From Gemmatimonadota bacterium (lineage in GTDB: Bacteria; Gemmatimonadota; Gemmatimonadetes; Gemmatimonadales; GWC2-71-9), in the NCBI GenBank assembly GCA_009692115.1, contig SHZU01000005.1:1-64000 (forward strand): a stretch of 64,000 nucleotides of DNA. The letters are read 5' to 3'. This document shows, piece by piece, positions 1 through 64,000 of the stretch. The translations under genes were made by a program, and so were the position numbers. Below the pieces are notes generated by a model. It searched no databases, had not been told where the DNA came from, and saw nothing but the letters and a program-made list of their open reading frames with translations. How positions within the stretch are numbered: the stretch's first letter is position 1; every line of letters starts with the position of its first letter.

Positions 1-30
1 GTCATGGCAGAGGGGAGAGGGATCGGTACG

Positions 31-1269
31 GTGACCAGCTACCTGCTCAGGAATGCCGCCGTCTTCGACGGCAGCAGTCCGAACCTGACCGAGGACGACG
101 TCGTGATCGAGAACGGCCGGATCGTCGATATCGCTCCCCGGCTGTCCGCGGCCACTGCCACGCAGATCGATCTGGCTGGGCAGACCCTGATGCCCGGCAT
201 TATCGACGCCCACGTGCATGTGTATGCCTCGGAGCTGAATCTGACCAGCAACATGCGCCGGCCATGGACCTACCTGGCGCAGTATGCTCATGGCTTTCTG
301 GGTCACATGCTCAGCTACGGTGTGACATCCATCCGTGACGTTGGCGGTGGCGACTACGGGCTGGCGCAGGCGCTGGCCAACGGCCTGGTCACGGGGCCAC
401 GATTGTTCTACGGCGGCCGGCTGCTCTCGACCACCGGAGGGCATGCCGATTGGCGTCCCGGCCAGGAGGATGACCACGATCACCTGCTCTGTAACTGTGG
501 TGCCATCGACCAGAAGCTGGCCGTGCTGGCCGATGGCCCGGACGCGGTGCTCCGCGCGGTGCGCGACGAGCTGCGGCGCGGCGCCGACCATATCAAGATC
601 GTAGCCTCCGGGGGCGTCGCCTCGCCGAACGACCCCGTCGACAACCTGCAGTTCACCGACGATGAGATCCGCACGATCTGCGACGAGGTGACCCGCCACG
701 GCCGGTACGTCGCCGCGCACTGTCACCCGGCTGCCGCCATCGAACGGAGTGTCCGTCTGGGCGTTCGCACCATCGAGCACGGCACGCTGATCGACGACGC
801 CACCGCGCGTTACGTGGCCGAGCAGGGGGCCTATCTGGTGCCGACCATGGCGGTGATCTACGCGTTCCATGAAGATGGCGCCAAGTACGGTCTGCCAGCG
901 GCGAGCGTGCGAAAGGTCGGCGAGGTGATCGGTCACGCGCAAAGCGGCATGGAGCGGATGAAGAAGGCCGGCTGCAAGATCGGATTTGGTACTGACCTGC
1001 TCGGTCCCCAGCACACCCGTCACGGCACCGAGTTCGGCTTGCGGAGGGACGTCTTCACGCCGCTGGAGATTCTCCGGCAGGCAACCTCCACGAACGCCGA
1101 GATTCTCAATCGTAGCGGCGAGATCGGCTGCATCCGGGTCGGCGCACGGGCCGACCTGATCGCCGTCCGCGGCAATCCGCTGGACGACATCGAACTGCTT
1201 GCCGCGCAGGGTCGACATCTTTCGCTGATCATGTGCGACGGCGCGGTGTACAAGGACGAGAACCGATGA
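31..1269 (+). CDS. Metal-dependent amidohydrolase (imidazolonepropionase/prolidase-like)
   Basis: A protein of about 412 aa in the amidohydrolase superfamily, predicted to hydrolyse an amide or cyclic amide with a binuclear metal site. Visible motifs are DAHVH after the first beta strand, KIVASGG (candidate bridging lysine), AAHCHP, IEHGT, and the late metal aspartate in FGTDLLG. The C-terminal ARADLIAVRGNPLDD is the usual composite-domain end. The GTG at 31 is chosen because a purine-rich GAGAGGGA lies just upstream; an in-frame ATG at 4 is the alternative. No signal peptide is visible, so it is probably cytoplasmic, unlike the other amidohydrolases here. Its stop overlaps the next gene by ATGA, so the two are probably co-translated. 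Substrate unknown. Confidence 0.85.
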   Translation: MTSYLLRNAAVFDGSSPNLTEDDVVIENGRIVDIAPRLSAATATQIDLAGQTLMPGIIDAHVHVYASELNLTSNMRRPWTYLAQYAHGFLGHMLSYGVTSIRDVGGGDYGLAQALANGLVTGPRLFYGGRLLSTTGGHADWRPGQEDDHDHLLCNCGAIDQKLAVLADGPDAVLRAVRDELRRGADHIKIVASGGVASPNDPVDNLQFTDDEIRTICDEVTRHGRYVAAHCHPAAAIERSVRLGVRTIEHGTLIDDATARYVAEQGAYLVPTMAVIYAFHEDGAKYGLPAASVRKVGEVIGHAQSGMERMKKAGCKIGFGTDLLGPQHTRHGTEFGLRRDVFTPLEILRQATSTNAEILNRSGEIGCIRVGARADLIAVRGNPLDDIELLAAQGRHLSLIMCDGAVYKDENR

Positions 1270-2150
1270 GCGAAATGAACACCAGTCAGTCTCTCGCATC
1301 ATTGACCCTGAGCGACGGCCGCCGGTTGGCCTACGCAGAGGTCGGTGACCCGCAGGGGAAGCCGTTGCTCCTGCTGACCGGTACCGGGACCGGGCGATCC
1401 CAGGCGTACTGGTTCGATGCCGCAGCGCGAACGGCAGGGATCCGCCTGATCGTCACAGATCGGCCCGGCTATGGACATTCCGATCCGCGGGCCGATCTCA
1501 CCTTCCTCAACCACGTGGACGACGTTCGTGAGCTGCTCGACCATCTGAAGCTGACGCGCGTCAGCGCCGCCGGCATGTCCGGCGGTGGGGGCTATGCACT
1601 GGCTTGTGGCTACCGACTCCCCGACCGGATCGAGCGGGTGGTCATGGTCTGCGGTATGGTCCCAGTGCCACCGGAGCTGTTCAGGAAAATGTCGCGGTCC
1701 GTCCGGCTGATCTTCTGGCTCACGCGCCACATGCCGCGCCTGGCCGTGTGGATGATGGAACGCGGCATGCGCGCTCAGGGCGCACTGAACGACGCGGCAT
1801 TGCAACGGCGGCTCAAAGGGAGGCCCGAAGCGGACCGCCGCGTACTGGAGCGCCGTGAGATGCGCGAACTGTCCTTCGGTCCGCCAGCTCTCGACGCGAT
1901 GCGTCAAGGCATGAGCATTTTCGTTTACGAGATGGGCCTGTACGGCCGCCCGCTGGGCTTCGATCTCTCCCAGGTTCGCGTGCCGGTGAGAGTCTGGCAC
2001 GGACAGCGGGATGCCAACGTGGTGGTCGATATCGCGCGCTACGTAGCTGCAGAGGTTCCGGGAGCGACGCTGCACATCGAGCCCGAGGCGGCCCACTTGT
2101 TCGCGTTTGGCGATCCTGCCGGCCTGATGCAACAGGTGATGGCGCCGTGA
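1266..2150 (+). CDS. Alpha/beta hydrolase
   Basis: A protein of about 294 aa with the alpha/beta-hydrolase fold. It has an N-terminal LSDGRRLAYAEVGDPQGKP strand pair, the nucleophile elbow GMSGGG, an acid in WHGQRDANV and a late histidine in EAAHLF. It starts at the ATG that overlaps the preceding stop (ATGA), so it is translationally coupled to the amidohydrolase. It shares its N-terminal architecture (DGR.LaYAE.GDPQG.P, then DRPG.G.SDP) with the hydrolase at 36289-37203, so the two are likely paralogues. There is no signal peptide. Substrate cannot be inferred; an ester, lactone or amide released by the neighbouring amidohydrolase is possible. Confidence 0.82.
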   Translation: MSEMNTSQSLASLTLSDGRRLAYAEVGDPQGKPLLLLTGTGTGRSQAYWFDAAARTAGIRLIVTDRPGYGHSDPRADLTFLNHVDDVRELLDHLKLTRVSAAGMSGGGGYALACGYRLPDRIERVVMVCGMVPVPPELFRKMSRSVRLIFWLTRHMPRLAVWMMERGMRAQGALNDAALQRRLKGRPEADRRVLERREMRELSFGPPALDAMRQGMSIFVYEMGLYGRPLGFDLSQVRVPVRVWHGQRDANVVVDIARYVAAEVPGATLHIEPEAAHLFAFGDPAGLMQQVMAP

Positions 2151-2218
2151 CAGCATGCACAGCGTTTGCAACGTGGTGGTCACAACTCGGAGCCGACCAC
2201 TCTGACGTGCGAACTGCC

Positions 2219-2358
2219 GCCTAACCACAGCTTGCTGCAGCCGGGCGCGCGGCTCGCCGCTCGCCAAGTCGCGGCCGCGGCGCCATGTTGTGATTGATCG
2301 TTGCCGCGGCCGCTCAGCCCCGATGGCGCGCCCGCAGCAGAAGCTGGATCCGTTAGAA
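2219..2358. repeat. Long imperfect hairpin resembling an integron attC site
   Basis: The interval begins GCCTAAC and ends GTTAGAAC. Nested arms pair as follows: CTAAC (2221-2225) with GTTAG (2352-2356); CAGCTT (2228-2233) with AAGCTG (2341-2346); GCTGC (2234-2238) with GCAGC (2334-2338); GGGCGCGC (2243-2250) with GCGCGCCC (2326-2333); GGCT (2251-2254) with AGCC (2316-2319); and an inner perfect 11-bp pair, GCGGCCGCGGC (2271-2281) with GCCGCGGCCGC (2303-2313). CTAAC/GTTAG ends, interrupted arms with unpaired bases, length near 140 bp and position after a gene's stop all fit the attC architecture. No integrase gene is visible. An ordinary long cruciform or terminator is the alternative. Confidence 0.4.
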
Positions 2359-2381
2359 CATCTCCACCGCAAGGGATGGCC

Positions 2382-3344
2382 ATGCTTGAAAGCCGAATCG
2401 TTGGTCGATCGTGGCGCGCCGTGCTCACGATTCTGGGGAGCGTGCTCGCGCTGGCCTGTGGCGCGGCTGCCACCGAATCGCCTGGCGGATTGACCTCGCC
2501 CGTCCTCGTGCGGCAGCAGCTGGACGTCGTCTATGCGGCGCTGGATCCGGCGCAGAAGCTCGATTTGTATCTTCCGTCCACGGGGGCCGGCCCCTTTCCG
2601 CTGGTGATCTGGATCCATGGCGGCGGCTGGTTCCAAGGCGATAAGGTCCTTGATACGCTCTCGGTCCAACTACTGACGACTCGCGGGTTTGCGCTCGCCT
2701 CACTCAACTATCGGCTCAGCGGGGTCGCGCGCTACCCGGCTGCGGTCCAAGATGTGAAGGCCGCGATTCGCCATCTGCGAGCGAATGCGGCGCGGTACGC
2801 GCTGCTGCCCGACCGGGTAGCGCTTTGGGGGAGCTCGGCAGGCGCGCACTTGGCCGCGCTGGTCGGCGTAACCGGTGACATCGCGATGTTTGATGACCCC
2901 GCGCTCGGGAACAGTGCGCAGTCGGCCCGGGTGCAAGCCGTCGTCAGTTGGTTCGCACCAACGGAGATACTGACGATGGATACCGACAACGCTGCGCAGG
3001 GCTGTCCGCTGTTTGGCGGCACCGGGCATGACAGTCCCACCTCCCCGGAGGGCCTCTTTCTTGGCGCGCGGCCGTCCAGCGTGCCCATCGTGGCCCGCGA
3101 TGCCAGTCCGGTGACGTGGCTGACGGTCGACGACCCGCCCTTCCTCTTGCAGCATGGCGGCCGGGATTGCATGGTGCCGACGCGTCAAAGCGTGCGTCTG
3201 CGCGACGGCCTGCGCGCGCTGACGAGTGACACGACGCGGTCGAGCTGGACGCTTTTCCCACAGGACGGGCATGGAGGCCCGTCGTTCACCACGCCGGCCA
3301 ATGTCGAGCTGGTGATCGCGTTCCTCGCTCGGTATCTTCGCTAA
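2382..3344 (+). CDS. Lipoprotein alpha/beta hydrolase (BD-FAE/esterase type)
   Basis: A protein of about 320 aa, predicted to be a carboxylesterase or feruloyl-esterase-like enzyme. The start at 2382 follows AAGGG by six bases and gives a hydrophobic signal ending in a lipobox (LALAC), so it is probably a lipoprotein. Visible features are the oxyanion motif IWIHGGGW, the nucleophile elbow GSSAGAHLA, the acid in HGGRDCMVP and the histidine in DGHGGPSF. It sits directly after the attC-like hairpin and its TAA stop lies at the left edge of a second, weaker inverted repeat, an arrangement seen in gene cassettes. Substrate unknown. Confidence 0.8.
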   Translation: MLESRIVGRSWRAVLTILGSVLALACGAAATESPGGLTSPVLVRQQLDVVYAALDPAQKLDLYLPSTGAGPFPLVIWIHGGGWFQGDKVLDTLSVQLLTTRGFALASLNYRLSGVARYPAAVQDVKAAIRHLRANAARYALLPDRVALWGSSAGAHLAALVGVTGDIAMFDDPALGNSAQSARVQAVVSWFAPTEILTMDTDNAAQGCPLFGGTGHDSPTSPEGLFLGARPSSVPIVARDASPVTWLTVDDPPFLLQHGGRDCMVPTRQSVRLRDGLRALTSDTTRSSWTLFPQDGHGGPSFTTPANVELVIAFLARYLR

Positions 3345-3511
3345 GCGGCGGTCGGCCGCTCGACCGTCCGGCTCCGCGAGGCGGTCTAAAACAAAGTTAG
3401 CCAGACGACCGGTTGGGGCGTGAGAGCGTTTGGTGTCTGAATAGCCCGGGGTGCCGCTGAACGGAACCGCCGAATCACCGGTGCACGGCAATTCACATCA
3501 GAGGAGAGAGT

Positions 3512-3913
3512 ATGGACAACGTGAACCTCGTGAAAAATCTCTACGAGGCGTTTGGCCGCGGAGAGGTCCCGACCGTTCTTGGTGGGATGAGTCCTGACAT
3601 CCACTGGCATGAGGCGGAAAGCAACCCGTACATGCCAAGCGGCGAAGCATGGGTTGGGCCGGACGCCATCCTGAACAATCTGTTCGTGCGACTGGGCACA
3701 GAGTGGGACGGGTTCGCCGTCCATCCGAAGTTGTTCCACGATGCTGGCGGCAGCGTGATTGTCGAAGCCCGCTACAGCGGAACGTACAAGGCGACCGGGA
3801 AGAGCATGGACGTGCAGGTGTGCCACGTCTGGGACGTTAAGGACGGCAAGGCAACCCGGTTCCAGCAGTACTTGGACACGGCGAAGTTTCGAGACGTCAT
3901 GGGCGCGAGGTAG
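3512..3913 (+). CDS. NTF2-like / SnoaL-like protein
   Basis: A 133-aa single-domain protein of the nuclear-transport-factor-2 cone fold. Support comes from the N-terminal helix NLYEAFGRGEVPTVLGGMSPDIHWH, the closing beta sheet (VIVEARYSGTYKATGK) and the family-like end WDVKDGKATRFQQYLDT. A strong AGAGGAGAGAG ribosome-binding site sits just upstream. Members are small enzymes such as isomerases or cyclases, or ligand-binding proteins; the sequence does not settle which. It is the last intact gene before the transposase remnant. Confidence 0.8.
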   Translation: MDNVNLVKNLYEAFGRGEVPTVLGGMSPDIHWHEAESNPYMPSGEAWVGPDAILNNLFVRLGTEWDGFAVHPKLFHDAGGSVIVEARYSGTYKATGKSMDVQVCHVWDVKDGKATRFQQYLDTAKFRDVMGAR

Positions 3914-3929
3914 GGCGCGCGATTCGGAA

Positions 3930-4590
3930 GTTCCCGGAGCATGGCGGGGCGCGCGTCGGGTGCGCCGGACAGGTGGGGCGCGTTCAGCGCCCGGAAGTGG
4001 CTCTCGACGACCAGCAAAGTTTTCCAGAGCAGCGCCGTGGCGTTCTCGACGTACTTGAAGCGCTGGGCGGCCGACGGGCGGAGCCGGACCGCGGCGAACG
4101 GCGATGCGATCACGTTAGTGGTGCGCAGATGGGGCCAGTGCTCGGCGGGGAAGGCGTAGTCCGCCGTCATCCGCGTCCAATGCCGCTCGAGTCGGCCCGC
4201 GCGATCGTCTGGAGCGCGGCCTTGACCTCGGGCTGGTGCTTCTTGGGCACCGCGTCGGGGGCATTCCGGAGCTTGGGATTCCAGCAGCGCTGCTCCGCGC
4301 CCTCGGGGTAGACGGTGGCCATCGGCGATCGTGAGCTTCGGCGCCGAGAGACCACGCCGCTTCAGGTCGCGGAGGACAGCGGCCCAGCTCTCCGTCGATT
4401 CCCGCTGCCCGCTGGTGACGGCCAGGACGTGCTTCTGCCCATCGGCATCGGTGCCGATCAGCACGAAGAGCGCGGCCTTGCTGGTGTCGAGCCCGGCTTT
4501 CACATACACCCCGTCGGCCCAGAGGTAGACGAGGCGGCAGTCGGTGAGACCGCGATGATCTTCTGGTCTGACATGTGACGCTTCCTCCAA
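3930..4590 (-). mobile_element. IS256/Mutator-family transposase remnant
   Basis: The minus strand encodes the middle and end of an IS256-type transposase in pieces. YLWADGVYVKAGLDTSKAAL and the following RESTESWAAVLRDLKRRGL run in one frame down to about 4314. The conserved EQRCWNPKLRN block continues in another frame (about 4313-4190). FPAEHWPHLRTTN and the following RLRPSAAQRFKYVENATALL then return to the first frame. The part after TIADGH that normally links to the EQRCW block is shortened, and the segment between QTIARAD and the FPAEHW block is largely missing. The N-terminal third is absent. It cannot make a working transposase, and no terminal inverted repeats were identified. Confidence 0.8.
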
Positions 4591-4630
4591 CGCGACAGGG
4601 CAACTGCACCACGGGCCGCCGTTTGATTAT

Positions 4631-4924
4631 TCAGGGATCCGTGCCCAGTTCTGCAATGATGGCCTCGAGTAGCCGGGTCACGTCAGGATCGCGGTCGATC
4701 AGCCGGGAGGCGATGTCGCTGCCTGCCAGCCGGGCTGGATGGGAGCCCCGGAGAATCCGGAGGACGTTGTACTGGCTGGCGGTCAGACTGCTGGTGCTCT
4801 TGAGGACCTTGACCCATGGTTCGTTGAGACGGGCGGCGACCGTGAGCAAGCCGAGCAAGGCTTCCTGCTCGGGCAACGCAAACGGCTTGGCCCGCTTCAG
4901 AACCTCGGCGATCGTTCTTGTCAT
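4631..4924 (-). pseudogene. MarR-family regulator, C-terminally truncated
   Basis: The 97-aa reading frame matches the N-terminal two thirds of a MarR repressor: helix 1, then LTASQYNVLRILRGSHPARLAGSDIASRLIDRDPDVTRLL, which is the start of the winged helix. Soon after TRLL the sequence becomes unrelated residues and a stop. The wing and the C-terminal dimerisation helix, about 50 residues, are missing. The break lies beside the IS256 remnant, so an insertion or deletion there probably removed the end. A well-formed palindromic operator remains just upstream, between this gene and the exported-hydrolase operon, so the intact gene probably controlled itself and that operon. Confidence 0.75.
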
Positions 4925-4932
4925 GCCGAGAT

Positions 4933-4952
4933 ATGGTCGTTATAACGACTAT
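4933..4952. promoter_or_regulatory. Palindromic operator, probable MarR-type site
   Basis: GTCGTTATAACGAC at 4936-4949 is a perfect 14-bp palindrome. It extends to 20 bp with one mismatched pair (4935/4950). It lies 8 bases upstream of the truncated marR start and about 110 bases before the divergent hydrolase operon at 5063, the usual place for an autoregulatory MarR operator. The role is inferred from position and symmetry. Confidence 0.6.
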
Positions 4953-5062
4953 CGTCAGGAGGTTGGTATTGGGCTTCGGCGGCGTGGCGGCGCCAGCCGG
5001 TCCGCTCTAGATTCTTCCCTGGCGGTATTCGCGCCACCACCGTTCCGCCCTCGGAGATCCGC

Positions 5063-8000
5063 ATGAACCACCGATCCGCCCTCGCCGGTGCCTTGGCCGC
5101 TGTCCTGCTCGTCGGCAACCTCGCCGCCCAAGACAAAGCCACCTGGGACGTCACCCAACCCCGCGGCAAAACCAGGACAATCGCCTTCACCACCACCGAG
5201 GGCACCTGGATGTCGGTCGACCAAAGCCCCAATGGCCAGTGGCTGGCGTTCGACTTGCTCGGCCACATCTACTGGATGGCGGCCACCGGCGGACCGGCCA
5301 CGGCCTTGACCCAAGGCACCGGCATCGCCATCAACACCCACCCGCGGATCTCCCCGGACGGGAAGCTGATTGCCTTCGTCTCGGATCGAAAAGGCCAGAA
5401 CAATCTCTGGGTCATGAACGCCGACGGCACCGAACCCCGAGCGGTCTTCACTGACAATGCGGTCCGGGTGTCGATGCCGGCGTGGACCCCCGACGGCCAG
5501 TACATCGTGGTGGTCCGCCAAGGGCTGCCCACCGGCGGGCAACCCGGCAGCGGCGGACTCTGGATGTATCACAAGGACGGCGGCACCGGCGTCGAGTTGC
5601 TGGCCAGTTCCCGGCAACCCGGCGCAACGTGGCCCAGCGTCTCCCGCGACGGACGGTACCTCTACTATCAAGCCTCCGCCGGTTCGTGGCAGGCTGGGTA
5701 TGGCGGCCGGCCGGACTTCCTCGGCGGCTCGGCCCAGGTCCGGCGGCTCGACCTCAAGACCGGCGAGATCATCCCGATCTCCTTCGGGGAGCAGTCGCAA
5801 CAGGTCCAGACCTCGAGCGGCGGGATGGCTGCGCCCGAGGTCTCACCCGACGGCACGTGGCTGGCGTTCGTCCGGCGGATTCCGGACGGGACGATTTCCT
5901 GGAAGGGGCACACCTTCGGCCCCCGCTCGGCGCTCTGGCTCCGGAACTTGGAAACCGGCGCCGAGCGATTGGCCATGGACCCGGTGGAACAAGACATGGT
6001 CGAGGGCGGGAAGGTGCTCCGGCCGTTCCCGGGCTACTCGTGGAGCGCCGACGGGCGGACGATCGTCGTCACTCAGGGCGGCCAGATTCGGCGGCTCGAC
6101 GTGGCCTCGGGTACCGTCTCCACCATTCCCTTCACCGCCAAGGTTGATCGGACGATTTCGGAGTTGGCCAACACCCAGAGCCGGATTACCGACGATCCGT
6201 TTCCAGTCCGTTTTACACGGTGGCAAACGGCCTCGCCCGACGGGAAGAAACTGGCGTTCCAGGCGGTCGGCCGGATCTGGCTGATGGACCGGCCCGGCGG
6301 GACCCCGCGCCGGCTGACCGGGGCCGGGTTCGAGCCGTTTGAATACGCCCCGGCCTGGTCGCCGGACGGACAATGGATCGCGTTTACCAGTTGGACCGAC
6401 TCGATCGGCGGCCACCTTTACCGAATCCGAGCCAGCGGCGGCACCCCCGAGGCGCTGACCCGCCAGCCAGCCGAGTACATCAACCCGGCCTGGAGTCAGG
6501 ACGGCGCCGAGTTGGTCGTGGCGCGCGGTGCGGGCGAAAGCCGGCGGGGCCGCGGCGTGGTGTGGAACGCCTATTGGGACTTGGTCCGAGTGCCGGCGGC
6601 CGGCGGAGCGACCAACTTCGTGGCCCGGGTCAATTCCTCGCTCGACGGCAATGCCGGGAGCGCGTTCAACAATATCCGGAGTCAGATTGTCCGGGCCTCC
6701 TATGGCCCGGAGGGACGGATCTTCTATCCCCAACTGGCCGCCACCGCCACCGGCCTCGAGTCGACCCTGTTCTCGATCCGGCCGGACGGCCTCGACCGCC
6801 GGGCCCATTTCACCTTCCCCTACGCCGACGAAGTGGTTGCCTCGCCGGATGGGAAGTGGATCGCGTTCCAGGAATCAGACAACGTCTATGTGACGCCGTT
6901 TCCGTATGCGGGGAGCGGAAGCGCGCCGGTCCGGATCGACCGGGCCCGGGCCAAGCTCCCGACCACGAAACTCAGCAAGGAAGGCGGGCTCTTCCCACGG
7001 TGGCGGGACAACAGCACGGTGGAGTTCGGGAGCGCGAGTCGCTACTTCACCTACGGCGTCGACACCAAGCGGGCCGACACCACCGAGATCAAACTGGTCG
7101 TCCCGCGCGACATTCCGGCTGGCACGGCGGCGTTCACCAACGCCCGGATCATCACTCTGGCCAAGCGGCAGGTCGTCACCGGTACCGTGGTGGTGCGCGG
7201 TGGCCGGATCAGCTGCGTGGGCCGCTGCCCGGTGCCGGCCGGCGCCAGGGTCTTCAACGCGGGCGGGAAGACCATCGTTCCCGGCTTCATCGACGTGCAT
7301 TCCCACAACTACCGCGAGCACCGGGGAATCATTCCGCAGAAGAATTACGAGGGGGCCATCTTCCTGGCCTACGGCATCACCACGACGATGGATCCGTCGA
7401 TGTGGTCCGAGAACCTCTTCCCCACCGCCGAGATGGTCGATGCCGGGACCATCATCGGGTCGCGGGTGTTCAGCACCGGCGATCCGCTCTACGCCGGCGA
7501 CGGGTCACGCCAAGAGGATTTCACGTCGTATGAGGTGGCCGAGGCGGGCATCAAGAAACTGGCGAGCTGGGGCGCGGTGTCGCTCAAGCAGTATCTCCAA
7601 CCCCGGCGCGAACAGCGCCAGTGGGTCACCGAGGTGGCCCGGAAAGTCGGCCTCCAAGTTACATCCGAGAACGACAACCTCGAGTACACGTTAGGCATGA
7701 TCATGGACGGGCATACCGGGTTCGAACACCCGATGAGCTACACCCCGCTCTATGGCGACTTCACCACCTTCCTTGGGAAGGCCCAAGCCACCTACTCGCC
7801 GACCTTCATGGTGGGCGGCCCGGGCCCCTGGAACGAGGAGTACTGGTATCAAGAGTCCGAAGTCTGGAAAGATCAGAAGACCCGCCGGTTCATCCCGTGG
7901 ATGCAGTTCATTCCGCAGACCCGGGAACGGATGATGCGGCCGGCCACCGACTACAGCTTCCCGTGGATTGCTCAAGGCTTGGCCGATATCATCGCGGCCG

Positions 8001-8374
8001 GCGGCTTCGGCACCATCGGCGCTCACGGCCAACACAACGGACTCGGCTCCCACTGGGAAACCTGGATGGCCGCCTCGGCGCTCGGACCGATGGGAGCCTT
8101 GGAGGTGGCAAGCCTCCACGGGGCCCGATTCATCGGCAAGGAGCAGGATCTCGGCTCGATCGAAGTCGGCAAGTTGGCCGACTTCATGGTGCTGAACACG
8201 AATCCGCTGGACAACATCCGGAACACCGCCGACATCATGTATGTGGTCAAGGGTGGCGTCGTGTACGATGACGAGACCCTGAACGAGGTCTGGCCCCGGC
8301 AGAAATCGTACGGCACCGGGCATTGGCTGATTCCCGATGCCCTGAAACAGGACGACAAGCCGATCCGGCCATGA
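5063..8374 (+). CDS. Exported TolB-like propeller/amidohydrolase fusion
   Basis: A 1103-aa protein with an N-terminal signal peptide (cleavage near LVGNLAAQD). Residues about 40-650 contain repeated PD40/TolB-type blades with motifs such as SPDGKLIAFVSDRKG, TPDGQYIVV and SPDGQWIAFTS. Residues about 690-1085 form an amidohydrolase domain: VPGFIDVHSH places the HxH pair at 746/748, and the late region has GAHGQ..GLGSHWETW where other subfamilies have a metal aspartate, which is typical of this fusion family. Periplasmic peptide or amide hydrolysis is the likely role, with the propeller gating access. A GGAG site precedes the ATG. It is the first gene of a three-gene coupled operon and overlaps the next by ATGA. 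Confidence 0.88.
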   Translation: MNHRSALAGALAAVLLVGNLAAQDKATWDVTQPRGKTRTIAFTTTEGTWMSVDQSPNGQWLAFDLLGHIYWMAATGGPATALTQGTGIAINTHPRISPDGKLIAFVSDRKGQNNLWVMNADGTEPRAVFTDNAVRVSMPAWTPDGQYIVVVRQGLPTGGQPGSGGLWMYHKDGGTGVELLASSRQPGATWPSVSRDGRYLYYQASAGSWQAGYGGRPDFLGGSAQVRRLDLKTGEIIPISFGEQSQQVQTSSGGMAAPEVSPDGTWLAFVRRIPDGTISWKGHTFGPRSALWLRNLETGAERLAMDPVEQDMVEGGKVLRPFPGYSWSADGRTIVVTQGGQIRRLDVASGTVSTIPFTAKVDRTISELANTQSRITDDPFPVRFTRWQTASPDGKKLAFQAVGRIWLMDRPGGTPRRLTGAGFEPFEYAPAWSPDGQWIAFTSWTDSIGGHLYRIRASGGTPEALTRQPAEYINPAWSQDGAELVVARGAGESRRGRGVVWNAYWDLVRVPAAGGATNFVARVNSSLDGNAGSAFNNIRSQIVRASYGPEGRIFYPQLAATATGLESTLFSIRPDGLDRRAHFTFPYADEVVASPDGKWIAFQESDNVYVTPFPYAGSGSAPVRIDRARAKLPTTKLSKEGGLFPRWRDNSTVEFGSASRYFTYGVDTKRADTTEIKLVVPRDIPAGTAAFTNARIITLAKRQVVTGTVVVRGGRISCVGRCPVPAGARVFNAGGKTIVPGFIDVHSHNYREHRGIIPQKNYEGAIFLAYGITTTMDPSMWSENLFPTAEMVDAGTIIGSRVFSTGDPLYAGDGSRQEDFTSYEVAEAGIKKLASWGAVSLKQYLQPRREQRQWVTEVARKVGLQVTSENDNLEYTLGMIMDGHTGFEHPMSYTPLYGDFTTFLGKAQATYSPTFMVGGPGPWNEEYWYQESEVWKDQKTRRFIPWMQFIPQTRERMMRPATDYSFPWIAQGLADIIAAGGFGTIGAHGQHNGLGSHWETWMAASALGPMGALEVASLHGARFIGKEQDLGSIEVGKLADFMVLNTNPLDNIRNTADIMYVVKGGVVYDDETLNEVWPRQKSYGTGHWLIPDALKQDDKPIRP

Positions 8375-10425
8375 ACCCGACTACGCTGGTGGCCACCGCC
8401 GGCCTGGCGCTCGCGCTGTCCGGAAGCGAGGGCCGGGCCCAAGCCCGTCCGGAGATCATTCGGACCGAGCACGGGGTTCCCCATATCTACGCCGCCGATT
8501 TTCGGCAGGCCGGCTATGGTCTCGCTTGGGTCGAACTGGAAGACTACGGAGTCCGGGTCGTCAACGCCGTGATCAGCGGTCGGGGTGAGATGGGCCTCGT
8601 CTACGGCCCCGACAGCCTCGCACAGGATTTCGCCCGCCGGCCAATTCACGCGCTCGCCAAGCTGGTGTGGCCGCGATTGGAACTTCCCACCCGCCAGATG
8701 TACCAGGGGTTTGCGGAGGCCATCAACGATTACGTGACCCGGCACCCCACTGAGTTCGCCCCGCAAATCGAGCCGGTGTTTCAAGGCTGGGACGTTCTGG
8801 CCCGCGAAATAGCCGCTCCCGACATCAGCGGAGCCCGGCGGCTGCTCAACCGGAAGACCAATCCACCCGCCACTCGCAATGACGACGAAGGGTCCAACGC
8901 CTGGGCCTTCGCGCCTTCACGCACTGCCTCGGGCCGAGCCATCCTGCTCCGGAACCCACACCTGTCCTGGGACGCCGGCTACTACGAAGCCCACCTCGTC
9001 ATTCCCGGCCAGCTCGACTTCTACGGCGATTTCCGAATCGGGGGAGCCTTCGCGGTGGTGGGCGGGTTCAACCGCGATTTGGGATGGGCCACCACCAACA
9101 ACGCGGTGGACAATGACGAACTCTACGCCGTGCCGTTGGCCCGGGGGCGGCAAGACCGGATCATTGTCGACGGGCGACCGGTACCGCTGACCAAGACCCT
9201 GGTTGCGGCCGGGAGCGAGACCCGGGAGGTCTGGTCTTCGCCGTTCGGACCGGTCATCGGCCGGAAAGACGGCACGGCTTACATCCTGAAAACCGCCAGC
9301 GCGGGCGAGTGGCGGGGCGGCGAGCAGTTTTTGAAGATGATGCGGGCCACCTCGTTGGCCGAATGGCAAGCGGCCATGAAGATCCGGGCCCGGACCACGT
9401 CCAACCTGACCTACGCCGACCGGGCCGGGAACATTTTCTATGTCTGGAACGGGGCGCTGCCCGCGTTGCCTCACCCGCCCGGGGGCGACTCGCTCATCGT
9501 ACCGGCTCGGACCCGCCGCGGAATGTTCTCGCGCCTGGTGCCCTGGGATTCGATGCCGATGGTCACCAACCCGGCCACGGGCTACCTCCACAACGAAAAC
9601 GACTCGCCGCACTTCGCCAATCTCGAAGCACCGCTCGATCCGGCCCGGTTTCCGCCCAACGTCGAGCGGCCGAGTCTCCGGTTGCGAAGCCAGCACGCGC
9701 TCGACATGATTCGATATCCCGAGGACAAATTCTCGCTCGAGGATGTGATTCGAACCAAGCACAGCTATCGGATGCTGCTGGCCGAACGGATGCTTCCCGA
9801 GTTGCTCCGCGCGGCGGAGTCGGCCGTGCCGGCTCCTCCGGCCGATGCGGTGGCGGTCCTGGCGGCCTGGGACCGGTCGGTGGCGCCGCAGTCGCGCGGG
9901 GGCGTCCTGTTCGAGAGCTGGTGGCGCCACTACACCGCCCGAGTCAAGCAGCCGTTTGCCGTGGAGTGGTCGATTACCGAGCCGATCAGCACCCCGCGGG
10001 GATTGGCCAATCCGAGTGAGGCGGTGGCCGCGCTCACAGTGGCCGCGGATTCGGTGCTGAGGCGGTATGGCCGGATCGACGTAGCCTGGGGTGAGGCCCA
10101 TCGCATCCGGCTCGGCGGGCGGGACATTCCGGTCGGTGGCTGCTCGGGCGACTTGGGCTGTTTTCGAGTCCTCTCGTTCCGAGACGAGCCCGACGGGAAA
10201 CGATCCGCCCAAGGCGGCGACGGTTGGATCTTGGTGGTCGAGTTCGGCGACGTGCCGCGCGCGTTTTCGGTCCTGGCCTACGGCCAGTCCAATCGGGTCG
10301 ACTCTCCATTGTATGCCGATCAGGCCGAGCGGTTTGCGCTCGGTGACTTGAAACCGGTAGCGTTTACCCGCGCCGACGTGGAACGAACTGCCGTGAAGCG
10401 CTACCGCGCAGGAGAAACCAAATGA
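8371..10425 (+). CDS. Penicillin/AHL-acylase family Ntn hydrolase
   Basis: A protein of about 684 aa, starting at the ATG that overlaps the preceding stop. Residues 1-25 form a signal peptide (GLALALSGSEGRAQA). The early IIRTEHGVPHIYAADF is the conserved alpha-subunit opening. The autoprocessing junction is visible as EGSNAWA, making Ser175 the probable N-terminal nucleophile of the beta chain. GGFNRDLGWATTNNAVDNDELY and NLTYADRAGNIFYVWNG are further family blocks. Members deacylate beta-lactams, N-acyl-homoserine lactones or other N-acyl amides in the periplasm. Sequence alone does not show which. Its neighbours, two exported amidohydrolases, suggest stepwise breakdown of an N-acylated peptide-like compound. 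Confidence 0.9.
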   Translation: MNPTTLVATAGLALALSGSEGRAQARPEIIRTEHGVPHIYAADFRQAGYGLAWVELEDYGVRVVNAVISGRGEMGLVYGPDSLAQDFARRPIHALAKLVWPRLELPTRQMYQGFAEAINDYVTRHPTEFAPQIEPVFQGWDVLAREIAAPDISGARRLLNRKTNPPATRNDDEGSNAWAFAPSRTASGRAILLRNPHLSWDAGYYEAHLVIPGQLDFYGDFRIGGAFAVVGGFNRDLGWATTNNAVDNDELYAVPLARGRQDRIIVDGRPVPLTKTLVAAGSETREVWSSPFGPVIGRKDGTAYILKTASAGEWRGGEQFLKMMRATSLAEWQAAMKIRARTTSNLTYADRAGNIFYVWNGALPALPHPPGGDSLIVPARTRRGMFSRLVPWDSMPMVTNPATGYLHNENDSPHFANLEAPLDPARFPPNVERPSLRLRSQHALDMIRYPEDKFSLEDVIRTKHSYRMLLAERMLPELLRAAESAVPAPPADAVAVLAAWDRSVAPQSRGGVLFESWWRHYTARVKQPFAVEWSITEPISTPRGLANPSEAVAALTVAADSVLRRYGRIDVAWGEAHRIRLGGRDIPVGGCSGDLGCFRVLSFRDEPDGKRSAQGGDGWILVVEFGDVPRAFSVLAYGQSNRVDSPLYADQAERFALGDLKPVAFTRADVERTAVKRYRAGETK

Positions 10426-12071
10426 CCTACCATCGTCGCGATTTCGTTGCCTCCTTGGCCGCCGTTCCGTTCGGCGTACTCAAGTGGCAACAGCCGGCCA
10501 CGATTCTCGTCAACGGCAACATCGTCACCATGGACCCGGCGCGGCCGCGAGCCACGGCGCTCGCGATTTTGGGTGACCGGATCCTGGCGGTGGGCAGCAA
10601 CGAGGAGATCCGGCGGCTGGCGGGGCCGCTCACCAAACGGATCGACCTCGCCCGGAAGACCGTGGTGCCGGGGTTCATCGACGCCCATTCTCACCCGGCG
10701 GACTCGGGTCTCCAACATTTGGTCCGGATTGACTGCGACTTGCGTTCGATTGCCGCGATCCAAGCCGCAGTCCGGGAACGTGCCGCCAAAACTCCGGCCG
10801 GCGAGTGGGTGCTTGGCTTCAAGTACGACGACACCAAGACCGTCGAGGGCCGCCCGTTATCGCGGGCGGACCTCGACCTCGCGGCCCCCAATCATCCGGT
10901 GTTCATCCAGCATCGCGGTGGCCACACGGCCTACTGCAACTCGATCGCGTTCGACCGAGCGGGGGTCACCGCGTCGACCCAGGACCCGGCCGGTGGCATG
11001 ATCGATCGAGACGCCTCGGCCGCGCCGAGCGGGCGGTTGGCGGAAACCGCGGTCAATCTGGTCAGCCGGATCGTGCCGGTCAAGGAGACCCCGGCCGACC
11101 GGCAGACGGGCGTCAAGATCATCTCAAAGATGTTGGCGAAGGCCGGCATTACCTCGGTTCACGACGCGAGTGCGTCGATCGCCGATTGGCGAGCCTACCA
11201 AGACGCCCGGGCCGCCGGCGATCTCGGCACCCGGGTCTACGGGCTCATCTATTCGAGTGAAATCGACAAGATCATTGCCGCCGGCCTCCGGCAGGGCGCG
11301 GGCGACGAATGGGTCCGGCTCGGCGGCATGAAAGCGGTGTGCGACGGCTCGATCTCGGAGCGGACCGCCCGGATGTCCGAGCCCTACACCGGGCGGCCGA
11401 GCGACTTCGGCATCCTGGTCAGCCAGCCCGAGGAACTTTGGCCGCTGCTCGAAAAGGCCCACCGCGCCAATCTTCAAATCGGGGTTCATAGCAACGGCGA
11501 TGTCGCCATCGACATGGTGCTCGGCCTCTATGAACGACTCCAACGAGAGTATCCGAGGAAAGACCCCCGGTTCCGGCTCGAGCACTGTACCCTGATCAAC
11601 GAGGATTTGGTCCGCCGGATCAAGGCCATCGGCGCGATCCCAACCCCGTTCTCGACCTACGTCTATTGGCATGGCGAGAAGATGAAGGAGTACGGGGCGG
11701 CCCGGCTCGACCGAATGTTTGCGCTCCGGAGTTTTCTCGACGCCGGGATTCGCCCTACTTTTGCCTCGGACTACCCGCCCGGGCCGTTCGAACCGATGAT
11801 GGGGCTGCAGTCGATGGTGACTCGCACCGACATGAAAGGCACGGTCTGGGGCGCCCGTCAGAAGATTACCGTCGACGAGGCCATCCGAGTGGCGACGGTG
11901 CACGGCGCCTACGCCTCGTACGAAGAACACCTCAAGGGCTCACTCGAAAGCGGCAAGCTGGCCGACCTGGTCGTGTTGGGCCGCGATCCGTATCGGGAAC
12001 CACCGAGTTCGCTGGTGACGATTCCAATCGAGCGAACGATGGTCGGGGGGCGCTGGGTGTACGAGTCCTGA
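10422..12071 (+). CDS. YtcJ-like amidohydrolase with Tat-type signal
   Basis: A 549-aa amidohydrolase of the YtcJ/NfdA type. The N-terminus YHRRDFVASLAAVPFG carries a twin-arginine-like motif followed by a hydrophobic stretch, suggesting export of a folded, metal-loaded enzyme. Metal-site motifs are DAHSH (Asp87-His91), HRGGHTAYCNS, IGVHSNGD, RLEHCTL and the late FASDYPPGP. It ends with SGKLADLVVLGRDPY. It starts at an ATGA overlap with the acylase, completing a translationally coupled three-gene operon. Family members act on amides such as N-substituted formamides; the natural substrate is not known here. Confidence 0.87.
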   Translation: MTYHRRDFVASLAAVPFGVLKWQQPATILVNGNIVTMDPARPRATALAILGDRILAVGSNEEIRRLAGPLTKRIDLARKTVVPGFIDAHSHPADSGLQHLVRIDCDLRSIAAIQAAVRERAAKTPAGEWVLGFKYDDTKTVEGRPLSRADLDLAAPNHPVFIQHRGGHTAYCNSIAFDRAGVTASTQDPAGGMIDRDASAAPSGRLAETAVNLVSRIVPVKETPADRQTGVKIISKMLAKAGITSVHDASASIADWRAYQDARAAGDLGTRVYGLIYSSEIDKIIAAGLRQGAGDEWVRLGGMKAVCDGSISERTARMSEPYTGRPSDFGILVSQPEELWPLLEKAHRANLQIGVHSNGDVAIDMVLGLYERLQREYPRKDPRFRLEHCTLINEDLVRRIKAIGAIPTPFSTYVYWHGEKMKEYGAARLDRMFALRSFLDAGIRPTFASDYPPGPFEPMMGLQSMVTRTDMKGTVWGARQKITVDEAIRVATVHGAYASYEEHLKGSLESGKLADLVVLGRDPYREPPSSLVTIPIERTMVGGRWVYES

Positions 12072-12154
12072 AAGTTCACGTCGTGACCCCGGTTCGCCAC
12101 ATCTCGCACGCTCGAAACCACCCTCGCCGGCGAGGCTCTGCCCGGGCGATGGCG

Positions 12155-13510
12155 CTATTCCTCGCGCCTGGGCCTGTTGTTTCGAGCCATCTTCGTCGAT
12201 GCCCTCGAGGCCGACGCCGCGCGGCTGGAGCGGCGGACCTGAGGGTCCAACGCTTCGGTGTCTACGACAACCCGGCCGCCCTTCATGACCCAGCGAACCC
12301 GCCGAGTAATGGCCGTGATGTCGGCAAGCGGATTCCCCTCGACCGCGACGATATCGGCATAGTAACCAGGCGCGAGTCGGCCTAACGTGCTGTCCTGACC
12401 CACCAGCACCGCCCCCGTGGTGGTGGCGGTGGCCAGGGCTTCGGCGGGGCTAAGCCCGGCTTTCACAAACCACTCCAGCTCCAGGGTGTTTTCGCCAAAT
12501 CCGGTGAATACCGCATCCGAGCCCATGGCCAGTCGGACGCCCGCCTGGTGGGCCCGCCGCGCGGTCTCGAGGTTCCGCACCACGAACGCCCGCAAGTCGG
12601 CGGCGTTCTGCTCGGAGTATCCATACTCGGCCCGGTGGTCGGCATAATATCGGTTGTGGTCGATTGTGGGGACGTAAATGGTTCCGCGCCGGGCCATCTC
12701 GGCCAGGGACTCGTTGTCGAGATCGACCGCATGTTCGATCGACTTCGCCCCCGCCCTGACCGCGTCCTTCGCGGCCTCGGGACCGTAGGAGTGCACGGTC
12801 ACCCGTTTGCCTCGACCGTGGGCCGAGTCGACCGCCGCCTTGAACTCGTCGTAGGTGAAGGTTGGCGTGCCGGACAGATCGTCGGCACTGCCGGTCGACC
12901 CGAAGATCTTGATCAGGTCGGCGCCCTGGTCAATCTGACCGATGACCCCAGCCGCGACGGCCGCCGCGCCGTGGCCGACCGCGCCGCAAAAGGTCCCGTC
13001 CGGTTTCTTCACCAGTCCACAACCCGCCACGAACATCCGCGGGCCGACCACCCGGCCGTCGTTGATCAGGTCGCGGAGGTAGATGCTGGTCTTGTCGGGG
13101 GCGTAGAGATCGCGAACCGTGGTCACCCCGGTTTCGAGGGTCCGCCGGAGGTTCTCCTGGGCCAGGACCAACAAGGTGGGCGCCGGGCGTTTATCGAGCT
13201 GGTCCCAGGGCTTGGTCCCGGGTTTTCGGTCCCACCAATAGGTGATATGGACATGGGCATCGATTAGACCGGGAACCGCCGTCCACCGATGGAGATCGGT
13301 CACCGGAATACCCCGGAGCCCGGCCGAACCAGCGGGCACCACCCGCTCGATCCGGTCGCCGGCGACGACGACCACGCCATTCTCGATGACCGGGCCGGAA
13401 CCGGTCACAACTTTCCCGAACCGATAAGCCCGGGTTTGACTCTGAACCGGGGTAGCGGAGAACCCCAGGAGAACGCCGAGCCCGAGGACCCACTGACGAA
13501 GGATATGCAT
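12155..13510 (-). CDS. Secreted amidohydrolase
   Basis: A protein of about 451 aa starting at MHILRQWVLGLGVLLGFSA, a clear signal peptide ending near VQSQT. An upstream in-frame ATG at 13543 would precede the signal and is less likely. Motifs are GLIDAHVH, GADLIKIFGSTGSA (metal-site lysine), VTVHSYGPEA, SIEHAVDLD and AMGSDAVFTGFGENTLELEW. PGYYADIVAVEGNPL closes the domain. A basic serine/arginine-rich tail of about 25 residues follows the last strand. It is convergent with the hydrolase operon at 5063-12071, and its exported location suggests related catabolism. Confidence 0.85.
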   Translation of the reverse strand: MHILRQWVLGLGVLLGFSATPVQSQTRAYRFGKVVTGSGPVIENGVVVVAGDRIERVVPAGSAGLRGIPVTDLHRWTAVPGLIDAHVHITYWWDRKPGTKPWDQLDKRPAPTLLVLAQENLRRTLETGVTTVRDLYAPDKTSIYLRDLINDGRVVGPRMFVAGCGLVKKPDGTFCGAVGHGAAAVAAGVIGQIDQGADLIKIFGSTGSADDLSGTPTFTYDEFKAAVDSAHGRGKRVTVHSYGPEAAKDAVRAGAKSIEHAVDLDNESLAEMARRGTIYVPTIDHNRYYADHRAEYGYSEQNAADLRAFVVRNLETARRAHQAGVRLAMGSDAVFTGFGENTLELEWFVKAGLSPAEALATATTTGAVLVGQDSTLGRLAPGYYADIVAVEGNPLADITAITRRVRWVMKGGRVVVDTEALDPQVRRSSRAASASRASTKMARNNRPRREE

Positions 13511-13570
13511 CGGGAAAAGGTATCGCCCTCGGTTCCGGAGCAATAGATTGGAGCAACCGGAGGCGTCGCG

Positions 13571-13855
13571 GTGTCACGAGCATTTACCAAAGAAGACAGC
13601 GATGGCCCGCCCCCGAGATATCCACTGCCACCCTCGGACGATCCCGGCTTTCCGCTCGCCGCCGCCCGGGCCCTCTTGGCCGGCGCCAACCAAGGCGACA
13701 CCGCCAGCGCCGAGGAGGCCACCGGTCACCTGTGGGGCGACAGCCGGTTGGTGGCACCGATGCGGTTGATTCTCGGCGAGGCCGTCGAACGGGGCGACGA
13801 TCGGCTGGAAGTGCTGACCGAGCGATTTCTCAAAGCGGCCGGCGGATCTCAATAG
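13571..13855 (+). CDS. Small conserved-looking hypothetical protein
   Basis: A 94-aa protein with a GTG start. It is rich in Pro/Asp at the N-terminus (YPLPPSDDPGFP), followed by an Ala-rich helical segment AAARALLAGANQGDTASAEEATGHLWGD and a second helix. No transmembrane segment or catalytic motif is visible. It lies 12 bases before the GMC oxidoreductase in the same direction, and a TAGATTG -10-like element sits 20 bases before its start, so it is probably the first gene of that transcript. The function is not recognised. Confidence 0.55.
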   Translation: MSRAFTKEDSDGPPPRYPLPPSDDPGFPLAAARALLAGANQGDTASAEEATGHLWGDSRLVAPMRLILGEAVERGDDRLEVLTERFLKAAGGSQ

Positions 13856-13867
13856 GAGGCAACGTCA

Positions 13868-15640
13868 TTGAAACAGCAGCAGTATGACGCCATTGTGGTC
13901 GGCTCCGGCGCGGGCGGCGGTATGGCCGCGTTTCAACTCGCCGTCAACGGCCTCAAGGTCCTTCTGCTCGAAGCGGGCCGGAACTACGATCCGGTCCGCG
14001 AGACACCGATGTTCCAATTGCCCAAGGACGCTCCGCTCCGGGGCGACGGCACCGCCGACAAACCGTTCGGTTTCTATGACGCGACGGTCGACGGTGGCTG
14101 GCGGGTACCCGGTGAGCCCTACACGGTGGCGCCCGGGTCCGATTTCATGTGGTGGCGAACTCGGATGCTCGGCGGGCGGACCAATCACTGGGGCCGGATT
14201 GCGCCCCGGATGGGGCCCTATGATTTCAAACCCCGCTCGCGCGACGGGTTAGGCATCGATTGGCCGCTGACCTATGACGAGCTGGAGCCCTACTACGACA
14301 AGACCGAAGCGTTGATCGGGGTCTACGCCCACGACCAGAGCCTGGAGAACACGCCGGTATCCAGGAACGGCAGCCAGATGGCGCCCCCGAAGCCCCGGGC
14401 CTTTGACCTCTTGACCAAGAAGACCTGCGGGCCGCTCGGGATTCCGGTCATTCCGGCGCCGATTGCGGTCCTGACCCAAAAGCAGGACGCCGATCGGTGG
14501 CCGGCCAAGCTCTTTCCGGGGAACCCGCTCGCGCAGCGGGTGGTCCGGGATGCGATGCGAGCCCGGCAGGCCTGTTTCTACGCCACCGGCTGCGGCCGCG
14601 GCTGCTCGATCAAGGCCAATTTTCAGTCAACGACGGTTCTGATTCCGCCGGCAATGGCCACCAACAACCTGACCATCATCGCCAACGCCATGGTCCGGGA
14701 GGTCACGGTCGACGGGCGGGGCCGGGCCACCGGGGTCAACTATATCGACAAGACCACCCGCACCGATCAGCACGCCCGGGCTCGAATCGTGGTGCTGGCC
14801 GCGAGCGCCTGCGAAACCGCCCGGATCATGCTCAACTCGAAATCCCCGCTGTTTCCGGACGGCATCGCCAATGGCACCGGGCTGGTCGGCAAAGGGTTGA
14901 TGGACACGGTCGGGGCCGGGATCGGAGGGCAGATCCCCGCGCTCGAGCATCTCCCGCCCCACAACAACGAAGGCACCAGCCGGCTCCACATGTACACGCC
15001 CTGGTGGCTCTACCAGGAGCAGGCGGCCGGCAAACTCGACTTTGCCCGCGGCTATCACGTCGAGTTCGGCGGCGGCCGCGACATGCCCGACGCCGGAATT
15101 TTCTGGGGTCTCGAGAACTACACCAACGGCGCCTACGGCAAGCGGTTCAAAGAGGAAGCTCGGCGGTACTACGGCTCCTTCGTGTATTTCGACGGCCGCG
15201 GGGAGATGATCCCGAACGACGACTCCTACTGCGAACTCGACCCGACGGTGGTGGACCAATGGGGCATTCCGGTGCTCCGGTTCCACTGGAAGTGGAGTGC
15301 TCACGAGACCAACCAGGCCGCCCATATGGTCAAGACCTTTGCTCAGATCATCGAGGGCATGGGGGGGAAAGTGGGCGGCAAGGTCGAGACCGACGGGTCG
15401 AAGGTGATCGCCAAGGGGGGCCAGATCATCCATGAGGTCGGCACCGTGCGGATGGGCGACGACGCCCGGACCTCGGTGCTGAACGCCCACTGCCAGTCGT
15501 GGGACGTCAAGAACTTGTTCGTGACCGATGGCGCACCGTTCGTGTCCAACGCCGACAAAAATCCGACGATCTCGATTCTGGCCCTGGCCTGGCGGACCAC
15601 CGATCACATCTTGGCGGAAATGAAACGGGGGGCCATCTGA
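13868..15640 (+). CDS. GMC-family FAD-dependent oxidoreductase
   Basis: A 590-aa protein with a TTG start preceded by a perfect AGGAGG site seven bases away. YDAIVVGSGAGGGMAAFQLA is the dinucleotide-binding fold for FAD, and LLLEAGRNYDP the adjacent strand. RMLGGRTNHWGR is the GMC signature region. The C-terminal HEVGTVRMG and NADKNPTISILALAWRT carry the usual catalytic His/Asn environment. There is no signal peptide of its own. The next gene is a Tat-exported gluconate-2-dehydrogenase subunit-3-like protein, so the pair probably forms a periplasmic sugar or alcohol dehydrogenase in which the large subunit is exported with its partner. The stop overlaps the next start (TGATG). Confidence 0.9.
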   Translation: MKQQQYDAIVVGSGAGGGMAAFQLAVNGLKVLLLEAGRNYDPVRETPMFQLPKDAPLRGDGTADKPFGFYDATVDGGWRVPGEPYTVAPGSDFMWWRTRMLGGRTNHWGRIAPRMGPYDFKPRSRDGLGIDWPLTYDELEPYYDKTEALIGVYAHDQSLENTPVSRNGSQMAPPKPRAFDLLTKKTCGPLGIPVIPAPIAVLTQKQDADRWPAKLFPGNPLAQRVVRDAMRARQACFYATGCGRGCSIKANFQSTTVLIPPAMATNNLTIIANAMVREVTVDGRGRATGVNYIDKTTRTDQHARARIVVLAASACETARIMLNSKSPLFPDGIANGTGLVGKGLMDTVGAGIGGQIPALEHLPPHNNEGTSRLHMYTPWWLYQEQAAGKLDFARGYHVEFGGGRDMPDAGIFWGLENYTNGAYGKRFKEEARRYYGSFVYFDGRGEMIPNDDSYCELDPTVVDQWGIPVLRFHWKWSAHETNQAAHMVKTFAQIIEGMGGKVGGKVETDGSKVIAKGGQIIHEVGTVRMGDDARTSVLNAHCQSWDVKNLFVTDGAPFVSNADKNPTISILALAWRTTDHILAEMKRGAI

Positions 15641-16281
15641 TGGATCGCCGCTTGCTCCTGAAGACGTTAGGCGGATCGGCGGCAGCGTTACCGATCCTGG
15701 CCCAGAGCGCGGGATGCCGGCCGGCCGAGACGCCGTCGGCACCGGTCGAAGGGCCGCCGTGGACCGGGCCGGCCGGCACGCCCTCGGATCCGGACCTGGT
15801 GCAACCCAAAACCCCGTGGGCCAAGGTGATGACGGCCGAGGAACTGACCGTCTTGACGGCCCTCTGCGACACCATCATCCCGGCCGACGAGAAAAGCCCG
15901 GCGGCGAGCCAGGTCGGAGTTCCGGACTTCATCAACGAGTGGGCCAGCGCGCCATATGACTACCAGCGCGGCGGACTGGCGCAGATCCGCGCGGGGCTCC
16001 TCTGGCTCGACGCCGAGGCGGCTCGTCGGTTCCGGAAGGCGTTTGCGGCGTTGACGGAGGTGGAGCGGAACCGGATTTGTGACGACATTTGCTACGAACC
16101 CAAGGCGAAGCCGAGGTTCAAAGTGGCGGCCCGGTTCTTCGATTTGGTCCGAGATCTGGCGGCCACGGGGTTCTACACGACGACCGAAGGGATGAAGGAC
16201 CTCCAGTACATCGGCAACGTCGCACTTCCGAGGTTCGATGGTCCCCCGCCCGAGGTGCTCAAGCACTTGGGGCTCGAATGA
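15640..16281 (+). CDS. Gluconate 2-dehydrogenase subunit 3-like protein (Tat)
   Basis: A 213-aa protein beginning MDRRLLLKTLGGSAAALP, a twin-arginine signal, followed by a low-complexity linker and a helical domain. LTALCDTIIPADEKSPAAS, VGVPDFINEWAS and the C-terminal FFDLVRDLAATGFYTTTEGMKDLQYIGN match the gluconate 2-dehydrogenase subunit 3 family. It starts at the ATG overlapping the GMC oxidoreductase stop, so the two are co-translated. The expected role is to escort and anchor the FAD subunit; no cytochrome c subunit is encoded nearby. Confidence 0.87.
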   Translation: MDRRLLLKTLGGSAAALPILAQSAGCRPAETPSAPVEGPPWTGPAGTPSDPDLVQPKTPWAKVMTAEELTVLTALCDTIIPADEKSPAASQVGVPDFINEWASAPYDYQRGGLAQIRAGLLWLDAEAARRFRKAFAALTEVERNRICDDICYEPKAKPRFKVAARFFDLVRDLAATGFYTTTEGMKDLQYIGNVALPRFDGPPPEVLKHLGLE

Positions 16282-16297
16282 GCCGCGCTTGGCCTTC

Positions 16298-17032
16298 CTA
16301 GGCTCGGCGTTGTTCGTGACGCATGTGCTCGAGCTCGGTCCGCAGGGGCTCCCGGTAGTCACGGGCCGGGCCGCAACGGATCGATAGACTTCAATGGCCT
16401 CGACCTGCTCAGGCGGCAGTAACCGAACGCTGACGCCGAGTCCGTCCTGTGCGGGGTGGAGATAGATCGGGGCGCCGTCGAGGAACACCATCATGCTGAG
16501 GTCGCCCCGCTCGGCGCAGTACGCAATGTCTCCAACGACTCGGAGCCCGGCTCGCCGAAGGACGTTGGCCGAATCGAACTTGCCCCAGGTTTTAATATCC
16601 TCTCGGGTAACCAGCCCCGAGGCCGGGGCCCCATTCAGCATCATCCGCCGCGCCGAAACCGCTGCGATCCCCGTGAGCTTCCGGCCAAACGCCTTCACGA
16701 TGACTTTGGGCAAGACCTGGACCTGCGACCTGAGCACGATTGCGAGTTCCAGGGTGTCGGCAACGCCGAGCGTGAGCGGCACCCGCTGAACTTGGTAACC
16801 GATCGCCCGGACGATCAGCAGGTCAGCGCCGGCCTCGAGCGAGTCGAGCACGAACCACCCCCGGTCATTGGCCCGGTCTTGGCTCTTGCCGTGGAGCACG
16901 ACGGCTTCCGCATCCGCAATCGGGGCGCCACTCGGATCACGAACAACCCCGACGATGAGCGACCGCTGGCCCTGGCCCGGCCGCGAGGAACCCGGCAAGC
17001 ACGGCCAGAACCATCAATCGCGTCTTCTTCAC
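16298..17032 (-). pseudogene. Carboxypeptidase-regulatory/plug-domain protein, frameshifted
   Basis: A GTG start at 17032 overlaps the upstream cutC stop (GTGA) and encodes a signal peptide KKTRLMVLAVLAGFLAAGPG, but this frame stops soon after. The mature domain continues in another frame from about 16990: SLIVGVVRDPSGAPIADAEA is a carboxypeptidase-regulatory-like fold, and AYCAERGDLSMMVFLDGAP through LPPEQVEAIEVYRS is a TonB-plug-like segment. Past VYRS the body frame has no sensible end, while the signal-peptide frame offers RDYREPLRTELEHMR and a TAG at 16298. The 735-base span is a multiple of three, so two compensating indels are possible. The first lies in GGCCGGGCCAGGGCC, a slippage-prone run. 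Assembly error is the main alternative to decay. Confidence 0.6.
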
Positions 17033-17751
17033 CGGCCCAGCGCTTCGATGACTCCACTCAGCCGACCAGGATTCGGCACCGGCGTCATCCCAAACACCCC
17101 GTCCGCCACCCGCTCCAGCCGAATCCCGGACAGGTGGACCTCCCGCACCGAGGTGGCCTCCACCAACCCGACGACCTCCGCCGCCATTACCCCGCCGCCC
17201 GCGATCACCGTTAGGTCGGTCCCCGCCCGCCTGACCAGCCGACCGATCACGCCCCGCCCCTCATAGGCCGAAGCCCCTCCCCCAGCCGTCAGCAGCCGAG
17301 CCACGCCATCCGCCATCAAAACCTCGAGCGCCTCAATCGGTTCCGCCACCGAATCGAACGCCCGATGAAACACCACCGGCACCGGCCCGGCCGCCGCCAC
17401 CAACCGCTTCAATCCCTCCCGGTCAATCCCGCCGCCGGCGTTCAATGGCCCAACCACCACGCCGTTGGCCCCGGCCCGGATCGCATGCCCAATGTCTGCC
17501 GTCATGACCAGCATCTCATCCAGGCCATAAACAAATTCCCCGCCCCGGGGCCGGATCATCACCGCCATTGGGATCGTCACCCGCTCCCGGACCGCCTCGA
17601 TCAACCCCAAGCTCGGCGTCGTCCCGCCCAGCTCGAGATCCTGGCAGAGTTCAAGCCGGTCGGCCCCCAATCCGGCCGCCATGACAGCCGCAGCCACCGA
17701 ATCGACGGCTACCTCGACCAACGGGCGAGTTCGCGTTAGCATTGTCTCCAA
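17029..17751 (-). CDS. cutC: CutC-family protein
   Basis: A 240-aa TIM-barrel protein of the CutC family. Characteristic stretches are LVEVAVDS, GADRLELCQDLELGGTTPSLGL, IPMAVMIRPRGGEFVY, GANGVVVGPLN, VVFHRAFDS and LLTAGGGASAYEGRG. CutC was named for copper homeostasis, but its biochemical role is unsettled. The length and motifs are complete. METM at 17751 and MLTRT at 17742 are both possible starts. It is divergent from the small membrane protein at 17787 and overlaps the frameshifted secreted protein downstream. Confidence 0.9.
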   Translation of the reverse strand: METMLTRTRPLVEVAVDSVAAAVMAAGLGADRLELCQDLELGGTTPSLGLIEAVRERVTIPMAVMIRPRGGEFVYGLDEMLVMTADIGHAIRAGANGVVVGPLNAGGGIDREGLKRLVAAAGPVPVVFHRAFDSVAEPIEALEVLMADGVARLLTAGGGASAYEGRGVIGRLVRRAGTDLTVIAGGGVMAAEVVGLVEATSVREVHLSGIRLERVADGVFGMTPVPNPGRLSGVIEALGR

Positions 17752-17786
17752 GATGCAACCATTCCCCTGGCGGTGAAAGCGGCCCC

Positions 17787-18152
17787 ATGACCGATCCTGT
17801 CCGCACCAACGGCGCCAGCGGCACCCTCGGCGGCTTGGCCCTGGTCGTCGGGGGCGGTTACCTCGTCCTGAGCCAAGTCACCGTCACCACCAATTACTGG
17901 TCCGTCTACGGCTACAACGCCTTCGGATTGTCGCTGATTCCGCTCCTGATCGGCATCGGCATCCTGTTCTTCAGCGGCAAGTCGGCTGCTGGGTGGTTCC
18001 TGGCCCTCGGCGGGATGCTGATCATCTTGGTCGGCGTCATCGCCAACCTCCGGCTTTTCTTCCAGCCAACCAGCCTCTTGAATACCCTGATGATGCTCGG
18101 CGCCCTGGCGGCTGGACTCGGTCTGGTCGCCCGCTCGCTCCGGTCGCAGTAG
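17787..18152 (+). CDS. Small four-helix membrane protein
   Basis: A 121-aa protein with four hydrophobic segments: TLGGLALVVGGGYLVLSQV, LSLIPLLIGIGILFF, GWFLALGGMLIILVGVIA and LMMLGALAAGLGLVARS, linked by short polar turns. The order and spacing indicate an integral inner-membrane protein. No family motif was recognised. It is followed after 9 bases by the DUF433 gene, so the two may be co-transcribed. Confidence 0.65.
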   Translation: MTDPVRTNGASGTLGGLALVVGGGYLVLSQVTVTTNYWSVYGYNAFGLSLIPLLIGIGILFFSGKSAAGWFLALGGMLIILVGVIANLRLFFQPTSLLNTLMMLGALAAGLGLVARSLRSQ

Positions 18153-18161
18153 GGATTTGCC

Positions 18162-18635
18162 GTGCGGGCGCTGCACCAGGTCGTGAGCCGGGCACCCGGC
18201 GTCCGCCAAGGCACCGCCGTCTTCGCCGCGACCAAGGTTCCGGTGAAGGCGTTGGTCGATCACTTGGACCGTGGCGGATCGCTCGAGGAGTTCAACCGCC
18301 GGTATCCCCAAGTTTCTCGGGACGTCCTCCAGGCGGCCTGCGCCCTCGGGCTCGAAGCCCTGATCGCGACGACCCCGCTCGAACCGGTCATCGAACAAGC
18401 GTCGCTCCTGCCTCGCACCGACCAAGGCGGCACCATCCTGAACGGCGAGGAACTGAGCGCCTCCCTCGTCGTGGGCCGAAAAGTCCGCTGCCCGGCCTGC
18501 CGCACTCTCGTGTTCAAGTCCTGGCCCGAAGGATGGGACGCCCACGCCGCCCAGCGCTGCCGAGGTCTGGCCGGCACCGACGCCGCCGCCCGCAAGGCGG
18601 ATTTCAAACGCCGGTACCAGCATCTCTTTCGCTGA
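18162..18635 (+). CDS. DUF433 domain protein with C-terminal zinc-finger-like motif
   Basis: A 157-aa protein with a GTG start. The first half, GTAVFAATKVPVKALVDHLD then GGSLEEFNRRYPQVSRDVLQAA, is the DUF433 winged-helix fold known from VapB-like antitoxins. The second half has CPAC followed by WDAHAAQRC, a plausible C2HC metal site, ending in a basic tail. No toxin-like PIN gene is adjacent, so this is not an obvious toxin-antitoxin pair. DNA or RNA binding is the conservative inference. Confidence 0.7.
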   Translation: MRALHQVVSRAPGVRQGTAVFAATKVPVKALVDHLDRGGSLEEFNRRYPQVSRDVLQAACALGLEALIATTPLEPVIEQASLLPRTDQGGTILNGEELSASLVVGRKVRCPACRTLVFKSWPEGWDAHAAQRCRGLAGTDAAARKADFKRRYQHLFR

Positions 18636-18640
18636 TCGCG

Positions 18641-19045
18641 ATGGATTGGCTGCTCCTCGCGGTGCTCGCCGCCCAACCACCACACCCGAGTCAACTCCTG
18701 GCGCCCGACTCCGGGCGAGCCGTCAGCCGGGCCCGGAGCGCCCAAGAGGGCTTCGAGTCCGATCGCCGACACCGACTTCCGATCGTAGTCGCGGGCGTGT
18801 GGCGTGATTTGGACGACGTGGAGCGCGTTGCCGTGTTTCCACTTTACGGCAGGCACCGGGGCTCTCCCGAGCAGGTGGTCTTGATCGATCGGAAAGCCAC
18901 CGGATCAACCCGCGACTCCCTGTCCGGCGGCCCCTTCGGACTCGACCTCCGCACCCAGAAACCCTGTCAGTATCTTCTTCGTCTGGAAGCACGAGCCGGC
19001 GGCACCACCGCCACCAGCCAACGCGCTTTCTCTCTCCTGCCCTGA
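18641..19045 (+). CDS. Hypothetical secreted protein
   Basis: A 134-aa reading frame beginning MDWLLLAVLAAQPPHP, a short hydrophobic leader. It continues with RAVSRARSAQEGFESDRRHRLPI, which resembles the start of a longer helical exported family. The remaining 80 residues show no recognisable motif. It lies 5 bases after the DUF433 gene and one base before the M16 peptidase start. It may be intact but short, or the front of a shortened gene. The function is unknown. Confidence 0.45.
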   Translation: MDWLLLAVLAAQPPHPSQLLAPDSGRAVSRARSAQEGFESDRRHRLPIVVAGVWRDLDDVERVAVFPLYGRHRGSPEQVVLIDRKATGSTRDSLSGGPFGLDLRTQKPCQYLLRLEARAGGTTATSQRAFSLLP

Positions 19046-19046
19046 G

Positions 19047-21833
19047 TTGCCCGTGCTCACTCTGTCGCTCGTGCTCGCCCTGGTCCAGGCCGCCCCGGCC
19101 GGCCGCCTCCCGCTCGACCCCGCCGTTACCACCGGCCGGCTGCCGAACGGGGTCCGTTACTACGTCCGGAAGAACACCCGTCCGGAAAAGCGGGCCGAAC
19201 TCCGTTTGGTGGTCAACACCGGTTCGGTCATGGAGGACGACGATCAGTTGGGCTTGGCCCATTTCGTCGAACACATGGCCTTCAACGGCACCCGGAACTT
19301 CAAGAAGCAGGCGCTGGTCGATTACATCGAAGCGATCGGAATGCGGTTCGGCGCCGACTTGAACGCCAGTACCGGATTCGATGAGACGATCTACCAGCTG
19401 CTGGTGCCCACCGACAGCGCCCATTTGGTGCGGAAGGGCTTTCAAATCCTCGAGGATTGGGCAGACGGCATCAGCTTCGACACCGCGGAAGTCCGGAAGG
19501 AACGCGGCGTGGTGGTCGAGGAGTGGCGGCTCGGCCAGGGCGCCGACAACCGGATGCAGAAGAAGCAGTTTCCGGTCATTTTTCGGGGTTCTAGATATAA
19601 GGACAGGCTGCCGATCGGGACCAAGGAGTCCCTCGAAGGGTTCAACCCCGCGGCGCTGACCCGGTTTTACCGCGACTGGTACCGGCCCGACCTGATGGCG
19701 GTGGTGGCCGTCGGCGACTTCGAGCCCCGGCAGATCATTCAGCTGATCCGAACCCACTTTGGCCGGATTCCCGCCCGTCGGGTCCGGCGGCCCCGGGTCG
19801 AATACTCGGTGCCGGCCCGCGATTCCACGGCCGTCGCGATTGCCACCGACGCCGAGGCGACCAGCACGTCGGTTGGGGCCTACTACCTTCGCCCCGGACG
19901 GGTCGATCCGAGCCGCGCGGCCTATCGGAAATCGCTGGTCGGCGAGCTCTACGCCTCGATGCTGGGCCAGCGGCTGGCCGAACTCTCCCAACAGCCGAAC
20001 CCGCCCTTCATCGGGGCCGGCGGCGGGCCGGGCCGTTTCGTCCGGGGCACCGAGGCCTTTTCACTCGGTGCCGCGGTGGCCGACACCGGCATTCTTCGGG
20101 GCCTGACCGCGGTTCTGACCGAAGTCGAGCGGGTCGACCGCCATGGCTTTACCGGCCCGGAGCTCGAGCGCACCAAACAGGACTACCTCCGAAGCTACGA
20201 ACAAGCCTTTGCCGAGCGCGACAAGACCGAGTCGGGCTCCTTCGTCGAGGAGTACATTCAGCACTTCCTGACCGGTGACCCATCGCCGGGGATCGCGGCC
20301 GAGTTTGCGATGATCAAGGCCATGCTTCCAACGGTGATCTTGCCGGAAGTGAATCGGGCCGCGCAGGAATGGCTCAAGTTGAAGGACCGAATTCTGCTGG
20401 TGAACGCGCCGGAAAAGCCGAGCGTCAAGGTGCCGGTTGCCGCGGAGTTGCTGGCCTTGTTCGACCGGGTTCGGGGCACCGACGTGGCGGCCTATCAGGA
20501 GACGGTCTCCGCCGCCCCGTTAGTCGAGGCCGGGCTGGTCAATCGTCCCGTGGTCAGTGAGACCCGGGACTCCTTGCTCGGCGTCACCCGGTGGACTCTC
20601 GAGAACGGGATCCGGGTCATCGTCAAACCGACCACGTTCAAGGCCGATGAAGTGTTGTTCTCCGGGTTCAGCCCCGGCGGCAACTCGCTCACGCCCGACA
20701 GCCTCTTCACCGCCGCCGTCTTCGCCACCCAGTTGGTGTCGCTCGGAGGCTTGGCTGATTTCAGTTTGATCGAGCTGCAGAAGAAGCTCGCCGGAAAATC
20801 GGTGTTCGTGGCCCCGTTCCTGGGCGCGTATCAGGAGGGCATCCGCGGCCAAGCCTCGCCCCAGGACCTCGAAACGATGTTCCAGCTGACCTATCTCTAT
20901 TTCACCGCGCCCCGGCGGGACCCGCAGGCCTTCGAGGCCTTCAAGACTAACGCCCGGGCCCAGTTGGCCAACCGGGGCGCGAGCCCGGCCATCGCACTCC
21001 GCGATACGTTGGTGGCGACGATGTCGGGCCATCACCCCCGGAGCCGGCCGCTGGCCCCGGTCATCATCGACTCGCTCGACCTCGACCGGTCGTTGGCGGT
21101 ATACCGCGACCGGTTCAGTGATGCCGGCGATTTCACCTTCGTGCTGGTCGGATCGCTGACCCTGGAACAGGTCAAGCCGCTGGTGGAACACTACCTCGGG
21201 AACCTCCCCGCCACCCGGCGGGGCGAGCGATGGCGCGATCTCGGGATCAAGCCGCCGACCGGTGTGGTGGAACGCGAGGTCCGGCGGGGCATCGAACCCA
21301 AGAGTCAGACCGAGCTGGTTTTCTCCGGGCCATTTTCGTTCTCGCGACAGGAACGGTTCGTCCTCCGGAGCCTGGCCGACGTGCTGGACATCAAGCTCCG
21401 CGAGCAGCTCCGCGAGGAACTCGGCGGCACCTACGGCGTTTCGGTTACCCCCGCGCCGAGCCGGATTCCCAGGGAGGAATACACCGTGAGCGTGAGCTTC
21501 GGATCGGCTCCCGATCGGGTCCCCCAATTGCTGGCCGCGGTATTTGCCCAGATCGACACCCTGCAACAGCAGGGTGCCACCGAGAAAGACCTGGCCAAGA
21601 TCCGCGAAACGACGATTCGATCGCGCGAAACCGACCTCAAGGAGAACGGCTTCTGGCTCGGCCAGTTGGCGGCCGTTGACCAGAACGGCGATGATCCGAA
21701 GGTGATTCTCGATTCGAGTGATCTCTTGCCCCTGCTGACACCGGAGCGGATGAAACAGGCGGCCCTTCGGTATCTCGACCGGAAGAATTACGTTCGAGTC
21801 ACCCTTTTACCGGAATCGAAACCGACCCCGTGA
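19047..21833 (+). CDS. Exported M16-family zinc metallopeptidase (PqqL-like)
   Basis: A 928-aa protein with two tandem M16 units. The N-terminus (LTLSLVLALVQAAPAG) is a signal peptide; TTG at 19047 or GTG at 19053 could start it. The zinc motif HFVEH lies at residues 72-76 and the distal glutamate in KERGVVVEEW. The first unit continues to about residue 480. The second (RWTLENGIRVIVKPTTFKAD onward) lacks the zinc motif, as expected for the inactive half. Length and layout match periplasmic insulinase-like peptidases. Its stop overlaps the next gene's GTG, coupling it to a serine hydrolase. Confidence 0.9.
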   Translation: MPVLTLSLVLALVQAAPAGRLPLDPAVTTGRLPNGVRYYVRKNTRPEKRAELRLVVNTGSVMEDDDQLGLAHFVEHMAFNGTRNFKKQALVDYIEAIGMRFGADLNASTGFDETIYQLLVPTDSAHLVRKGFQILEDWADGISFDTAEVRKERGVVVEEWRLGQGADNRMQKKQFPVIFRGSRYKDRLPIGTKESLEGFNPAALTRFYRDWYRPDLMAVVAVGDFEPRQIIQLIRTHFGRIPARRVRRPRVEYSVPARDSTAVAIATDAEATSTSVGAYYLRPGRVDPSRAAYRKSLVGELYASMLGQRLAELSQQPNPPFIGAGGGPGRFVRGTEAFSLGAAVADTGILRGLTAVLTEVERVDRHGFTGPELERTKQDYLRSYEQAFAERDKTESGSFVEEYIQHFLTGDPSPGIAAEFAMIKAMLPTVILPEVNRAAQEWLKLKDRILLVNAPEKPSVKVPVAAELLALFDRVRGTDVAAYQETVSAAPLVEAGLVNRPVVSETRDSLLGVTRWTLENGIRVIVKPTTFKADEVLFSGFSPGGNSLTPDSLFTAAVFATQLVSLGGLADFSLIELQKKLAGKSVFVAPFLGAYQEGIRGQASPQDLETMFQLTYLYFTAPRRDPQAFEAFKTNARAQLANRGASPAIALRDTLVATMSGHHPRSRPLAPVIIDSLDLDRSLAVYRDRFSDAGDFTFVLVGSLTLEQVKPLVEHYLGNLPATRRGERWRDLGIKPPTGVVEREVRRGIEPKSQTELVFSGPFSFSRQERFVLRSLADVLDIKLREQLREELGGTYGVSVTPAPSRIPREEYTVSVSFGSAPDRVPQLLAAVFAQIDTLQQQGATEKDLAKIRETTIRSRETDLKENGFWLGQLAAVDQNGDDPKVILDSSDLLPLLTPERMKQAALRYLDRKNYVRVTLLPESKPTP

Positions 21834-23239
21834 GCTCACCGATGCGATGGCTCGTTGCTGTGTTGCTAGTGGTACCCGTCCGGATCAGTGCTCAGATCTC
21901 GGCGGACACCGCGGCTATGATCGACCAAGTATTTGCTGGGCTCAATCGATCGGACGCGCCGGGGTGCTCGATCGGCCTCGACCGGGCCGGCAGCCCGATT
22001 TTCCGGCGGGGCTATGGCATGGCCAGTCTCGAATCGGGAGCGCCGATGACCGAGTTCTCGGTGGTCGAGTCCGGTTCGGTGGGCAAGCAATTCACGGCCG
22101 GGGTCATCACGTACTTGGCGCTTCAGGGGAAGTTGAGTCTGGACGACCCGATCCGCAAATACGTCCCGGAGCTTCCCGATTACGGGAGTCCGATCACCGT
22201 TCGGATGGCATTGAATCACACCAGCGGCATCCGCGACATGTGGACCCTGTTTTCGCTGGCCGGCGTCGAACCGGGAACCCATCTCTACACGATGGACCAG
22301 GCCCTCGCGATGGTGTACCGGCAACAGGAGCTCAATTTTCCGCCGAACTCGGCGTTCCTCTACAGCAACTCCGGGTTCCTGCTGCTGGCCGAAGTGGTGG
22401 AGCGGGTAACGGGGCAGCCGCTGGCCCAAGTTTCCCAAGACGTCTTCTTCAAGCCGTTAAGCATGACCCACACTCAGTGGCGGGACGACTGGAATCGGGT
22501 CGTGCCGGGCCGGGTCACGGCCTACGGCCGGACCGACCGCGGGAGCTACCGGGTCGACATGCCGTTCATGAGCGTCTATGGCGCGGGCGGCCTCCTGACC
22601 ACGGTCGGCGATCTCCTCAAATGGAACGAGCACTTGACCCACCCAACCATCGGCGGCCAGCCGTGGGTCAACCTGATGCAGCAACAGGGGCGGCTCACCG
22701 CCGGTAAGGAGATCGACTACGCCGCCGGCCTGTTCATGACGTCGTACCGCGGCGAGCCCGAGATCTCGCACAGCGGCGCCACCGGTGGCTATCGGACCTA
22801 TCTGGCGCGCTGGCCGGCTCGGCGACTCTCCCTGGCGTTGCTCTGCAATGTCGCCACCGCCAACACCATCGCTCTTGGCCAACAAGTCGCCGATGTGTTC
22901 ATCGGCGCCAAGCCCGGCCCGATTCAGCTGACCGCCCAAGGAGGCCCCGGCAGCACCACCAAGCCGGCCGTGCCCGCCGCCGCGGCCGACTTGGCCGCCG
23001 TCGCCGGGGCCTACTACAGTCAGGAACTCGACGTGACCTACCGCCTGACCGCCAGCGATTCCGGTCTGACGGCCCTCGTCGGAGAGCGAGCGCCGATTAC
23101 GTTGCGGCCCACCGGGAAGGATGAGTTCACGGGGCCGATGGGGATCATCCTGAAGTTTTCGCGAGCCGAGAACGGCCGCGCCGACGGCTTCCGCTTGGGA
23201 GCCGGCCGGGTTCAAAATCTTCGCTTCGTGAGACGGTAA
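21830..23239 (+). CDS. Beta-lactamase-fold serine hydrolase
   Basis: A 469-aa class C beta-lactamase/esterase-family protein with a signal peptide (RWLVAVLLVVPVRISAQ). The SxxK pair is at Ser83-Lys86 (SGSVGKQF), the YxN motif at Tyr178-Asn180 (LYSNSGF), and HSGATGGY is the third-strand motif. A C-terminal beta-rich domain of about 90 residues resembles DUF3471. A peptidase or esterase acting on D-amino-acid peptides is more likely than antibiotic resistance. GTG at 21830 overlaps the M16 stop; ATG at 21842 is the alternative start. Confidence 0.87.
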   Translation: MSSPMRWLVAVLLVVPVRISAQISADTAAMIDQVFAGLNRSDAPGCSIGLDRAGSPIFRRGYGMASLESGAPMTEFSVVESGSVGKQFTAGVITYLALQGKLSLDDPIRKYVPELPDYGSPITVRMALNHTSGIRDMWTLFSLAGVEPGTHLYTMDQALAMVYRQQELNFPPNSAFLYSNSGFLLLAEVVERVTGQPLAQVSQDVFFKPLSMTHTQWRDDWNRVVPGRVTAYGRTDRGSYRVDMPFMSVYGAGGLLTTVGDLLKWNEHLTHPTIGGQPWVNLMQQQGRLTAGKEIDYAAGLFMTSYRGEPEISHSGATGGYRTYLARWPARRLSLALLCNVATANTIALGQQVADVFIGAKPGPIQLTAQGGPGSTTKPAVPAAAADLAAVAGAYYSQELDVTYRLTASDSGLTALVGERAPITLRPTGKDEFTGPMGIILKFSRAENGRADGFRLGAGRVQNLRFVRR

Positions 23240-23240
23240 C

Positions 23241-23765
23241 ATGACAACGACCAAGTATGATCGACCCGCCGACGACGAGTTCGCGCCGTATTACGGGAGC
23301 TATATCAACAAGGTGCCAGCCGGCGATCTCTTGACCATCATGGCGGAGCAGATCCCTGAGGTCATGAACCTCCTCCGGCCGCTGTCCGAAGAAAAGGCCC
23401 TGTTCGCCTACGCCCCCGGTAAATGGACCATCAAGCAGTGTGTCGGGCACCTCTTCGACGCTGAGCGGGTTTTTGCCTACCGGATCGTGAGCTTTGCCAG
23501 GGCTGACCCCACGCCGCTCCCCAGTTTCGATGAAAACGGGTGGATTGAACCCGGCCAGTTCAACGCTCGGTCCCTGACGAGCCTGGTCGACGAGTGGGTC
23601 GCGGTCCGGAGCGGGAGCCTGGCCCTGTTGTCCGGCTTGCCGGTCGAGGCCCGGACCCGCCGCGGCATCGCGAGCGGGAAAGAAGTCTCGGTCCGCGCGC
23701 TGGCCCACATTCTGGCGGGTCACGTGACCCACCACCTCCAGGTACTCAAAGAGCGGTACCTCTGA
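23241..23765 (+). CDS. DinB/YfiT-like four-helix protein
   Basis: A 174-aa DinB-superfamily protein. GKWTIKQCVGHLFDAERVFAYRI supplies the first metal-binding histidine, and ALAHILAGHVTHHLQVLKERY the C-terminal HxxxHxxxHH-like cluster. These four-helix proteins bind a metal and often act as thiol-dependent transferases or hydrolases in the cytoplasm. It lies one base after the serine hydrolase, so it is probably the last gene of the M16 transcript. The substrate is not deducible. Confidence 0.85.
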   Translation: MTTTKYDRPADDEFAPYYGSYINKVPAGDLLTIMAEQIPEVMNLLRPLSEEKALFAYAPGKWTIKQCVGHLFDAERVFAYRIVSFARADPTPLPSFDENGWIEPGQFNARSLTSLVDEWVAVRSGSLALLSGLPVEARTRRGIASGKEVSVRALAHILAGHVTHHLQVLKERYL

Positions 23766-23775
23766 TCTCCGCGGT

Positions 23776-24347
23776 ATGACCGAGCCGGAACGGATTCCCG
23801 CCACTCCGAGCCTTCCCCCGTCCGACCTAGGGTTTGGCGGGGTCTTGAGCCGCTCGGGTCGAAGCCGGCTCCTGCAGCGAGACGGGACGTTCTCGGCCCG
23901 GCGAGTCGGGCTTCGGTTTATCGAATCGGTTGGGGTGTACAACTACCTCCTGACCACCAGCTGATCCAGGTGGCCGCCGTGATCAACATTTCGCTCCTCA
24001 AGGCCGATGGGTCCGGTCGTGATTTCAAACCACTGAGCCTGGAACGGAACGACGTCGTCTTCATGCCGACCACTTGGACCATCGTCCATCCCATTACCAG
24101 CGAAAGCCCGTTCTTTGGCTGGGACGCGGGGGGCTTGGCGGCCCGGGCCCCGGAGCTGTTCGTGCTGCTGACCGCGGTGGAGGAGGTCTTCGGCCAGACC
24201 GTGCCCACCCGGATATCCTATCCGGGAGACGAAATCGTCTGGGGGGCCCGCTTCGCCAATGTCTCCGAGACCGATCAGTCGGGCGTGGTCACCAAAGTAG
24301 ACGTCAGCCGGATCAGCGAGAGCGAGCGGGTGCCCCTGCCGGTGTAA
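23776..24347 (+). pseudogene. Inward-rectifier K+ channel (KirBac type) with the pore deleted
   Basis: The N-terminal 60 residues, including SDLGFGGVLSRSGRSRLLQR then SVGVYNYLLTTS, match the cytoplasmic N-terminus and slide-helix entry of prokaryotic Kir channels. A TGA follows at 23962. From about 23955 in another frame, AAVINISLLKADGSGR, LERNDVVFMPTTWTIVHPIT, FVLLTAVEEVFGQTV and DEIVWGARFANV form the C-terminal Kir immunoglobulin-like domain to its natural end. The outer helix, selectivity filter (TxGYG) and inner helix, roughly 100-130 residues, are absent at the junction. It cannot form a channel. A separately translated C-terminal domain from the GTG at 23970 is possible but unlikely. 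Confidence 0.75.
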
Positions 24348-24418
24348 CCCGGAGCCCAGAGGCGGAACGGCCGCCAGGGCGGTAGTTTGAAGGCGTCCAT
24401 TTTTCACTGAGGCATCCA

Positions 24419-26275
24419 ATGACAACCACCAGCCCAACCCCCCCGATCCGGATCCCCCGGGACGCTGTCGTGATTCGCTTCGCCGGCGACTCCGGAGACG
24501 GGATGCAGATTACCGGCTCCGAATTCGCCGTGGAAACCGCCTTGGCGGGCAACGATCTGGCCACGTTTCCCGACTTCCCGGCGGAAATTCGGGCCCCTCA
24601 GGGCACCACGTTCGGGGTTTCTGCGTTTCAGATCCACTTCGGCAACAGCGAGGTCATGACCGCGGGCGACGAGCTCGACGCCCTGATCGCCATGAATCCC
24701 GCGGCCCTGAAGACCAACCTGAAAGACCTCCAGCGGGGCGGAGTATTGGTCTGCGATATCGCCACCTTCACCGCCCGGAATTTGACCAAAGCCGGGTATA
24801 CGGCCAACCCGCTCGACGATCCATCGCTCTCCGACTACCGGGTGCTCAAGCTCGACGTCACCAAGATGAACGCCGAGGCGGTCAAGCCGTTTGGTTTGGG
24901 CGCCAAGGAGGCCCTCCGCTCGCGGAACATGTGGACCCTCGGCCTGATGCTGTGGATGTACGGCCGCGACCGGAGCCACACGATTGAGTGGCTGGAACGG
25001 AAGTTTGCGAAGAAGCCCGATATCGCGAAGGCCAACGTTGCGGCCCTGAACGCCGGCCATGCCTTTGGTGAGACCACCGAGCTCTCGGCCCCGTCCTATA
25101 GCGTAGCGCCGGCCAGTGCCGCGCCCGGGACCTACCGAACCGTGACCGGCACCGATTCGCTGGTCTGGGGCCTGGTGGCCGGGGCCAAAGCCGCCAAGCT
25201 CGACCGCGTGGTCATGGCGTCGTATCCGATTACGCCGTCCTCGCCGGTGCTGCACTCGCTGGCCGGATTGAAGCAGTTCGGGATCGTCACCTTCCAGGCC
25301 GAGGACGAGATTTCGGCCATGTGCGCCGCCATCGGGGCGGCCTTCGGAGGGGCGTTGGCCATCACCTCGAGTTCCGGACCCGGGATTGCCCTCAAGACTG
25401 AAGCGATCGGTCTGGCCGTGATGACCGAATTGCCGGTCATCGTGATCAACAACCAGCGAGGCGGGCCCTCCACGGGTCTCCCGACCAAGACCGAGCAGTC
25501 CGACCTCTACCAAGCCATCTACGGCCGGAACGGCGACACGCCGCTGCCGGTGATCTCGACGGCCACGCCGTCGGATTGTTTTCAGGTCGCGATGGAGGCG
25601 GTCCGGATTGCCACCAAATACATGACGCCGGTCATGCTGCTCACCGACGGGTATCTGGCCAACGCATCCGAGCCGTGGCTCATTCCCGACGTCAACGAAC
25701 TGCCGAGCTTCCCGGTCAAATTCCGCACCGATCCCGTGGGATTCCACCCCTCCCTGCGCGACCCCGTCACGTTGGGCCGGGTCTGGGCCCTCCCCGGCAC
25801 CGCGGGTCTCGAGCACCGGATCGGCGGCATCGAGAAGGACTACGACAGCGGACACATTTCGTACGATCCGGACAACCACCAGAAGATGACCGACGTCCGG
25901 GCCGCCAAAATCGACGGCATTGCCAACGACATTCCGCTCCAGGCTGTGGCCTTGGGTGAGGATACCGGGACGATGGCGGTCGTTGGCTGGGGCTCGACCT
26001 ACGGCCCGATTCACCAAGCAGTCCGGACCCTTCGCGCCGAGGGCCAGGAGGTGTCCCACATCCACATTCGGTACTTGAAACCATTCCCCCGGAACCTCGG
26101 CGACCTGCTCAAACGGTTTGACCGGGTCCTGGTCCCGGAAATGAACAACGGCCAGCTGGTGACGGTGCTCCGAAGCGAGTACCTGATTCCGGCCGAAAAA
26201 CTGGCCAAGGTTACCGGCAAGCCCTTCAAGATCAGCGAACTGGTGACGGCCATCCGCACCCGATTGGAGAAGTGA
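24419..26275 (+). CDS. korA: 2-oxoacid:ferredoxin oxidoreductase, fused gamma-alpha subunit
   Basis: A 618-aa subunit of a two-component 2-oxoglutarate-type ferredoxin oxidoreductase, which oxidatively decarboxylates a 2-oxoacid with CoA and reduces ferredoxin. Residues about 15-200 are the gamma domain (VIRFAGDSGDGMQITGSEFA). Residues about 235 onward are the alpha domain (ASYPITPSSPVLHSLA, EDEISAMCAAIGAAFGGALA, SSGPGIALKTEAIGLAVMTE). The C-terminal domain has VGWGSTYGPIHQAVRTLRAE. A TAGTTTG element lies 30 bases before the ATG. It is followed at once by korB. A 7Fe ferredoxin at 58534 could be the acceptor but is far away. Confidence 0.92.
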   Translation: MTTTSPTPPIRIPRDAVVIRFAGDSGDGMQITGSEFAVETALAGNDLATFPDFPAEIRAPQGTTFGVSAFQIHFGNSEVMTAGDELDALIAMNPAALKTNLKDLQRGGVLVCDIATFTARNLTKAGYTANPLDDPSLSDYRVLKLDVTKMNAEAVKPFGLGAKEALRSRNMWTLGLMLWMYGRDRSHTIEWLERKFAKKPDIAKANVAALNAGHAFGETTELSAPSYSVAPASAAPGTYRTVTGTDSLVWGLVAGAKAAKLDRVVMASYPITPSSPVLHSLAGLKQFGIVTFQAEDEISAMCAAIGAAFGGALAITSSSGPGIALKTEAIGLAVMTELPVIVINNQRGGPSTGLPTKTEQSDLYQAIYGRNGDTPLPVISTATPSDCFQVAMEAVRIATKYMTPVMLLTDGYLANASEPWLIPDVNELPSFPVKFRTDPVGFHPSLRDPVTLGRVWALPGTAGLEHRIGGIEKDYDSGHISYDPDNHQKMTDVRAAKIDGIANDIPLQAVALGEDTGTMAVVGWGSTYGPIHQAVRTLRAEGQEVSHIHIRYLKPFPRNLGDLLKRFDRVLVPEMNNGQLVTVLRSEYLIPAEKLAKVTGKPFKISELVTAIRTRLEK

Positions 26276-26277
26276 TC

Positions 26278-27294
26278 ATGACCACCACGACAGTACCGCT
26301 CAAGGCCTCCGATTTCGAGTCAGATCAAGAAGTCCGCTGGTGCCCGGGCTGCGGTGACTACGCCATTCTCAAGGCGGTCCAACGGACCTTGGCCGACATC
26401 GGCGCCACCAAAGAGTCGACGGTGTTCGTGTCGGGCATCGGGTGCTCGTCCCGGTTCCCCTACTACATCTCGACCTACGGGTTCCATACCATTCACGGCC
26501 GGGCGCCGGCGGTAGCCACCGGCTTGAAGCTCGCCCGCCCCGACCTCGATGTCTGGCTGGTCACCGGCGACGGGGATGGCCTCTCGATCGGCGGCAACCA
26601 CATGCTCCATATCCTTCGCCGCAATGTCGACATCCAGTTGATGCTGTTCAACAACGAGATCTACGGGCTCACCAAAGGGCAGTACTCCCCGACCTCACGG
26701 GTCGGAACCCGGTCGCCCTCGACGCCCCTGGGCTCGCTCGATTCCCCGCTCTCACCGACCTTGTTCGCTCTGGGAGCCGGCGCCCGCTTCGTGGCCCGCA
26801 CGGTCGACACCCAGCAGGCTCATCTCGTCACGGTGCTGAAGCGGGCACACGCTCATCGGGGCACCAGTTTCGTCGAAATCTTCCAGAACTGCGTGGTCTA
26901 CAACGACGGCGTCTTCGACGAGTTCACCGACAAGAGCGTCGCGCCGGACCGTCAATTGCTGGCCGAACACGGGAAGCCACTGGTATTTGGGAAAGAAAAA
27001 AATCAAGGCCTCCGGCTCAAACCGGCGGCCCTGGAACTCGAAGTCGTGACTATCGGTGAAAACGGGATCACGGAGTCGGACATCTTGGTCCACGACGAGA
27101 CGAACCGGACCCTGGCCTCGCTCCTGGGTTCGCTCCATCCGCCGGTGTTTCCTCAAGTTCTCGGCGTCCTCTATTGCGACCCGGCGCCGACCTACGAGGA
27201 CGTGGTCTTTGCTCAGATGAAGTCAGCGACCGGTGGCCCCAAGGACCTCGCGGCCCTGATGCACAGCGGCCGGACCTGGACTGTAGCCGGCTAA
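26278..27294 (+). CDS. korB: 2-oxoacid:ferredoxin oxidoreductase beta subunit
   Basis: A protein of about 338 aa carrying thiamine diphosphate and a [4Fe-4S] cluster. Cysteines are in RWCPGCGDY (two), GIGCSSR and the late CDPAPTYED. The TPP site is GDGDGLSIGGNHMLHILRRN with the downstream NNEIYGLTKGQYSPTS, where the TKGQ pattern is typical of KorB. The ATG at 26278 follows the korA stop by two bases. Together with KorA it forms the complete two-subunit enzyme, probably serving a reductive or ferredoxin-linked TCA step. Confidence 0.92.
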   Translation: MTTTTVPLKASDFESDQEVRWCPGCGDYAILKAVQRTLADIGATKESTVFVSGIGCSSRFPYYISTYGFHTIHGRAPAVATGLKLARPDLDVWLVTGDGDGLSIGGNHMLHILRRNVDIQLMLFNNEIYGLTKGQYSPTSRVGTRSPSTPLGSLDSPLSPTLFALGAGARFVARTVDTQQAHLVTVLKRAHAHRGTSFVEIFQNCVVYNDGVFDEFTDKSVAPDRQLLAEHGKPLVFGKEKNQGLRLKPAALELEVVTIGENGITESDILVHDETNRTLASLLGSLHPPVFPQVLGVLYCDPAPTYEDVVFAQMKSATGGPKDLAALMHSGRTWTVAG

Positions 27295-27299
27295 CCGAC

Positions 27300-27412
27300 C
27301 GGCCCTGGCAGGCGTAGCCGAGCGCATCGTCGAAGTCTTTCGGACGCTTGATGTCATGGAAGAAGCCATCGAGATAATCGGTGGCTTCTTTGGCCCGGGT
27401 TCCGCCCGCTTC
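27300..27412 (-). pseudogene. Possible gene remnant between korB and the phosphatase
   Basis: On the minus strand one frame reads REAGGTRAKEATDYLDGFFH followed by DIKRPKDFDDALGYACQGR with strongly GC-biased third positions, like a genuine coding tail. It has no start or stop consistent with a whole gene and is interrupted on both sides. No family was recognised. It may instead be a chance open frame. Confidence 0.25.
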
Positions 27413-27434
27413 CCGCGCGTCGTATTATCCCCAG

Positions 27435-29033
27435 ATGAGAGTCACCTTGGTTTCACGCCCCGCGGTCCTGCCACTGATCGCTCTCCTGGTGGCGTCCTGT
27501 TCGAAGACCGCCGGCGGTCCGGCGCCGGGAACCACACCGCCCACCCCGGCCCAGCCAAGGCCGGCGTTGGTGGTGTTGATCACCATCGACCAAATGCGAC
27601 CCGACTACTACGATCGGTTCAAGAACCAGCTTTCGGGCGGCCTGGCGCGGCTTTTCGGAGGGAGCGCGATGTTCCTTGACGCCCACCACGACCATGCGAT
27701 CACCGAAACCGCGCCCGGTTACGCAACCTTCCTGTCCGGCCGGTTCCCCAGAAGCACCGGCATTACCCGGAACCTCGCCGGCGTCAATTCCACCGACTGG
27801 CCGTTGATCGGCGCCAAGGACCTCGGGGCGGCGCCATTCCGGTTTCGCGGCACCACGGTCACCGATTGGCTCACCGCGGTTGATCCCGCCACCCAGGCCT
27901 TCTCGGTGTCAGCGAAGGACCGGGCCGCCATTCTGCCGATCGGTCGCTCCAAACAAGAGGTCTATTGGTACGCCAACAACGGCCTCTTTACGACCAGCAC
28001 CTGGTACCACGACACCCTCCCGGCCTGGGTCTCGGAATTCAATGCCCTGAGACTCCCTCATCGCTATGCCGGCCAGGCATGGACCACCCTTCGACCCGCC
28101 GCCGACTACCCGGAACCGGATAGCGTGGCCTATGAGGGCTTTGGCCGGAACTTCATGTTTCCGCACCAGTTTCCAGCGGATTCCGCTGCCGCGGCCTTCC
28201 AAGTGCGGTTCTCTCCGATGGTCGATGAAATGACCCTGCGATTCGCGTTGCAGGGGCTTCGCCAACAAAAACTCGGCCAACGGGGCGCCACCGACGTCTT
28301 GGCGGTTTCTCTGTCGGCCACCGACTACATCGGTCACTTCTACGGCCCGGAATCCAAAGAGCATCACGACCAGATTCTCCGCCTCGACCGGGTCCTTGGC
28401 GCCTTCCTCGACACCCTGTTCACGCTTCGCGACCCGAGTACGGTCATCCTCGCGCTGAGCGCCGACCACGGCAGCGGATTCATCCCCGAACTTCATGGCG
28501 GCCTTCGGGTCGACATGGGGGGCGCCTTCGATGCCGCCAAGGCCGCCGTGAAAGCAGCCGGCGGTGACAGCACCGCCCTCGGCATCGAGAGCGGTGCCTT
28601 CTTTGTCGACCCGGCCAAGCTCGGACCCAAGGGTCTCACCGTCGACCGAGTCGCCCAGGTGTTCATGGCGGCGGCAAAGCTCGTCCCCGGCGTCCTCCGG
28701 GTCGACCGATTCGACGACCTCGTTCACCAGGGCCCCGGAGCGGACAAAATTGCCCGACGTTGGCTCCAGATGTTCCCCGACGACATGCTGCCGGCGGCCG
28801 TGGTAACTCTCCGAGAAGGCGACATCTACAACTATCCGATCATCGCCACTCACGGCTCGCCCCACGACTACGACTCCCACGTCCCGCTCCTGTTCTATGG
28901 CGCCCCGTTCAAGCCGGGTCGATACCCCGGGTTTGTTCGGACCGTCGATCTTGCACCAACCTTGGCCAGCGTGCTCCGTATCAAACCGCTGGAACGACTT
29001 GATGGCCGGCCCCTTACCGAAGCCCTTCGATGA
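27435..29033 (+). CDS. Alkaline-phosphatase-superfamily lipoprotein (PafA-like)
   Basis: A protein of about 532 aa. The ATG at 27435 gives a lipoprotein signal with lipobox LVASC (Cys22). ITIDQMRPDYYDRF holds the first metal aspartate and ETAPGYATFLSGRFPRSTG the nucleophilic threonine region. LSATDYIGHFYGPESKEHHD and LALSADHGSGFIPE contribute the other metal ligands. IATHGSPHDYDSHVPLLFYG is the last histidine motif. It resembles periplasmic PafA-type phosphomonoesterases or phosphodiesterases anchored in a membrane. TATTAT sits 7 bases before the ATG, so a near-leaderless transcript is possible. It overlaps the next amidohydrolase by ATGA. Confidence 0.87.
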   Translation: MRVTLVSRPAVLPLIALLVASCSKTAGGPAPGTTPPTPAQPRPALVVLITIDQMRPDYYDRFKNQLSGGLARLFGGSAMFLDAHHDHAITETAPGYATFLSGRFPRSTGITRNLAGVNSTDWPLIGAKDLGAAPFRFRGTTVTDWLTAVDPATQAFSVSAKDRAAILPIGRSKQEVYWYANNGLFTTSTWYHDTLPAWVSEFNALRLPHRYAGQAWTTLRPAADYPEPDSVAYEGFGRNFMFPHQFPADSAAAAFQVRFSPMVDEMTLRFALQGLRQQKLGQRGATDVLAVSLSATDYIGHFYGPESKEHHDQILRLDRVLGAFLDTLFTLRDPSTVILALSADHGSGFIPELHGGLRVDMGGAFDAAKAAVKAAGGDSTALGIESGAFFVDPAKLGPKGLTVDRVAQVFMAAAKLVPGVLRVDRFDDLVHQGPGADKIARRWLQMFPDDMLPAAVVTLREGDIYNYPIIATHGSPHDYDSHVPLLFYGAPFKPGRYPGFVRTVDLAPTLASVLRIKPLERLDGRPLTEALR

Positions 29034-30565
29034 CCAAAATGAACAGTCTTCTCCTGCTGGGCTTGGTGGCCCTCGGATCAGCGCCGACGGCGGCCGCCCA
29101 AACCAAGAACGTGACCCACGGCAAACGACCCGGAGGTCGGCTGGCCATTCGGAACGTGCTGGTTGTCCAAGGCAACGGAACCCCGGCCGAGGGACCCTAC
29201 GATGTGGTGGTTGAGGGAAACCGGATCGTGGACCTGGCCGCCCTCGACCCGGTGGCGGTGCAATCCGGCCGGGCACGCCGCCCGGCCGCCGATGCCGAAA
29301 TCGACGGCACCGGGAAGTACCTCCTACCCGGATTGATCAATTCCCACGGCCACCTCCAGAACGAACGCGCCGGGGTTCCTCAGCCCTACGACTACCAGTT
29401 CAAGCTCTGGCTGGCATCGGGCGTCACCACCGTTCGCGACGTCAGCTCCGGCGGCGATGCCAAGGAGTTCCTCGAGCTCAAGGAAAAGAGCGCCCACGGA
29501 AAGATCGAAGCCCCTCGGCTCTACATCTACGCCGGCTACACCCGCGGCGCCCCGCTTCGCACCGCCGACCAAGCTCGGGCCCGGGTTCGCGAGGTCAAAG
29601 CCCTGGGCGTCGATGGCATCAAGATCGGCGGCATGGAGCGCGATCTGATGGCCGCCATGGCGGACGAGGCGAAAAAACTGGGCCTCCCGGTGGCCCACCA
29701 TGTCGGCGTCGAGGAAACCACGGCCTGGGACGACGTCCGGCTCGGAACCCGGAGCATCGAGCATTGGTACGGCGTCCCGGACGCCGCATTCGAAGATGGG
29801 GTTCAGCGGTTTCCCGCCGATTTCAACTACAACGACGAAACCCATCGCTTCCGGTATGCCGGCCGAATTTGGCGCGAGGCTAACCCGGAGCGTTTGACCA
29901 AGATTCTCCAAGCCATGGTCGACAGCAACGTGGCCTGGAATCCAACCCTGGTCATTTACGAAGCAAGCCGCGATCTCCAGCGGGCCGAAACCCAGCCTTG
30001 GTTCAAAGACTACCTCCACCCAGCCCTGGAGGATTATTTCCGCCCGAACCCGGCCAACCACGGCTCCTATTTCATCGGCTGGTCATCGGTCGACGAGGCC
30101 TACTGGAAGGAAAACTATCGACTCTGGATGGCGGCCCTCCGGGACTTCGGGCGTCGGGGCGGCTTGATCGGGGTCGGGGAAGACGCCGGCTTCATCTATC
30201 AGATGTACGGCTTTGGCGTGATCCGTGAATTGGAGCTCCACCAGGAGGCGGGGTTCACTCCGCTCAAGGTCATCCAGCACGCCACCGCCAACAACGCCAA
30301 GATCCTCGGTGCCGAGGCCGATCTCGGCCGGGTCCGCGTCGGTTTCCTTGCCGACCTCATCGTCGTGAACGGCAACCCGCTCGAAGATCTGAAGGTCTTC
30401 TATCCGACCGGAACCACCGCAATCAGGAACGGCAAGGAAGTCAAAGCCGGCGGGGTCGAATGGACCATCAAGGATGGGATTCCCTACAACGGGGCCCGCT
30501 TGATGGAGGAAGTGAAAGACCTCGTCGCCAAGGCCCGGCAGGAGCGGGCCAAGAAACAGCGGTAG
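29030..30565 (+). CDS. Secreted amidohydrolase
   Basis: A 511-aa amidohydrolase starting at an ATGA overlap with the phosphatase-like lipoprotein. The signal peptide is LLLLGLVALGSAPTAAAQ. LLPGLINSHGHLQNERAG carries the HxH pair, here as SHGH. GVDGIKIGGMERD holds the candidate lysine, VAHHVGVEETTAWD and SIEHWYGVPD the next histidines, and GVGEDAGFIYQMYGFG the late acidic position. GFLADLIVVNGNPLED ends the domain. It is a periplasmic enzyme of unknown substrate, co-translated with its neighbour. Confidence 0.86.
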   Translation: MTKMNSLLLLGLVALGSAPTAAAQTKNVTHGKRPGGRLAIRNVLVVQGNGTPAEGPYDVVVEGNRIVDLAALDPVAVQSGRARRPAADAEIDGTGKYLLPGLINSHGHLQNERAGVPQPYDYQFKLWLASGVTTVRDVSSGGDAKEFLELKEKSAHGKIEAPRLYIYAGYTRGAPLRTADQARARVREVKALGVDGIKIGGMERDLMAAMADEAKKLGLPVAHHVGVEETTAWDDVRLGTRSIEHWYGVPDAAFEDGVQRFPADFNYNDETHRFRYAGRIWREANPERLTKILQAMVDSNVAWNPTLVIYEASRDLQRAETQPWFKDYLHPALEDYFRPNPANHGSYFIGWSSVDEAYWKENYRLWMAALRDFGRRGGLIGVGEDAGFIYQMYGFGVIRELELHQEAGFTPLKVIQHATANNAKILGAEADLGRVRVGFLADLIVVNGNPLEDLKVFYPTGTTAIRNGKEVKAGGVEWTIKDGIPYNGARLMEEVKDLVAKARQERAKKQR

Positions 30566-30568
30566 CGG

Positions 30569-31447
30569 CTACGACTCAAAAAACCGCTGCAACAGAGCGG
30601 CGGTTTCAGCCGGTGCCTCTTCTGCCAGGTAGTGACCGCACTCGATCGACCGACCCGTCACCGACACCACCCGCTCCTTCCAGTCCTCAATGGGATCGAA
30701 ACACCGTTCGATGATCCCGTATTGGCCCCACAACACCAACAACGGTGCCCGCACCGGCCGGCTGAGGTCCTCGTCGTCGTGAACCAGATCAATACTCGCC
30801 GCCGCCCGGTAGTCTTCACAGGTTGCGTGAATGCAGGCGCTGGACCGGAATGCCGTCCGGTACTCCGCCAGCGCCAGCCGGTCAAAGGGCTCGAGACCTG
30901 CGTGCCGGCTGCTGAGATGGGTCGTCAGGAAGAAATCGGGATCCGCCCCGATCATCCGTTCAGGGTACGGCGCCGGTTGAATCAAAAAGAACCAGTGATA
31001 GTAAGCCTCGGCGAACACCCGATCGGTTCGGAGATACATCGTTCGGGTCGGCACGATATCGAGCACCGCCCACTGAACGATCCGCCCCCCGTGGTCGAGG
31101 GCCATCCGATGCGCGACCCGGCCACCGCGATCGTGGCCCACCACCCGAAACCGGTCGAACCCGAGCGAGTGCATCACCCGCACCTGATCCTCGGCCATGA
31201 CCCGCTTCGAATAGTTACTGTGGTCCGGCAAGCCCTCCGGCTTGCTGCTTCCCCCATAGCCGCGGAGGTCAGTGGCCACGACCGTGAAGTGCTCCGCCAA
31301 CCGGGCCGCCACTTTGTGCCACATGGTGTGGGTCTGGGGGTACCCATGCAAGAGCAGCAGCGGCGGACCTGACCCGCCAACGACGCCGTGGATCACCACG
31401 TCGCCTACCTCGAACCACCGGACTTCGAACCCAGGAAACAGTATCAT
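30569..31447 (-). CDS. Haloacetate (fluoroacetate) dehalogenase-like alpha/beta hydrolase
   Basis: A 292-aa alpha/beta hydrolase with an aspartate nucleophile. GHDRGGRVAHRM places Asp106, Arg107 and Arg110. Asp130 follows in AVLDIVPT, His151-Trp152 in YYHWFF, Tyr213 in EDYRAA and His272 in ECGHYLAEEAP. The first six keep exactly the spacing of the catalytic and halide-binding residues D110/R111/R114/D134/H155/W156 known in the Rhodopseudomonas fluoroacetate dehalogenase RPA1163, with the last two shifted by a few residues. The predicted reaction is hydrolytic dehalogenation of a 2-haloacid through an aspartyl ester. An epoxide hydrolase is less likely. No signal peptide is seen. Confidence 0.82.
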   Translation of the reverse strand: MILFPGFEVRWFEVGDVVIHGVVGGSGPPLLLLHGYPQTHTMWHKVAARLAEHFTVVATDLRGYGGSSKPEGLPDHSNYSKRVMAEDQVRVMHSLGFDRFRVVGHDRGGRVAHRMALDHGGRIVQWAVLDIVPTRTMYLRTDRVFAEAYYHWFFLIQPAPYPERMIGADPDFFLTTHLSSRHAGLEPFDRLALAEYRTAFRSSACIHATCEDYRAAASIDLVHDDEDLSRPVRAPLLVLWGQYGIIERCFDPIEDWKERVVSVTGRSIECGHYLAEEAPAETAALLQRFFES

Positions 31448-31513
31448 GGCGCCCCTATCTTATCCTCGCACCGCCCCTGGCAGAAGAACCGTCAAAGGGT
31501 CCAGATTCCAGCC

Positions 31514-32512
31514 ATGCCATCCCTCCCCCGCTGTCGCCTCACCCCGCTGATCGCCGTCACCGCCCTGGCGGGTTGCGGGCCGACCAAACCGGCCGCCACA
31601 CGATGGTGCGCCGACGTCCCGCGGCCGGCCAATCAGGTGTTCGAACGAGTGGCGGTCACCTCGCAGTGGTTCGACGTGTATCGCGTCGAACCCGGCGTAT
31701 TCGCCCTGGTGGAGGCCAATCAGTTCCAGGAGGCAATTTCCTACCTGATTGTCGGATCCGAGCGAGCCCTGCTGTTCGATACCGGCCTCGGCATGGTGCC
31801 CATTCGCCCGGTGGTCGAAGAGCTCACCAAATTGCCGATCCGCGTCCTCAACTCGCATACCCACTACGACCACGTCGGGGGCAACGCCGAGTTTGAACAG
31901 GTGCTGGCATTGGACACGCCGTATACCAAAGCCAACCAACGGGGCTTTCTCCACCCCGAATTGGCCGGCGAGGTAGCGACCGGGAGTTTCTGCCACGGCG
32001 CCCCGGCCGGGCTCGATACCGCCGGCTTTCGGACCAAGCCCTGGCAGCCAACCCAACTCGTTGCCGATGGCGGCACCATCGACCTCGGCGGCCGGCGGCT
32101 GGAGATCATCCAGGTACCGGGCCACACGCCCGACGCCGTCGCGCTGCTCGATCGGAGCAACGGGCTCCTCTGGACCGGCGACTCCTACTACGATGCGACC
32201 ATTTGGCTGTACGTACCCGAGACCGACCTCGACCGCTACGAACAATCACTCGAGAAGTTGGTGACCCTGGCCCCGGCCCTCACCCGGCTGCTCCCCGCCC
32301 ACAACACCATCTCCGCCGATCCCGCCCACCTCCATTTGGCCCTCGAGGCAATCCGGAGCGTCCGATCCGGAGCGGTCAAAGGAACCGAGGAATCGGGTAA
32401 TCGGCTGGTGTTTGGATTTGGCGATTTCTCGATCCTGACGTCGGAACCGCTGCTTGACGGAAAAAAAGGAGACCGGACCCGGGGAGGGTCCGGTCTCACC
32501 ACCTGGCCCTGA
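31514..32512 (+). CDS. MBL-fold hydrolase lipoprotein
   Basis: A protein of about 332 aa. The ATG at 31514 opens a lipoprotein signal with lipobox ALAGC. The metallo-beta-lactamase zinc motif is SHTHYDHVGG, with further ligands in QVPGHTPD and WTGDSYYDATIW, and a late histidine in LLPAHNTIS. This layout is that of class B-like or glyoxalase II/lactonase enzymes in the periplasm. Its last 15 or so residues (GDRTRGGSGLTTW) are encoded by the stem of a terminator that serves the opposite strand, so the coding end was probably shaped by that element. Confidence 0.83.
   Translation: MPSLPRCRLTPLIAVTALAGCGPTKPAATRWCADVPRPANQVFERVAVTSQWFDVYRVEPGVFALVEANQFQEAISYLIVGSERALLFDTGLGMVPIRPVVEELTKLPIRVLNSHTHYDHVGGNAEFEQVLALDTPYTKANQRGFLHPELAGEVATGSFCHGAPAGLDTAGFRTKPWQPTQLVADGGTIDLGGRRLEIIQVPGHTPDAVALLDRSNGLLWTGDSYYDATIWLYVPETDLDRYEQSLEKLVTLAPALTRLLPAHNTISADPAHLHLALEAIRSVRSGAVKGTEESGNRLVFGFGDFSILTSEPLLDGKKGDRTRGGSGLTTWP
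32469..32497 (-). terminator. Rho-independent terminator for minus-strand transcription
   Basis: A perfect 12-bp stem GAGACCGGACCC/GGGTCCGGTCTC with a 5-base loop is followed, reading the minus strand, by C and seven T residues (32461-32467). It would end transcripts coming from the DUF5916 gene at 32719-35043 and the gene tail at 32514. It lies wholly inside the 3' end of the plus-strand MBL gene. No T-run follows it on the plus strand. Confidence 0.85.
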
Positions 32513-32513
32513 G

Positions 32514-32640
32514 CTATCGCCTGGGGTTCAGGATCCGGTCGATCTGCACCAGCCCGTCCTCCAAGTGGGCCCGGGTGGCCCGATCCGACGATCGACCCAG
32601 CGCCGGCGATCAAGGCGCTGATTGCCATGATTCGATCAAC
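32514..32640 (-). pseudogene. C-terminal remnant of a lost gene
   Basis: The minus strand reads DPKTTVDRIMAISALIAGAG in one frame. After a shift of frame it reads DRATRAHLEDGLVQIDRILN and ends PRR at a TAG (32516-32514). Together these look like the natural helical end of a protein, immediately before the terminator at 32469-32497. Nothing recognisable lies upstream before the DUF5916 gene. Similar AHLED..IDRIL tails occur in secreted zinc-dependent metalloproteases, but that identification is weak. Confidence 0.5.
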
Positions 32641-32718
32641 GGTCGTCTTCGGGTCTCTCGATTGCTGGAGGGAAGCTGGAAGCTGCCCCCAAATACGTCC
32701 GAGGCCCTCCGGGCGTTG

Positions 32719-35043
32719 CTACATCCGGAACAAGTAGCTCACCTTGCCGAACAATCCATCGGGTCCGCGCCGAAGCCCCGTCGACCGCCTGGGGTCTAAT
32801 TCCGTGTAGGTCGACCCATACCCGAGATACAACAACGTCCCCGGGCTCGGCCGATAACTGAACAGCCAATCCATCTGGAACTCGTTCGAATCGGACCCCA
32901 AATCGAGGACGCCACCAACCAGAATCGGCCGACCGGTCCGGTCAACGCCGGCCGACCGGGCCCGGGAGCTGTATTGACCAATCGCCCTGAAGAAGATCGC
33001 CCGGCTCACCTGGTATTCCACTTTGAGCCGGGGAATCGTCTCGTCCGAAAATCGCGAGCCGTCCCGCTGACGGTCGATCATCAGCCGGGTTAACTGAAAC
33101 GCCGCCCGAAGCGCCGTGGTCGGACGCAAATCGACGGTGGCGTTGATCCGCCGGCTCCGACCGGGAGCTGCCTCCCGGAAAATCGGGGTGTCGCCGGCAC
33201 TGACCGTCGCCGACACGGTGAAGTGCTGGAACGTCGGCGTCGTGACGGTGAAGCTGCCGCTGATTTGGTTGGATTCTCGACCCGGGACGACGAAGGCTGC
33301 GGTATCGCCCGCCGCAGTCACGACCTCGAGACCCTGATAGGATGGCGCATCGTAGTTGAAGAAATTGCGGGACAATGATCCGCTCAACTGCCACCCACCC
33401 CGCAGGGTCGCGCTCGGAAAAATGAACTCGCTTCCCTCGATCGTCCCGTCGCCGGGCCGCCGGTAGTCCCAGATTCGGCCGGCTCCAAAAAAAGCGCCCA
33501 TCGTCTGGACGAGTGCGCCGGGTTTGCCGTACGCCGACAGCCGATTGAAGGCGTTGGCCTCGATCACTCCTGGACGGTTGACGAAACCGGCCGCGGCCGC
33601 AAAATCAGGCCCAATCGCCTTCACCGAATAGTTGAACCCCCACCCCCGGCCCGTCCGGTCCCACGTGGCGTGGAGCAACGGTCCGCTCGCACTGCCAATC
33701 CCCGCCGTCGTCCACGACTGAACCGCCTGCAATTCCACGTAATACACTTTGGAGAAGTAAGTCCGAAAATCAGCCCCGGCCAACCGCAAATGGTCGGGCC
33801 CCTCCTCCCGGCTGGTGAGAACCGCGCCGATCGCCGAACTCTTCCCCAAATCAGTCCGAAGCCGAGTCACCGCGAAGACCGGGCTCCGGTCACCAGTGCC
33901 CGACTGATTTTGCCCGTCGAGGGCAGTCATGGCCGCCACATTGAACCGCCCGATCTTGCCGGCCAATTTGATCCCGACGTCCGGGTTCGCAATCCGGCGG
34001 GTGTAAATCAACTGGCTTGGGGTGTCGAACAACTCGAGACCATCAAGGAAAAACGGCCGTTTTTCTGGATAAAACAACGCAAACCGTTCATTCAACGTCA
34101 CCTGCCCGACATCGGCTTCGACCTGTGAAAAATCGGGATTGACCGTCCCGTTCAAAGTCAGATTCTGGCTGATCCCCCACCGAATGTCCGCCCCAAACTC
34201 CGCGGTGTGATCATACTCCCGCTTGCCGTTCTGACCCGGCACCCCGTCGAGCCGGGTGGTTGCGGTCGGGGTCACCTCTAGGACCAAGCCTCGTTTCAAA
34301 TCGTGCAGTCCAACCAACGTGCCCGATTGGCCGAGAAACCTCGAGTTGCCCCGGACCGCCGGGGCCCAACTGTCTTGAACTCCGCTGTGTTGAACCCGTC
34401 GGAGGACGTTGATGCCCCAATCTTGGGTTGCCCCCTCACCGTAACGGAGGCTCTTGAAGGGAATCCGCACCTCGACGTCGTACCCACCGTCGACCAACCG
34501 ACCCTTGGATTCAAAAGCGAAGTCCGGGTTGAGGTCGACGTTGCCTTCCAGTGGGTTGAGGTTGCCGAACCCGCCGCTTCCCGATCGGCCGCCCGCGCCG
34601 CCCCCGAAATTGTCGCTCCGGGTCCCGTCCTGCTGAACGCCCAGCGCGTTCACCCCGAACAGAAAGGCGATCTGTCGGTCATTGTAGGTATCGAGCAGGA
34701 TCTGCACGTGGTCTTCCGCGCCGATGTTGTCCCGATTGGCTTGGGTGGCCCGAATCGCGTTTCCCTCGCCTCCCCGGGCTCGGATCCCGAAGTAGATCGC
34801 GTCACTGGCATACCACACCAGGACCTCCGTTGGCTCGGCAGCCGGCCGGCCATCCACCGGCTGATATTGAGAGAAATCGGTGAGCCGGGAGGCTCGGCGC
34901 CAAATCGGCTCGCTCAGGTCTCCGTCGATCGCTATCGTCGTGTCGACCCGTGGGAGCGTGACGTTGAGCTGTCGGTTCCGGCCGCTGAATACGAGCGAGG
35001 TGTCCTGGGCCAGTACGAAAAGCGCGGTCAAAAAAAATGGCAT
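32719..35043 (-). CDS. DUF5916 / CBM9-like outer-membrane-associated protein
   Basis: A 774-aa protein with a short signal peptide (FFLTALFVLAQ). Residues about 30-220 form a CBM9-like beta-sandwich: TIAIDGDLSEPIWRRA, VLVWYASDAIYFGIRARGG and YDVEVRIPFKSLRYGEG. The rest is a long beta-rich DUF5916 region with WGINVLRRVQHSG, TLNGTVNPDFSQVEADVGQVTLNERFALFYPEKRPFFLDG and alternating aromatic strands, ending in FRM, consistent with an outer-membrane barrel. The function of the family is not established; carbohydrate or polymer binding at the surface is an inference from the N-terminal domain. It is divergent from the aminotransferase. Confidence 0.87.
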   Translation of the reverse strand: MPFFLTALFVLAQDTSLVFSGRNRQLNVTLPRVDTTIAIDGDLSEPIWRRASRLTDFSQYQPVDGRPAAEPTEVLVWYASDAIYFGIRARGGEGNAIRATQANRDNIGAEDHVQILLDTYNDRQIAFLFGVNALGVQQDGTRSDNFGGGAGGRSGSGGFGNLNPLEGNVDLNPDFAFESKGRLVDGGYDVEVRIPFKSLRYGEGATQDWGINVLRRVQHSGVQDSWAPAVRGNSRFLGQSGTLVGLHDLKRGLVLEVTPTATTRLDGVPGQNGKREYDHTAEFGADIRWGISQNLTLNGTVNPDFSQVEADVGQVTLNERFALFYPEKRPFFLDGLELFDTPSQLIYTRRIANPDVGIKLAGKIGRFNVAAMTALDGQNQSGTGDRSPVFAVTRLRTDLGKSSAIGAVLTSREEGPDHLRLAGADFRTYFSKVYYVELQAVQSWTTAGIGSASGPLLHATWDRTGRGWGFNYSVKAIGPDFAAAAGFVNRPGVIEANAFNRLSAYGKPGALVQTMGAFFGAGRIWDYRRPGDGTIEGSEFIFPSATLRGGWQLSGSLSRNFFNYDAPSYQGLEVVTAAGDTAAFVVPGRESNQISGSFTVTTPTFQHFTVSATVSAGDTPIFREAAPGRSRRINATVDLRPTTALRAAFQLTRLMIDRQRDGSRFSDETIPRLKVEYQVSRAIFFRAIGQYSSRARSAGVDRTGRPILVGGVLDLGSDSNEFQMDWLFSYRPSPGTLLYLGYGSTYTELDPRRSTGLRRGPDGLFGKVSYLFRM

Positions 35044-35130
35044 GGCGGCAAATCTAGCTGACCCGGGTCCCGGACTATATTGGAACCGTGACCGCGGTAG
35101 GATTCCACTTCAACCCTGTGCATCGGCCCT

Positions 35131-36285
35131 ATGACCCAACCGCTGACGGCCCGCCGGACCCATTCGTTCACCGAATCCGTGATCCGGGGCATGACCCGGC
35201 TGGCGGATCAGCATCAGGCCATCAACCTAGCCCAAGGGTTTCCGAATTTTCCGACCCCGACCATCCTGAAGGAGGCCGCGGCCGCGGCCATCCACGCCGA
35301 TATCAATCAGTACGCCATTACTTGGGGCGCCAAACGGCTCCGGAACGCCCTGGCCAAGAAGTACGCCGATTGGTATGGCATGACGGTCAACACCGAAACC
35401 GAGATCACGATCACCTGCGGCGCCACCGAGGCCATGGCCGCGGTTCTCTTGGCCCTCGTCAACCCCGGCGAAGAGGTGATCGTCTTCGAGCCGTTCTACG
35501 AGAACTACGGGCCCGACGCAATTCTCTGCGAAGCCAAGCCGGTGTTCGTCCCTTTGATGCCCGGACAAGCACTCGATCTCGACCAGTTAGCCAAAGCTTT
35601 CACCAACCAAACCAAGGCGGTCATCGTCAACACCCCCGGCAATCCCTCCGGCCGGGTCCTGACCCGCGAAGAGCTGACCGGAATCGCGAACCTCTGCCAG
35701 CAGCACGGCGTTTGGGCCATTACCGACGAGATCTATGAGCATATCCGCTATGACGGCGAACACATTCCCATGGCCACCCTGCCCGGAATGCGGGACCGCA
35801 CGATTACCATCAGCGGTGCGTCGAAAACCTACAGCATCACCGGCTGGCGGATCGGGACCGTCATCTCACCGGCAGCTGTCACCGACGCCATTCGAAAGGT
35901 CCATGATTTCCTGACCGTCGGCGCCCCGGCGCCCCTCCAGGAGGCCCTGGCCGTCGCCATGGAAACGCTGGGCCGGGACTACTACCTCCATCTCGAACAC
36001 GACTACCGGAATCGCCGCGATCTCCTCGTCGCCGCGCTTCGGAAAGCGGGATTCACCTGCCAGGCCCCCGAAGGCGCCTACTATATCTTGGCTGGGTTCG
36101 CAAACATCAAGAAGATGCCGTCCGATGAGTTTGCCCGGTGGCTCACGATCGAGGGCGGCGTGGCCACCGTACCGGGAACCAGTTTCTTCTCGGATCCGGC
36201 GGCAGGCAGGGACTACACCCGATTCGCCTTCTGTAAGACGGAAGACCTGCTGCAAGCCGCGGTGGCCCGGCTCGAGAGGCTGTAA
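35131..36285 (+). CDS. PLP-dependent class I aminotransferase
   Basis: A 384-aa fold-type I aminotransferase close in layout to methionine/kynurenine:oxoacid aminotransferases. It shows AINLAQGFPNFPTP, QYAITWGAKRLRNALA, TCGATEAMAAVLLALVNPGE, VNTPGNPSGRVLTREEL, ITDEIYEHIRY and the PLP lysine in ISGASKTYSITGWRIG, with the terminal arginine region DYTRFAFCKTED. The exact amino donor is not decided by sequence. A TATATTG element lies 48 bases upstream. It converges with the hydrolase at 36289, with three bases between the stops. Confidence 0.92.
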   Translation: MTQPLTARRTHSFTESVIRGMTRLADQHQAINLAQGFPNFPTPTILKEAAAAAIHADINQYAITWGAKRLRNALAKKYADWYGMTVNTETEITITCGATEAMAAVLLALVNPGEEVIVFEPFYENYGPDAILCEAKPVFVPLMPGQALDLDQLAKAFTNQTKAVIVNTPGNPSGRVLTREELTGIANLCQQHGVWAITDEIYEHIRYDGEHIPMATLPGMRDRTITISGASKTYSITGWRIGTVISPAAVTDAIRKVHDFLTVGAPAPLQEALAVAMETLGRDYYLHLEHDYRNRRDLLVAALRKAGFTCQAPEGAYYILAGFANIKKMPSDEFARWLTIEGGVATVPGTSFFSDPAAGRDYTRFAFCKTEDLLQAAVARLERL

Positions 36286-36288
36286 GCG

Positions 36289-37203
36289 CTAGATCCAAAC
36301 CGGGCGGCCCTCCTCACGCTGGGCGGTTGCCAAGAGCCCGGTCAGGATCTCCTCATAGCGGTTGAAGAGCAGAGACACGTGACCCTCCTCCGGATAGAAT
36401 CGAGCCTCCGACCGTGGCAACGCGGCGGCCAGATAGCGGCCGGCCGCGGGCGGCACGTTGATGTCCTGGCCACCGAACCACAGGTTCACCACGATCGGCA
36501 CTTGGCTCAACGGGAAACCCCATCCTCGGCTCGCCAGTCTGAGATCAGTCAATCCGCCCTCCTCCCCCCGCCGAAACGTCTCCCGAACCATGGCGATGAA
36601 GTGGGTGCGCCGGGCTGAAAACGCGAGGGCCTGTCGGTCGATCTCGGGCATCGATTCGCCCAATCGGTTGAAGAAGGTCGTCGGCTGAGTGGCCGCCATC
36701 GCGGCCATCGTTCGGAGCATCCGCCGCAAGGCCCACGGAAACCACCGCGCCAGAAAAAACATGGTCCGATTCTGCCGACTCATCCCCTGCCGCCCGTCGG
36801 GTACGTCCATCGGCGCCACCCCACACGCAATCCCGACCGAGCGAAGTCGATGAGGGATTCGAAGGGCGCAGGCGGCCGCGTACGGAGCGCCGCCCGAAAC
36901 CCCTAACGCGGAGAACCGGGAGAGTCCCACTGCCTGGGCAAACCCCAGGACATCCGCCGGCCAATCGAGAATGGTCCGGTTCGGCTTGGGGTCGGACAGT
37001 CCCACGCCGGGGCGGTCAAGGGCCAACACCCGGACCCCCAGCCGCTCGGCGATCGCGTCGAACTCGGGTGCCGTCGCGTCGAGGCGGCAACTCGGGCTCC
37101 CGTGAAAATGAAGCACTGGCGTACCCTGGGGATCGCCGGTTTCGGCGTAGCCGAGCATCCGGCCGTCCGGCAACCGGATCGTCCTATCAGCCTGGATCGC
37201 CAT
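36289..37203 (-). CDS. Alpha/beta hydrolase
   Basis: A 304-aa alpha/beta hydrolase: LPDGRMLGYAETGDPQGTP, HFHGSPSCR near the oxyanion position, LALDRPGVGLSDP, nucleophile elbow GVSGGAPYAA, acid in FGGQDINVP and histidine in EEGHVSLLF. The lid contains MFFLARWFPWALRRML. It resembles the hydrolase at 1266-2150 in its N-terminal motif and overall plan. No signal peptide. Substrate unknown. It is divergent from the P1 peptidase. Confidence 0.85.
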   Translation of the reverse strand: MAIQADRTIRLPDGRMLGYAETGDPQGTPVLHFHGSPSCRLDATAPEFDAIAERLGVRVLALDRPGVGLSDPKPNRTILDWPADVLGFAQAVGLSRFSALGVSGGAPYAAACALRIPHRLRSVGIACGVAPMDVPDGRQGMSRQNRTMFFLARWFPWALRRMLRTMAAMAATQPTTFFNRLGESMPEIDRQALAFSARRTHFIAMVRETFRRGEEGGLTDLRLASRGWGFPLSQVPIVVNLWFGGQDINVPPAAGRYLAAALPRSEARFYPEEGHVSLLFNRYEEILTGLLATAQREEGRPVWI

Positions 37204-37247
37204 CCGACCCCTCCCCGAGAATACGGCCAGTCCTCATCCCAACCAAC

Positions 37248-37276
37248 TTAACGCCCATCCGGCCCGGCACTAGATT
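37248..37276 (+). promoter_or_regulatory. Candidate promoter for the P1 peptidase
   Basis: TTAACG (37248-37253), a 17-base spacer and TAGATT (37271-37276) lie directly before the ATG at 37282. Transcription would begin at or within a few bases of the start codon, giving a leaderless or nearly leaderless mRNA; no Shine-Dalgarno sequence is present. Confidence 0.4.
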
Positions 37277-37281
37277 GCATC

Positions 37282-38499
37282 ATGCCCAACCTTCGCCGAA
37301 ACCTCAGCCTTGTCGCCCTCGCAACCGTATTCTTCGCCGGCTTGGCCGGCGGGCAAACCAAGCAACGTGCCCGCGAGCTTGGGATTCCGCTCGACGGAAC
37401 CCCTGGCGCACTCAATGCCATTACGGACGTCCCCGGCGTCGAGGTCGGGATGACCACCCTGATCTCGGGCGAAGGCAAGCTGGTAGTCGGCAAAGGCCCG
37501 GTCCGAACCGGCGTCACCGCCATTCTGCCTCGGGGCAAAACCAGCGATTCAGAGGTCTACGCCGCGTGGTTTACGCTGAACGGCAACGGCGAATTAACCG
37601 GCACCACCTGGGTCGAGGAATCCGGGTTTCTCGGCGGCCCGGTTATGATCACGAACACCCATTCCGTTGGCGTCGTTCACCATGCCACCATCGAATGGGC
37701 GGTCAAGAAAGGCAAGGAGTTCTCGTGGTCATTGCCGGTCGTCGGGGAAACCTGGGACGGCGGAATGAACGACATCAATGGGTTCCACGTCACCAAGCAA
37801 CACGCCGCGGACGCCATCGATAACGCGAAATCCGGCCCGGTCGCCGAAGGGAATGTCGGCGGTGGGACCGGAATGACCTGCAACCAGTTCAAAGGGGGCA
37901 CCGGCACCTCGTCGCGCCGGATCGCGGTCCTTGGGCAAGCCTATCACATCGGGGTGCTGGTCCAGTGCAACTACGGCGGGCGGGCGCGATTCTCCGTCGC
38001 TGGTGTTCCGGTGGGACAAGAAATCCCCGACCTGCTTCCCTGTTTCGTACCGCTCGCCGACGGAACCGTCGCCGAGCGGGCGGCCTGCACCCCAAACGGT
38101 GGGGGTGGTGCGGATTTGGGCGATGTCGGCTCGATTATCGTCGTCGTCGCCACCGACGCCCCGCTCCTGCCCCATCAGCTGAAACGGGTCGTCAAGCGAG
38201 CGGCGTTAGGCATCGGTCGGATGGGCGGGATCGGCGGCAACTCCTCCGGCGATATCTTCATCGCTTTCTCCACCGCGAATCCGGCCGCTGGTGCCTCCGA
38301 CAAGGTGGCCACCGTGCAATCGATCCCGAACGAAACCATCAATCCGGTCTTCGAGGCCACGATTGACGCCACCTCCGAAGCCATCTTGAACGCCATGCTG
38401 GCCGCCGAAACCATGACCGGCGCCAATGGCCGGCGGGTCTATGCCCTGCCCCACGATCGCCTTCTTGCCGCGTTGCGGAAGTACGGGCGACTTCGCTGA
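37282..38499 (+). CDS. P1-family peptidase (DmpA/BapA type)
   Basis: A 405-aa exported member of the P1 peptidase family, self-cleaving Ntn-type aminopeptidases that act on N-terminal amino acids or beta-peptides. The signal peptide is LVALATVFFAGLAGGQ. Family blocks include ALNAITDVPGVEVGMTTL, VRTGVTAILPRG, NTHSVGVVHHATIEWA, NVGGGTGMTCNQFKGGTGTSSR and the cleavage/nucleophile region GGNSSGDIFIAFSTANP, where the serine at 321 or 322 precedes Gly-Asp. It ends with the expected YALPHDRLLAALRKYGR. Complete. Confidence 0.9.
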   Translation: MPNLRRNLSLVALATVFFAGLAGGQTKQRARELGIPLDGTPGALNAITDVPGVEVGMTTLISGEGKLVVGKGPVRTGVTAILPRGKTSDSEVYAAWFTLNGNGELTGTTWVEESGFLGGPVMITNTHSVGVVHHATIEWAVKKGKEFSWSLPVVGETWDGGMNDINGFHVTKQHAADAIDNAKSGPVAEGNVGGGTGMTCNQFKGGTGTSSRRIAVLGQAYHIGVLVQCNYGGRARFSVAGVPVGQEIPDLLPCFVPLADGTVAERAACTPNGGGGADLGDVGSIIVVVATDAPLLPHQLKRVVKRAALGIGRMGGIGGNSSGDIFIAFSTANPAAGASDKVATVQSIPNETINPVFEATIDATSEAILNAMLAAETMTGANGRRVYALPHDRLLAALRKYGRLR

Positions 38500-39366
38500 T
38501 CAGGGAGCCGTTCGGCCCAAACCTCGGGGTGGCCGCACCCGGCCCGCCACCCCGGTAAGGGCCCCGAGGGCAACCAGGTAGGGAAGCATGACGAAGAACT
38601 GGTAGGGCACTTCGAGCCCCATGGCCTGGAACCCGAATTGTAGCGCCGTCAGCGCCCCAAAGGCCAGCGCCGCCCCCAGAACCCCGGCCGGCTGCCACCG
38701 CCCAAGCACCACGACCGCAATGGCGATGAACCCCCGGCCGGCCGTCATCCGCTCGGCAAACGCACCCACCTGAGCCAACACCAACGTCGCCCCGCCAATC
38801 CCTGCAAAAAGACCCCCGATCATCACGGCAATCGTTTGATACCAGCGGGTGTTGATCCCGATCGCCCGAGCGGCGTCGGCCGCCTCACCCACGGCCCGGA
38901 GCCGTAGCCCTACCGTGGTACGGTAGAGCGCCCACCAAACCACCGGAACTGCCGCCAACGCCAGGTAGGTCGGAGCCGGCTGCCGGAACAGGACCGGACC
39001 GAGCATCGGCAGCTGAAGCTCGGCACCGTGGGTCGAGAGTAGTTGCCGGTACAACACCCCGGTCGCTCCGACCGAGGCCAGGGTCACCGCTGTACCGGCG
39101 ATGATCTGGTCCGTCCGGCCCCAGATTGCTATCGCCGCAAAAAGGCCGGAAACCACCATGCCCGCCCCGGCCGCCGCGAGCACCCCCAACCACGGATCAC
39201 CACTGAGCGCCCCAAACACCGCGGCCAAGCACCCCACCAGCATCGATCCCTCGACGGCCAAGTTGATCACCCCGGCTCGCTCGGCAATCACCTCGCCCAG
39301 AGAAGCCCAGAGCAGCGGCGTGGCAATGCGGACGGCGGCCGCCACCAAGCCGATGATCGGATCCAT
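38500..39366 (-). CDS. Nucleoside-type ABC transporter permease (NupQ-like)
   Basis: A protein of about 288 aa from the ATG at 39366. Multiple hydrophobic helices and the family-typical SLGEVIAERAGVINLAVEGSML, RAIGINTRWYQTIAVMIGGLFAGIGG and MTAGRGFIAIAVVVLGRW identify the second permease of BMP-linked purine-nucleoside importers (NupQ/YufQ). It is the last gene of the run and starts 10 bases after the first permease's stop. Confidence 0.88.
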   Translation of the reverse strand: MDPIIGLVAAAVRIATPLLWASLGEVIAERAGVINLAVEGSMLVGCLAAVFGALSGDPWLGVLAAAGAGMVVSGLFAAIAIWGRTDQIIAGTAVTLASVGATGVLYRQLLSTHGAELQLPMLGPVLFRQPAPTYLALAAVPVVWWALYRTTVGLRLRAVGEAADAARAIGINTRWYQTIAVMIGGLFAGIGGATLVLAQVGAFAERMTAGRGFIAIAVVVLGRWQPAGVLGAALAFGALTALQFGFQAMGLEVPYQFFVMLPYLVALGALTGVAGRVRPPRGLGRTAP

Positions 39367-39376
39367 CAGATCAGCC

Positions 39377-40399
39377 TCATGACGGCGCCGGACCGGGGCC
39401 GCGCCGAACACTCAGCAGCGCCACGACGATGATCACCGCCTGGACGATTGAAACCGCAACCGCCGGCACCCCGGCATCCCGCTGCATGGCGGCCGCGCCG
39501 GCGTCGAGCGCCCCGAAGGCCAAGCCGGCCACTACCACCCCGATCGGATCGGTTCGCGCAATCAGGGCAACCGCAATCGCCGTGAACCCGTACCCCGGCG
39601 ACAGGTTCTGGTACAGGGCATAGGTAACGCCGGATACCTCGAACGCCCCCGCCAGGCCGGCCAACGCCCCCGAGCAGAGCAGCGCCACCGCCACGGTTCG
39701 CTCCACCCGAATCCCGCCCGCGAGCTCGGCTGCCCGGGGCGCTTCACCTACGGCCCGCAACCGAAAACCCCAGACGCTCCGCCGGAACACCACCCAGAGC
39801 ACAACCCCGAGCACCAAGACCAGAAAGAAGCCGGCGTGCAACCGAGTCCCGGAAATCAGTGGCAATCGAACCGAGGCCCCGAGCGCATCACTCTGCGGAT
39901 AGGTGCCCTTGGCCTCCTGCAGCGGACCTTGAACCGCATAGCTGATCAGGGCCTCCGCCACGAAGTTGAGCAGCAGCGTGCTGATGACCTCGAGCACCCC
40001 AAATCGGAACCGAAGCGCCACCGGTACCAGGATCCAGGCCGCGCCACCCAGGACCCCGGCCAGTAGGGTGGCTGTGAGGCCAAGAGGTGCCGGCCAACCG
40101 GCCGTGGCCAACCCAACGGCGGTCGCCGCCATCGCCCCGACCGCGAATTGGCCCTCGGCGCCAATGTTGAGGGCGCCGGCCCGAAAGGAAATCGCGAGGC
40201 CGAGACCGATTGTTATCAACGGCACTGCTCGAACCATCGTCGCCGAACTGATGGTGTACCACGATTCGAACGCGCCGCGCCAGAGCGCACCTAACGCTGC
40301 CCCGGCGTCATAGCCGAGCAGGGCAAGTCCAAGGCTCAGGATGACCAATCCGGCCACGGCGCCGCCGACCGGCACCGCCGCCCGCCGAAGCCAGGTCAT
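39377..40399 (-). CDS. Nucleoside-type ABC transporter permease (NupP-like)
   Basis: A 340-aa inner-membrane permease. Recognisable stretches are AVPLITIGLGLAISFRAGALNIGAEGQFAVGAM, LRFRFGVLEVISTLLLNFVAEAL and SPGYGFTAIAVALIARTDPIGVVVAGLAFGAL, typical of NupP/YufP. It begins at an ATGA overlap with the ATPase gene. With the ATPase, the second permease and the BMP lipoprotein it makes a complete importer. Confidence 0.88.
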   Translation of the reverse strand: MTWLRRAAVPVGGAVAGLVILSLGLALLGYDAGAALGALWRGAFESWYTISSATMVRAVPLITIGLGLAISFRAGALNIGAEGQFAVGAMAATAVGLATAGWPAPLGLTATLLAGVLGGAAWILVPVALRFRFGVLEVISTLLLNFVAEALISYAVQGPLQEAKGTYPQSDALGASVRLPLISGTRLHAGFFLVLVLGVVLWVVFRRSVWGFRLRAVGEAPRAAELAGGIRVERTVAVALLCSGALAGLAGAFEVSGVTYALYQNLSPGYGFTAIAVALIARTDPIGVVVAGLAFGALDAGAAAMQRDAGVPAVAVSIVQAVIIVVALLSVRRGPGPAPS

Positions 40400-41826
40400 T
40401 CGCCGACGCCGAGCATCATCGCCCCGACCGCTGATCGAGAAGCCCCGGCGAGCACCGGAATCACCGCGCCACGAACCACGACCAGAACCCGATCGGCCAG
40501 GGCCAGGACTTCGTCGAGATCGGTTGAATAGAACACCACCGCGCCGCCCGCCCTGGTATAGGCCCGGAGTTGCTGGTGCACGAAAGCGGTGGCCTGGATA
40601 TCGAGCCCCCGCGTCGGGTTCTCTGCGACGAGGAGTCGGGGCTTGGCCTCAAAAGCCCGGGCCAACACCACTTTCTGTTGGTTTCCGCCACTCAACGACC
40701 GGGCCGGGGCGTCGGAACCGCTGGCTCGAATCCCGAACTCGGTCAGCAACGCGTCCATGCGCCGGCCGGCCGCCGGCCAATCCAACCAGGGTCCTTTCAC
40801 CCATCGAGCGTCGCCCGACAGGCCGAGCACCAGGTTTTCCGTCAGGCTGAATCCACCGATCAGCCCTTCCGTGGTCCGATCCTCGGGAACGAAAGCGGTC
40901 CCGGGACCACCGAGGGATCGGAGCAACTCGCGTTGGCCGTTGCCCTCGACCGCCGCCAGCCCAACGATCTCACCACCCCGGAGCTCGAGACCCGCGATCG
41001 TTGGGACGGTTGACCCGCCAGCCGTACCCTCGAGCGGGACAACGGGGCGCGACAGGGGAGCTGCGTCGGCCTCACCGACCATCGCGCGGGCCAACCCCGC
41101 CGAGGTGCACTCCTCAACCGGACCGGAAAAACTGACCCGGCCTCGCCGTAGCACGGTCACCCGGTTCGCCACCGCGAGCACTTCGTCGAGTTTGTGGGTA
41201 ATGAACACCACCGAACCACCACCCCTGGCAAACTCGCCAAGCAGGGCCAGAAGGCCGGCCACTTCTGGTGGAGCCAAGACAGCGGTCGGCTCGTCGAGCA
41301 ACAAAATCTCGGCATCGGTGGCCAATGCCTGCAGAATTTCAAGTCGCTGTTTGGCGCCGACCGGCAGGGCCTCCGCTCGGATCGACGGATCGAGGCCTTC
41401 CCAAAGCCGGCGCCGCAATCGACCCAGGGCCGTGTCGGGGCGCCCGGCGCCCGCAACCGTCCCCACAGCCGCCCCGTAGCGACCGGCCGCGAGCCAGAGA
41501 TTTTCCTGCACCGTGAGTGCCGGAATGGACGTGAAGTGTTGGTGCACCATGCCGATCCCGAGTCGCTTGGCGCCGGCCGGTTCCCGGAGCACCACCATCT
41601 GACCGCGGACGGCAATCGTGCCGTCATCCGGCTGGATGAGGCCAAAAACCAAGTGCATCAGGGTCGATTTGCCAGCCCCATTCTCTCCCAACAATCCGTG
41701 AACCTCACCGCGGGCAAGAACGAAATCGGCCCCGTCCAGCGCGATGGCGGAGCCGAACCGTTTCCGAATCCCGTGGAGTTCGAGAACCGGCGTCAAAGTC
41801 CCGTCGGATGGTGGTGAAATTCCCAT
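40396..41826 (-). CDS. Nucleoside-type ABC transporter ATP-binding protein (double ATPase, NupO-like)
   Basis: A protein of about 476 aa with two ATPase domains in one chain. Domain 1 has Walker A GENGAGKST, a variant signature PVGAKQRLEI and Walker B ILLLDEPTAVLAPPE. Domain 2 has the degenerate Walker A AAVEGNGQRE, signature LSGGNQQK and LLVAENPTRGLDI. This asymmetry is normal for the family. The ATG at 41826 lies inside the Nif3 gene; a TTG at 41796 that overlaps the Nif3 stop (TTGA) is an attractive alternative given the coupling pattern of this operon. Confidence 0.88.
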   Translation of the reverse strand: MGISPPSDGTLTPVLELHGIRKRFGSAIALDGADFVLARGEVHGLLGENGAGKSTLMHLVFGLIQPDDGTIAVRGQMVVLREPAGAKRLGIGMVHQHFTSIPALTVQENLWLAAGRYGAAVGTVAGAGRPDTALGRLRRRLWEGLDPSIRAEALPVGAKQRLEILQALATDAEILLLDEPTAVLAPPEVAGLLALLGEFARGGGSVVFITHKLDEVLAVANRVTVLRRGRVSFSGPVEECTSAGLARAMVGEADAAPLSRPVVPLEGTAGGSTVPTIAGLELRGGEIVGLAAVEGNGQRELLRSLGGPGTAFVPEDRTTEGLIGGFSLTENLVLGLSGDARWVKGPWLDWPAAGRRMDALLTEFGIRASGSDAPARSLSGGNQQKVVLARAFEAKPRLLVAENPTRGLDIQATAFVHQQLRAYTRAGGAVVFYSTDLDEVLALADRVLVVVRGAVIPVLAGASRSAVGAMMLGVGE

Positions 41827-42578
41827 GGCAGATTGAATCGCGTCGCCAGGTGCAGGGCCAGCGCCTTGACACCCACCTGTTCGGTGGCGTAATGGCCGGC
41901 GTAGATCACGTTGACGCCAAACTCCATGGCGTCGAAGTAGGTTTGGTGGGCGCCCTCGCCGGTGACGAAGGTATCGAGACCGGCATCTCGGGCCGCGCCG
42001 ATCCGGGACCCCGCACCCCCGGTAATAATTCCCACCCGCCGGACGATCGGGGGCCCGCCGGGAATCAGCCGGGCCACGGTGCCGAGTGAGGTGTCGAGCA
42101 GCTCCACCAAACGGTCCCGGTGCAAGCCGCCCGGGGCCAGGCCGCAAATCCCAAGCGCCGCACCACGGTAGCTATCGAACGGCTGGCACTCGGTCAGACC
42201 GAGGCTCGCGGCCAGGACCGCGTTGTTGCCGACCTCGCCGTGCACGTCAAGCGGAATGTGGGCGGAGTAGAGCGGTACATCCGCCCGAAGCAGCCCGGCC
42301 AGCCGGCGATAGCGGCGGTCCGTGACCGGGATGTTGCCGTCCCAGAACAGTCCGTGGTGAACCAGCAGCAACGGCGGCGGCGCGAACCGCGAGCAGGCCT
42401 CGATCACCCCGTCGATCGTGGCCTGTGAAGCGTCGACGGCGGCCACGAAACCGCCGACCAGACCGGAGTTCTCGACTTGCAGTCCATTGACGGCCCCCGG
42501 TTCGTCAGGGACCTCCCGCACTCGGAGGTATCCATCCAGGTAGCCGGCGACCGTCTGAAGTTCGACCGGGGCGCTCAT
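41793..42578 (-). CDS. Nif3-like dinuclear metal center protein
   Basis: A 261-aa member of the Nif3/YbgI family, which form hexameric toroids with a two-metal site. FAPPPLLLVHHGLFWDG gives the HH pair, YSAHIPLDVHGEVGNN the next ligands, ITGGAGSRIGAARDAGLDTFVTGE the central domain and VNVIYAGHYATEQVGVKALA the C-terminal histidine/glutamate site. The cellular role is uncertain, with GTP cyclohydrolase type 2 annotation often carried over. It is inserted between the BMP lipoprotein and ATPase genes, and starts at an ATGA overlap with the former. Confidence 0.87.
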   Translation of the reverse strand: MSAPVELQTVAGYLDGYLRVREVPDEPGAVNGLQVENSGLVGGFVAAVDASQATIDGVIEACSRFAPPPLLLVHHGLFWDGNIPVTDRRYRRLAGLLRADVPLYSAHIPLDVHGEVGNNAVLAASLGLTECQPFDSYRGAALGICGLAPGGLHRDRLVELLDTSLGTVARLIPGGPPIVRRVGIITGGAGSRIGAARDAGLDTFVTGEGAHQTYFDAMEFGVNVIYAGHYATEQVGVKALALHLATRFNLPWEFHHHPTGL

Positions 42579-43540
42579 GGGATCGGCGACAATGTGCCCG
42601 CGACAATCGAATCGCCGGCCGCCACCACCTTCGCAACCAGCGACGCGGGTATGCTCGCAGCCAGGCCCGGATTGGCCACATAGCGAATCACCCCGCCGGC
42701 CAGGCCGAACGACTCCACCTTGGGCACGAAGGTTCCGCTCTTCACCTCCCGCGCCACGGCCAGAAACGCCCGCGGTAAGTCGATGATCGCCGAACCGTAG
42801 ACTCGCTCGGGAGCCAAGCCACGCTGGTCGGCGTTGGCCCCGAAGACGAACACCCCGGGATGTTCTTTGGCCGCTTGGAAGATTCCCTTGCCCGCCTCAT
42901 CGGCATTGTGGTGAAACAAATCGACCCCGACTTGGATCATCGCGAGCGCCGCCTCTCGGCCGGCCGCGGCATCGTCGAACGTGTTCAGGTACGCCACCCG
43001 GGTTTCCACCGAAGGGTTCATCCGCTGCGCCCCGGCCACCCAACCCTGATACCCGCGTTTGATCGGCGGAAGCTCGATCCCGCCGATGAAGCCGATCTTG
43101 CCGGTTTTCGTGAGCGCCCCGGCCATCATCCCGGCGAGAAACGTCCCTTCCTCGATTCGAAACACCAACGGCGCCACGTTCCCCTGGACCCGTTCACCGG
43201 AGGTCACGATAAACACGGCCTTTGGGTGCTCGGCGCTCACCCGTTCGGCCGGCTGCTGAAATTCAAACCCGTGGCCGAAGATCAGCGAGTACCCGTCCGC
43301 TGCGTAGGCCCGCAGGGCTTCTTCTTGAGCCCCAGGCGTGCGCGCCTCTTGATGGCTCACCACGACGCCCAAGGAATCCTTGATTTGCTGCAAACCCTCA
43401 AACGCACCGGCGTTCCAAGCGGCGTCGGCAATGGAACCGGGGGTGATCAGGGCGACCCGAAGCCCGGTCGGCTCGGTGCCCCGCCTTCCGCATCCGAGCA
43501 CCAGGAAGCCAACCACCAATCCAGCCAGCCGTCTACCCAT
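42575..43540 (-). CDS. BMP-family substrate-binding lipoprotein
   Basis: A protein of about 321 aa. The ATG at 43540 opens a lipoprotein signal with lipobox LVLGC. VALITPGSIADAAWNAGAFEGLQQIKDS, GYSLIFGHGFEFQQPAERV, FRIEEGTFLAGMMAGALTKTGKIGFIGGIELPPIK and NADEAGKGIFQAAKEHPGVFVFGANADQ are characteristic of BMP (PnrA/TmpC) purine-nucleoside receptors. It overlaps the bactofilin stop by eight bases and the Nif3 start by ATGA, so it is in the same transcript as both. Confidence 0.9.
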   Translation of the reverse strand: MGRRLAGLVVGFLVLGCGRRGTEPTGLRVALITPGSIADAAWNAGAFEGLQQIKDSLGVVVSHQEARTPGAQEEALRAYAADGYSLIFGHGFEFQQPAERVSAEHPKAVFIVTSGERVQGNVAPLVFRIEEGTFLAGMMAGALTKTGKIGFIGGIELPPIKRGYQGWVAGAQRMNPSVETRVAYLNTFDDAAAGREAALAMIQVGVDLFHHNADEAGKGIFQAAKEHPGVFVFGANADQRGLAPERVYGSAIIDLPRAFLAVAREVKSGTFVPKVESFGLAGGVIRYVANPGLAASIPASLVAKVVAAGDSIVAGTLSPIP

Positions 43541-43934
43541 CAGTCGGTAACTCCGCCGCGGCCTCCATCCGAATGCCTCCATTGAGTTGGCCACCCTCCT
43601 GGATCAGGAGCCGCGGCGTCACGATGTCGCCATTGACCTGGGCCGTGGCTTGGACCTCAACCCGTTCGGTGGCGGTCACCGTACCATAGACCACTCCGCC
43701 GAGCACGGCTTCGCGAGTCTCGAGATTCCCCTCCACCACGCCGCCCGGCGACAGCAGGATTTGATGGGCCGCGTTGACATTGCCTGACACCCGGCCCTCG
43801 ATCCTGACCACGCCGTCGGCGCGGAGGTCGCCGGTCACTGCCATATCGGGGGCAACGATTGAGATCGCGTTCGGATCGGCCCGCCGCCGGACGGGCACGC
43901 CACTCGGCGAAGGCGGATTGGAAAAGATGCCCAT
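43533..43934 (-). CDS. Bactofilin
   Basis: A 133-aa polymer-forming cytoskeletal protein. A short disordered head (residues 1-22) precedes a beta-helix of repeated strands: ISIVAPDMAVTGDLRADGVV, RIEGRVSGNVNAAHQILLSP, GGVVEGNLETREAVLGGVVY, GTVTATERVEVQATAQVNGD. A short acidic tail follows. Bactofilins polymerise without nucleotide and scaffold wall enzymes or chromosome-segregation proteins. It follows an M23 peptidase gene by three bases, a pairing known in several phyla, and lies downstream of parAB. Confidence 0.9.
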   Translation of the reverse strand: MGIFSNPPSPSGVPVRRRADPNAISIVAPDMAVTGDLRADGVVRIEGRVSGNVNAAHQILLSPGGVVEGNLETREAVLGGVVYGTVTATERVEVQATAQVNGDIVTPRLLIQEGGQLNGGIRMEAAAELPTDG

Positions 43935-43937
43935 CGG

Positions 43938-44729
43938 CTATCGGTTCTCCCGAATCAGGGTGAGTGGATCGATCGAAATCCCGTTGTGCCGAATCTCAAA
44001 GTGTAGGTGCGGCGCCGATGACCGGCCGGTGTTTCCGGTCCGACCGATCACTTCGCCCGCCCGGATTCGGGCGCCTGGAACGGCCACCACCCGGGACATG
44101 TGGCCATACATCGACTGATACCCGTTGGGATGTTGGATCAATGAGAAATACCCGTACTCTTTGTCATTTCCGGTTTGAAGAACGGTCCCGCCGGCCGTAG
44201 CCCGCACCAGCGTACCCACCGGCACCGCCACATCGACTCCCGGGTGAGCCTCGTCCGTCGAGTCAGCATTTTGGCCCCGCGTGACATAGCCCCGTTCGTC
44301 GAGCGGCCAGTGGCTCGGGATCGATGGGCCGGTTTCATATCGGGGCCGCTCACCGGTAGCGAGGACCAGGACGTCCGGCGCTACCGGCAACACCGACGCC
44401 AGTTGCACCGGATCGGGAGCGATGTCAGCGCCGACCATTCGCCGAAGTTTGCCGTAGTTGGCTTCGACCCGATCAAGCGCCAACGCCAGCTCCCGGATCC
44501 GCTCATTGTCGATCGTGAGCCGGTCTAACTCCCGTTCGAGACCCGGTACTCGGGCGGCCTGCCGGGCGATCGGCGCATAGAACGCGACCCCAAGCACCAG
44601 GAGCACGCCAATGACGATGGCGGCCACGACCCCGAGCCGCAACAACCAGGTCGGAAATCGGTAACCCGCCGACACCAGTTCATCGTCTCGCAACACGGTA
44701 ATGGTGACGCCGCGCCGCCGGCTGGTCAT
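43938..44729 (-). CDS. Membrane-anchored M23 (LytM) peptidase
   Basis: A 263-aa protein. A basic N-terminus is followed by one transmembrane helix (LLRLGVVAAIVIGVLLVLGVAFY), a coiled coil of about 45 residues (GLERELDRLTIDNERIRELALALDRVEANYGKL) and a C-terminal LytM domain. Zinc and catalytic motifs are complete: HPGVDVAVPVG (HxxxD), YGHMSR and HLHFEIRHNG (HxH). It is expected to cut peptidoglycan cross-bridges or activate amidases in the periplasm. It starts at an ATGA overlap with parB and is followed directly by a bactofilin, its probable localising scaffold. Confidence 0.92.
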   Translation of the reverse strand: MTSRRRGVTITVLRDDELVSAGYRFPTWLLRLGVVAAIVIGVLLVLGVAFYAPIARQAARVPGLERELDRLTIDNERIRELALALDRVEANYGKLRRMVGADIAPDPVQLASVLPVAPDVLVLATGERPRYETGPSIPSHWPLDERGYVTRGQNADSTDEAHPGVDVAVPVGTLVRATAGGTVLQTGNDKEYGYFSLIQHPNGYQSMYGHMSRVVAVPGARIRAGEVIGRTGNTGRSSAPHLHFEIRHNGISIDPLTLIRENR

Positions 44730-45607
44730 CCGTCGAAGGGGGCGCCGAGCACGGTCTCGAGCACCCGAGCCAGGTCATCGTTGGAGTAGTAGGAAATCGT
44801 CACAAAACCCCGTCCCCGCCGCCGGGCGGTAACCCGAACATCCGTCTGGAGCCGCTGGCGGAGGGCTTCCTCCACCCGGCGAACCTCGGGATCTTGGGCC
44901 TTCTCAACCGGATGGCCGGCCTTCTTTCGCCGACCAGGCACTTCGCCTCGCACCCGGGCCTCGAGTTCCCGGACCGACCAGCCGTGCTCGGCCGCGTCCT
45001 GGCCCATCCGCGACAACAATTGTTCGTCCGTAAGCCCGAGCAGTGCCCGCGCATGACCCTCAGTCAACGTTCGATGCTGAACCAGTACCTGGATGTCGGC
45101 CGGCAGTTTGAGGAGACGAAGCGTGTTGGCCACCGTCGCACGGTCTTTCCCGACCAGCCGGGCCACCTCGGATTGGGCCAAATGAAACTCCTTGACCAAC
45201 CGCTCGTACCCCACCGCCTCGTCGAGCGGGGACAGGTCGTCCCGCTGCAGGTTCTCGATCAGTGCCAACGTCAACATCGCTTGATCGTCGACGTCCTTGA
45301 GCACGGCCGGCACCTTCTGCCACCCGAGCTGCCGGACCGCCCGCCACCGCCGCTCCCCGGCAATCAACTCGTACCGCCCGGCGCCCTTGGCCCGGACTAT
45401 GATCGGCTGGAGTAGCCCCGAGGCTTCGATCGAGTCAACCAACTCTTTCAAGGCCTCGGGCTCGAACTCCCGGCGCGGTTGATAGGGGTTGGAGTCGATC
45501 GCGGCGACGGGAATCTCCCGTAAGGCACCCTGGGCCTCCGCCTGCTCCTTCGACATCGGACCGAGCAGCGACTCGAGTCCTCTGCCTAACCGTCGTGATT
45601 CGCTCAT
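44726..45607 (-). CDS. parB: Chromosome-partitioning protein ParB
   Basis: A 293-aa CTP-dependent DNA-sliding clamp of the ParABS system. The N-terminal domain has ALREIPVAAIDSNPYQPRREF and the CTP-binding GAGRYELIAGERRWRA. The central helix-turn-helix has LSPLDEAVGYERLVKEFHLAQSEVARLVGKDRATVANTLRLLKLP. The C-terminal part is a dimerisation domain with basic linker. It starts at an ATGA overlap with parA. Two matching parS sites lie upstream of parA. Confidence 0.95.
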   Translation of the reverse strand: MSESRRLGRGLESLLGPMSKEQAEAQGALREIPVAAIDSNPYQPRREFEPEALKELVDSIEASGLLQPIIVRAKGAGRYELIAGERRWRAVRQLGWQKVPAVLKDVDDQAMLTLALIENLQRDDLSPLDEAVGYERLVKEFHLAQSEVARLVGKDRATVANTLRLLKLPADIQVLVQHRTLTEGHARALLGLTDEQLLSRMGQDAAEHGWSVRELEARVRGEVPGRRKKAGHPVEKAQDPEVRRVEEALRQRLQTDVRVTARRRGRGFVTISYYSNDDLARVLETVLGAPFDG

Positions 45608-46404
45608 GCGCCCTCCATCGGAACGGTAGCGTCCATTCGCTCAACTCGCTTCATCAGTTCCTGGGCCACGGCGATATAACCCTTCGCACCGACCGACTGC
45701 ACATCGTACATCAAGATCGGCTTGCCAAAACTCGGCGCCTCGGCCAGCCGGACGTTCCGCGGAATAACGGTCTTGAACACTTTGGCGCCGAAGTATTCCT
45801 TGGCTTCCTCGGCCACCTGCCGGCAGAGGTTGAGTCGGGAGTCGTACATCGTCAGCAGGACGCCGTCGATGGCCAATTCAGGGTTGAAGTTCTGTTGGAC
45901 CACCCGCACCGTGTTGAGCAGCTGGGAGATACCCTCGAGAGCGTAGTACTCGCATTGAATCGGGATCAGCACCCCATGGGCTGCGGTCAGCACGTTGAGG
46001 GTGATCAAGCCAAGCGAAGGGGGGCAGTCAATGAGTATGAAATCATACGACGCACTGATTCCTCGGAGCGCATCCCGAAGCCGGGTTTCCCGATTCGGCA
46101 GTGACACCAACTCAAGCTCCGCCCCAACCAGGTCTTGCGTCGATGGGAGCGTCGCCAAATAGGGGAGTTCAGCGTCTGGAATCGCCGCCTCCGCCGGCGA
46201 CCTCCCGTCCACGATGACGTCATAGAGGGAGACGCGATCGGTTCCTTTGGGAATCCCAACCCCGCTCGAGGCGTTCGCCTGTGGGTCAGCATCAACCAGG
46301 AGAGTCCGTCGCTCAGCGATCGCCAGGGAGGCCGCCAGGTTGACCGCGGTGGTTGTCTTTCCGACTCCACCCTTTTGATTTGCAATCGCGATGATACGGG
46401 CCAT
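45604..46404 (-). CDS. parA: Chromosome-partitioning ATPase ParA (Soj)
   Basis: A protein of about 266 aa. MARIIAIANQKGGVGKTTTA carries the deviant Walker A with signature lysine, LLVDADPQANASSGVG the switch I region and FILIDCPPSLGLITLNVL Walker B. The ATG at 46404 is chosen because the extension to 46437 adds only a non-conserved hydrophobic stretch. It is the first gene of a nine-gene collinear run. ATP-driven dimerisation on DNA moves ParB-parS complexes. Confidence 0.95.
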   Translation of the reverse strand: MARIIAIANQKGGVGKTTTAVNLAASLAIAERRTLLVDADPQANASSGVGIPKGTDRVSLYDVIVDGRSPAEAAIPDAELPYLATLPSTQDLVGAELELVSLPNRETRLRDALRGISASYDFILIDCPPSLGLITLNVLTAAHGVLIPIQCEYYALEGISQLLNTVRVVQQNFNPELAIDGVLLTMYDSRLNLCRQVAEEAKEYFGAKVFKTVIPRNVRLAEAPSFGKPILMYDVQSVGAKGYIAVAQELMKRVERMDATVPMEGA

Positions 46405-46522
46405 TGACACCAAAATCAGTAAAACGTTTATTGACAACGACTTACATAGTAACTACCGGGTTTTGTAACCGAGACCTGTCGTCCTGATAAACCTACTACC
46501 TATTGATCAATCCGCAATCCGA

Positions 46523-46538
46523 TGTTTCACGTGAAACA
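46523..46538. promoter_or_regulatory. parS site 1 (perfect consensus)
   Basis: TGTTTCACGTGAAACA, a 16-bp perfect palindrome identical to the conserved bacterial parS consensus recognised by the ParB helix-turn-helix. It lies about 120 bases upstream of parA. Confidence 0.96.
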
Positions 46539-46603
46539 GCTTGTTGAGGTTGGTGCCCTTGCACTCGAATGGTTTTGCCGATGGCCGGGAGTTGGTGCGA
46601 AGG

Positions 46604-46619
46604 TGTTTCACGTGAAACG
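46604..46619. promoter_or_regulatory. parS site 2 (one mismatch)
   Basis: TGTTTCACGTGAAACG differs from the consensus only at its last base. It lies 81 bases from site 1 and ends 9 bases before the mnmG stop. Together the two sites should nucleate ParB loading here, which also suggests proximity to the replication origin, as in most bacteria. Confidence 0.9.
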
Positions 46620-46628
46620 AGCGGCGGC

Positions 46629-48476
46629 TTACCGACGCCTCTTGGCGATCTCCATCACAAGGGACTGGAGGTCGCTAGGAGAAATACCTGGGATCCTTGA
46701 CGCCTGACCTAGCGTGGTTGGTTGCCGAGCGGTCAGCTTCTCGCGGGCCTCGAAGGAAACGGACTTCAATGACATGTACGACGAAAACTCCGAAATCTCA
46801 AAGCTCTCCATCTCTTCGAGTTTCTTCGCCATCAGCTGCTCCCGGCTCAAGTACCCGGAGTACTTGATCTCGACGTCGGCCCACTCCGACGCCTCGCCGG
46901 CACCGAGTCCGGCCGCCTCCAAAAGGGTGGCAAGGGGTACCCCCGGCCGTTTGGCGAGTTCCGCGATCCGCACCGGCTCGGTGATCAGGGAGAGGCCCGC
47001 GAGGTCAAGGACTGGATTCGCCTGGTCAGGATGGATCGACCGGCTGTTCGCCCGATCCAATGCCGCTTGTTCAGCTTCGAACCGACTCAGGGCAACCCGT
47101 CGTTCGTCCTCGCTATACAGGCCGGCCGAGTCACCGATCCTGAACAAACGCCTGAGAGCGTTATCCTGCCGGAGCATCAGCCGAAACTCGGACCTGGACG
47201 TAAACAACCGGTAGGGCTCATCGACCCCCTTGGTCACCAGGTCATCGACCAGAACCCCGATAAAACCGTCCTGGCGCCCAAACACGATGGGGTCGCGACC
47301 GAGAGCAGACGCCGCAGCGTTGAGTCCGGCCACGACCCCCTGGCCGGCTGCCTCTTCATAGCCGGTGGTTCCGTTGACCTGGCCCGCAAAGTAGAGCCCC
47401 TCAATCGCCTTGAGCCGGAGGGTCCGGTCTAACTGGGTCGGCGGGAAGTAGTCATATTCGATCGCGTAACCGGGTCGGGTCATTTCCACCCGCTCCAACC
47501 CCGGCACTGACCGGAGGTACTCGACTTGAACCGAGGGGGGCAGCGACGTCGAAAGCCCGTTGACGTACATCTCGGCGGTGTCGAGCCCCTCGGGTTCCAG
47601 AAATACCTGGTGACGAGCGGCATCGGGAAACCGAACGATCTTGTCCTCGATCGACGGACAATACCGCGGCCCGCGGCCACTGATCGCCCCCCCGTATAAC
47701 GCCGATTCCTTGAGGTGCTCCGTAATGATGTCCCGAAGCCGCTCGCCGGTGTGGGTCAAGTAACAGGGGAGCTGGGACGGATGCTCATGCCGAACGAAGC
47801 TCGAGAACCAATAGCCGGCCTGATCCCCATCCTGCCGGGCAAGGCGCTCCAGGTCAACCGTCCGCCCATCGATTCTCGGCGGGGTTCCAGTTTTGAAGCG
47901 TTCTATCGTAACCCCAAGAGCCTCAACGTCTTGCGCGATAGCAACCGCCGGTGGCTCCCCGGCCCGCCCGGCTGGAACCCGGGTATCCAACCCGATGTGG
48001 ATCTGGCCTCTGAGGAAGGTCCCGGCCGTCAAGACCACCGACCGACACCGATGCCGACGGCGATCCATCGTCTCAACCCCAACCACCCGACCCGACTCAA
48101 TCAGGAACCGGGAGACCGTCCCCTGCGAAAACCGAACGTTAGGCATCCGCTCGAGTTCCAGCCGCACTGCCCGCCGATAGAGCCCCCGGTCACACTGGGC
48201 CCGCGGCGACCAAACCGCCGGCCCCTTGGACCGATTGAGCATCCGGAACTGGATCCGGGCCCGGTCCGTCGCCCGACCCATGATTCCCCCCAGCGCATCC
48301 ACCTCCCGAACCACGGTCCCCTTGGCAATCCCACCAATCGCCGGATTGCAGGACATTTGGCCGATCGTCTCGAGATTCTGGGTCAGCAACAACGTCCGGG
48401 CGCCCATTCTGGACGCCACGGCCGCCGCCTCCGCCCCGGCATGGCCACCCCCGACAACCACGACATCGAACTCCAT
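46629..48476 (-). CDS. mnmG: tRNA uridine-5-carboxymethylaminomethyl(34) synthesis enzyme MnmG
   Basis: A 615-aa FAD-dependent partner of MnmE in modifying U34 of tRNAs reading split codon boxes. FDVVVVGGGHAGAEAAAVASRMG is the FAD-binding fold. GQMSCNPAIGGIAKG and GPRYCPSIEDKIVRFPD are the family signatures, and LFTSRSEFRLMLRQDNA and the C-terminal helical MnmE-binding region are complete. It sits in the common mnmG-parAB neighbourhood, but no rsmG gene follows before parA. Confidence 0.96.
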   Translation of the reverse strand: MEFDVVVVGGGHAGAEAAAVASRMGARTLLLTQNLETIGQMSCNPAIGGIAKGTVVREVDALGGIMGRATDRARIQFRMLNRSKGPAVWSPRAQCDRGLYRRAVRLELERMPNVRFSQGTVSRFLIESGRVVGVETMDRRRHRCRSVVLTAGTFLRGQIHIGLDTRVPAGRAGEPPAVAIAQDVEALGVTIERFKTGTPPRIDGRTVDLERLARQDGDQAGYWFSSFVRHEHPSQLPCYLTHTGERLRDIITEHLKESALYGGAISGRGPRYCPSIEDKIVRFPDAARHQVFLEPEGLDTAEMYVNGLSTSLPPSVQVEYLRSVPGLERVEMTRPGYAIEYDYFPPTQLDRTLRLKAIEGLYFAGQVNGTTGYEEAAGQGVVAGLNAAASALGRDPIVFGRQDGFIGVLVDDLVTKGVDEPYRLFTSRSEFRLMLRQDNALRRLFRIGDSAGLYSEDERRVALSRFEAEQAALDRANSRSIHPDQANPVLDLAGLSLITEPVRIAELAKRPGVPLATLLEAAGLGAGEASEWADVEIKYSGYLSREQLMAKKLEEMESFEISEFSSYMSLKSVSFEAREKLTARQPTTLGQASRIPGISPSDLQSLVMEIAKRRR

Positions 48477-48497
48477 AGGCCGGGAAACTACCCGCCG

Positions 48498-48540
48498 GCC
48501 CGAAAAACAGAAGGGCGGAGGAGATCATTCCCCCGCCCCA
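48498..48540 (-). terminator. Probable terminator after the ABC-2 permease gene
   Basis: GGGCGG (48513-48518) pairs with CCGCCC (48533-48538), with two further inner G:C pairs. Reading the minus strand, the hairpin is followed by TTCTGTTTTT. It lies 28 bases beyond the permease stop and before the mnmG start, so it separates the two units. Confidence 0.6.
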
Positions 48541-48567
48541 GACGACCACCACCTGCCCCCACCGATT

Positions 48568-49887
48568 TCAGCTGGCTCGAACCCAGCGCCACAAGTCCTT
48601 GGCGGAGGCCTTCTTGCCGTACGACAAGATCCCCACCCGGTAGATCCGGGCGGCCATCCATACGATCAGCAGCAGGCCAGCCACCGTCGAGGCAATCGAC
48701 AGCAGCAACTCCCCGATCGGAATCGGGGCGATCGAATGCCGGACCGGTACAACGAACGGAGCGAGCGGGGGAATCAAACTGAGAACCCGCGCCAAGGTGC
48801 CGTTCGGCTCGTTCAACAACGCGAACATACTCATCAGGCCCATGATGATGAACAACATCACCGGCATTTGCGCCTGTTGGGTCTCTTGGATCGTCGTGCA
48901 CATCGAGCCGATGGCCGCGTAGGCCGCCGAGTACAGTAAGAACCCGAGCGCAAAGTAGATCAAGAAAATCACCAACAGGTCGGTGGGCATCGACGGCAAC
49001 ATGAACGGCATCCCGCCGCCGGCTGCCGCCGACACCCCAAAGGCCTTCATGATCTGCGGCTGAAAGTCCCGTAGCAGCTTTGCCGCCGTCGTCCACACCC
49101 CGATCTGAAGCATACTGACCAGACCCACCCCGACCACCTTGCCGAGCAACAACTGAAACGGCGTCAAACTCGACACCAGGATTTCCATGATCCGGTTCGA
49201 TTTCTCCTCGATCACCGACGACATCACCTGGGTGCCGTAGAGCAGCAACGAGATGTAGAGAATGAGCCCCATCGCGTACGCCAACGCGAAGGTCGCCCCC
49301 CCGCTCTCATTGGTAAGCTTGCCCTCCGACACCTTCCGGGTTTCCAAGCTGAGCGGCACCACCGCACCGAGAGCCACGACCGGGTCCACGCCGGCCCGCT
49401 GGAGTCGCTCCGTCATCATCACCGGGTTCAGGATCCCCCGGAGATCCTCCATATCGCGAGGACTCCCGACATTCACGCCGAGATAGCTTGCCTGGCCCTT
49501 GGCGATCCCGCTCTCGGATACCATCACGATCCCATCGATCGACCCCTCCGCGCGGTTCGAGAGGCCCGTCATCCGGACCAAAGAATCCCGAACCTCCTCC
49601 GCTCGGGTCCCGGCCACCACCAACGTGAGGACAAACTTGGCCTCCGCGTCCGCCCCCGACCCCTTCTTGGCCGCGGCCAAGGCCGTCGTGACCTTGGCGC
49701 CGAACTCGCCGGTACCCGCATCGATGACCACCACCTTCCGGCCGGTCGTCTCGCGACTGAGCAAGAGTGCCGGCACCACGGCCATCCCGACAAAGAAGAC
49801 TGGGCCAAGCAGCGTGCCGATTACGAACGCTTTGGTGCGAACCCGCTCCACAAATTCGCGACGAATTACCGCAAATATTTTGTTCAT
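48568..49887 (-). CDS. ABC-2 type transporter permease (NatB-like)
   Basis: A protein of about 439 aa starting MNKIFAVIRREFVERVRTKAF. One N-terminal membrane helix (FVIGTLLGPVFFVGMAVVPALLL) is followed by a large extracytoplasmic domain of about 170 residues (KVVVIDAGTGEFGAKV onward). Several C-terminal helices include FALAYAMGLILYISLLLYGTQVMSSVIEEKSNRIMEILVSS and LLVIFLIYFALGFLLYSAAYAAIGSM. This is the layout of NatB/YhaP-type exporters. It forms a pair with the ATPase 4 bases upstream; the substrate is unknown, with Na+ or a toxic compound as guesses from family. Confidence 0.87.
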   Translation of the reverse strand: MNKIFAVIRREFVERVRTKAFVIGTLLGPVFFVGMAVVPALLLSRETTGRKVVVIDAGTGEFGAKVTTALAAAKKGSGADAEAKFVLTLVVAGTRAEEVRDSLVRMTGLSNRAEGSIDGIVMVSESGIAKGQASYLGVNVGSPRDMEDLRGILNPVMMTERLQRAGVDPVVALGAVVPLSLETRKVSEGKLTNESGGATFALAYAMGLILYISLLLYGTQVMSSVIEEKSNRIMEILVSSLTPFQLLLGKVVGVGLVSMLQIGVWTTAAKLLRDFQPQIMKAFGVSAAAGGGMPFMLPSMPTDLLVIFLIYFALGFLLYSAAYAAIGSMCTTIQETQQAQMPVMLFIIMGLMSMFALLNEPNGTLARVLSLIPPLAPFVVPVRHSIAPIPIGELLLSIASTVAGLLLIVWMAARIYRVGILSYGKKASAKDLWRWVRAS

Positions 49888-49891
49888 CGGA

Positions 49892-50845
49892 TTACGACTC
49901 CTCTCGGATGGCAAACGGACGGGCCCCGTCGACCCCGACTCGCGCCTCGAAAATCGATTGCAGCGACGCCTCCATGACCTGGAATCGGGAAAGCCCCACC
50001 CCTTCCCGAACCAACGCCTCGAGCAGCCGGTCACCCGACTCGTTGGCGGCCAACGCCACTTCGGCCGTGGCCCCAAAATCCGATACCTTCGACACCAGGG
50101 TCCGGTCCGCCAACACCCGCGCGGCCCGTTCCGCATTCCTGGTGTACGTCAAAGCCACGTGCTGCCCTCCGAACTCCCGTTTGATCTCTGCCAACGTCCC
50201 ATCCACTCGCTTCTCCCCATGAGCGATGATCACGATGTGATCGCACATTTTTTCCGCGTGCTCCATGATATGCGTGGAGAACAACACGGTCCGGCCCTGC
50301 CGGGCAATGTCCACCACGATCTCCCGCATCGTCTTGCTGTTGACCGGGTCGAGGCCGCTGAACGGCTCGTCGAGGATGACCAACTCCGGCTCGTGAAGAA
50401 GCGCCCCGATGAACTGGATCTTCTGCTGCATCCCCTTCGAAAGATCTTGAACTTTCTTGGCCGTCCAATCACTCAAATCGAGGCGCGCCAACCACTCCAC
50501 TGCCCGTTTCCGGGCAACCGCCCGCGGGATCCCCTTGGTCTCCGCCAAGAAGATGATCTGATCAATCACCTTCATTTTCGGGTACAATCCGCGCTCCTCA
50601 GGGAGATACCCGATCCGGGACGAAAGGCCGCGGCTCCCGGCGGTCGATCCCAGCACGGCCACTTGACCCTCGTCGGGCATGAAGATGTTCATGATCATCC
50701 GAATCGTGGTGCTCTTGCCCGCGCCGTTCGGGCCCAGCAAACCGAAGATCCCACCTCGCGCCACTGTCATCGACAGATTCTTCACCGCCGTATGTCCCGA
50801 GAACCGCTTGGTTACTCCGTTGACGGCAATTACCGTCTCCGCCAT
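49892..50845 (-). CDS. ABC transporter ATP-binding protein (NatA-like)
   Basis: A 317-aa ATPase: Walker A LLGPNGAGKST, Q-loop IGYLPEERGLYPKMKV, signature DLSKGMQQKIQF, Walker B LVILDEPFSGLDPVN and the H-loop in LFSTHIMEHAEKMCD. The EERGLYPKMKV stretch and the C-terminal 80-residue extension are characteristic of the NatA/YhaQ branch. It is co-transcribed with the NatB-like permease. Confidence 0.9.
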   Translation of the reverse strand: MAETVIAVNGVTKRFSGHTAVKNLSMTVARGGIFGLLGPNGAGKSTTIRMIMNIFMPDEGQVAVLGSTAGSRGLSSRIGYLPEERGLYPKMKVIDQIIFLAETKGIPRAVARKRAVEWLARLDLSDWTAKKVQDLSKGMQQKIQFIGALLHEPELVILDEPFSGLDPVNSKTMREIVVDIARQGRTVLFSTHIMEHAEKMCDHIVIIAHGEKRVDGTLAEIKREFGGQHVALTYTRNAERAARVLADRTLVSKVSDFGATAEVALAANESGDRLLEALVREGVGLSRFQVMEASLQSIFEARVGVDGARPFAIREES

Positions 50846-50934
50846 CTGGTCCGTACCTTGAGTTGAGTGTGCCAGCCGCTCCTACTGTTTGCCGCTGCCA
50901 GTCCCCGCACCGGCCATCTCGGAACCCTCCGGCT

Positions 50935-51045
50935 TCATATCAAACCGTCCGGATCGAAGATCGACTCAATGGCGCAGCTGAACAACCGCGCCATCGAAAA
51001 AGCCAGCGGCAGGCTCGGATCGTACTTGCCGGTTTCAATGATGCT
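50935..51045 (-). pseudogene. XRE/Cro-family regulator, C-terminal remnant
   Basis: The minus strand reads SIIETGKYDPSLPLAFSMAR followed by LFSCAIESIFDPDG and a stop at 50935, the characteristic second half of short YozG-type HTH regulators. A TAA at 51048-51046 directly precedes this piece in frame, and the recognition helix and everything before it are missing. It is a decayed fragment. Confidence 0.65.
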
Positions 51046-51073
51046 TTACATGTCGCCGTCGTATTAGATACTA

Positions 51074-51361
51074 CTACAAAACCAAGTCCGTCAGTCGAAT
51101 GACCGGCCCAACCGCCGCCGCCTTAGGGATTAGGAGAGTGCGGTGCATCACCTGGACCCCGAACCTCAGCTGCCGCTTGAGCCAGGTGATCCGGTCCAAC
51201 GCTTCGGCACTCGTCTCTCGGACCGCCACGTCATGCAATACCACACCCCGGGGCGTGGCCTCGTGGTAACGCCCGACGTAGGTCCTGCCCGCCTCATCAT
51301 CCAACACCACCGTTATCCCGTGCAGCTCCTCGTGCCCCGGATGAAACACATGGCCGCTCAT
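51074..51361 (-). CDS. Small conserved-looking hypothetical protein downstream of the SUF operon
   Basis: A 95-aa protein, MSGHVFHPGHEELHGITVVL at the start, then a compact beta-rich segment (GRTYVGRYHEATPRGVVLHDVAV) and a helix. There is no transmembrane region. Early histidines (GHVFHPGHEELHG) could bind metal, which is only a suggestion. It lies six bases after the bacilliredoxin stop, so it is the last gene of the SUF transcript. The function is not recognised. Confidence 0.65.
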   Translation of the reverse strand: MSGHVFHPGHEELHGITVVLDDEAGRTYVGRYHEATPRGVVLHDVAVRETSAEALDRITWLKRQLRFGVQVMHRTLLIPKAAAVGPVIRLTDLVL

Positions 51362-51367
51362 GGCCGG

Positions 51368-51790
51368 CTAGGCTACACAATGAGCGGAAAACGCCGCATT
51401 CAGCTCCGCGGCGATCGCCTCGGGACCCCGCCCCTCGATCTGATAGCGGTGGAGGAAATACACCACCGCACCGTCCTTCAACAATGCGACGGACGGCGAA
51501 CTCGGCTGATAGTCAGCGAAGTAACTCCTCGCCCGGGCCGTGGCCTCCAAATCCTGGCCGGCAAACACGGTGAACACACTGGCCGGTGTCACCGGACCCT
51601 GCAGCGCGCGCGCCAGCCCCGGCCGAGCCGAGCCGGCGGCGCACCCGCACACCGAATTCACGAATACCAGTTGAGTCCCGGCAGGATCACCAAGGACCTG
51701 GTCAACCTCGGCGACCGTCCGAAGTTCCTTCACGCCCAATCCGGTCAATTCCGCCCGCATCGGCCCCACCAAACGTTCCTCATACGGCAT
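51368..51790 (-). CDS. BrxA/BrxB-family bacilliredoxin
   Basis: A 140-aa thioredoxin-fold protein with the bacilliredoxin active site CGC at Cys48-Gly49-Cys50 in LVFVNSVCGCAAGSARPGL, followed by TVFAGQDLEATARARSYF and SPSVALLKDGAVVYFLHRYQIEGR. The family removes bacillithiol from S-bacillithiolated proteins or reduces related disulfides. It overlaps the sufU end by 11 bases, so it is made together with the Fe-S assembly machinery, suggesting thiol repair linked to cluster building. Confidence 0.85.
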   Translation of the reverse strand: MPYEERLVGPMRAELTGLGVKELRTVAEVDQVLGDPAGTQLVFVNSVCGCAAGSARPGLARALQGPVTPASVFTVFAGQDLEATARARSYFADYQPSSPSVALLKDGAVVYFLHRYQIEGRGPEAIAAELNAAFSAHCVA

Positions 51791-52250
51791 CTGGTCTTCC
51801 CCCTGTTCCGTCCTCGACGGCCTTCATCATGGCGTGCCACGCGAGTGTGGCACACTTCACCCGAATCGGAAACGCGGACACCCCCGCAAACGCACTCAAA
51901 CAGCCCAAGGCCTTTCGGGCTTCTTTCTTGTCATCGCCGGTTATCGACACCTTCCCGGTAACCACCTGATGAAATCGATCAAACAGCGCCCGGACCTCGG
52001 CCAAGGGCTTCCCCTTGACCGTCGTGGTCATCATCGACGCCGATGCCTTTGAAATCGCACAACCCTGGCCCAGAAACGAGACGTCCGTCACCACCCCGCC
52101 CTGAACCTCGACCCACACATTGAAGACATCACCGCAGAGCGGGTTGCAACCTTCGGCGTGGCCGGAAACTGCCGTCGGTTGCCGAAAATTCCTCGGCGAC
52201 TTGTTGTGGTCGAGAATCAGGGACTGATACAACTCATCGAGGTCGCTCAC
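51780..52250 (-). CDS. sufU: Fe-S assembly sulfur-transfer protein SufU
   Basis: A 156-aa NifU-N-like protein. Zinc/sulfur ligands Cys35, Asp41, Cys64 and Cys133 are visible in EGCNPLCGDVF, LGQGCAISKAS and RVKCATLAW. The region between Cys64 and Cys133 includes the insert that separates SufU from IscU (VTGKVSITGDDKKEARKALG). SufU accepts sulfur from SufS. It starts at an ATGA overlap with sufS. Confidence 0.92.
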   Translation of the reverse strand: MSDLDELYQSLILDHNKSPRNFRQPTAVSGHAEGCNPLCGDVFNVWVEVQGGVVTDVSFLGQGCAISKASASMMTTTVKGKPLAEVRALFDRFHQVVTGKVSITGDDKKEARKALGCLSAFAGVSAFPIRVKCATLAWHAMMKAVEDGTGGRPDAV

Positions 52251-53515
52251 CGCCCGAAGACCTTTTGGGCCGCCGCGACACCGGCCACGAGCGCATCCAC
52301 CTCAGCGGCGGTGTTGTAGGGCGCAAAGGAGGCCCGAACCGTGGAGGTTACCCCGAGCTTGGCCATCAGCGGCTGGGCGCAATGGTGCCCCGCCCGGACC
52401 GCCACGCCATGGGCGTCGAGCGCCGTCCCCACGTCGTGCGGGTGGACGCCATCCACCGAAAAACTCACCACCCCTACCTTCGGCGTTGCCTGACCATGAA
52501 CGCGGACCCCATCGAGCCCCTCCAGCCGTTCCACGGCCTGCGCCACTAATCCGTCTTCGTAACGCCGGGCTGATTCCCGATCCCACGTGGCCAGATACTC
52601 GATGACCGCCCCGAGGCCAAACACCTCGCCGATCGGCGGAGTCCCCGCCTCAAATCGGGCCGGAGGCGGGGCGTACGTCGATCGCGAAATTTCGACGTGT
52701 GCGATCATTCCCCCGCCGCCCTGCCAGGGCGGCATCCGCTCCAAGATCCGGCTCTGCCCATGGAGGACCCCCAAGCCGGTCGGTCCGAACAGTTTGTGAA
52801 CCGAATAGGCGTAAAAATCACAACCAAGCGCCTGCACGTCGATTTCGAGATGGGGCGCCCCTTGGGCCCCATCCACCACACAAATCGCCCCCATCTCGTG
52901 CGCCAGCGCCGCCACCCTGGCCACGGGCACGACCGTCCCAAGCACATTAGACACGTGGCAGATGGCGACGATCTTGGTGCGATCCGACCGCTCCCGCTCG
53001 AACCAGTCCAGATCCAACTCGCCCCGATCGGTACAGGGAATCGCCCGAATCCGGGCCCCCGTTTGCTCGGCCACCAACTGCCACGGCACCAGATTCGAGT
53101 GGTGTTCCATCTCGGTGACAAAGATTTCGTCGCCGGCCCGCAGCACCGACCGGCCATAGCTCTGCGCCACGAGGTTGATGCTGGCCGTGGTCCCGGCGGT
53201 GAATACGATTTCATGCGCACCGGCGGCACCCATGAACCGAGCGGCCAGCGCCCGCACCGACTCATAGCGCTCCGTAGCGTCTTGGCTGGTCGAATGCACG
53301 CCTCGGGCAACGTTGGCGGTCATCTCCCGGTAATACACTAGTAACGCGTCGACCACCGCGTCCGGTTTGAGAGCCGTCGCAGCGTTGTCGAGATAGGCAA
53401 TCGGATGCCCTCTGACCGACCGAGCCAGCATCGGAAAATCACCCCGGACGGCCAGCGGATCCCACCGAGCGCCGGTTGCCGCAGGGGCCGCCCCGGTTAC
53501 CACCGCATCCGGCAT
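52247..53515 (-). CDS. sufS: Cysteine desulfurase SufS
   Basis: A protein of about 422 aa, group II cysteine desulfurase providing sulfane sulfur. IAYLDNAATALKPDAVVDAL opens the PLP domain; VFTAGTTASINLVAQSYG, ITEMEHHSNLVPWQ-like VTEMEHHSNLVPWQLVAEQT, VVDGAQGAPHLEIDVQALGCDFYAYSVHKLFGPTG (PLP lysine) and the catalytic cysteine in VRAGHHCAQPL follow. The ATG at 53515 follows sufD after 5 bases; longer upstream reading is not conserved. Confidence 0.94.
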   Translation of the reverse strand: MPDAVVTGAAPAATGARWDPLAVRGDFPMLARSVRGHPIAYLDNAATALKPDAVVDALLVYYREMTANVARGVHSTSQDATERYESVRALAARFMGAAGAHEIVFTAGTTASINLVAQSYGRSVLRAGDEIFVTEMEHHSNLVPWQLVAEQTGARIRAIPCTDRGELDLDWFERERSDRTKIVAICHVSNVLGTVVPVARVAALAHEMGAICVVDGAQGAPHLEIDVQALGCDFYAYSVHKLFGPTGLGVLHGQSRILERMPPWQGGGGMIAHVEISRSTYAPPPARFEAGTPPIGEVFGLGAVIEYLATWDRESARRYEDGLVAQAVERLEGLDGVRVHGQATPKVGVVSFSVDGVHPHDVGTALDAHGVAVRAGHHCAQPLMAKLGVTSTVRASFAPYNTAAEVDALVAGVAAAQKVFGR

Positions 53516-53520
53516 CACGG

Positions 53521-54825
53521 CTACCGAGCGACTCCGAGCCGCTCGTACACTACGTGATTGAGCGCGGACCGGATCGGTTCGGAGGTCACTTCGTTCAGGA
53601 CCTCGGCGGCGAACGCATGGGTCAGCAATCGCCGCGCGACATCGGCGGGGATGCCCCGGCTTTGGCAATAGAACGCCGACATCGGATCGAGATTCCCGAC
53701 GGTGGCACCGTGGGTGCACCTCACATCATCGGCAAAGATTTCGAGCTGCGGCTTGGTATCGACCCTGGCTGAGTCAGAAAGGAGTAAGGTCCGGTTGGTC
53801 TGCTTGGCATCGGTCTTTTGAGCTTCCGGCGTCACGAAAATCTTGCCGTTGAAAACCCCGTGCGCCCGGTCATCGAGAACGCCCTTGTAGACCTCCCAAC
53901 TCCGACAATTGGGCTCGTCGTGGTAGATCGTCGTATGGGTATCGATGAGCTGATCGCCCCGGCCAATATACAAACCGTACAGCAGGGCCTCGGTATTCGG
54001 TGCGCCGAGCCTGGTGTGAAGGTTGTGCCGAGCGAGCGCCCCACCCATGGCCAGCGAGAACGAACGATAGTGACTGTCGCGCGCCTGGTCGACGTGAGTA
54101 AACCCAATGTGGTACCCAGCTTCGCTCTCGCGCTGAATCCGGCCATGTTCGACCCAGGATCCGGCCCCCATCGACACCTCGGCCACTGCGTTAGTCCAAT
54201 AGCGGGTCCGATCCGAGAGCGAGACATAGCTCTCAACCATCTGCAAACGCGACCGCTCGCCGGCCACGACCAAGACTCGCGGATGCGTCACGATCCCGTC
54301 AGCCGCCGCGGAGCAGACGAACACGATGTGGACCGGTACCAGGACCTCGGCGCCGGGACTGGTCCGAACCACCACTCCGTCCCGCGCCAAGGCCGTGTTG
54401 AGCGACGTGAACGGCGTCTCATCCGGTCGGACATGCCGGCCGAAGTGCTGCTCCATGAACTGCGGCTCGGCGGCCAGAGCCTCGGAAATCGTCGTCACAG
54501 TCAGTCCCGGCTCGGTCGCCGCGTTGGATAACGACGAGTCGAACCGGCCATCGACGAAGACCAACCGGGGCCACTCGGCGTGGTCGAAGAGAAACGGCGC
54601 CAGGTCGGCCAATGACAGCGCCCCGGGCTTGGCCGGCGCGACAAAGCCACCCCGGGCGATCGGAGCGACGGAGGTGAAACGCCACTCTTCGTCCTTCGTC
54701 GACGGAAAGCCCGACTGGCGGAAGCCGTCGATTGCGCCTTGGCGAATCCCCTTCAACCAATCCGGCGCCTTGGCTCCACCGTTGGCCGCGGCAGCCTCGA
54801 ACTGCCGAACGTAACTCTCGATCAC
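53521..54825 (-). CDS. sufD: Fe-S assembly scaffold SufD
   Basis: A protein of about 434 aa. The GTG at 54825 overlaps the sufC stop (GTGA). The N-terminal helical domain is followed by the right-handed beta helix: [40 protein letters not shown] and [44 protein letters not shown]. The last block holds the conserved histidine used at the SufB-SufD interface. It forms SufBC2D with its neighbours. Confidence 0.94.
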
Positions 54826-55589
54826 GTCACGGCCTCGGCTACCCCGGTGAGCCACTCATAGCCCTTGGCCTCGAGTTCCAAGGCCAACGATTTGCCGCCC
54901 GACTTGATGATCTGTCCGTCCGCCAAAACATGAACGAAATCCGGGACGATATGGTTGAGGAGCCGCTGATAATGAGTCACGACCACATACGCATTATCGG
55001 GACGCTTGAGTGCGTTCACCCCGTTGGCCACGATCCGAAGGGCGTCGATGTCGAGCCCCGAGTCCGTCTCATCCAGCAAGGCGAGTTTGGGCTCGAGCAC
55101 GGCCATTTGGAGAATCTCGTTCCGTTTCTTCTCACCGCCAGAGAAACCCGCGTTGACGGCCCGCTGCATGATCTCCGCGCCCCACTCGACCAGCTTGAGC
55201 TTCTCCTCGAGGAGGTCGATGAAGTCGATCGGGTCCATTTCCTCCAACCCCCGAGACTTCCGAAGCGCATTGTAGGCAGCTCGGAGGAAATAGGCATTGG
55301 TCACACCCGGAATTTCCACCGGATACTGGAATGCCAAGAACACGCCGGCTTGAGCCCGCTCTTCGGGCTCCAGTTCGCTGAGATCGATTCCGCCGAACAG
55401 GATTTGCCCGCCAGTGACCTCGTAGGCCGGGTGGCCCGCAACGACCTGGGCGAGCGTGCTCTTCCCGGAGCCATTCGGACCCATGATCGCGTGAACCTCG
55501 CCGGCGTTGACGACGAGATTGATTCCTTTGAGGATCTCCTTGTCGGCCACACCGGCCCGGAGATTCTTGATTTCGAGTAGAGGTGCCAC
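54822..55589 (-). CDS. sufC: Fe-S assembly ATPase SufC
   Basis: A protein of about 255 aa. The GTG at 55589 has AGGAG seven bases upstream and gives [20 protein letters not shown]. Walker A is [14 protein letters not shown], followed by [21 protein letters not shown], signature [12 protein letters not shown] and Walker [17 protein letters not shown]. This ABC-type ATPase drives conformational change in SufBCD. It sits between sufB and sufD. Confidence 0.94.
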
Positions 55590-55599
55590 TGCACTGCTC

Positions 55600-57036
55600 C
55601 TATCCGACGCTGCCTTCGAGACTGATCCCCAACAGCTTCTGAGCCTCGACCGCAAACTCCATTGGGAGCTCGCGGAAGACCTCTTTGCAGAACCCGTTGA
55701 CGATGATGGAAATTGCGTTCTCCGTGTTGAGCCCTCGCTGCCTCAGGTAGAACATCTGATCTTCGCCGATCTTCGATGTCGAGGCCTCGTGTTCAACCGC
55801 GGCGGTCCGATTCTGGACGTCGATATACGGAAACGTGTGGGCGCCACAGCGATTCCCGATCAACATCGAGTCACACTGGGTGTAGTTGCGAGCCCCGTCC
55901 GACCGCGGCATCATTTTCACCAACCCGCGATAACTATTCTGGCCCCGTCCCGCCGAGATGCCTTTCGACACAACCGTGCTCTTGGTGTTCCGCCCAATGT
56001 GGATCATCTTGGTTCCGGTATCGGCCTGCTGCCGCCCGTTGACCACCGCCACCGAGTAGAACTCCCCGATCGAATGATCGCCTTGCAGGATCACCGATGG
56101 GTACTTCCAGGTAATCGCAGAACCGGTTTCGACCTGCGTCCAGGAGATCTTGCTGCGGTCGCCCGCACACTTCCCTCGTTTCGTCACGAAGTTGTAGATC
56201 CCGCCCTTGCCGTCTTCGTCCCCGGCATACCAGTTCTGAACCGTTGAGTACTTGATCGTGGCCCCCTCGAGTGCCACCAGTTCTACCACAGCCGCATGGA
56301 GCTGGTTCTCGTCCCGTTTGGGAGCGGTGCATCCCTCGAGATAGCTGACGTAGGCCCCTTCGTCCGCGATGATCAGGGTCCGCTCGAACTGTCCGGTGTT
56401 GGCCGCGTTGATCCGGAAGTAGGTCGAGAGGTCCATCGGGCAACGGACTCCCTTCGGGATGTACACGAAGGACCCGTCGGTGAAGACCGCCGAATTGAGG
56501 GCCGCGAAGAAATTGTCGCTCGTCGGCACCACTGACCCGAGGTACTTCCGAACCAGGTCAGGGTGCTCGCGCACCGCCTCGGAGAACGAGCAAAAGATGA
56601 TTCCCATCTCGCCGAGCTGCTTCTTGTAGCTGGTGCCGACCGACACGCTGTCGAACACGGCATCGACCGCGACGCCGGAAAGGATCTTTTGTTCGGTGAG
56701 TGGAATCCCAAGCTTCGTGTAGGTCTCCAACAGCTTCGGATCAACGTCGTCGAGGCTGCCGAGCGGCTTGGTGGTCTTGGGAGCCGAGTAGTAGACAATC
56801 CGCTGATAATCGATCGGAGGATACGTGACGTTCGGCCAATGCGGCTCCGACATCTTGAGCCAACTCCGATAGGCCTTGAGCCGCCATTCCAGCAAAAAGG
56901 CAGGCTCGTTCTTCTTGGCCGAAATCAGACGGATGACGTCCTCGTTGAGACCCGGCGGGAGCGATTCGGACTCGATGTCCGTCACGAACCCCCACTGATA
57001 TTCCCGGTTGATCAAGGTCTCGACCGACTCGCTCAC
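55600..57036 (-). CDS. sufB: Fe-S assembly scaffold SufB
   Basis: A 478-aa central scaffold on which the cluster is built. The start is GTG at 57036, with GGAGAG upstream. Conserved blocks include [87 protein letters not shown] and [22 protein letters not shown], ending [15 protein letters not shown]. It leads the sufBCDSU operon from a sigma70-like promoter. Confidence 0.95.
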
Positions 57037-57074
57037 GGCTACTCTCCACCCAGAAGATTCGTCTCGAATTCGAA

Positions 57075-57103
57075 ATCCTAAGTAAAAAGGTCGGAATTGT
57101 CAA
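57075..57103 (-). promoter_or_regulatory. Sigma70-like promoter of the suf operon
   Basis: Reading the minus strand, a perfect TTGACA (57103-57098), 17-base spacer and TAGGAT (57080-57075) lie 39 bases before the sufB start. Confidence 0.7.
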
Positions 57104-57107
57104 ACGG

Positions 57108-57120
57108 GGCCTGTCAGGCC
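57108..57120. promoter_or_regulatory. 13-bp palindrome abutting the suf -35 box
   Basis: GGCCTGTCAGGCC is a perfect 6+1+6 inverted repeat four bases upstream of the -35 element. Its position suits an activator or Fe-S/redox sensor site, for example a Rrf2-type regulator, but no regulator gene is nearby and the assignment is inference. Confidence 0.4.
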
Positions 57121-57167
57121 AGGGTGCGGCGGCAGCATGACCTCCTGCGCCCAGCGCGTGGTTGTTT

Positions 57168-57180
57168 ATAGTACTACTAT
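57168..57180. promoter_or_regulatory. 13-bp palindrome between suf and the deformylase gene
   Basis: ATAGTACTACTAT is a perfect 6+1+6 inverted repeat in an AT-rich patch, 43 bases before the deformylase start. It contains a TATAGT (57167-57172) that could be a -10 box for the plus strand. It is a regulatory candidate by symmetry and location only. Confidence 0.35.
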
Positions 57181-57223
57181 GAGACATCTTGCCAGAAACA
57201 GCCGACCTCCGAGATTAGGTGAC

Positions 57224-57784
57224 ATGACTATCCATCGAATTCGACTCCTTGGAGACCCGGTCCTTCGGGCCCGATGTGAGCCAATTACCCAGCCCGGCTC
57301 CGCGGCCGTCCGAATGATCGTGGACGACCTTCGGGATACCCTCCGGGATTGGCAGTCCCGCTTCGGAACCGGCCGCGGCATTGCTGCGCCCCAAATCGGC
57401 GCTCCGGTCCGGATCATCTACCTCGAAATGGACCGCCCGTGGCCTCTGATCAACCCCGAGATCGTCGACATCGGCACCGAAGACTTTTCGGTCTGGGATG
57501 ACTGTTTTTCTTTCCCGAATTTGCTGATCCGGGTCCACCGAGCGTATCGGGTTCGGGTCCGTTACCAAGACCTCAAGGGCGAATTTCACGAGGTCGATCT
57601 CGAGGGCGATCGGGCTGAGCTCCTCCAGCACGAAATCGACCACTTGGACGGGGTTCTGGCCGTGGATCGGGCGCACGGAATGGACTCATTCTGCCTAAGA
57701 GAGGAATGGAACCGTTGGTACACCTCCCGCGATCGCTCTGGAGAGCCCGAACCACGCCATGAGCAATTGACGGCCCATATCTGA
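57224..57784 (+). CDS. def: Peptide deformylase
   Basis: A protein of about 186 aa that removes formyl from nascent N-termini with a ferrous or zinc ion. The three motifs are present in a divergent form: GIAAPQIG (residues 52-59), WDDCFSFP with metal ligand Cys94 in place of the usual EGCLS, and LLQHEIDHLDG with His136, Glu137 and His140. The ATG at 57224 is chosen over longer forms because TIHRIRLLGDPVLRARCEP is the normal start. It is divergent from the suf operon, and may be a second or specialised deformylase. Confidence 0.87.
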   Translation: MTIHRIRLLGDPVLRARCEPITQPGSAAVRMIVDDLRDTLRDWQSRFGTGRGIAAPQIGAPVRIIYLEMDRPWPLINPEIVDIGTEDFSVWDDCFSFPNLLIRVHRAYRVRVRYQDLKGEFHEVDLEGDRAELLQHEIDHLDGVLAVDRAHGMDSFCLREEWNRWYTSRDRSGEPEPRHEQLTAHI

Positions 57785-57830
57785 ACCGCCCGATTGTTAT
57801 ATTGGCTCTCCCCGCCGACAGCGAGCCACA

Positions 57831-58508
57831 ATGGGCGAGATCGTCAGATATCCGGCCAACGGCCACTCAACCACCGGCTACTTGGCCAAGCCGGCGTCTG
57901 GAATCGGCCCCGGGATCCTCGTCATCCCGGAGTGGTGGGGCTTAGTCGACCACATCACCGCAGTGGCCGATCGGTTCGCCGCCGCTGGATATGTTGCCTT
58001 GGCGCCCGATTTCTACGACGGTGAAACCACTCAGAGTCCTGATGCGGCGGCGAAGCTCTTTATGGCGCTCAACATCGACCGAGCAGGAGCCGACCTCCGC
58101 GGCGGAGCCGATTACCTGCTCGCCTGCTCAAAGAGCCTGTCCGGCAAGGTCGGCGCACTGGGGTTCTGCATGGGGGGCCAACTCGCGCTCTACGCGGGAA
58201 TGGCATACCCAGACCGAATCGGGTGCGTGGTCGACTTCTACGGGATTCACCCCAAGGTCCCGATCGACCCAGCCCGCCTCCGGGTCCCGGTGCTCGGTCA
58301 TTTTGGCACCCGAGACGGTTCCATCCCGGCCGCGGCCATCGCCGACCTAGCCGAGGCAGTCAACCGAGCAGGGGGACAATTCGCACCCCATTACTACGAG
58401 GCCGACCACGCCTTCTTCAACGACACCCGACCCCAAGTCTACCACCCTGAGGCGGCCCGATTAGCTTGGGAGCGAACCGTGGCATTCCTCCGCCTGCACT
58501 TGGGCTAA
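57831..58508 (+). CDS. Dienelactone hydrolase family protein
   Basis: A 225-aa alpha/beta hydrolase with cysteine nucleophile Cys113 in GALGFCMGGQLALYAG, the acid in HFGTRDGSIPA and the histidine in EADHAFFNDTRP. GILVIPEWWGLVDHITAVADRFA is the family's oxyanion segment. Members open lactone rings in aromatic degradation or act on other esters. A TATATTG element lies 26 bases upstream. Length is typical and complete. Confidence 0.9.
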   Translation: MGEIVRYPANGHSTTGYLAKPASGIGPGILVIPEWWGLVDHITAVADRFAAAGYVALAPDFYDGETTQSPDAAAKLFMALNIDRAGADLRGGADYLLACSKSLSGKVGALGFCMGGQLALYAGMAYPDRIGCVVDFYGIHPKVPIDPARLRVPVLGHFGTRDGSIPAAAIADLAEAVNRAGGQFAPHYYEADHAFFNDTRPQVYHPEAARLAWERTVAFLRLHLG

Positions 58509-58533
58509 GACGAACTGAAATTGGAGCAGTCGG

Positions 58534-58797
58534 ATGACGTACATCATCACAGAAGCGTGTATCGGAGTGAAGGATCGGGCCTGCGTCGACGTTTGCCCGG
58601 TTGATTGCATCTACGAGGGAGAAGACCAGCTCTTCATCCACCCGGACGAGTGCATTGACTGCGGTGCCTGCGAGCCCGAATGTCCGGTCAGCGCGATCTT
58701 CCCCGAGGAAGAGGTGCCCGAGAACATGGCCCCCTCGATCGCGAAAAACAAAGAGGTATTCACCTCCCCGACGCCACCCGGCCGGCCCAAGCAGTAA
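58534..58797 (+). CDS. 7Fe ferredoxin (FdxA type)
   Basis: An 87-aa ferredoxin. Cysteines at 9, 17, 21 and 25 form the N-terminal cluster site, and the [12 protein letters not shown] block supplies Cys40, 43, 46 and 50 for the [4Fe-4S] cluster. The spacing C-x7-C-x3-C matches 3Fe/4Fe FdxA proteins, as do [15 protein letters not shown] and IFPEEEVPE. It may accept electrons from KorAB, encoded 32 kb away. It follows the dienelactone hydrolase by 25 bases. Confidence 0.93.
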
Positions 58798-58826
58798 CGG
58801 CCGGTCGGCGTTTCCCCAGCGACGCC

Positions 58827-58859
58827 TGCCCCGGGATCGGTATCACCCGACCCGGGGCA
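58827..58859. terminator. Strong hairpin after the ferredoxin gene
   Basis: TGCCCCGGG (58827-58835) pairs with CCCGGGGCA (58851-58859), with four inner pairs (TCGG/CCGA) across one bulged base. It lies 30 bases after the ferredoxin stop, before a convergent gene, so bidirectional termination is plausible. No T-run follows on either strand. Confidence 0.45.
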
Positions 58860-58959
58860 CAGGAATGGACATCCGTACTGCGGCGTGGCGGTGACACGGG
58901 AAGATTACTCGTGTTCGAGACCGCCTACCGATCAAGACGCTCAAGCCCGCCGGATGGTT

Positions 58960-60165
58960 TCATCGCAGACTCTGCAAGAACTTGAGAATTGCCCGGGTGG
59001 TAGGCACCGGCTGCTCGATGCACGGCAGGTGTCCCGATCCAGGAATCTCGACAAGGCGGGACTCGGGAATGATTGCGGCCATCTGTTCCGACACGCCGGG
59101 CGGCGTGATGATGTCCTCTTGACCCACCACGACGAGGGTCGGAATCCCGACTAGTCCTGACAACAACGGGGAGCTGTCCAACCGCTCCCGCATCGCCGTG
59201 AGGGCCCCAATGATGCCAGGAACCGGGGCTCGGAGAATCATCTCGCGCACCGACTCGATGATGTCGGCCGGCACCGTGGTGGTGAAGAACCGCGGCAACA
59301 TCGCCTCAGCGGCGGCGATCGCCCCCAAATCCCTGACTTTCGCCACCAATCCATCCCTCGCCTTCCGGCCCTCCGCGCTGTCTGCCTCAGCCCGGGTATC
59401 CATCAGCACGAGACCCCGCACCCGGCTTCGATGCCGCCGGAGAAACTCGAACGCCACGTAGCCACCCATGGAAAGTCCGCATAACACGACCCGATCCTCG
59501 CCAAGGGCATCCAGCAGCGCGGCCAAATCATCGGCGTACATCGCCATCGAATAGCCCAGATCGGGGGCATCCGATCGGCCCATGCCTCGAAAGTCATAGG
59601 CAATCCGCCGGTATCCGCTCAGAGTGTCGAGCTGGTGGCGCCAAATAGTCCGGTCGAGGGGAAAACCATGGAGGAACACGATCGGCAACCCGGAGCCGCG
59701 CGTCTCCACCGCCAGGCTGACGCCGTTGACCGTGATTCGGTCGATCGGGTCGGCACTGGGCCGGGCGCTGTAGAACCGGCCAACCGCGTCGGGAACCGGT
59801 TGCGGTTGCCCGTACTGATCCACACACACGAAGAGGAACTCGGCCGTGGCCAACGCCGTGTCATCGGTGATTCGACGGGCCGTTTGCCGGATCGTAAAAC
59901 TGGTCCGGCCCCAATGAGTCAGCACCTGCTGGAACCGGAGCGACGCACCGACCCGGACCGGGGCGTGAAAGTCGAGGACGCTCCGTCGAACCGCCGGCCA
60001 GAGCGCGTCGCGGGTAAACACATCGACCCCGGGGCCCCGCTCCAGTTGTTCCCAGCGGGCCCGTTCAAACAATTTGAGGAATGCCCCATGGCTCACGGTC
60101 CCCGCCGCGTCGCAGTCGTCGGGGTGGATCGTGAACTCGACGTCGGCTTCCGGGATTCGCGTCAA
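58960..60165 (-). CDS. Hotdog acyl-thioesterase fused to alpha/beta hydrolase
   Basis: A 401-aa two-domain protein with probable TTG start at 60165. Residues about 1-135 are a YbgC/FadM-like hotdog domain: VEFTIHPDDCDAAGTVSHGAFLKLFERARWEQ, then RVGASLRFQQVLTHWGRTSFTI and ATAEFLFVCVDQYGQPQPVP. Residues about 145-401 are a complete alpha/beta hydrolase: GSGLPIVFLHGFPLD, AYDFRGMGRSDAP, nucleophile elbow GLSMGGYVAF, acid in VGQEDIITPP and histidine in GSGHLPCIEQP. The join is in one unbroken frame. Thioester cleavage followed by ester or lactone hydrolysis is an inference. Confidence 0.85.
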   Translation of the reverse strand: MTRIPEADVEFTIHPDDCDAAGTVSHGAFLKLFERARWEQLERGPGVDVFTRDALWPAVRRSVLDFHAPVRVGASLRFQQVLTHWGRTSFTIRQTARRITDDTALATAEFLFVCVDQYGQPQPVPDAVGRFYSARPSADPIDRITVNGVSLAVETRGSGLPIVFLHGFPLDRTIWRHQLDTLSGYRRIAYDFRGMGRSDAPDLGYSMAMYADDLAALLDALGEDRVVLCGLSMGGYVAFEFLRRHRSRVRGLVLMDTRAEADSAEGRKARDGLVAKVRDLGAIAAAEAMLPRFFTTTVPADIIESVREMILRAPVPGIIGALTAMRERLDSSPLLSGLVGIPTLVVVGQEDIITPPGVSEQMAAIIPESRLVEIPGSGHLPCIEQPVPTTRAILKFLQSLR

Positions 60166-60278
60166 TCCGACTCGCTTCTTTTTGAATTGGACCAGGCCAT
60201 CAAAACTACGCCAGGGGTGGCCCTCGTCGCTACTTTACCCTGACCCCCTGACTGCAAGCTGCTTGCCGGAGTCCTCCG

Positions 60279-61430
60279 ATGTCCTCCAGAACCGCCCCAG
60301 ACCCCCTTTTGATCGCCGACCGGCCGGCCTTTGAAGCCTTAGTGACTGGCTGGCAGCGCGAAGCGGTCGTCGGGATGGATACCGAGGCCGCCAGTTTCCA
60401 TCGATTCCGGGATCGGGTCTACCTCCTCCAGTTATCGACACCTGAGCAGACCGTCATCGTTGACCCAGTCGGAACCGGCGGCCTCGAGCCGCTGCGTCCC
60501 TGGTTCGACCATGGCGGCACCCAGTTCATCTTTCACGACGCCGACTACGACCTGCGGCTGATGTATCGCGAAGCAGGTCTTCGGATCCGTGATTTGTTCG
60601 ACACCCGGGTCGCCGCCCAATTCCTCAACCTGCCCGGCATCGGCCTTGGGGCGATCTTGGAGAGCCGGTTCGGGATTCGAACCGACAAACGATTCCAGCG
60701 GGCCGATTGGTCAGCCCGGCCGTTGACACCGGACATGCTCACCTATGCGGCCACGGATACCCACTACCTCCCCGACCTCCGGATTGCCTTTCTCGGCGAG
60801 TTGGACGCGATCGGTCGGCTCGCTTGGGTCGAGGAAGAGTGCCGATTGCTGACCGCCGTGGAGTGGCCCACCCAGGAACCGCCGGAGCAGACCTTCCTTA
60901 AGATCAAGGGAGCCCGTGACCTCAATCCCCGAGGCCTCGCTGTGCTCCGGGAACTCCACGTCTGGCGGGATGGCGTCGCTGAGCGGCTCGACCGGGCCCT
61001 GTTTCGCGTCCTCGGCAACGAGGTGTTGATTGCCCTGGCCGGCGAACCGCCTCGCGATCTCAAAGGGTTGGAACGGATCCGGGGAATTGGGCCGGATAAC
61101 GCGGCCCGACGCGGGCCGGAGATCCTGGAAGCGATCGAGCGGGGATTGACCGTACCGGACGCCGATCTCCCAGCGTTTCCGCGCCATCCGCGCTACCGGC
61201 CGGACCCGGCGTTCGATGTCCGAGTTGAGCGGCTGAAGACATGGCGAGCGGCGTTGGCCACCCGAATCAACCTGCCCCCGGGCCTGCTGGCACCGAACGC
61301 GACCCTCGATGGAGTGGCCCGGGCGGTCCCGACGAGCCCCGAGGAACTCCTGTTGGTCCCGGGAATCCGGCGATGGCAGGTCGGCGAGTTCGGAAAGGAA
61401 GTGATCGCGCTGGTTAGCGCGAAGGCCTAG
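60279..61430 (+). CDS. rnd: Ribonuclease D
   Basis: A 383-aa 3'-5' exoribonuclease that trims tRNA 3' ends. The DEDDy catalytic residues are in VVGMDTEAASFHRF, FIFHDADYDLRLM and the YAATDTHYLPDL block. Two HRDC-type helical regions follow (RDLNPRGLAVLRELHVWRDG and a second near 300-380). The stop lies in a CTAG palindrome that also provides the stop of the convergent DUF59 gene. Confidence 0.92.
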   Translation: MSSRTAPDPLLIADRPAFEALVTGWQREAVVGMDTEAASFHRFRDRVYLLQLSTPEQTVIVDPVGTGGLEPLRPWFDHGGTQFIFHDADYDLRLMYREAGLRIRDLFDTRVAAQFLNLPGIGLGAILESRFGIRTDKRFQRADWSARPLTPDMLTYAATDTHYLPDLRIAFLGELDAIGRLAWVEEECRLLTAVEWPTQEPPEQTFLKIKGARDLNPRGLAVLRELHVWRDGVAERLDRALFRVLGNEVLIALAGEPPRDLKGLERIRGIGPDNAARRGPEILEAIERGLTVPDADLPAFPRHPRYRPDPAFDVRVERLKTWRAALATRINLPPGLLAPNATLDGVARAVPTSPEELLLVPGIRRWQVGEFGKEVIALVSAKA

Positions 61431-61723
61431 CCCAGGAAGGCCCGGACGCGAGGGTCCATCCGCTCCGGGGTCCAGTAGGGCTCCCAGACGAGTTCGATCG
61501 CAGCGCTGTTCACCCCCTCGACCTGCTCGACAACCAGCCGGGCGTCCTCCATGATTTCCGCCCCCGACGGGCATCCCGGCGAGGTCAGGGTCATCTTGAC
61601 GTGGGCGTCTCCCTGTTCGGAGACCTCGATGTCATAGACCAGCCCGATGTCCACGATATTGAGACCCAATTCGGGGTCTTTGACTTGCCGAAGCGCTTTG
61701 CGAACGATCTCAGGAGTCACCAT
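61427..61723 (-). CDS. MIP18/DUF59-family Fe-S maturation protein
   Basis: A 98-aa protein: MVTPEIVRKALRQVKDPELG, then NIVDIGLVYDIEV, the reactive cysteine in MTLTSPGCPSGAEIMEDA and VELVWEPYWTPERM-like ending ELVWEPYWTPERMDPRVRAF. This is the SufT/PaaD-type domain used in Fe-S protein maturation. The ATG at 61723 has GAGGG just upstream; longer forms are not conserved. It is not in the suf operon, but function is probably linked to it. Confidence 0.87.
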   Translation of the reverse strand: MVTPEIVRKALRQVKDPELGLNIVDIGLVYDIEVSEQGDAHVKMTLTSPGCPSGAEIMEDARLVVEQVEGVNSAAIELVWEPYWTPERMDPRVRAFLG

Positions 61724-61819
61724 ACCCTCAAGGTATCGATCTGCCCCGTCTTGGTAAAGCGGTGGCGACAAGCAGCGAACGATGGTGCCGGCGACGCAGC
61801 AGAACAATCCACCCCAAGG

Positions 61820-62486
61820 TCATGGGGGTCTTGGCTCGCGAAGGGCACCCGGTGGAATCGCATAGGGTAGCTGGGCTGACGAACGGTCTCGATCGGACAA
61901 CCGGAGTACCGACACAGTAGGAAACATGATATCGCTTGGCCGGCCCGAATGAGGCAGACCCAATGCGTGTCCGAACTCGGGAAGCGCGACCGACCGGGTT
62001 TCCTCAGGCCCGAGCCACAGGTCTTCCCACATCCGGAGCGCCTCGCCCACGGCCTCCACCACCGGATCGGCGTTTGGCGGCCTTCCGATCAACACCCTGG
62101 GCACGGTACCTTCGCCCCATCGCCGAGTCCGGGCCGACGAGCAAGGAGTCGAGATACACCGTGGGGCCGGCTAGCGCGAGGCGGCGACGGACTTCGATCC
62201 TGGCGAGCTGAGCGATCAGCGGGGTCCGATGCTCCGGACGGGATTCGTTGACCGAACCACCGGCGGCCAAAGCGGTGACCGGAGGAAGCGCCGGAACCGG
62301 CGCAGCGGGCTTGGGCTCGGCCACCGAAATCGTCACGGTCGGGATGGGCCGCTCGGCCCACCGGCCGTAGATCAGCAGCACCCCCAAGCCGACCGTCAAC
62401 CACAAGAAGATTCTCGCCACGGTCTGGGAGGCTGCAAAATGGGAGCCCGGTTCATTTTTGGCTGCTCGGTTCCTGGCTTGGCCCAT
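61820..62486 (-). pseudogene. Matrixin-type (M10) metalloprotease, degraded
   Basis: One frame (from 62486) gives a cytoplasmic start, a transmembrane helix (IFLWLTVGLGVLLIYG), a proline-rich stalk and PTVYLDSLLVGPDSAMGRRYR. The continuation, PRVLIGRPPNADPVVEAVGE then ALRMWEDLWL, is in another frame. The zinc motif reads VALPEFGHALGLPHS: the first histidine of HExxHxxGxxH is replaced by proline. Between WEDLWLGPEE and TRSVALPEF about 50-60 residues normally present are missing. DIMFPTVSVLRLSDRD closes the domain. A frameshift, a deletion and a lost zinc ligand together indicate a pseudogene. Confidence 0.7.
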
Positions 62487-62563
62487 CGGAACCCTTTACA
62501 TTGCCAGCGTTTGCAGCCTTTCATCCAACGAAACGATCCCCCCTCCGTGCGCTGGAGACCCCG

Positions 62564-64000
62564 TTGATCATCGCGAGCTTCGCCAAAGCAATGGTGCGAT
62601 GGCGTTGGATCGTTATCGCCGTCTGGGCGATCGTCGGGCTCATCGCCTTCATCCAGGCCCCGAAGACGCCGAACCGCCTCGCGCTTCAAGGCGGAGCCGA
62701 TGAAATGACTGAAGCCCGAACCGCCGATCGGCTGCTGTCTACCCGATTCGCTCGGCCCTTCGGTGAGTTTCTGGCGGTGGCCGTCGAGGGTCCTACGTCG
62801 TTCGCCGAGGGACCGGGGCGAGCGGTCCTCGATACGCTGACCAAGACGGCCGCCCGGCTGGCCTACGTCCAAAACGTCGTCTCGTATCTGACCCGGAGCG
62901 ATACGTTGTTCGTCTCCAACGACGGGAGGGCGACTTTCTTCTTGGTCTCCCTCCGCCTTCGGGCCGACAGCGTTGGAGCCAAGATCCCCGACATACGGGC
63001 CAAGCTCAACCAGGTATTGGCCCAAGTACCCAACCGGCCATCGTACAAGATGCACGTGACCGGCCGAGCCGCCCTTGACCTCGACGTCCGGACCGTGAGC
63101 GCCGAGGACGGGAAGCGATTCGAACTTCGACTCCTCCCGATCACCCTGGTCATCCTGGTTTTGGCGTTTGGAGCGTTGGTCGCCGCCTTGCTGCCGCTCG
63201 GCATCGGGGTCCTTGCCATTGCCGTGTCGCTCTCGATCGTCGGCGTCCTGGCCACCACAATGCCGATGTCGGTCTTCGTCCTGAATCTCACGACGATGAT
63301 CGGACTGGGCGTCGGGATCGACTATTCCCTGCTGATGGTAACCCGCTTTCGCGAGGAACTGGCCCGCGGATACCGGCGACGCGAGGCGGCGGAGCGAACC
63401 TTGATGACCGCGGGCATCGCTGTCGTCAACTCAGGGTTGACCGTCGTGGTCGGGTTTGGCGCCCTCCTGCTGACGCCGATGGTCGAGACCAGAAGCGTCG
63501 GGATCGGCGGCTTGATTGTCGTTGGAGTAGCCGTTTTGCTCTGCATCACCCTGCTTCCGGCGCTTCTGGCGGCCCTGGGCCGCTCGATCGACGAACCCCG
63601 CTGGTTGGCTCGACGCCTCACTTGGTATCACGCCCCGCAGATTTGGGAAAAGTGGGCCCGTTCCCTTGCCCGCCACCCCGTCAGGGCTCTGCTGGTTGGG
63701 GGATCGATTATCGGGGTACTCACTCTACCGGTCTTCTGGATTCGAATCGGCCTCCCGGCCCGCGACTGGTGGCCCAGCCAGACCGAAGCCGGCGCCGGAG
63801 TCGAGGCCCTCTCGCGGATGGGCGTGTCAGGGTACATCACCCCGCTCCGCATCGTCGTCGAAGTGCCGTCAGGACAATCGGCCACTCAGGCGGTCAAGCT
63901 CCGTGGCCTCCGAGCCCTTTCGGACTCAATGAGGGCCGATCCCCGGGTCGTCGAGGTTCGCAGTATTGTCGACCTCGAGCCCGGGACCTCGATCCTCGCT
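62564..64000 (+). CDS. MMPL/RND-family transporter, 5' part (runs off the window)
   Basis: At least 479 residues with no stop before the window end. The TTG at 62564 has GGAGA five bases upstream; ATG at 62591 is the alternative. It starts with a membrane helix (WIVIAVWAIVGLIAFIQAP), then a large periplasmic domain (about residues 45-195), then a five-helix bundle including LNLTTMIGLGVGIDYSLLMVTRFREEL, the signature of MMPL transporters, and VNSGLTVVVGFGALLLTPM. After another helix (ALLVGGSIIGVLTLPVFWI) the second periplasmic domain begins. Proton-driven export of lipids or hydrophobic compounds is the family role. Confidence 0.88.
   Translation, partial: MIIASFAKAMVRWRWIVIAVWAIVGLIAFIQAPKTPNRLALQGGADEMTEARTADRLLSTRFARPFGEFLAVAVEGPTSFAEGPGRAVLDTLTKTAARLAYVQNVVSYLTRSDTLFVSNDGRATFFLVSLRLRADSVGAKIPDIRAKLNQVLAQVPNRPSYKMHVTGRAALDLDVRTVSAEDGKRFELRLLPITLVILVLAFGALVAALLPLGIGVLAIAVSLSIVGVLATTMPMSVFVLNLTTMIGLGVGIDYSLLMVTRFREELARGYRRREAAERTLMTAGIAVVNSGLTVVVGFGALLLTPMVETRSVGIGGLIVVGVAVLLCITLLPALLAALGRSIDEPRWLARRLTWYHAPQIWEKWARSLARHPVRALLVGGSIIGVLTLPVFWIRIGLPARDWWPSQTEAGAGVEALSRMGVSGYITPLRIVVEVPSGQSATQAVKLRGLRALSDSMRADPRVVEVRSIVDLEPGTSILA

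Follow-up and report, generated by a model that had tools for sequence, protein, structure and literature searches.

Our analysis revealed known enzyme kinds in a new arrangement, a recurring pair formed by an S45 Ntn acylase and a protein that combines a TolB-like propeller with an amidohydrolase domain (propAH). The link between propAH and the acylase is more than chance, and the exact three-gene cluster in which we met it is restricted to one genus. That cluster lies in the window, the whole 64,000-nucleotide stretch of Gemmatimonadota DNA analysed here, with the following features.

5063..8374, + strand: propAH, probably exported, TolB-like (PD40) propeller plus amidohydrolase domain, 1103 aa (Pfam, homologues, alignment)
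7298..7306, + strand: HxH metal motif of propAH (H746, H748), invariant in 11/11 aligned sequences
7667..7669, + strand: codon of propAH E869, aligned with the His that binds metal at beta-5 in ordinary amidohydrolases (alignments)
8371..8374, + strand: ATGA overlap of propAH and the acylase
8371..10425, + strand: S45 penicillin-amidase-family Ntn acylase precursor, 684 aa (Pfam, alignments, model, fold matches)
8893..8895, + strand: codon of acylase Ser175, predicted to be the nucleophile at the N terminus of the beta subunit (alignments)
10410..10414, + strand: AGGAG, Shine-Dalgarno-like, upstream of the third gene (read from the sequence)
10422..10425, + strand: ATGA overlap of the acylase and the YtcJ-like gene
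10422..12071, + strand: YtcJ-like amidohydrolase (Amidohydro_3) with a twin-arginine presequence, 549 aa (Pfam, solved-structure match)

The three open reading frames and both ATGA overlaps are real, and all lie on the + strand. The first-pass annotation had read the overlaps as strict co-translation with a fixed stoichiometry. This was not borne out by conservation: in G109, the nearest intact congener, our reading of the junctions gave gaps of ~30 and ~23 nt, with neither overlap kept, and 54 of 212 same-strand neighbor pairs overlap in 400 kb of the window's own genome, a sample chosen by position. Because overlaps are so common in this genome, two consecutive ones are expected in ~6% of cases. 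The acylase ATG has no Shine-Dalgarno sequence at the usual distance. All three enzymes are probably exported, judging the presequences by eye: that of propAH is of a clear Sec type, that of the acylase is without basic residues at its start, and the YtcJ-like protein carries a twin-arginine RRDF motif (RR-x-F also in three congeners). The description of the products as three amide hydrolases is strongly implied by family for the acylase only; the other two may hydrolyze amides as well.

The acylase matched Penicil_amidase (PF01804) over residues 28-671 with an E value of 6.8e-103 (346.4 bits against a gathering score of 21.3). In solved acylases, the alignment of the beta chain begins at residue 175 of the window protein, and Gly174-Ser175 is invariant in 20/20 and 43/43 aligned sequences, in agreement with the earlier claim of a clear Ser nucleophile. 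H197 and N410 are likewise invariant in 43/43; in the numbering counted from the GL-7-ACA acylase alignment, Ser175, His197, and Asn410 are the equivalents of the catalytic Ser-beta1, His-beta23, and Asn-beta244, and the Ser/His/Asn site is intact. The structural model (pLDDT 89.8) contains a low-confidence stretch at residues 162-171, just before Ser175, resembling the spacer ahead of the nucleophile in cephalosporin (glutaryl-7-ACA) acylases. The predicted fold matches these enzymes over the whole length (4e57, Z 47.0, rmsd 2.9, 638 aligned residues) at 31-32% identity. In GL-7-ACA acylases, Arg57-beta binds the glutaryl carboxylate. This position is Val230 in the window acylase, and the column has no Arg in 20 aligned sequences, which argues against the glutaryl-7-ACA acylase subtype. 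The window acylase also differs from cephalosporin acylases in sitting in an operon with two amidohydrolases. A solved S45 D-succinylase is among its relatives.

PropAH matched the PD40 repeats and Amidohydro_1/3 of Pfam. The canonical binuclear amidohydrolase site is built from HxH, Lys, His, His, and Asp. In propAH, H746, H748, the beta-4 lysine K842, and the beta-6 histidine H889 are kept in 11/11 aligned sequences, as in the solved proteins to which its C-terminal domain aligns: 2qs8 and 3feq (Xaa-Pro dipeptidase/prolidase), 3mtw (Arg carboxypeptidase), 4whb (phenylurea hydrolase), and 9l36/8j85 (amidohydrolase), a group we take to be cog1228. PropAH differs from this group at beta-5, where Glu869 aligns with the His of 9l36 and is Glu in 11/11 sequences, and in carrying a TolB-like propeller ahead of the amidohydrolase domain. 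It may also differ at beta-8, where the usual place shows no clear Asp and HG[QE] (11/11, with a shift in the alignment possible) and HWE are found instead. The replacement of the beta-5 His by Glu is thus an unusual metal-site signature common to all aligned propAH proteins. Since the metal site is non-canonical, activity of propAH cannot be assumed. A domain model, built from three close sequences, reached a pLDDT of 34.2 and was set aside. The genome encodes 10 full-length propAH copies. No relative was found in the viral contigs scanned, and no paper on the role of propAH proteins turned up in the open-access portion of the literature.

The third protein matched Amidohydro_3 (PF07969) at 7.1e-97 (326.3 bits against a gathering score of 29.7) and resembles the uncharacterized YtcJ-like amidohydrolases 3icj and 3igh, the former matching nearly its whole length (1.8e-39). 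Solved D-aminoacylases match residues 28-99 only (E 1.6e-4), and we rejected that assignment.

The first genome searches scored 7 and 4 candidates per genome, and the distribution of the cluster was re-tested by tblastn of neighborhoods. The adjacency of the three genes across Gemmatimonadota or other phyla, raised by the first-pass annotation, was not seen: propAH was near a window-type acylase at 0 of 118 distinct loci outside the genus, and we rejected the trio as a phylum-wide operon. Nor is the trio a fixed unit within the genus, since the bare three-gene order is kept in 2/6 congeners, the remaining clusters having additional hydrolase genes inserted or one member absent. PropAH nevertheless lies next to or near the window-type acylase in 5/6 genus genomes, the window's own counted. 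This particular pair was found within the genus only; because orthologues of the acylase outside it never adjoin propAH, propAH is not needed for the basic role of the acylase. The absence of a described pathway with this trio held in a search of the open-access literature, although other print may contain one.

Evidence for the pairing came from the genome itself, which contains three propAH-acylase operons, that of the window included, accounting for 3/7 of its acylases. The chance of at least three of seven acylases having propAH within 3 genes is P = 3.8e-4, a statistic computed post hoc. The second operon (L211) contains propAH2, Amidohydro_1, an AMP-binding ligase, and acylase2, with Peptidase_S15 and ECH_1 on the opposite strand; it is present, whole or partial, in G109, G119, G041, and G037. 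The third operon (L226) comprises acylase3, propAH3 (4-bp overlap), Peptidase_S15, a Beta-lactamase fold, and S9. Acylase3 adjoins propAH3 in 11/11 genomes carrying it, at 49-82% identity and from two family-level groups.

We then considered the neighbors of the acylase family elsewhere. Clustering of all open reading frames near acylases yielded mainly shadow frames of the acylase itself and was replaced by genes called with a codon model and tallied by Pfam. Immediate upstream neighbors (n = 106) included 6 Amidohydro_3, 4 Asp/Glu racemases, and 3 Beta-lactamases, and immediate downstream neighbors (n = 102) included 8 S41, 7 M28, 5 S9, and 3 M14; none of these families reached 2 members among far control genes (104 of 147 found). 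Most of the partner genes encode hydrolases of peptides or amides. In sampled DNA of the window's own genome, a member of these partner families, a list compiled after inspecting the neighbors, is the next gene for 20.7% of genes. S9 adjacency outside the genus was found at 6 near versus 4 far loci (p 0.08). S12 beta-lactamase-type adjacency was rejected as a general rule, being weak once query-source loci were dropped (3 near versus 3 far clusters, p 0.32).

Given the three pairings, the 11/11 adjacency, and the peptide and amide hydrolase partners, these data are best read as an exported route that breaks down N-acylated compounds step by step. The shared stepwise pathway proposed earlier is thus supported for the propAH-acylase pairing and its hydrolase partners but not for the trio as its fixed unit. 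On balance, we lean toward a set of modular, lineage-specific operons, the window operon among them, that supply carbon and nitrogen by extracytoplasmic degradation of N-acylated amino acids, peptides, or similar amides. The acylase would mature by autocleavage before Ser175 and then split an acyl-amide bond. The next cleavage, of the released dipeptide, an amino-acid amide, or a second acyl bond, could fall to propAH and the third amidohydrolase; propAH would be metal-dependent, and its propeller perhaps admits small substrates only. The acid set free may be imported and activated, acyl-CoA-ligase-type and enoyl-CoA hydratase genes being present at the second operon, and the released amino acid would be imported as well. 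Exchange of partner hydrolases among operons might tune each to different substrates. If true, this would reveal how an abundant phylum that is poorly represented in culture feeds on acylated peptides or amides.

An unlikely alternative, yet the best placed, is that the targets are D-amino-acid compounds (N-acyl-D-amino acids, peptidoglycan-derived or D-residue lipopeptides, or beta-lactam-like molecules), deacylated by the acylase and processed by D-specific partners. One family member is fused in a single open reading frame to a D-aminoacylase-type enzyme (L166, whose D-aminoacylase half has 1m7j/1rjp as best solved relatives; a second fusion, L160, is cut at the contig start). D-Aminoacylase-type genes lie within 2.5 kb at 12 loci (7 clusters) versus 3 loci (2 clusters) at 2.5-10 kb, or 6 versus 2 clusters after removal of the query-source cluster (p 0.02). 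Three Sphingobacterium species combine an Asp/Glu racemase-like gene, the acylase, S9, and a beta-lactamase-fold fusion, and S. pedocola has a gamma-glutamyltranspeptidase upstream. The D-succinylase relative points the same way, as do the clusters of 2/6 congeners, where a class A beta-lactamase-like gene adjoins either the acylase or propAH. However, the window operon joins the acylase to propAH and a YtcJ-like enzyme and contains neither a D-aminoacylase nor a beta-lactamase gene, every congener genome has 8-12 D-aminoacylase-type matches, and the query sequences were partly picked from neighbors.

A bolder extension of stepwise breakdown, which we regard as rather improbable, is that propAH represents a new kind of metallo-amidase, with an HxH, Lys, Glu, His, HG[QE] site, in a periplasmic complex with its Ntn acylase partner. 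The complex would deacylate acylated peptides, possibly D-residue ones such as lipopeptides or fragments of the cell wall, and hand them on for hydrolysis, and interchangeable operons would make this lineage of Gemmatimonadota a specialized eater of peptide natural products.

Slightly less probable still are chance neighbors, in which abundant exported hydrolases were shuffled within the lineage and share no pathway. The restriction of the trio to one genus, its variable contents, and the abundance of hydrolase genes and overlaps in the genome are compatible with shuffling, but the three operons, the invariant acylase3-propAH3 pair, and the persistence of propAH near the acylase in 5/6 congeners despite insertions and losses argue against it.

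Least likely is a quorum-quenching or antibiotic-detoxifying operon whose periplasmic acylase hydrolyzes acyl-homoserine lactones or beta-lactam side chains: the relatives by sequence and predicted fold are indeed cephalosporin acylases (Z 42-47) and the AHL acylases MacQ (5c9i, Z 40.1) and PvdQ (3l94, Z 35.1), but this kinship is general to the whole family, Val230 replaces the glutaryl-binding Arg, and the PvdQ equivalog NF051460 (NCBIfam) scored 202.1 bits, far below its cut-off of 950, so that the acylase does not qualify as PvdQ.

The known penicillin-eating pathway combines beta-lactamase, amidase, and phenylacetate genes. The class A beta-lactamase-like gene of the two congener clusters recalls it, whereas the window operon has no beta-lactamase gene inside it and no phenylacetate genes were seen.

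The recurrent pairing with a mechanistically well-understood acylase offers a first concrete route to a substrate of propAH. In addition to the D-aminoacylase fusions, the acylase family has a single-frame fusion to an S12 hydrolase (L189); no paper describing acylase fusions was found in the open-access literature, and other print may hold one. Cyclophilin fusions also occur in the family, and all three fusion types provide further handles on function.

The run of three forward-strand genes joined by two ATGA overlaps, reported in the first-pass annotation, was confirmed:

5063-8374 (+), protein 1 (propAH), PD40 propeller repeats with a C-terminal amidohydrolase domain (Pfam)
8371-8374 (+), ATGA overlap of propAH and acylase
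8371-10425 (+), protein 2 (acylase), full-length Penicil_amidase
10422-10425 (+), ATGA overlap of acylase and YtcJ-like gene
10422-12071 (+), protein 3 (YtcJ-like), full-length Amidohydro_3

No above-cut-off name for these proteins was found among the NCBIfam matches listed. The genome (G000) measures 3.12 Mb, and the relatives that carry names are Gemmatimonadetes MAGs.

We assessed conservation of the trio in 180 genomes of the phylum, where matches were found in 64 for the acylase (E <= 1e-60), 62 for protein 3 (1e-100), and 38 for propAH (1e-250). A draw from the phylum gave 53 acylase loci, five in the genus and 48 outside; none of these 48 had propAH in its neighborhood, and only one (L092) had a YtcJ-like gene, on the opposite strand at a distance of 4.4 kb. 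Among 80 named loci, propAH and/or the YtcJ-like gene occurred in three, every one congeneric. In the pooled set of 123 distinct acylase loci, none of the 118 non-genus loci had propAH within 10 kb of available sequence, so the adjacency across Gemmatimonadota and beyond on which a fixed three-enzyme unit would depend did not hold. The trio is a genus-level arrangement, and within the six genomes of the genus its content differs.

Gene order at the acylase locus in six congeneric genomes
G000 and G109: propAH, acylase, YtcJ
G180: propAH, acylase, S9, YtcJ
G041: class A beta-lactamase-like, acylase, S9, YtcJ; without propAH
G037: beta-lactamase-like, propAH, ~0.9 kb, acylase; YtcJ absent from the flank examined
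G167: propAH, CotH, acylase on one contig; S9-YtcJ on a second contig

This variable content, together with the absence outside the genus, indicates that the three-gene unit is recent and variable.

The overlaps had also been read as strict co-translation, a reading that our data do not support. In 20 stretches of 20 kb picked by position in G000, 54 of 212 same-strand neighbor pairs overlap; two overlaps in succession are therefore expected by chance in ~6% of triples. Junction sequences of the congener G109 revealed gaps of ~30 and ~23 nt and no overlap, and in G180 the overlap is located instead at the S9-YtcJ junction.

The propAH-acylase pairing occurs in three operons of G000 and is strictly kept in one of them. 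This genome encodes 10 full-length propAH genes plus one fragment and seven Penicil_amidase genes, three of which have propAH alongside. With 10 propAH among ~2,622 genes (gene number estimated), the probability of at least three of seven acylases having propAH within three genes is 3.8e-4. A wider hydrolase-partner set, picked post hoc, supplied the next gene for 5/7 acylases compared with 20.7% of sampled G000 genes (p 0.005). Operon 2 (L211, G000:C10:94000-113000, 4234-15279) comprises propAH2, an Amidohydro_1 protein, an AMP-binding acyl-CoA-ligase-type protein, and acylase2, with adjacent Peptidase_S15 and ECH_1 (enoyl-CoA hydratase) genes on the opposite strand; this order is repeated in G109, and parts were found in G119, G041, and G037. 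Operon 3 (L226, G000:C5:218000-237000, 6981-18128) comprises acylase3, propAH3 (4-bp overlap), a 94-aa ORF, Peptidase_S15, a Beta-lactamase-fold protein, and S9. Acylase3 is present in 11/180 genomes, and propAH3 follows it on the same strand in all 11, with gaps of up to ~1.0 kb (L258 is cut by its contig), at 49-82% identity across three genera and two family groups. Elsewhere in G000, a tandem array holds two propAH genes together with part of a third (C4:216950-223897).

Acylase residues Gly-174, Ser-175, His-197, and Asn-410 were invariant across 43 aligned sequences. The best structural matches of the acylase model (pLDDT 89.8) were cephalosporin acylases (Z 42.2-47.0), followed by MacQ (40.1), D-succinylase (35.8), and PvdQ (~35); Val-230 aligns with Arg57-beta of GL-7-ACA acylase. 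All 11 aligned propAH family members share HxH, K842, E869, EH889, HG[QE], and HWE, with E869 standing where ordinary amidohydrolases have the beta-5 His.

The acylase family is also fused to other domains:

L166:8474-12145, D-aminoacylase::acylase, single ORF (Amidohydro_3 + Penicil_amidase; solved enzymes match both halves)
L160:1-2946, D-aminoacylase::acylase, D-aminoacylase half contig-cut (found by tblastn, not by Pfam)
L189:8816-12145, S12 hydrolase::acylase, single ORF (Parapedobacter composti)
L099:7483-11763 and L113:4610-8920, HEAT-cyclophilin::acylase, single ORFs

Peptide/amide hydrolases were commoner among immediate neighbors of the acylase family than among 104 far genes, although clades are not independent in this tally. 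The 106 upstream genes included Amidohydro_3 (6), Asp/Glu racemase (4), and Beta-lactamase (3), besides LolA (9) and cyclophilin/HEAT (7); the 102 downstream genes included S41 (8), M28 (7), S9 (5), and M14 (3). None of these families reached two members in the far set. D-Aminoacylase-type genes lay within 2.5 kb of the acylase in 12 loci (7 clusters; 507 kb examined) and farther out in 3 loci (2 clusters; 1004 kb); minus the query's own cluster, the comparison is 6 versus 2 clusters (p 0.02). In Sphingobacterium, the order is an Asp/Glu-racemase-family protein whose start looks lipoprotein-like by eye, acylase, S9 peptidase, and a class C/class A fusion of beta-lactamase fold, with gamma-glutamyltranspeptidase upstream in L172. 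Asp/Glu-racemase-family proteins with lipoprotein-like starts (by eye) adjoin the acylase at L172:8347-9885, L177, L178, and L189:7314-8810; export would be unusual for a racemase.

The most economical function would be extracytoplasmic degradation of amino acids or peptides that carry N-acyl groups; we infer the substrate, how the steps are ordered, and any complex.

Directly upstream of the operon lies a Mutator-type transposase remnant (PF00872; 3772-4590, -), beside a 97-aa ORF (4631-4924, -) with no Pfam match that is seemingly cut short and that may be MarR-like. Two more amidohydrolases flank the region (4-1269, +; 12155-13543, -), their nearest NCBIfam model being Xaa-Pro dipeptidase, sub-cut-off. 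A GMC oxidoreductase followed by Gluconate_2-dh3 occupies 13868-16281 (+), and in G109, G167, and G180, too, the GMC gene is close to the YtcJ-like gene. A conserved ~95-aa protein with no Pfam match was found near the cluster in two congeners (window 13571-13855, +; L058:12744-13034).
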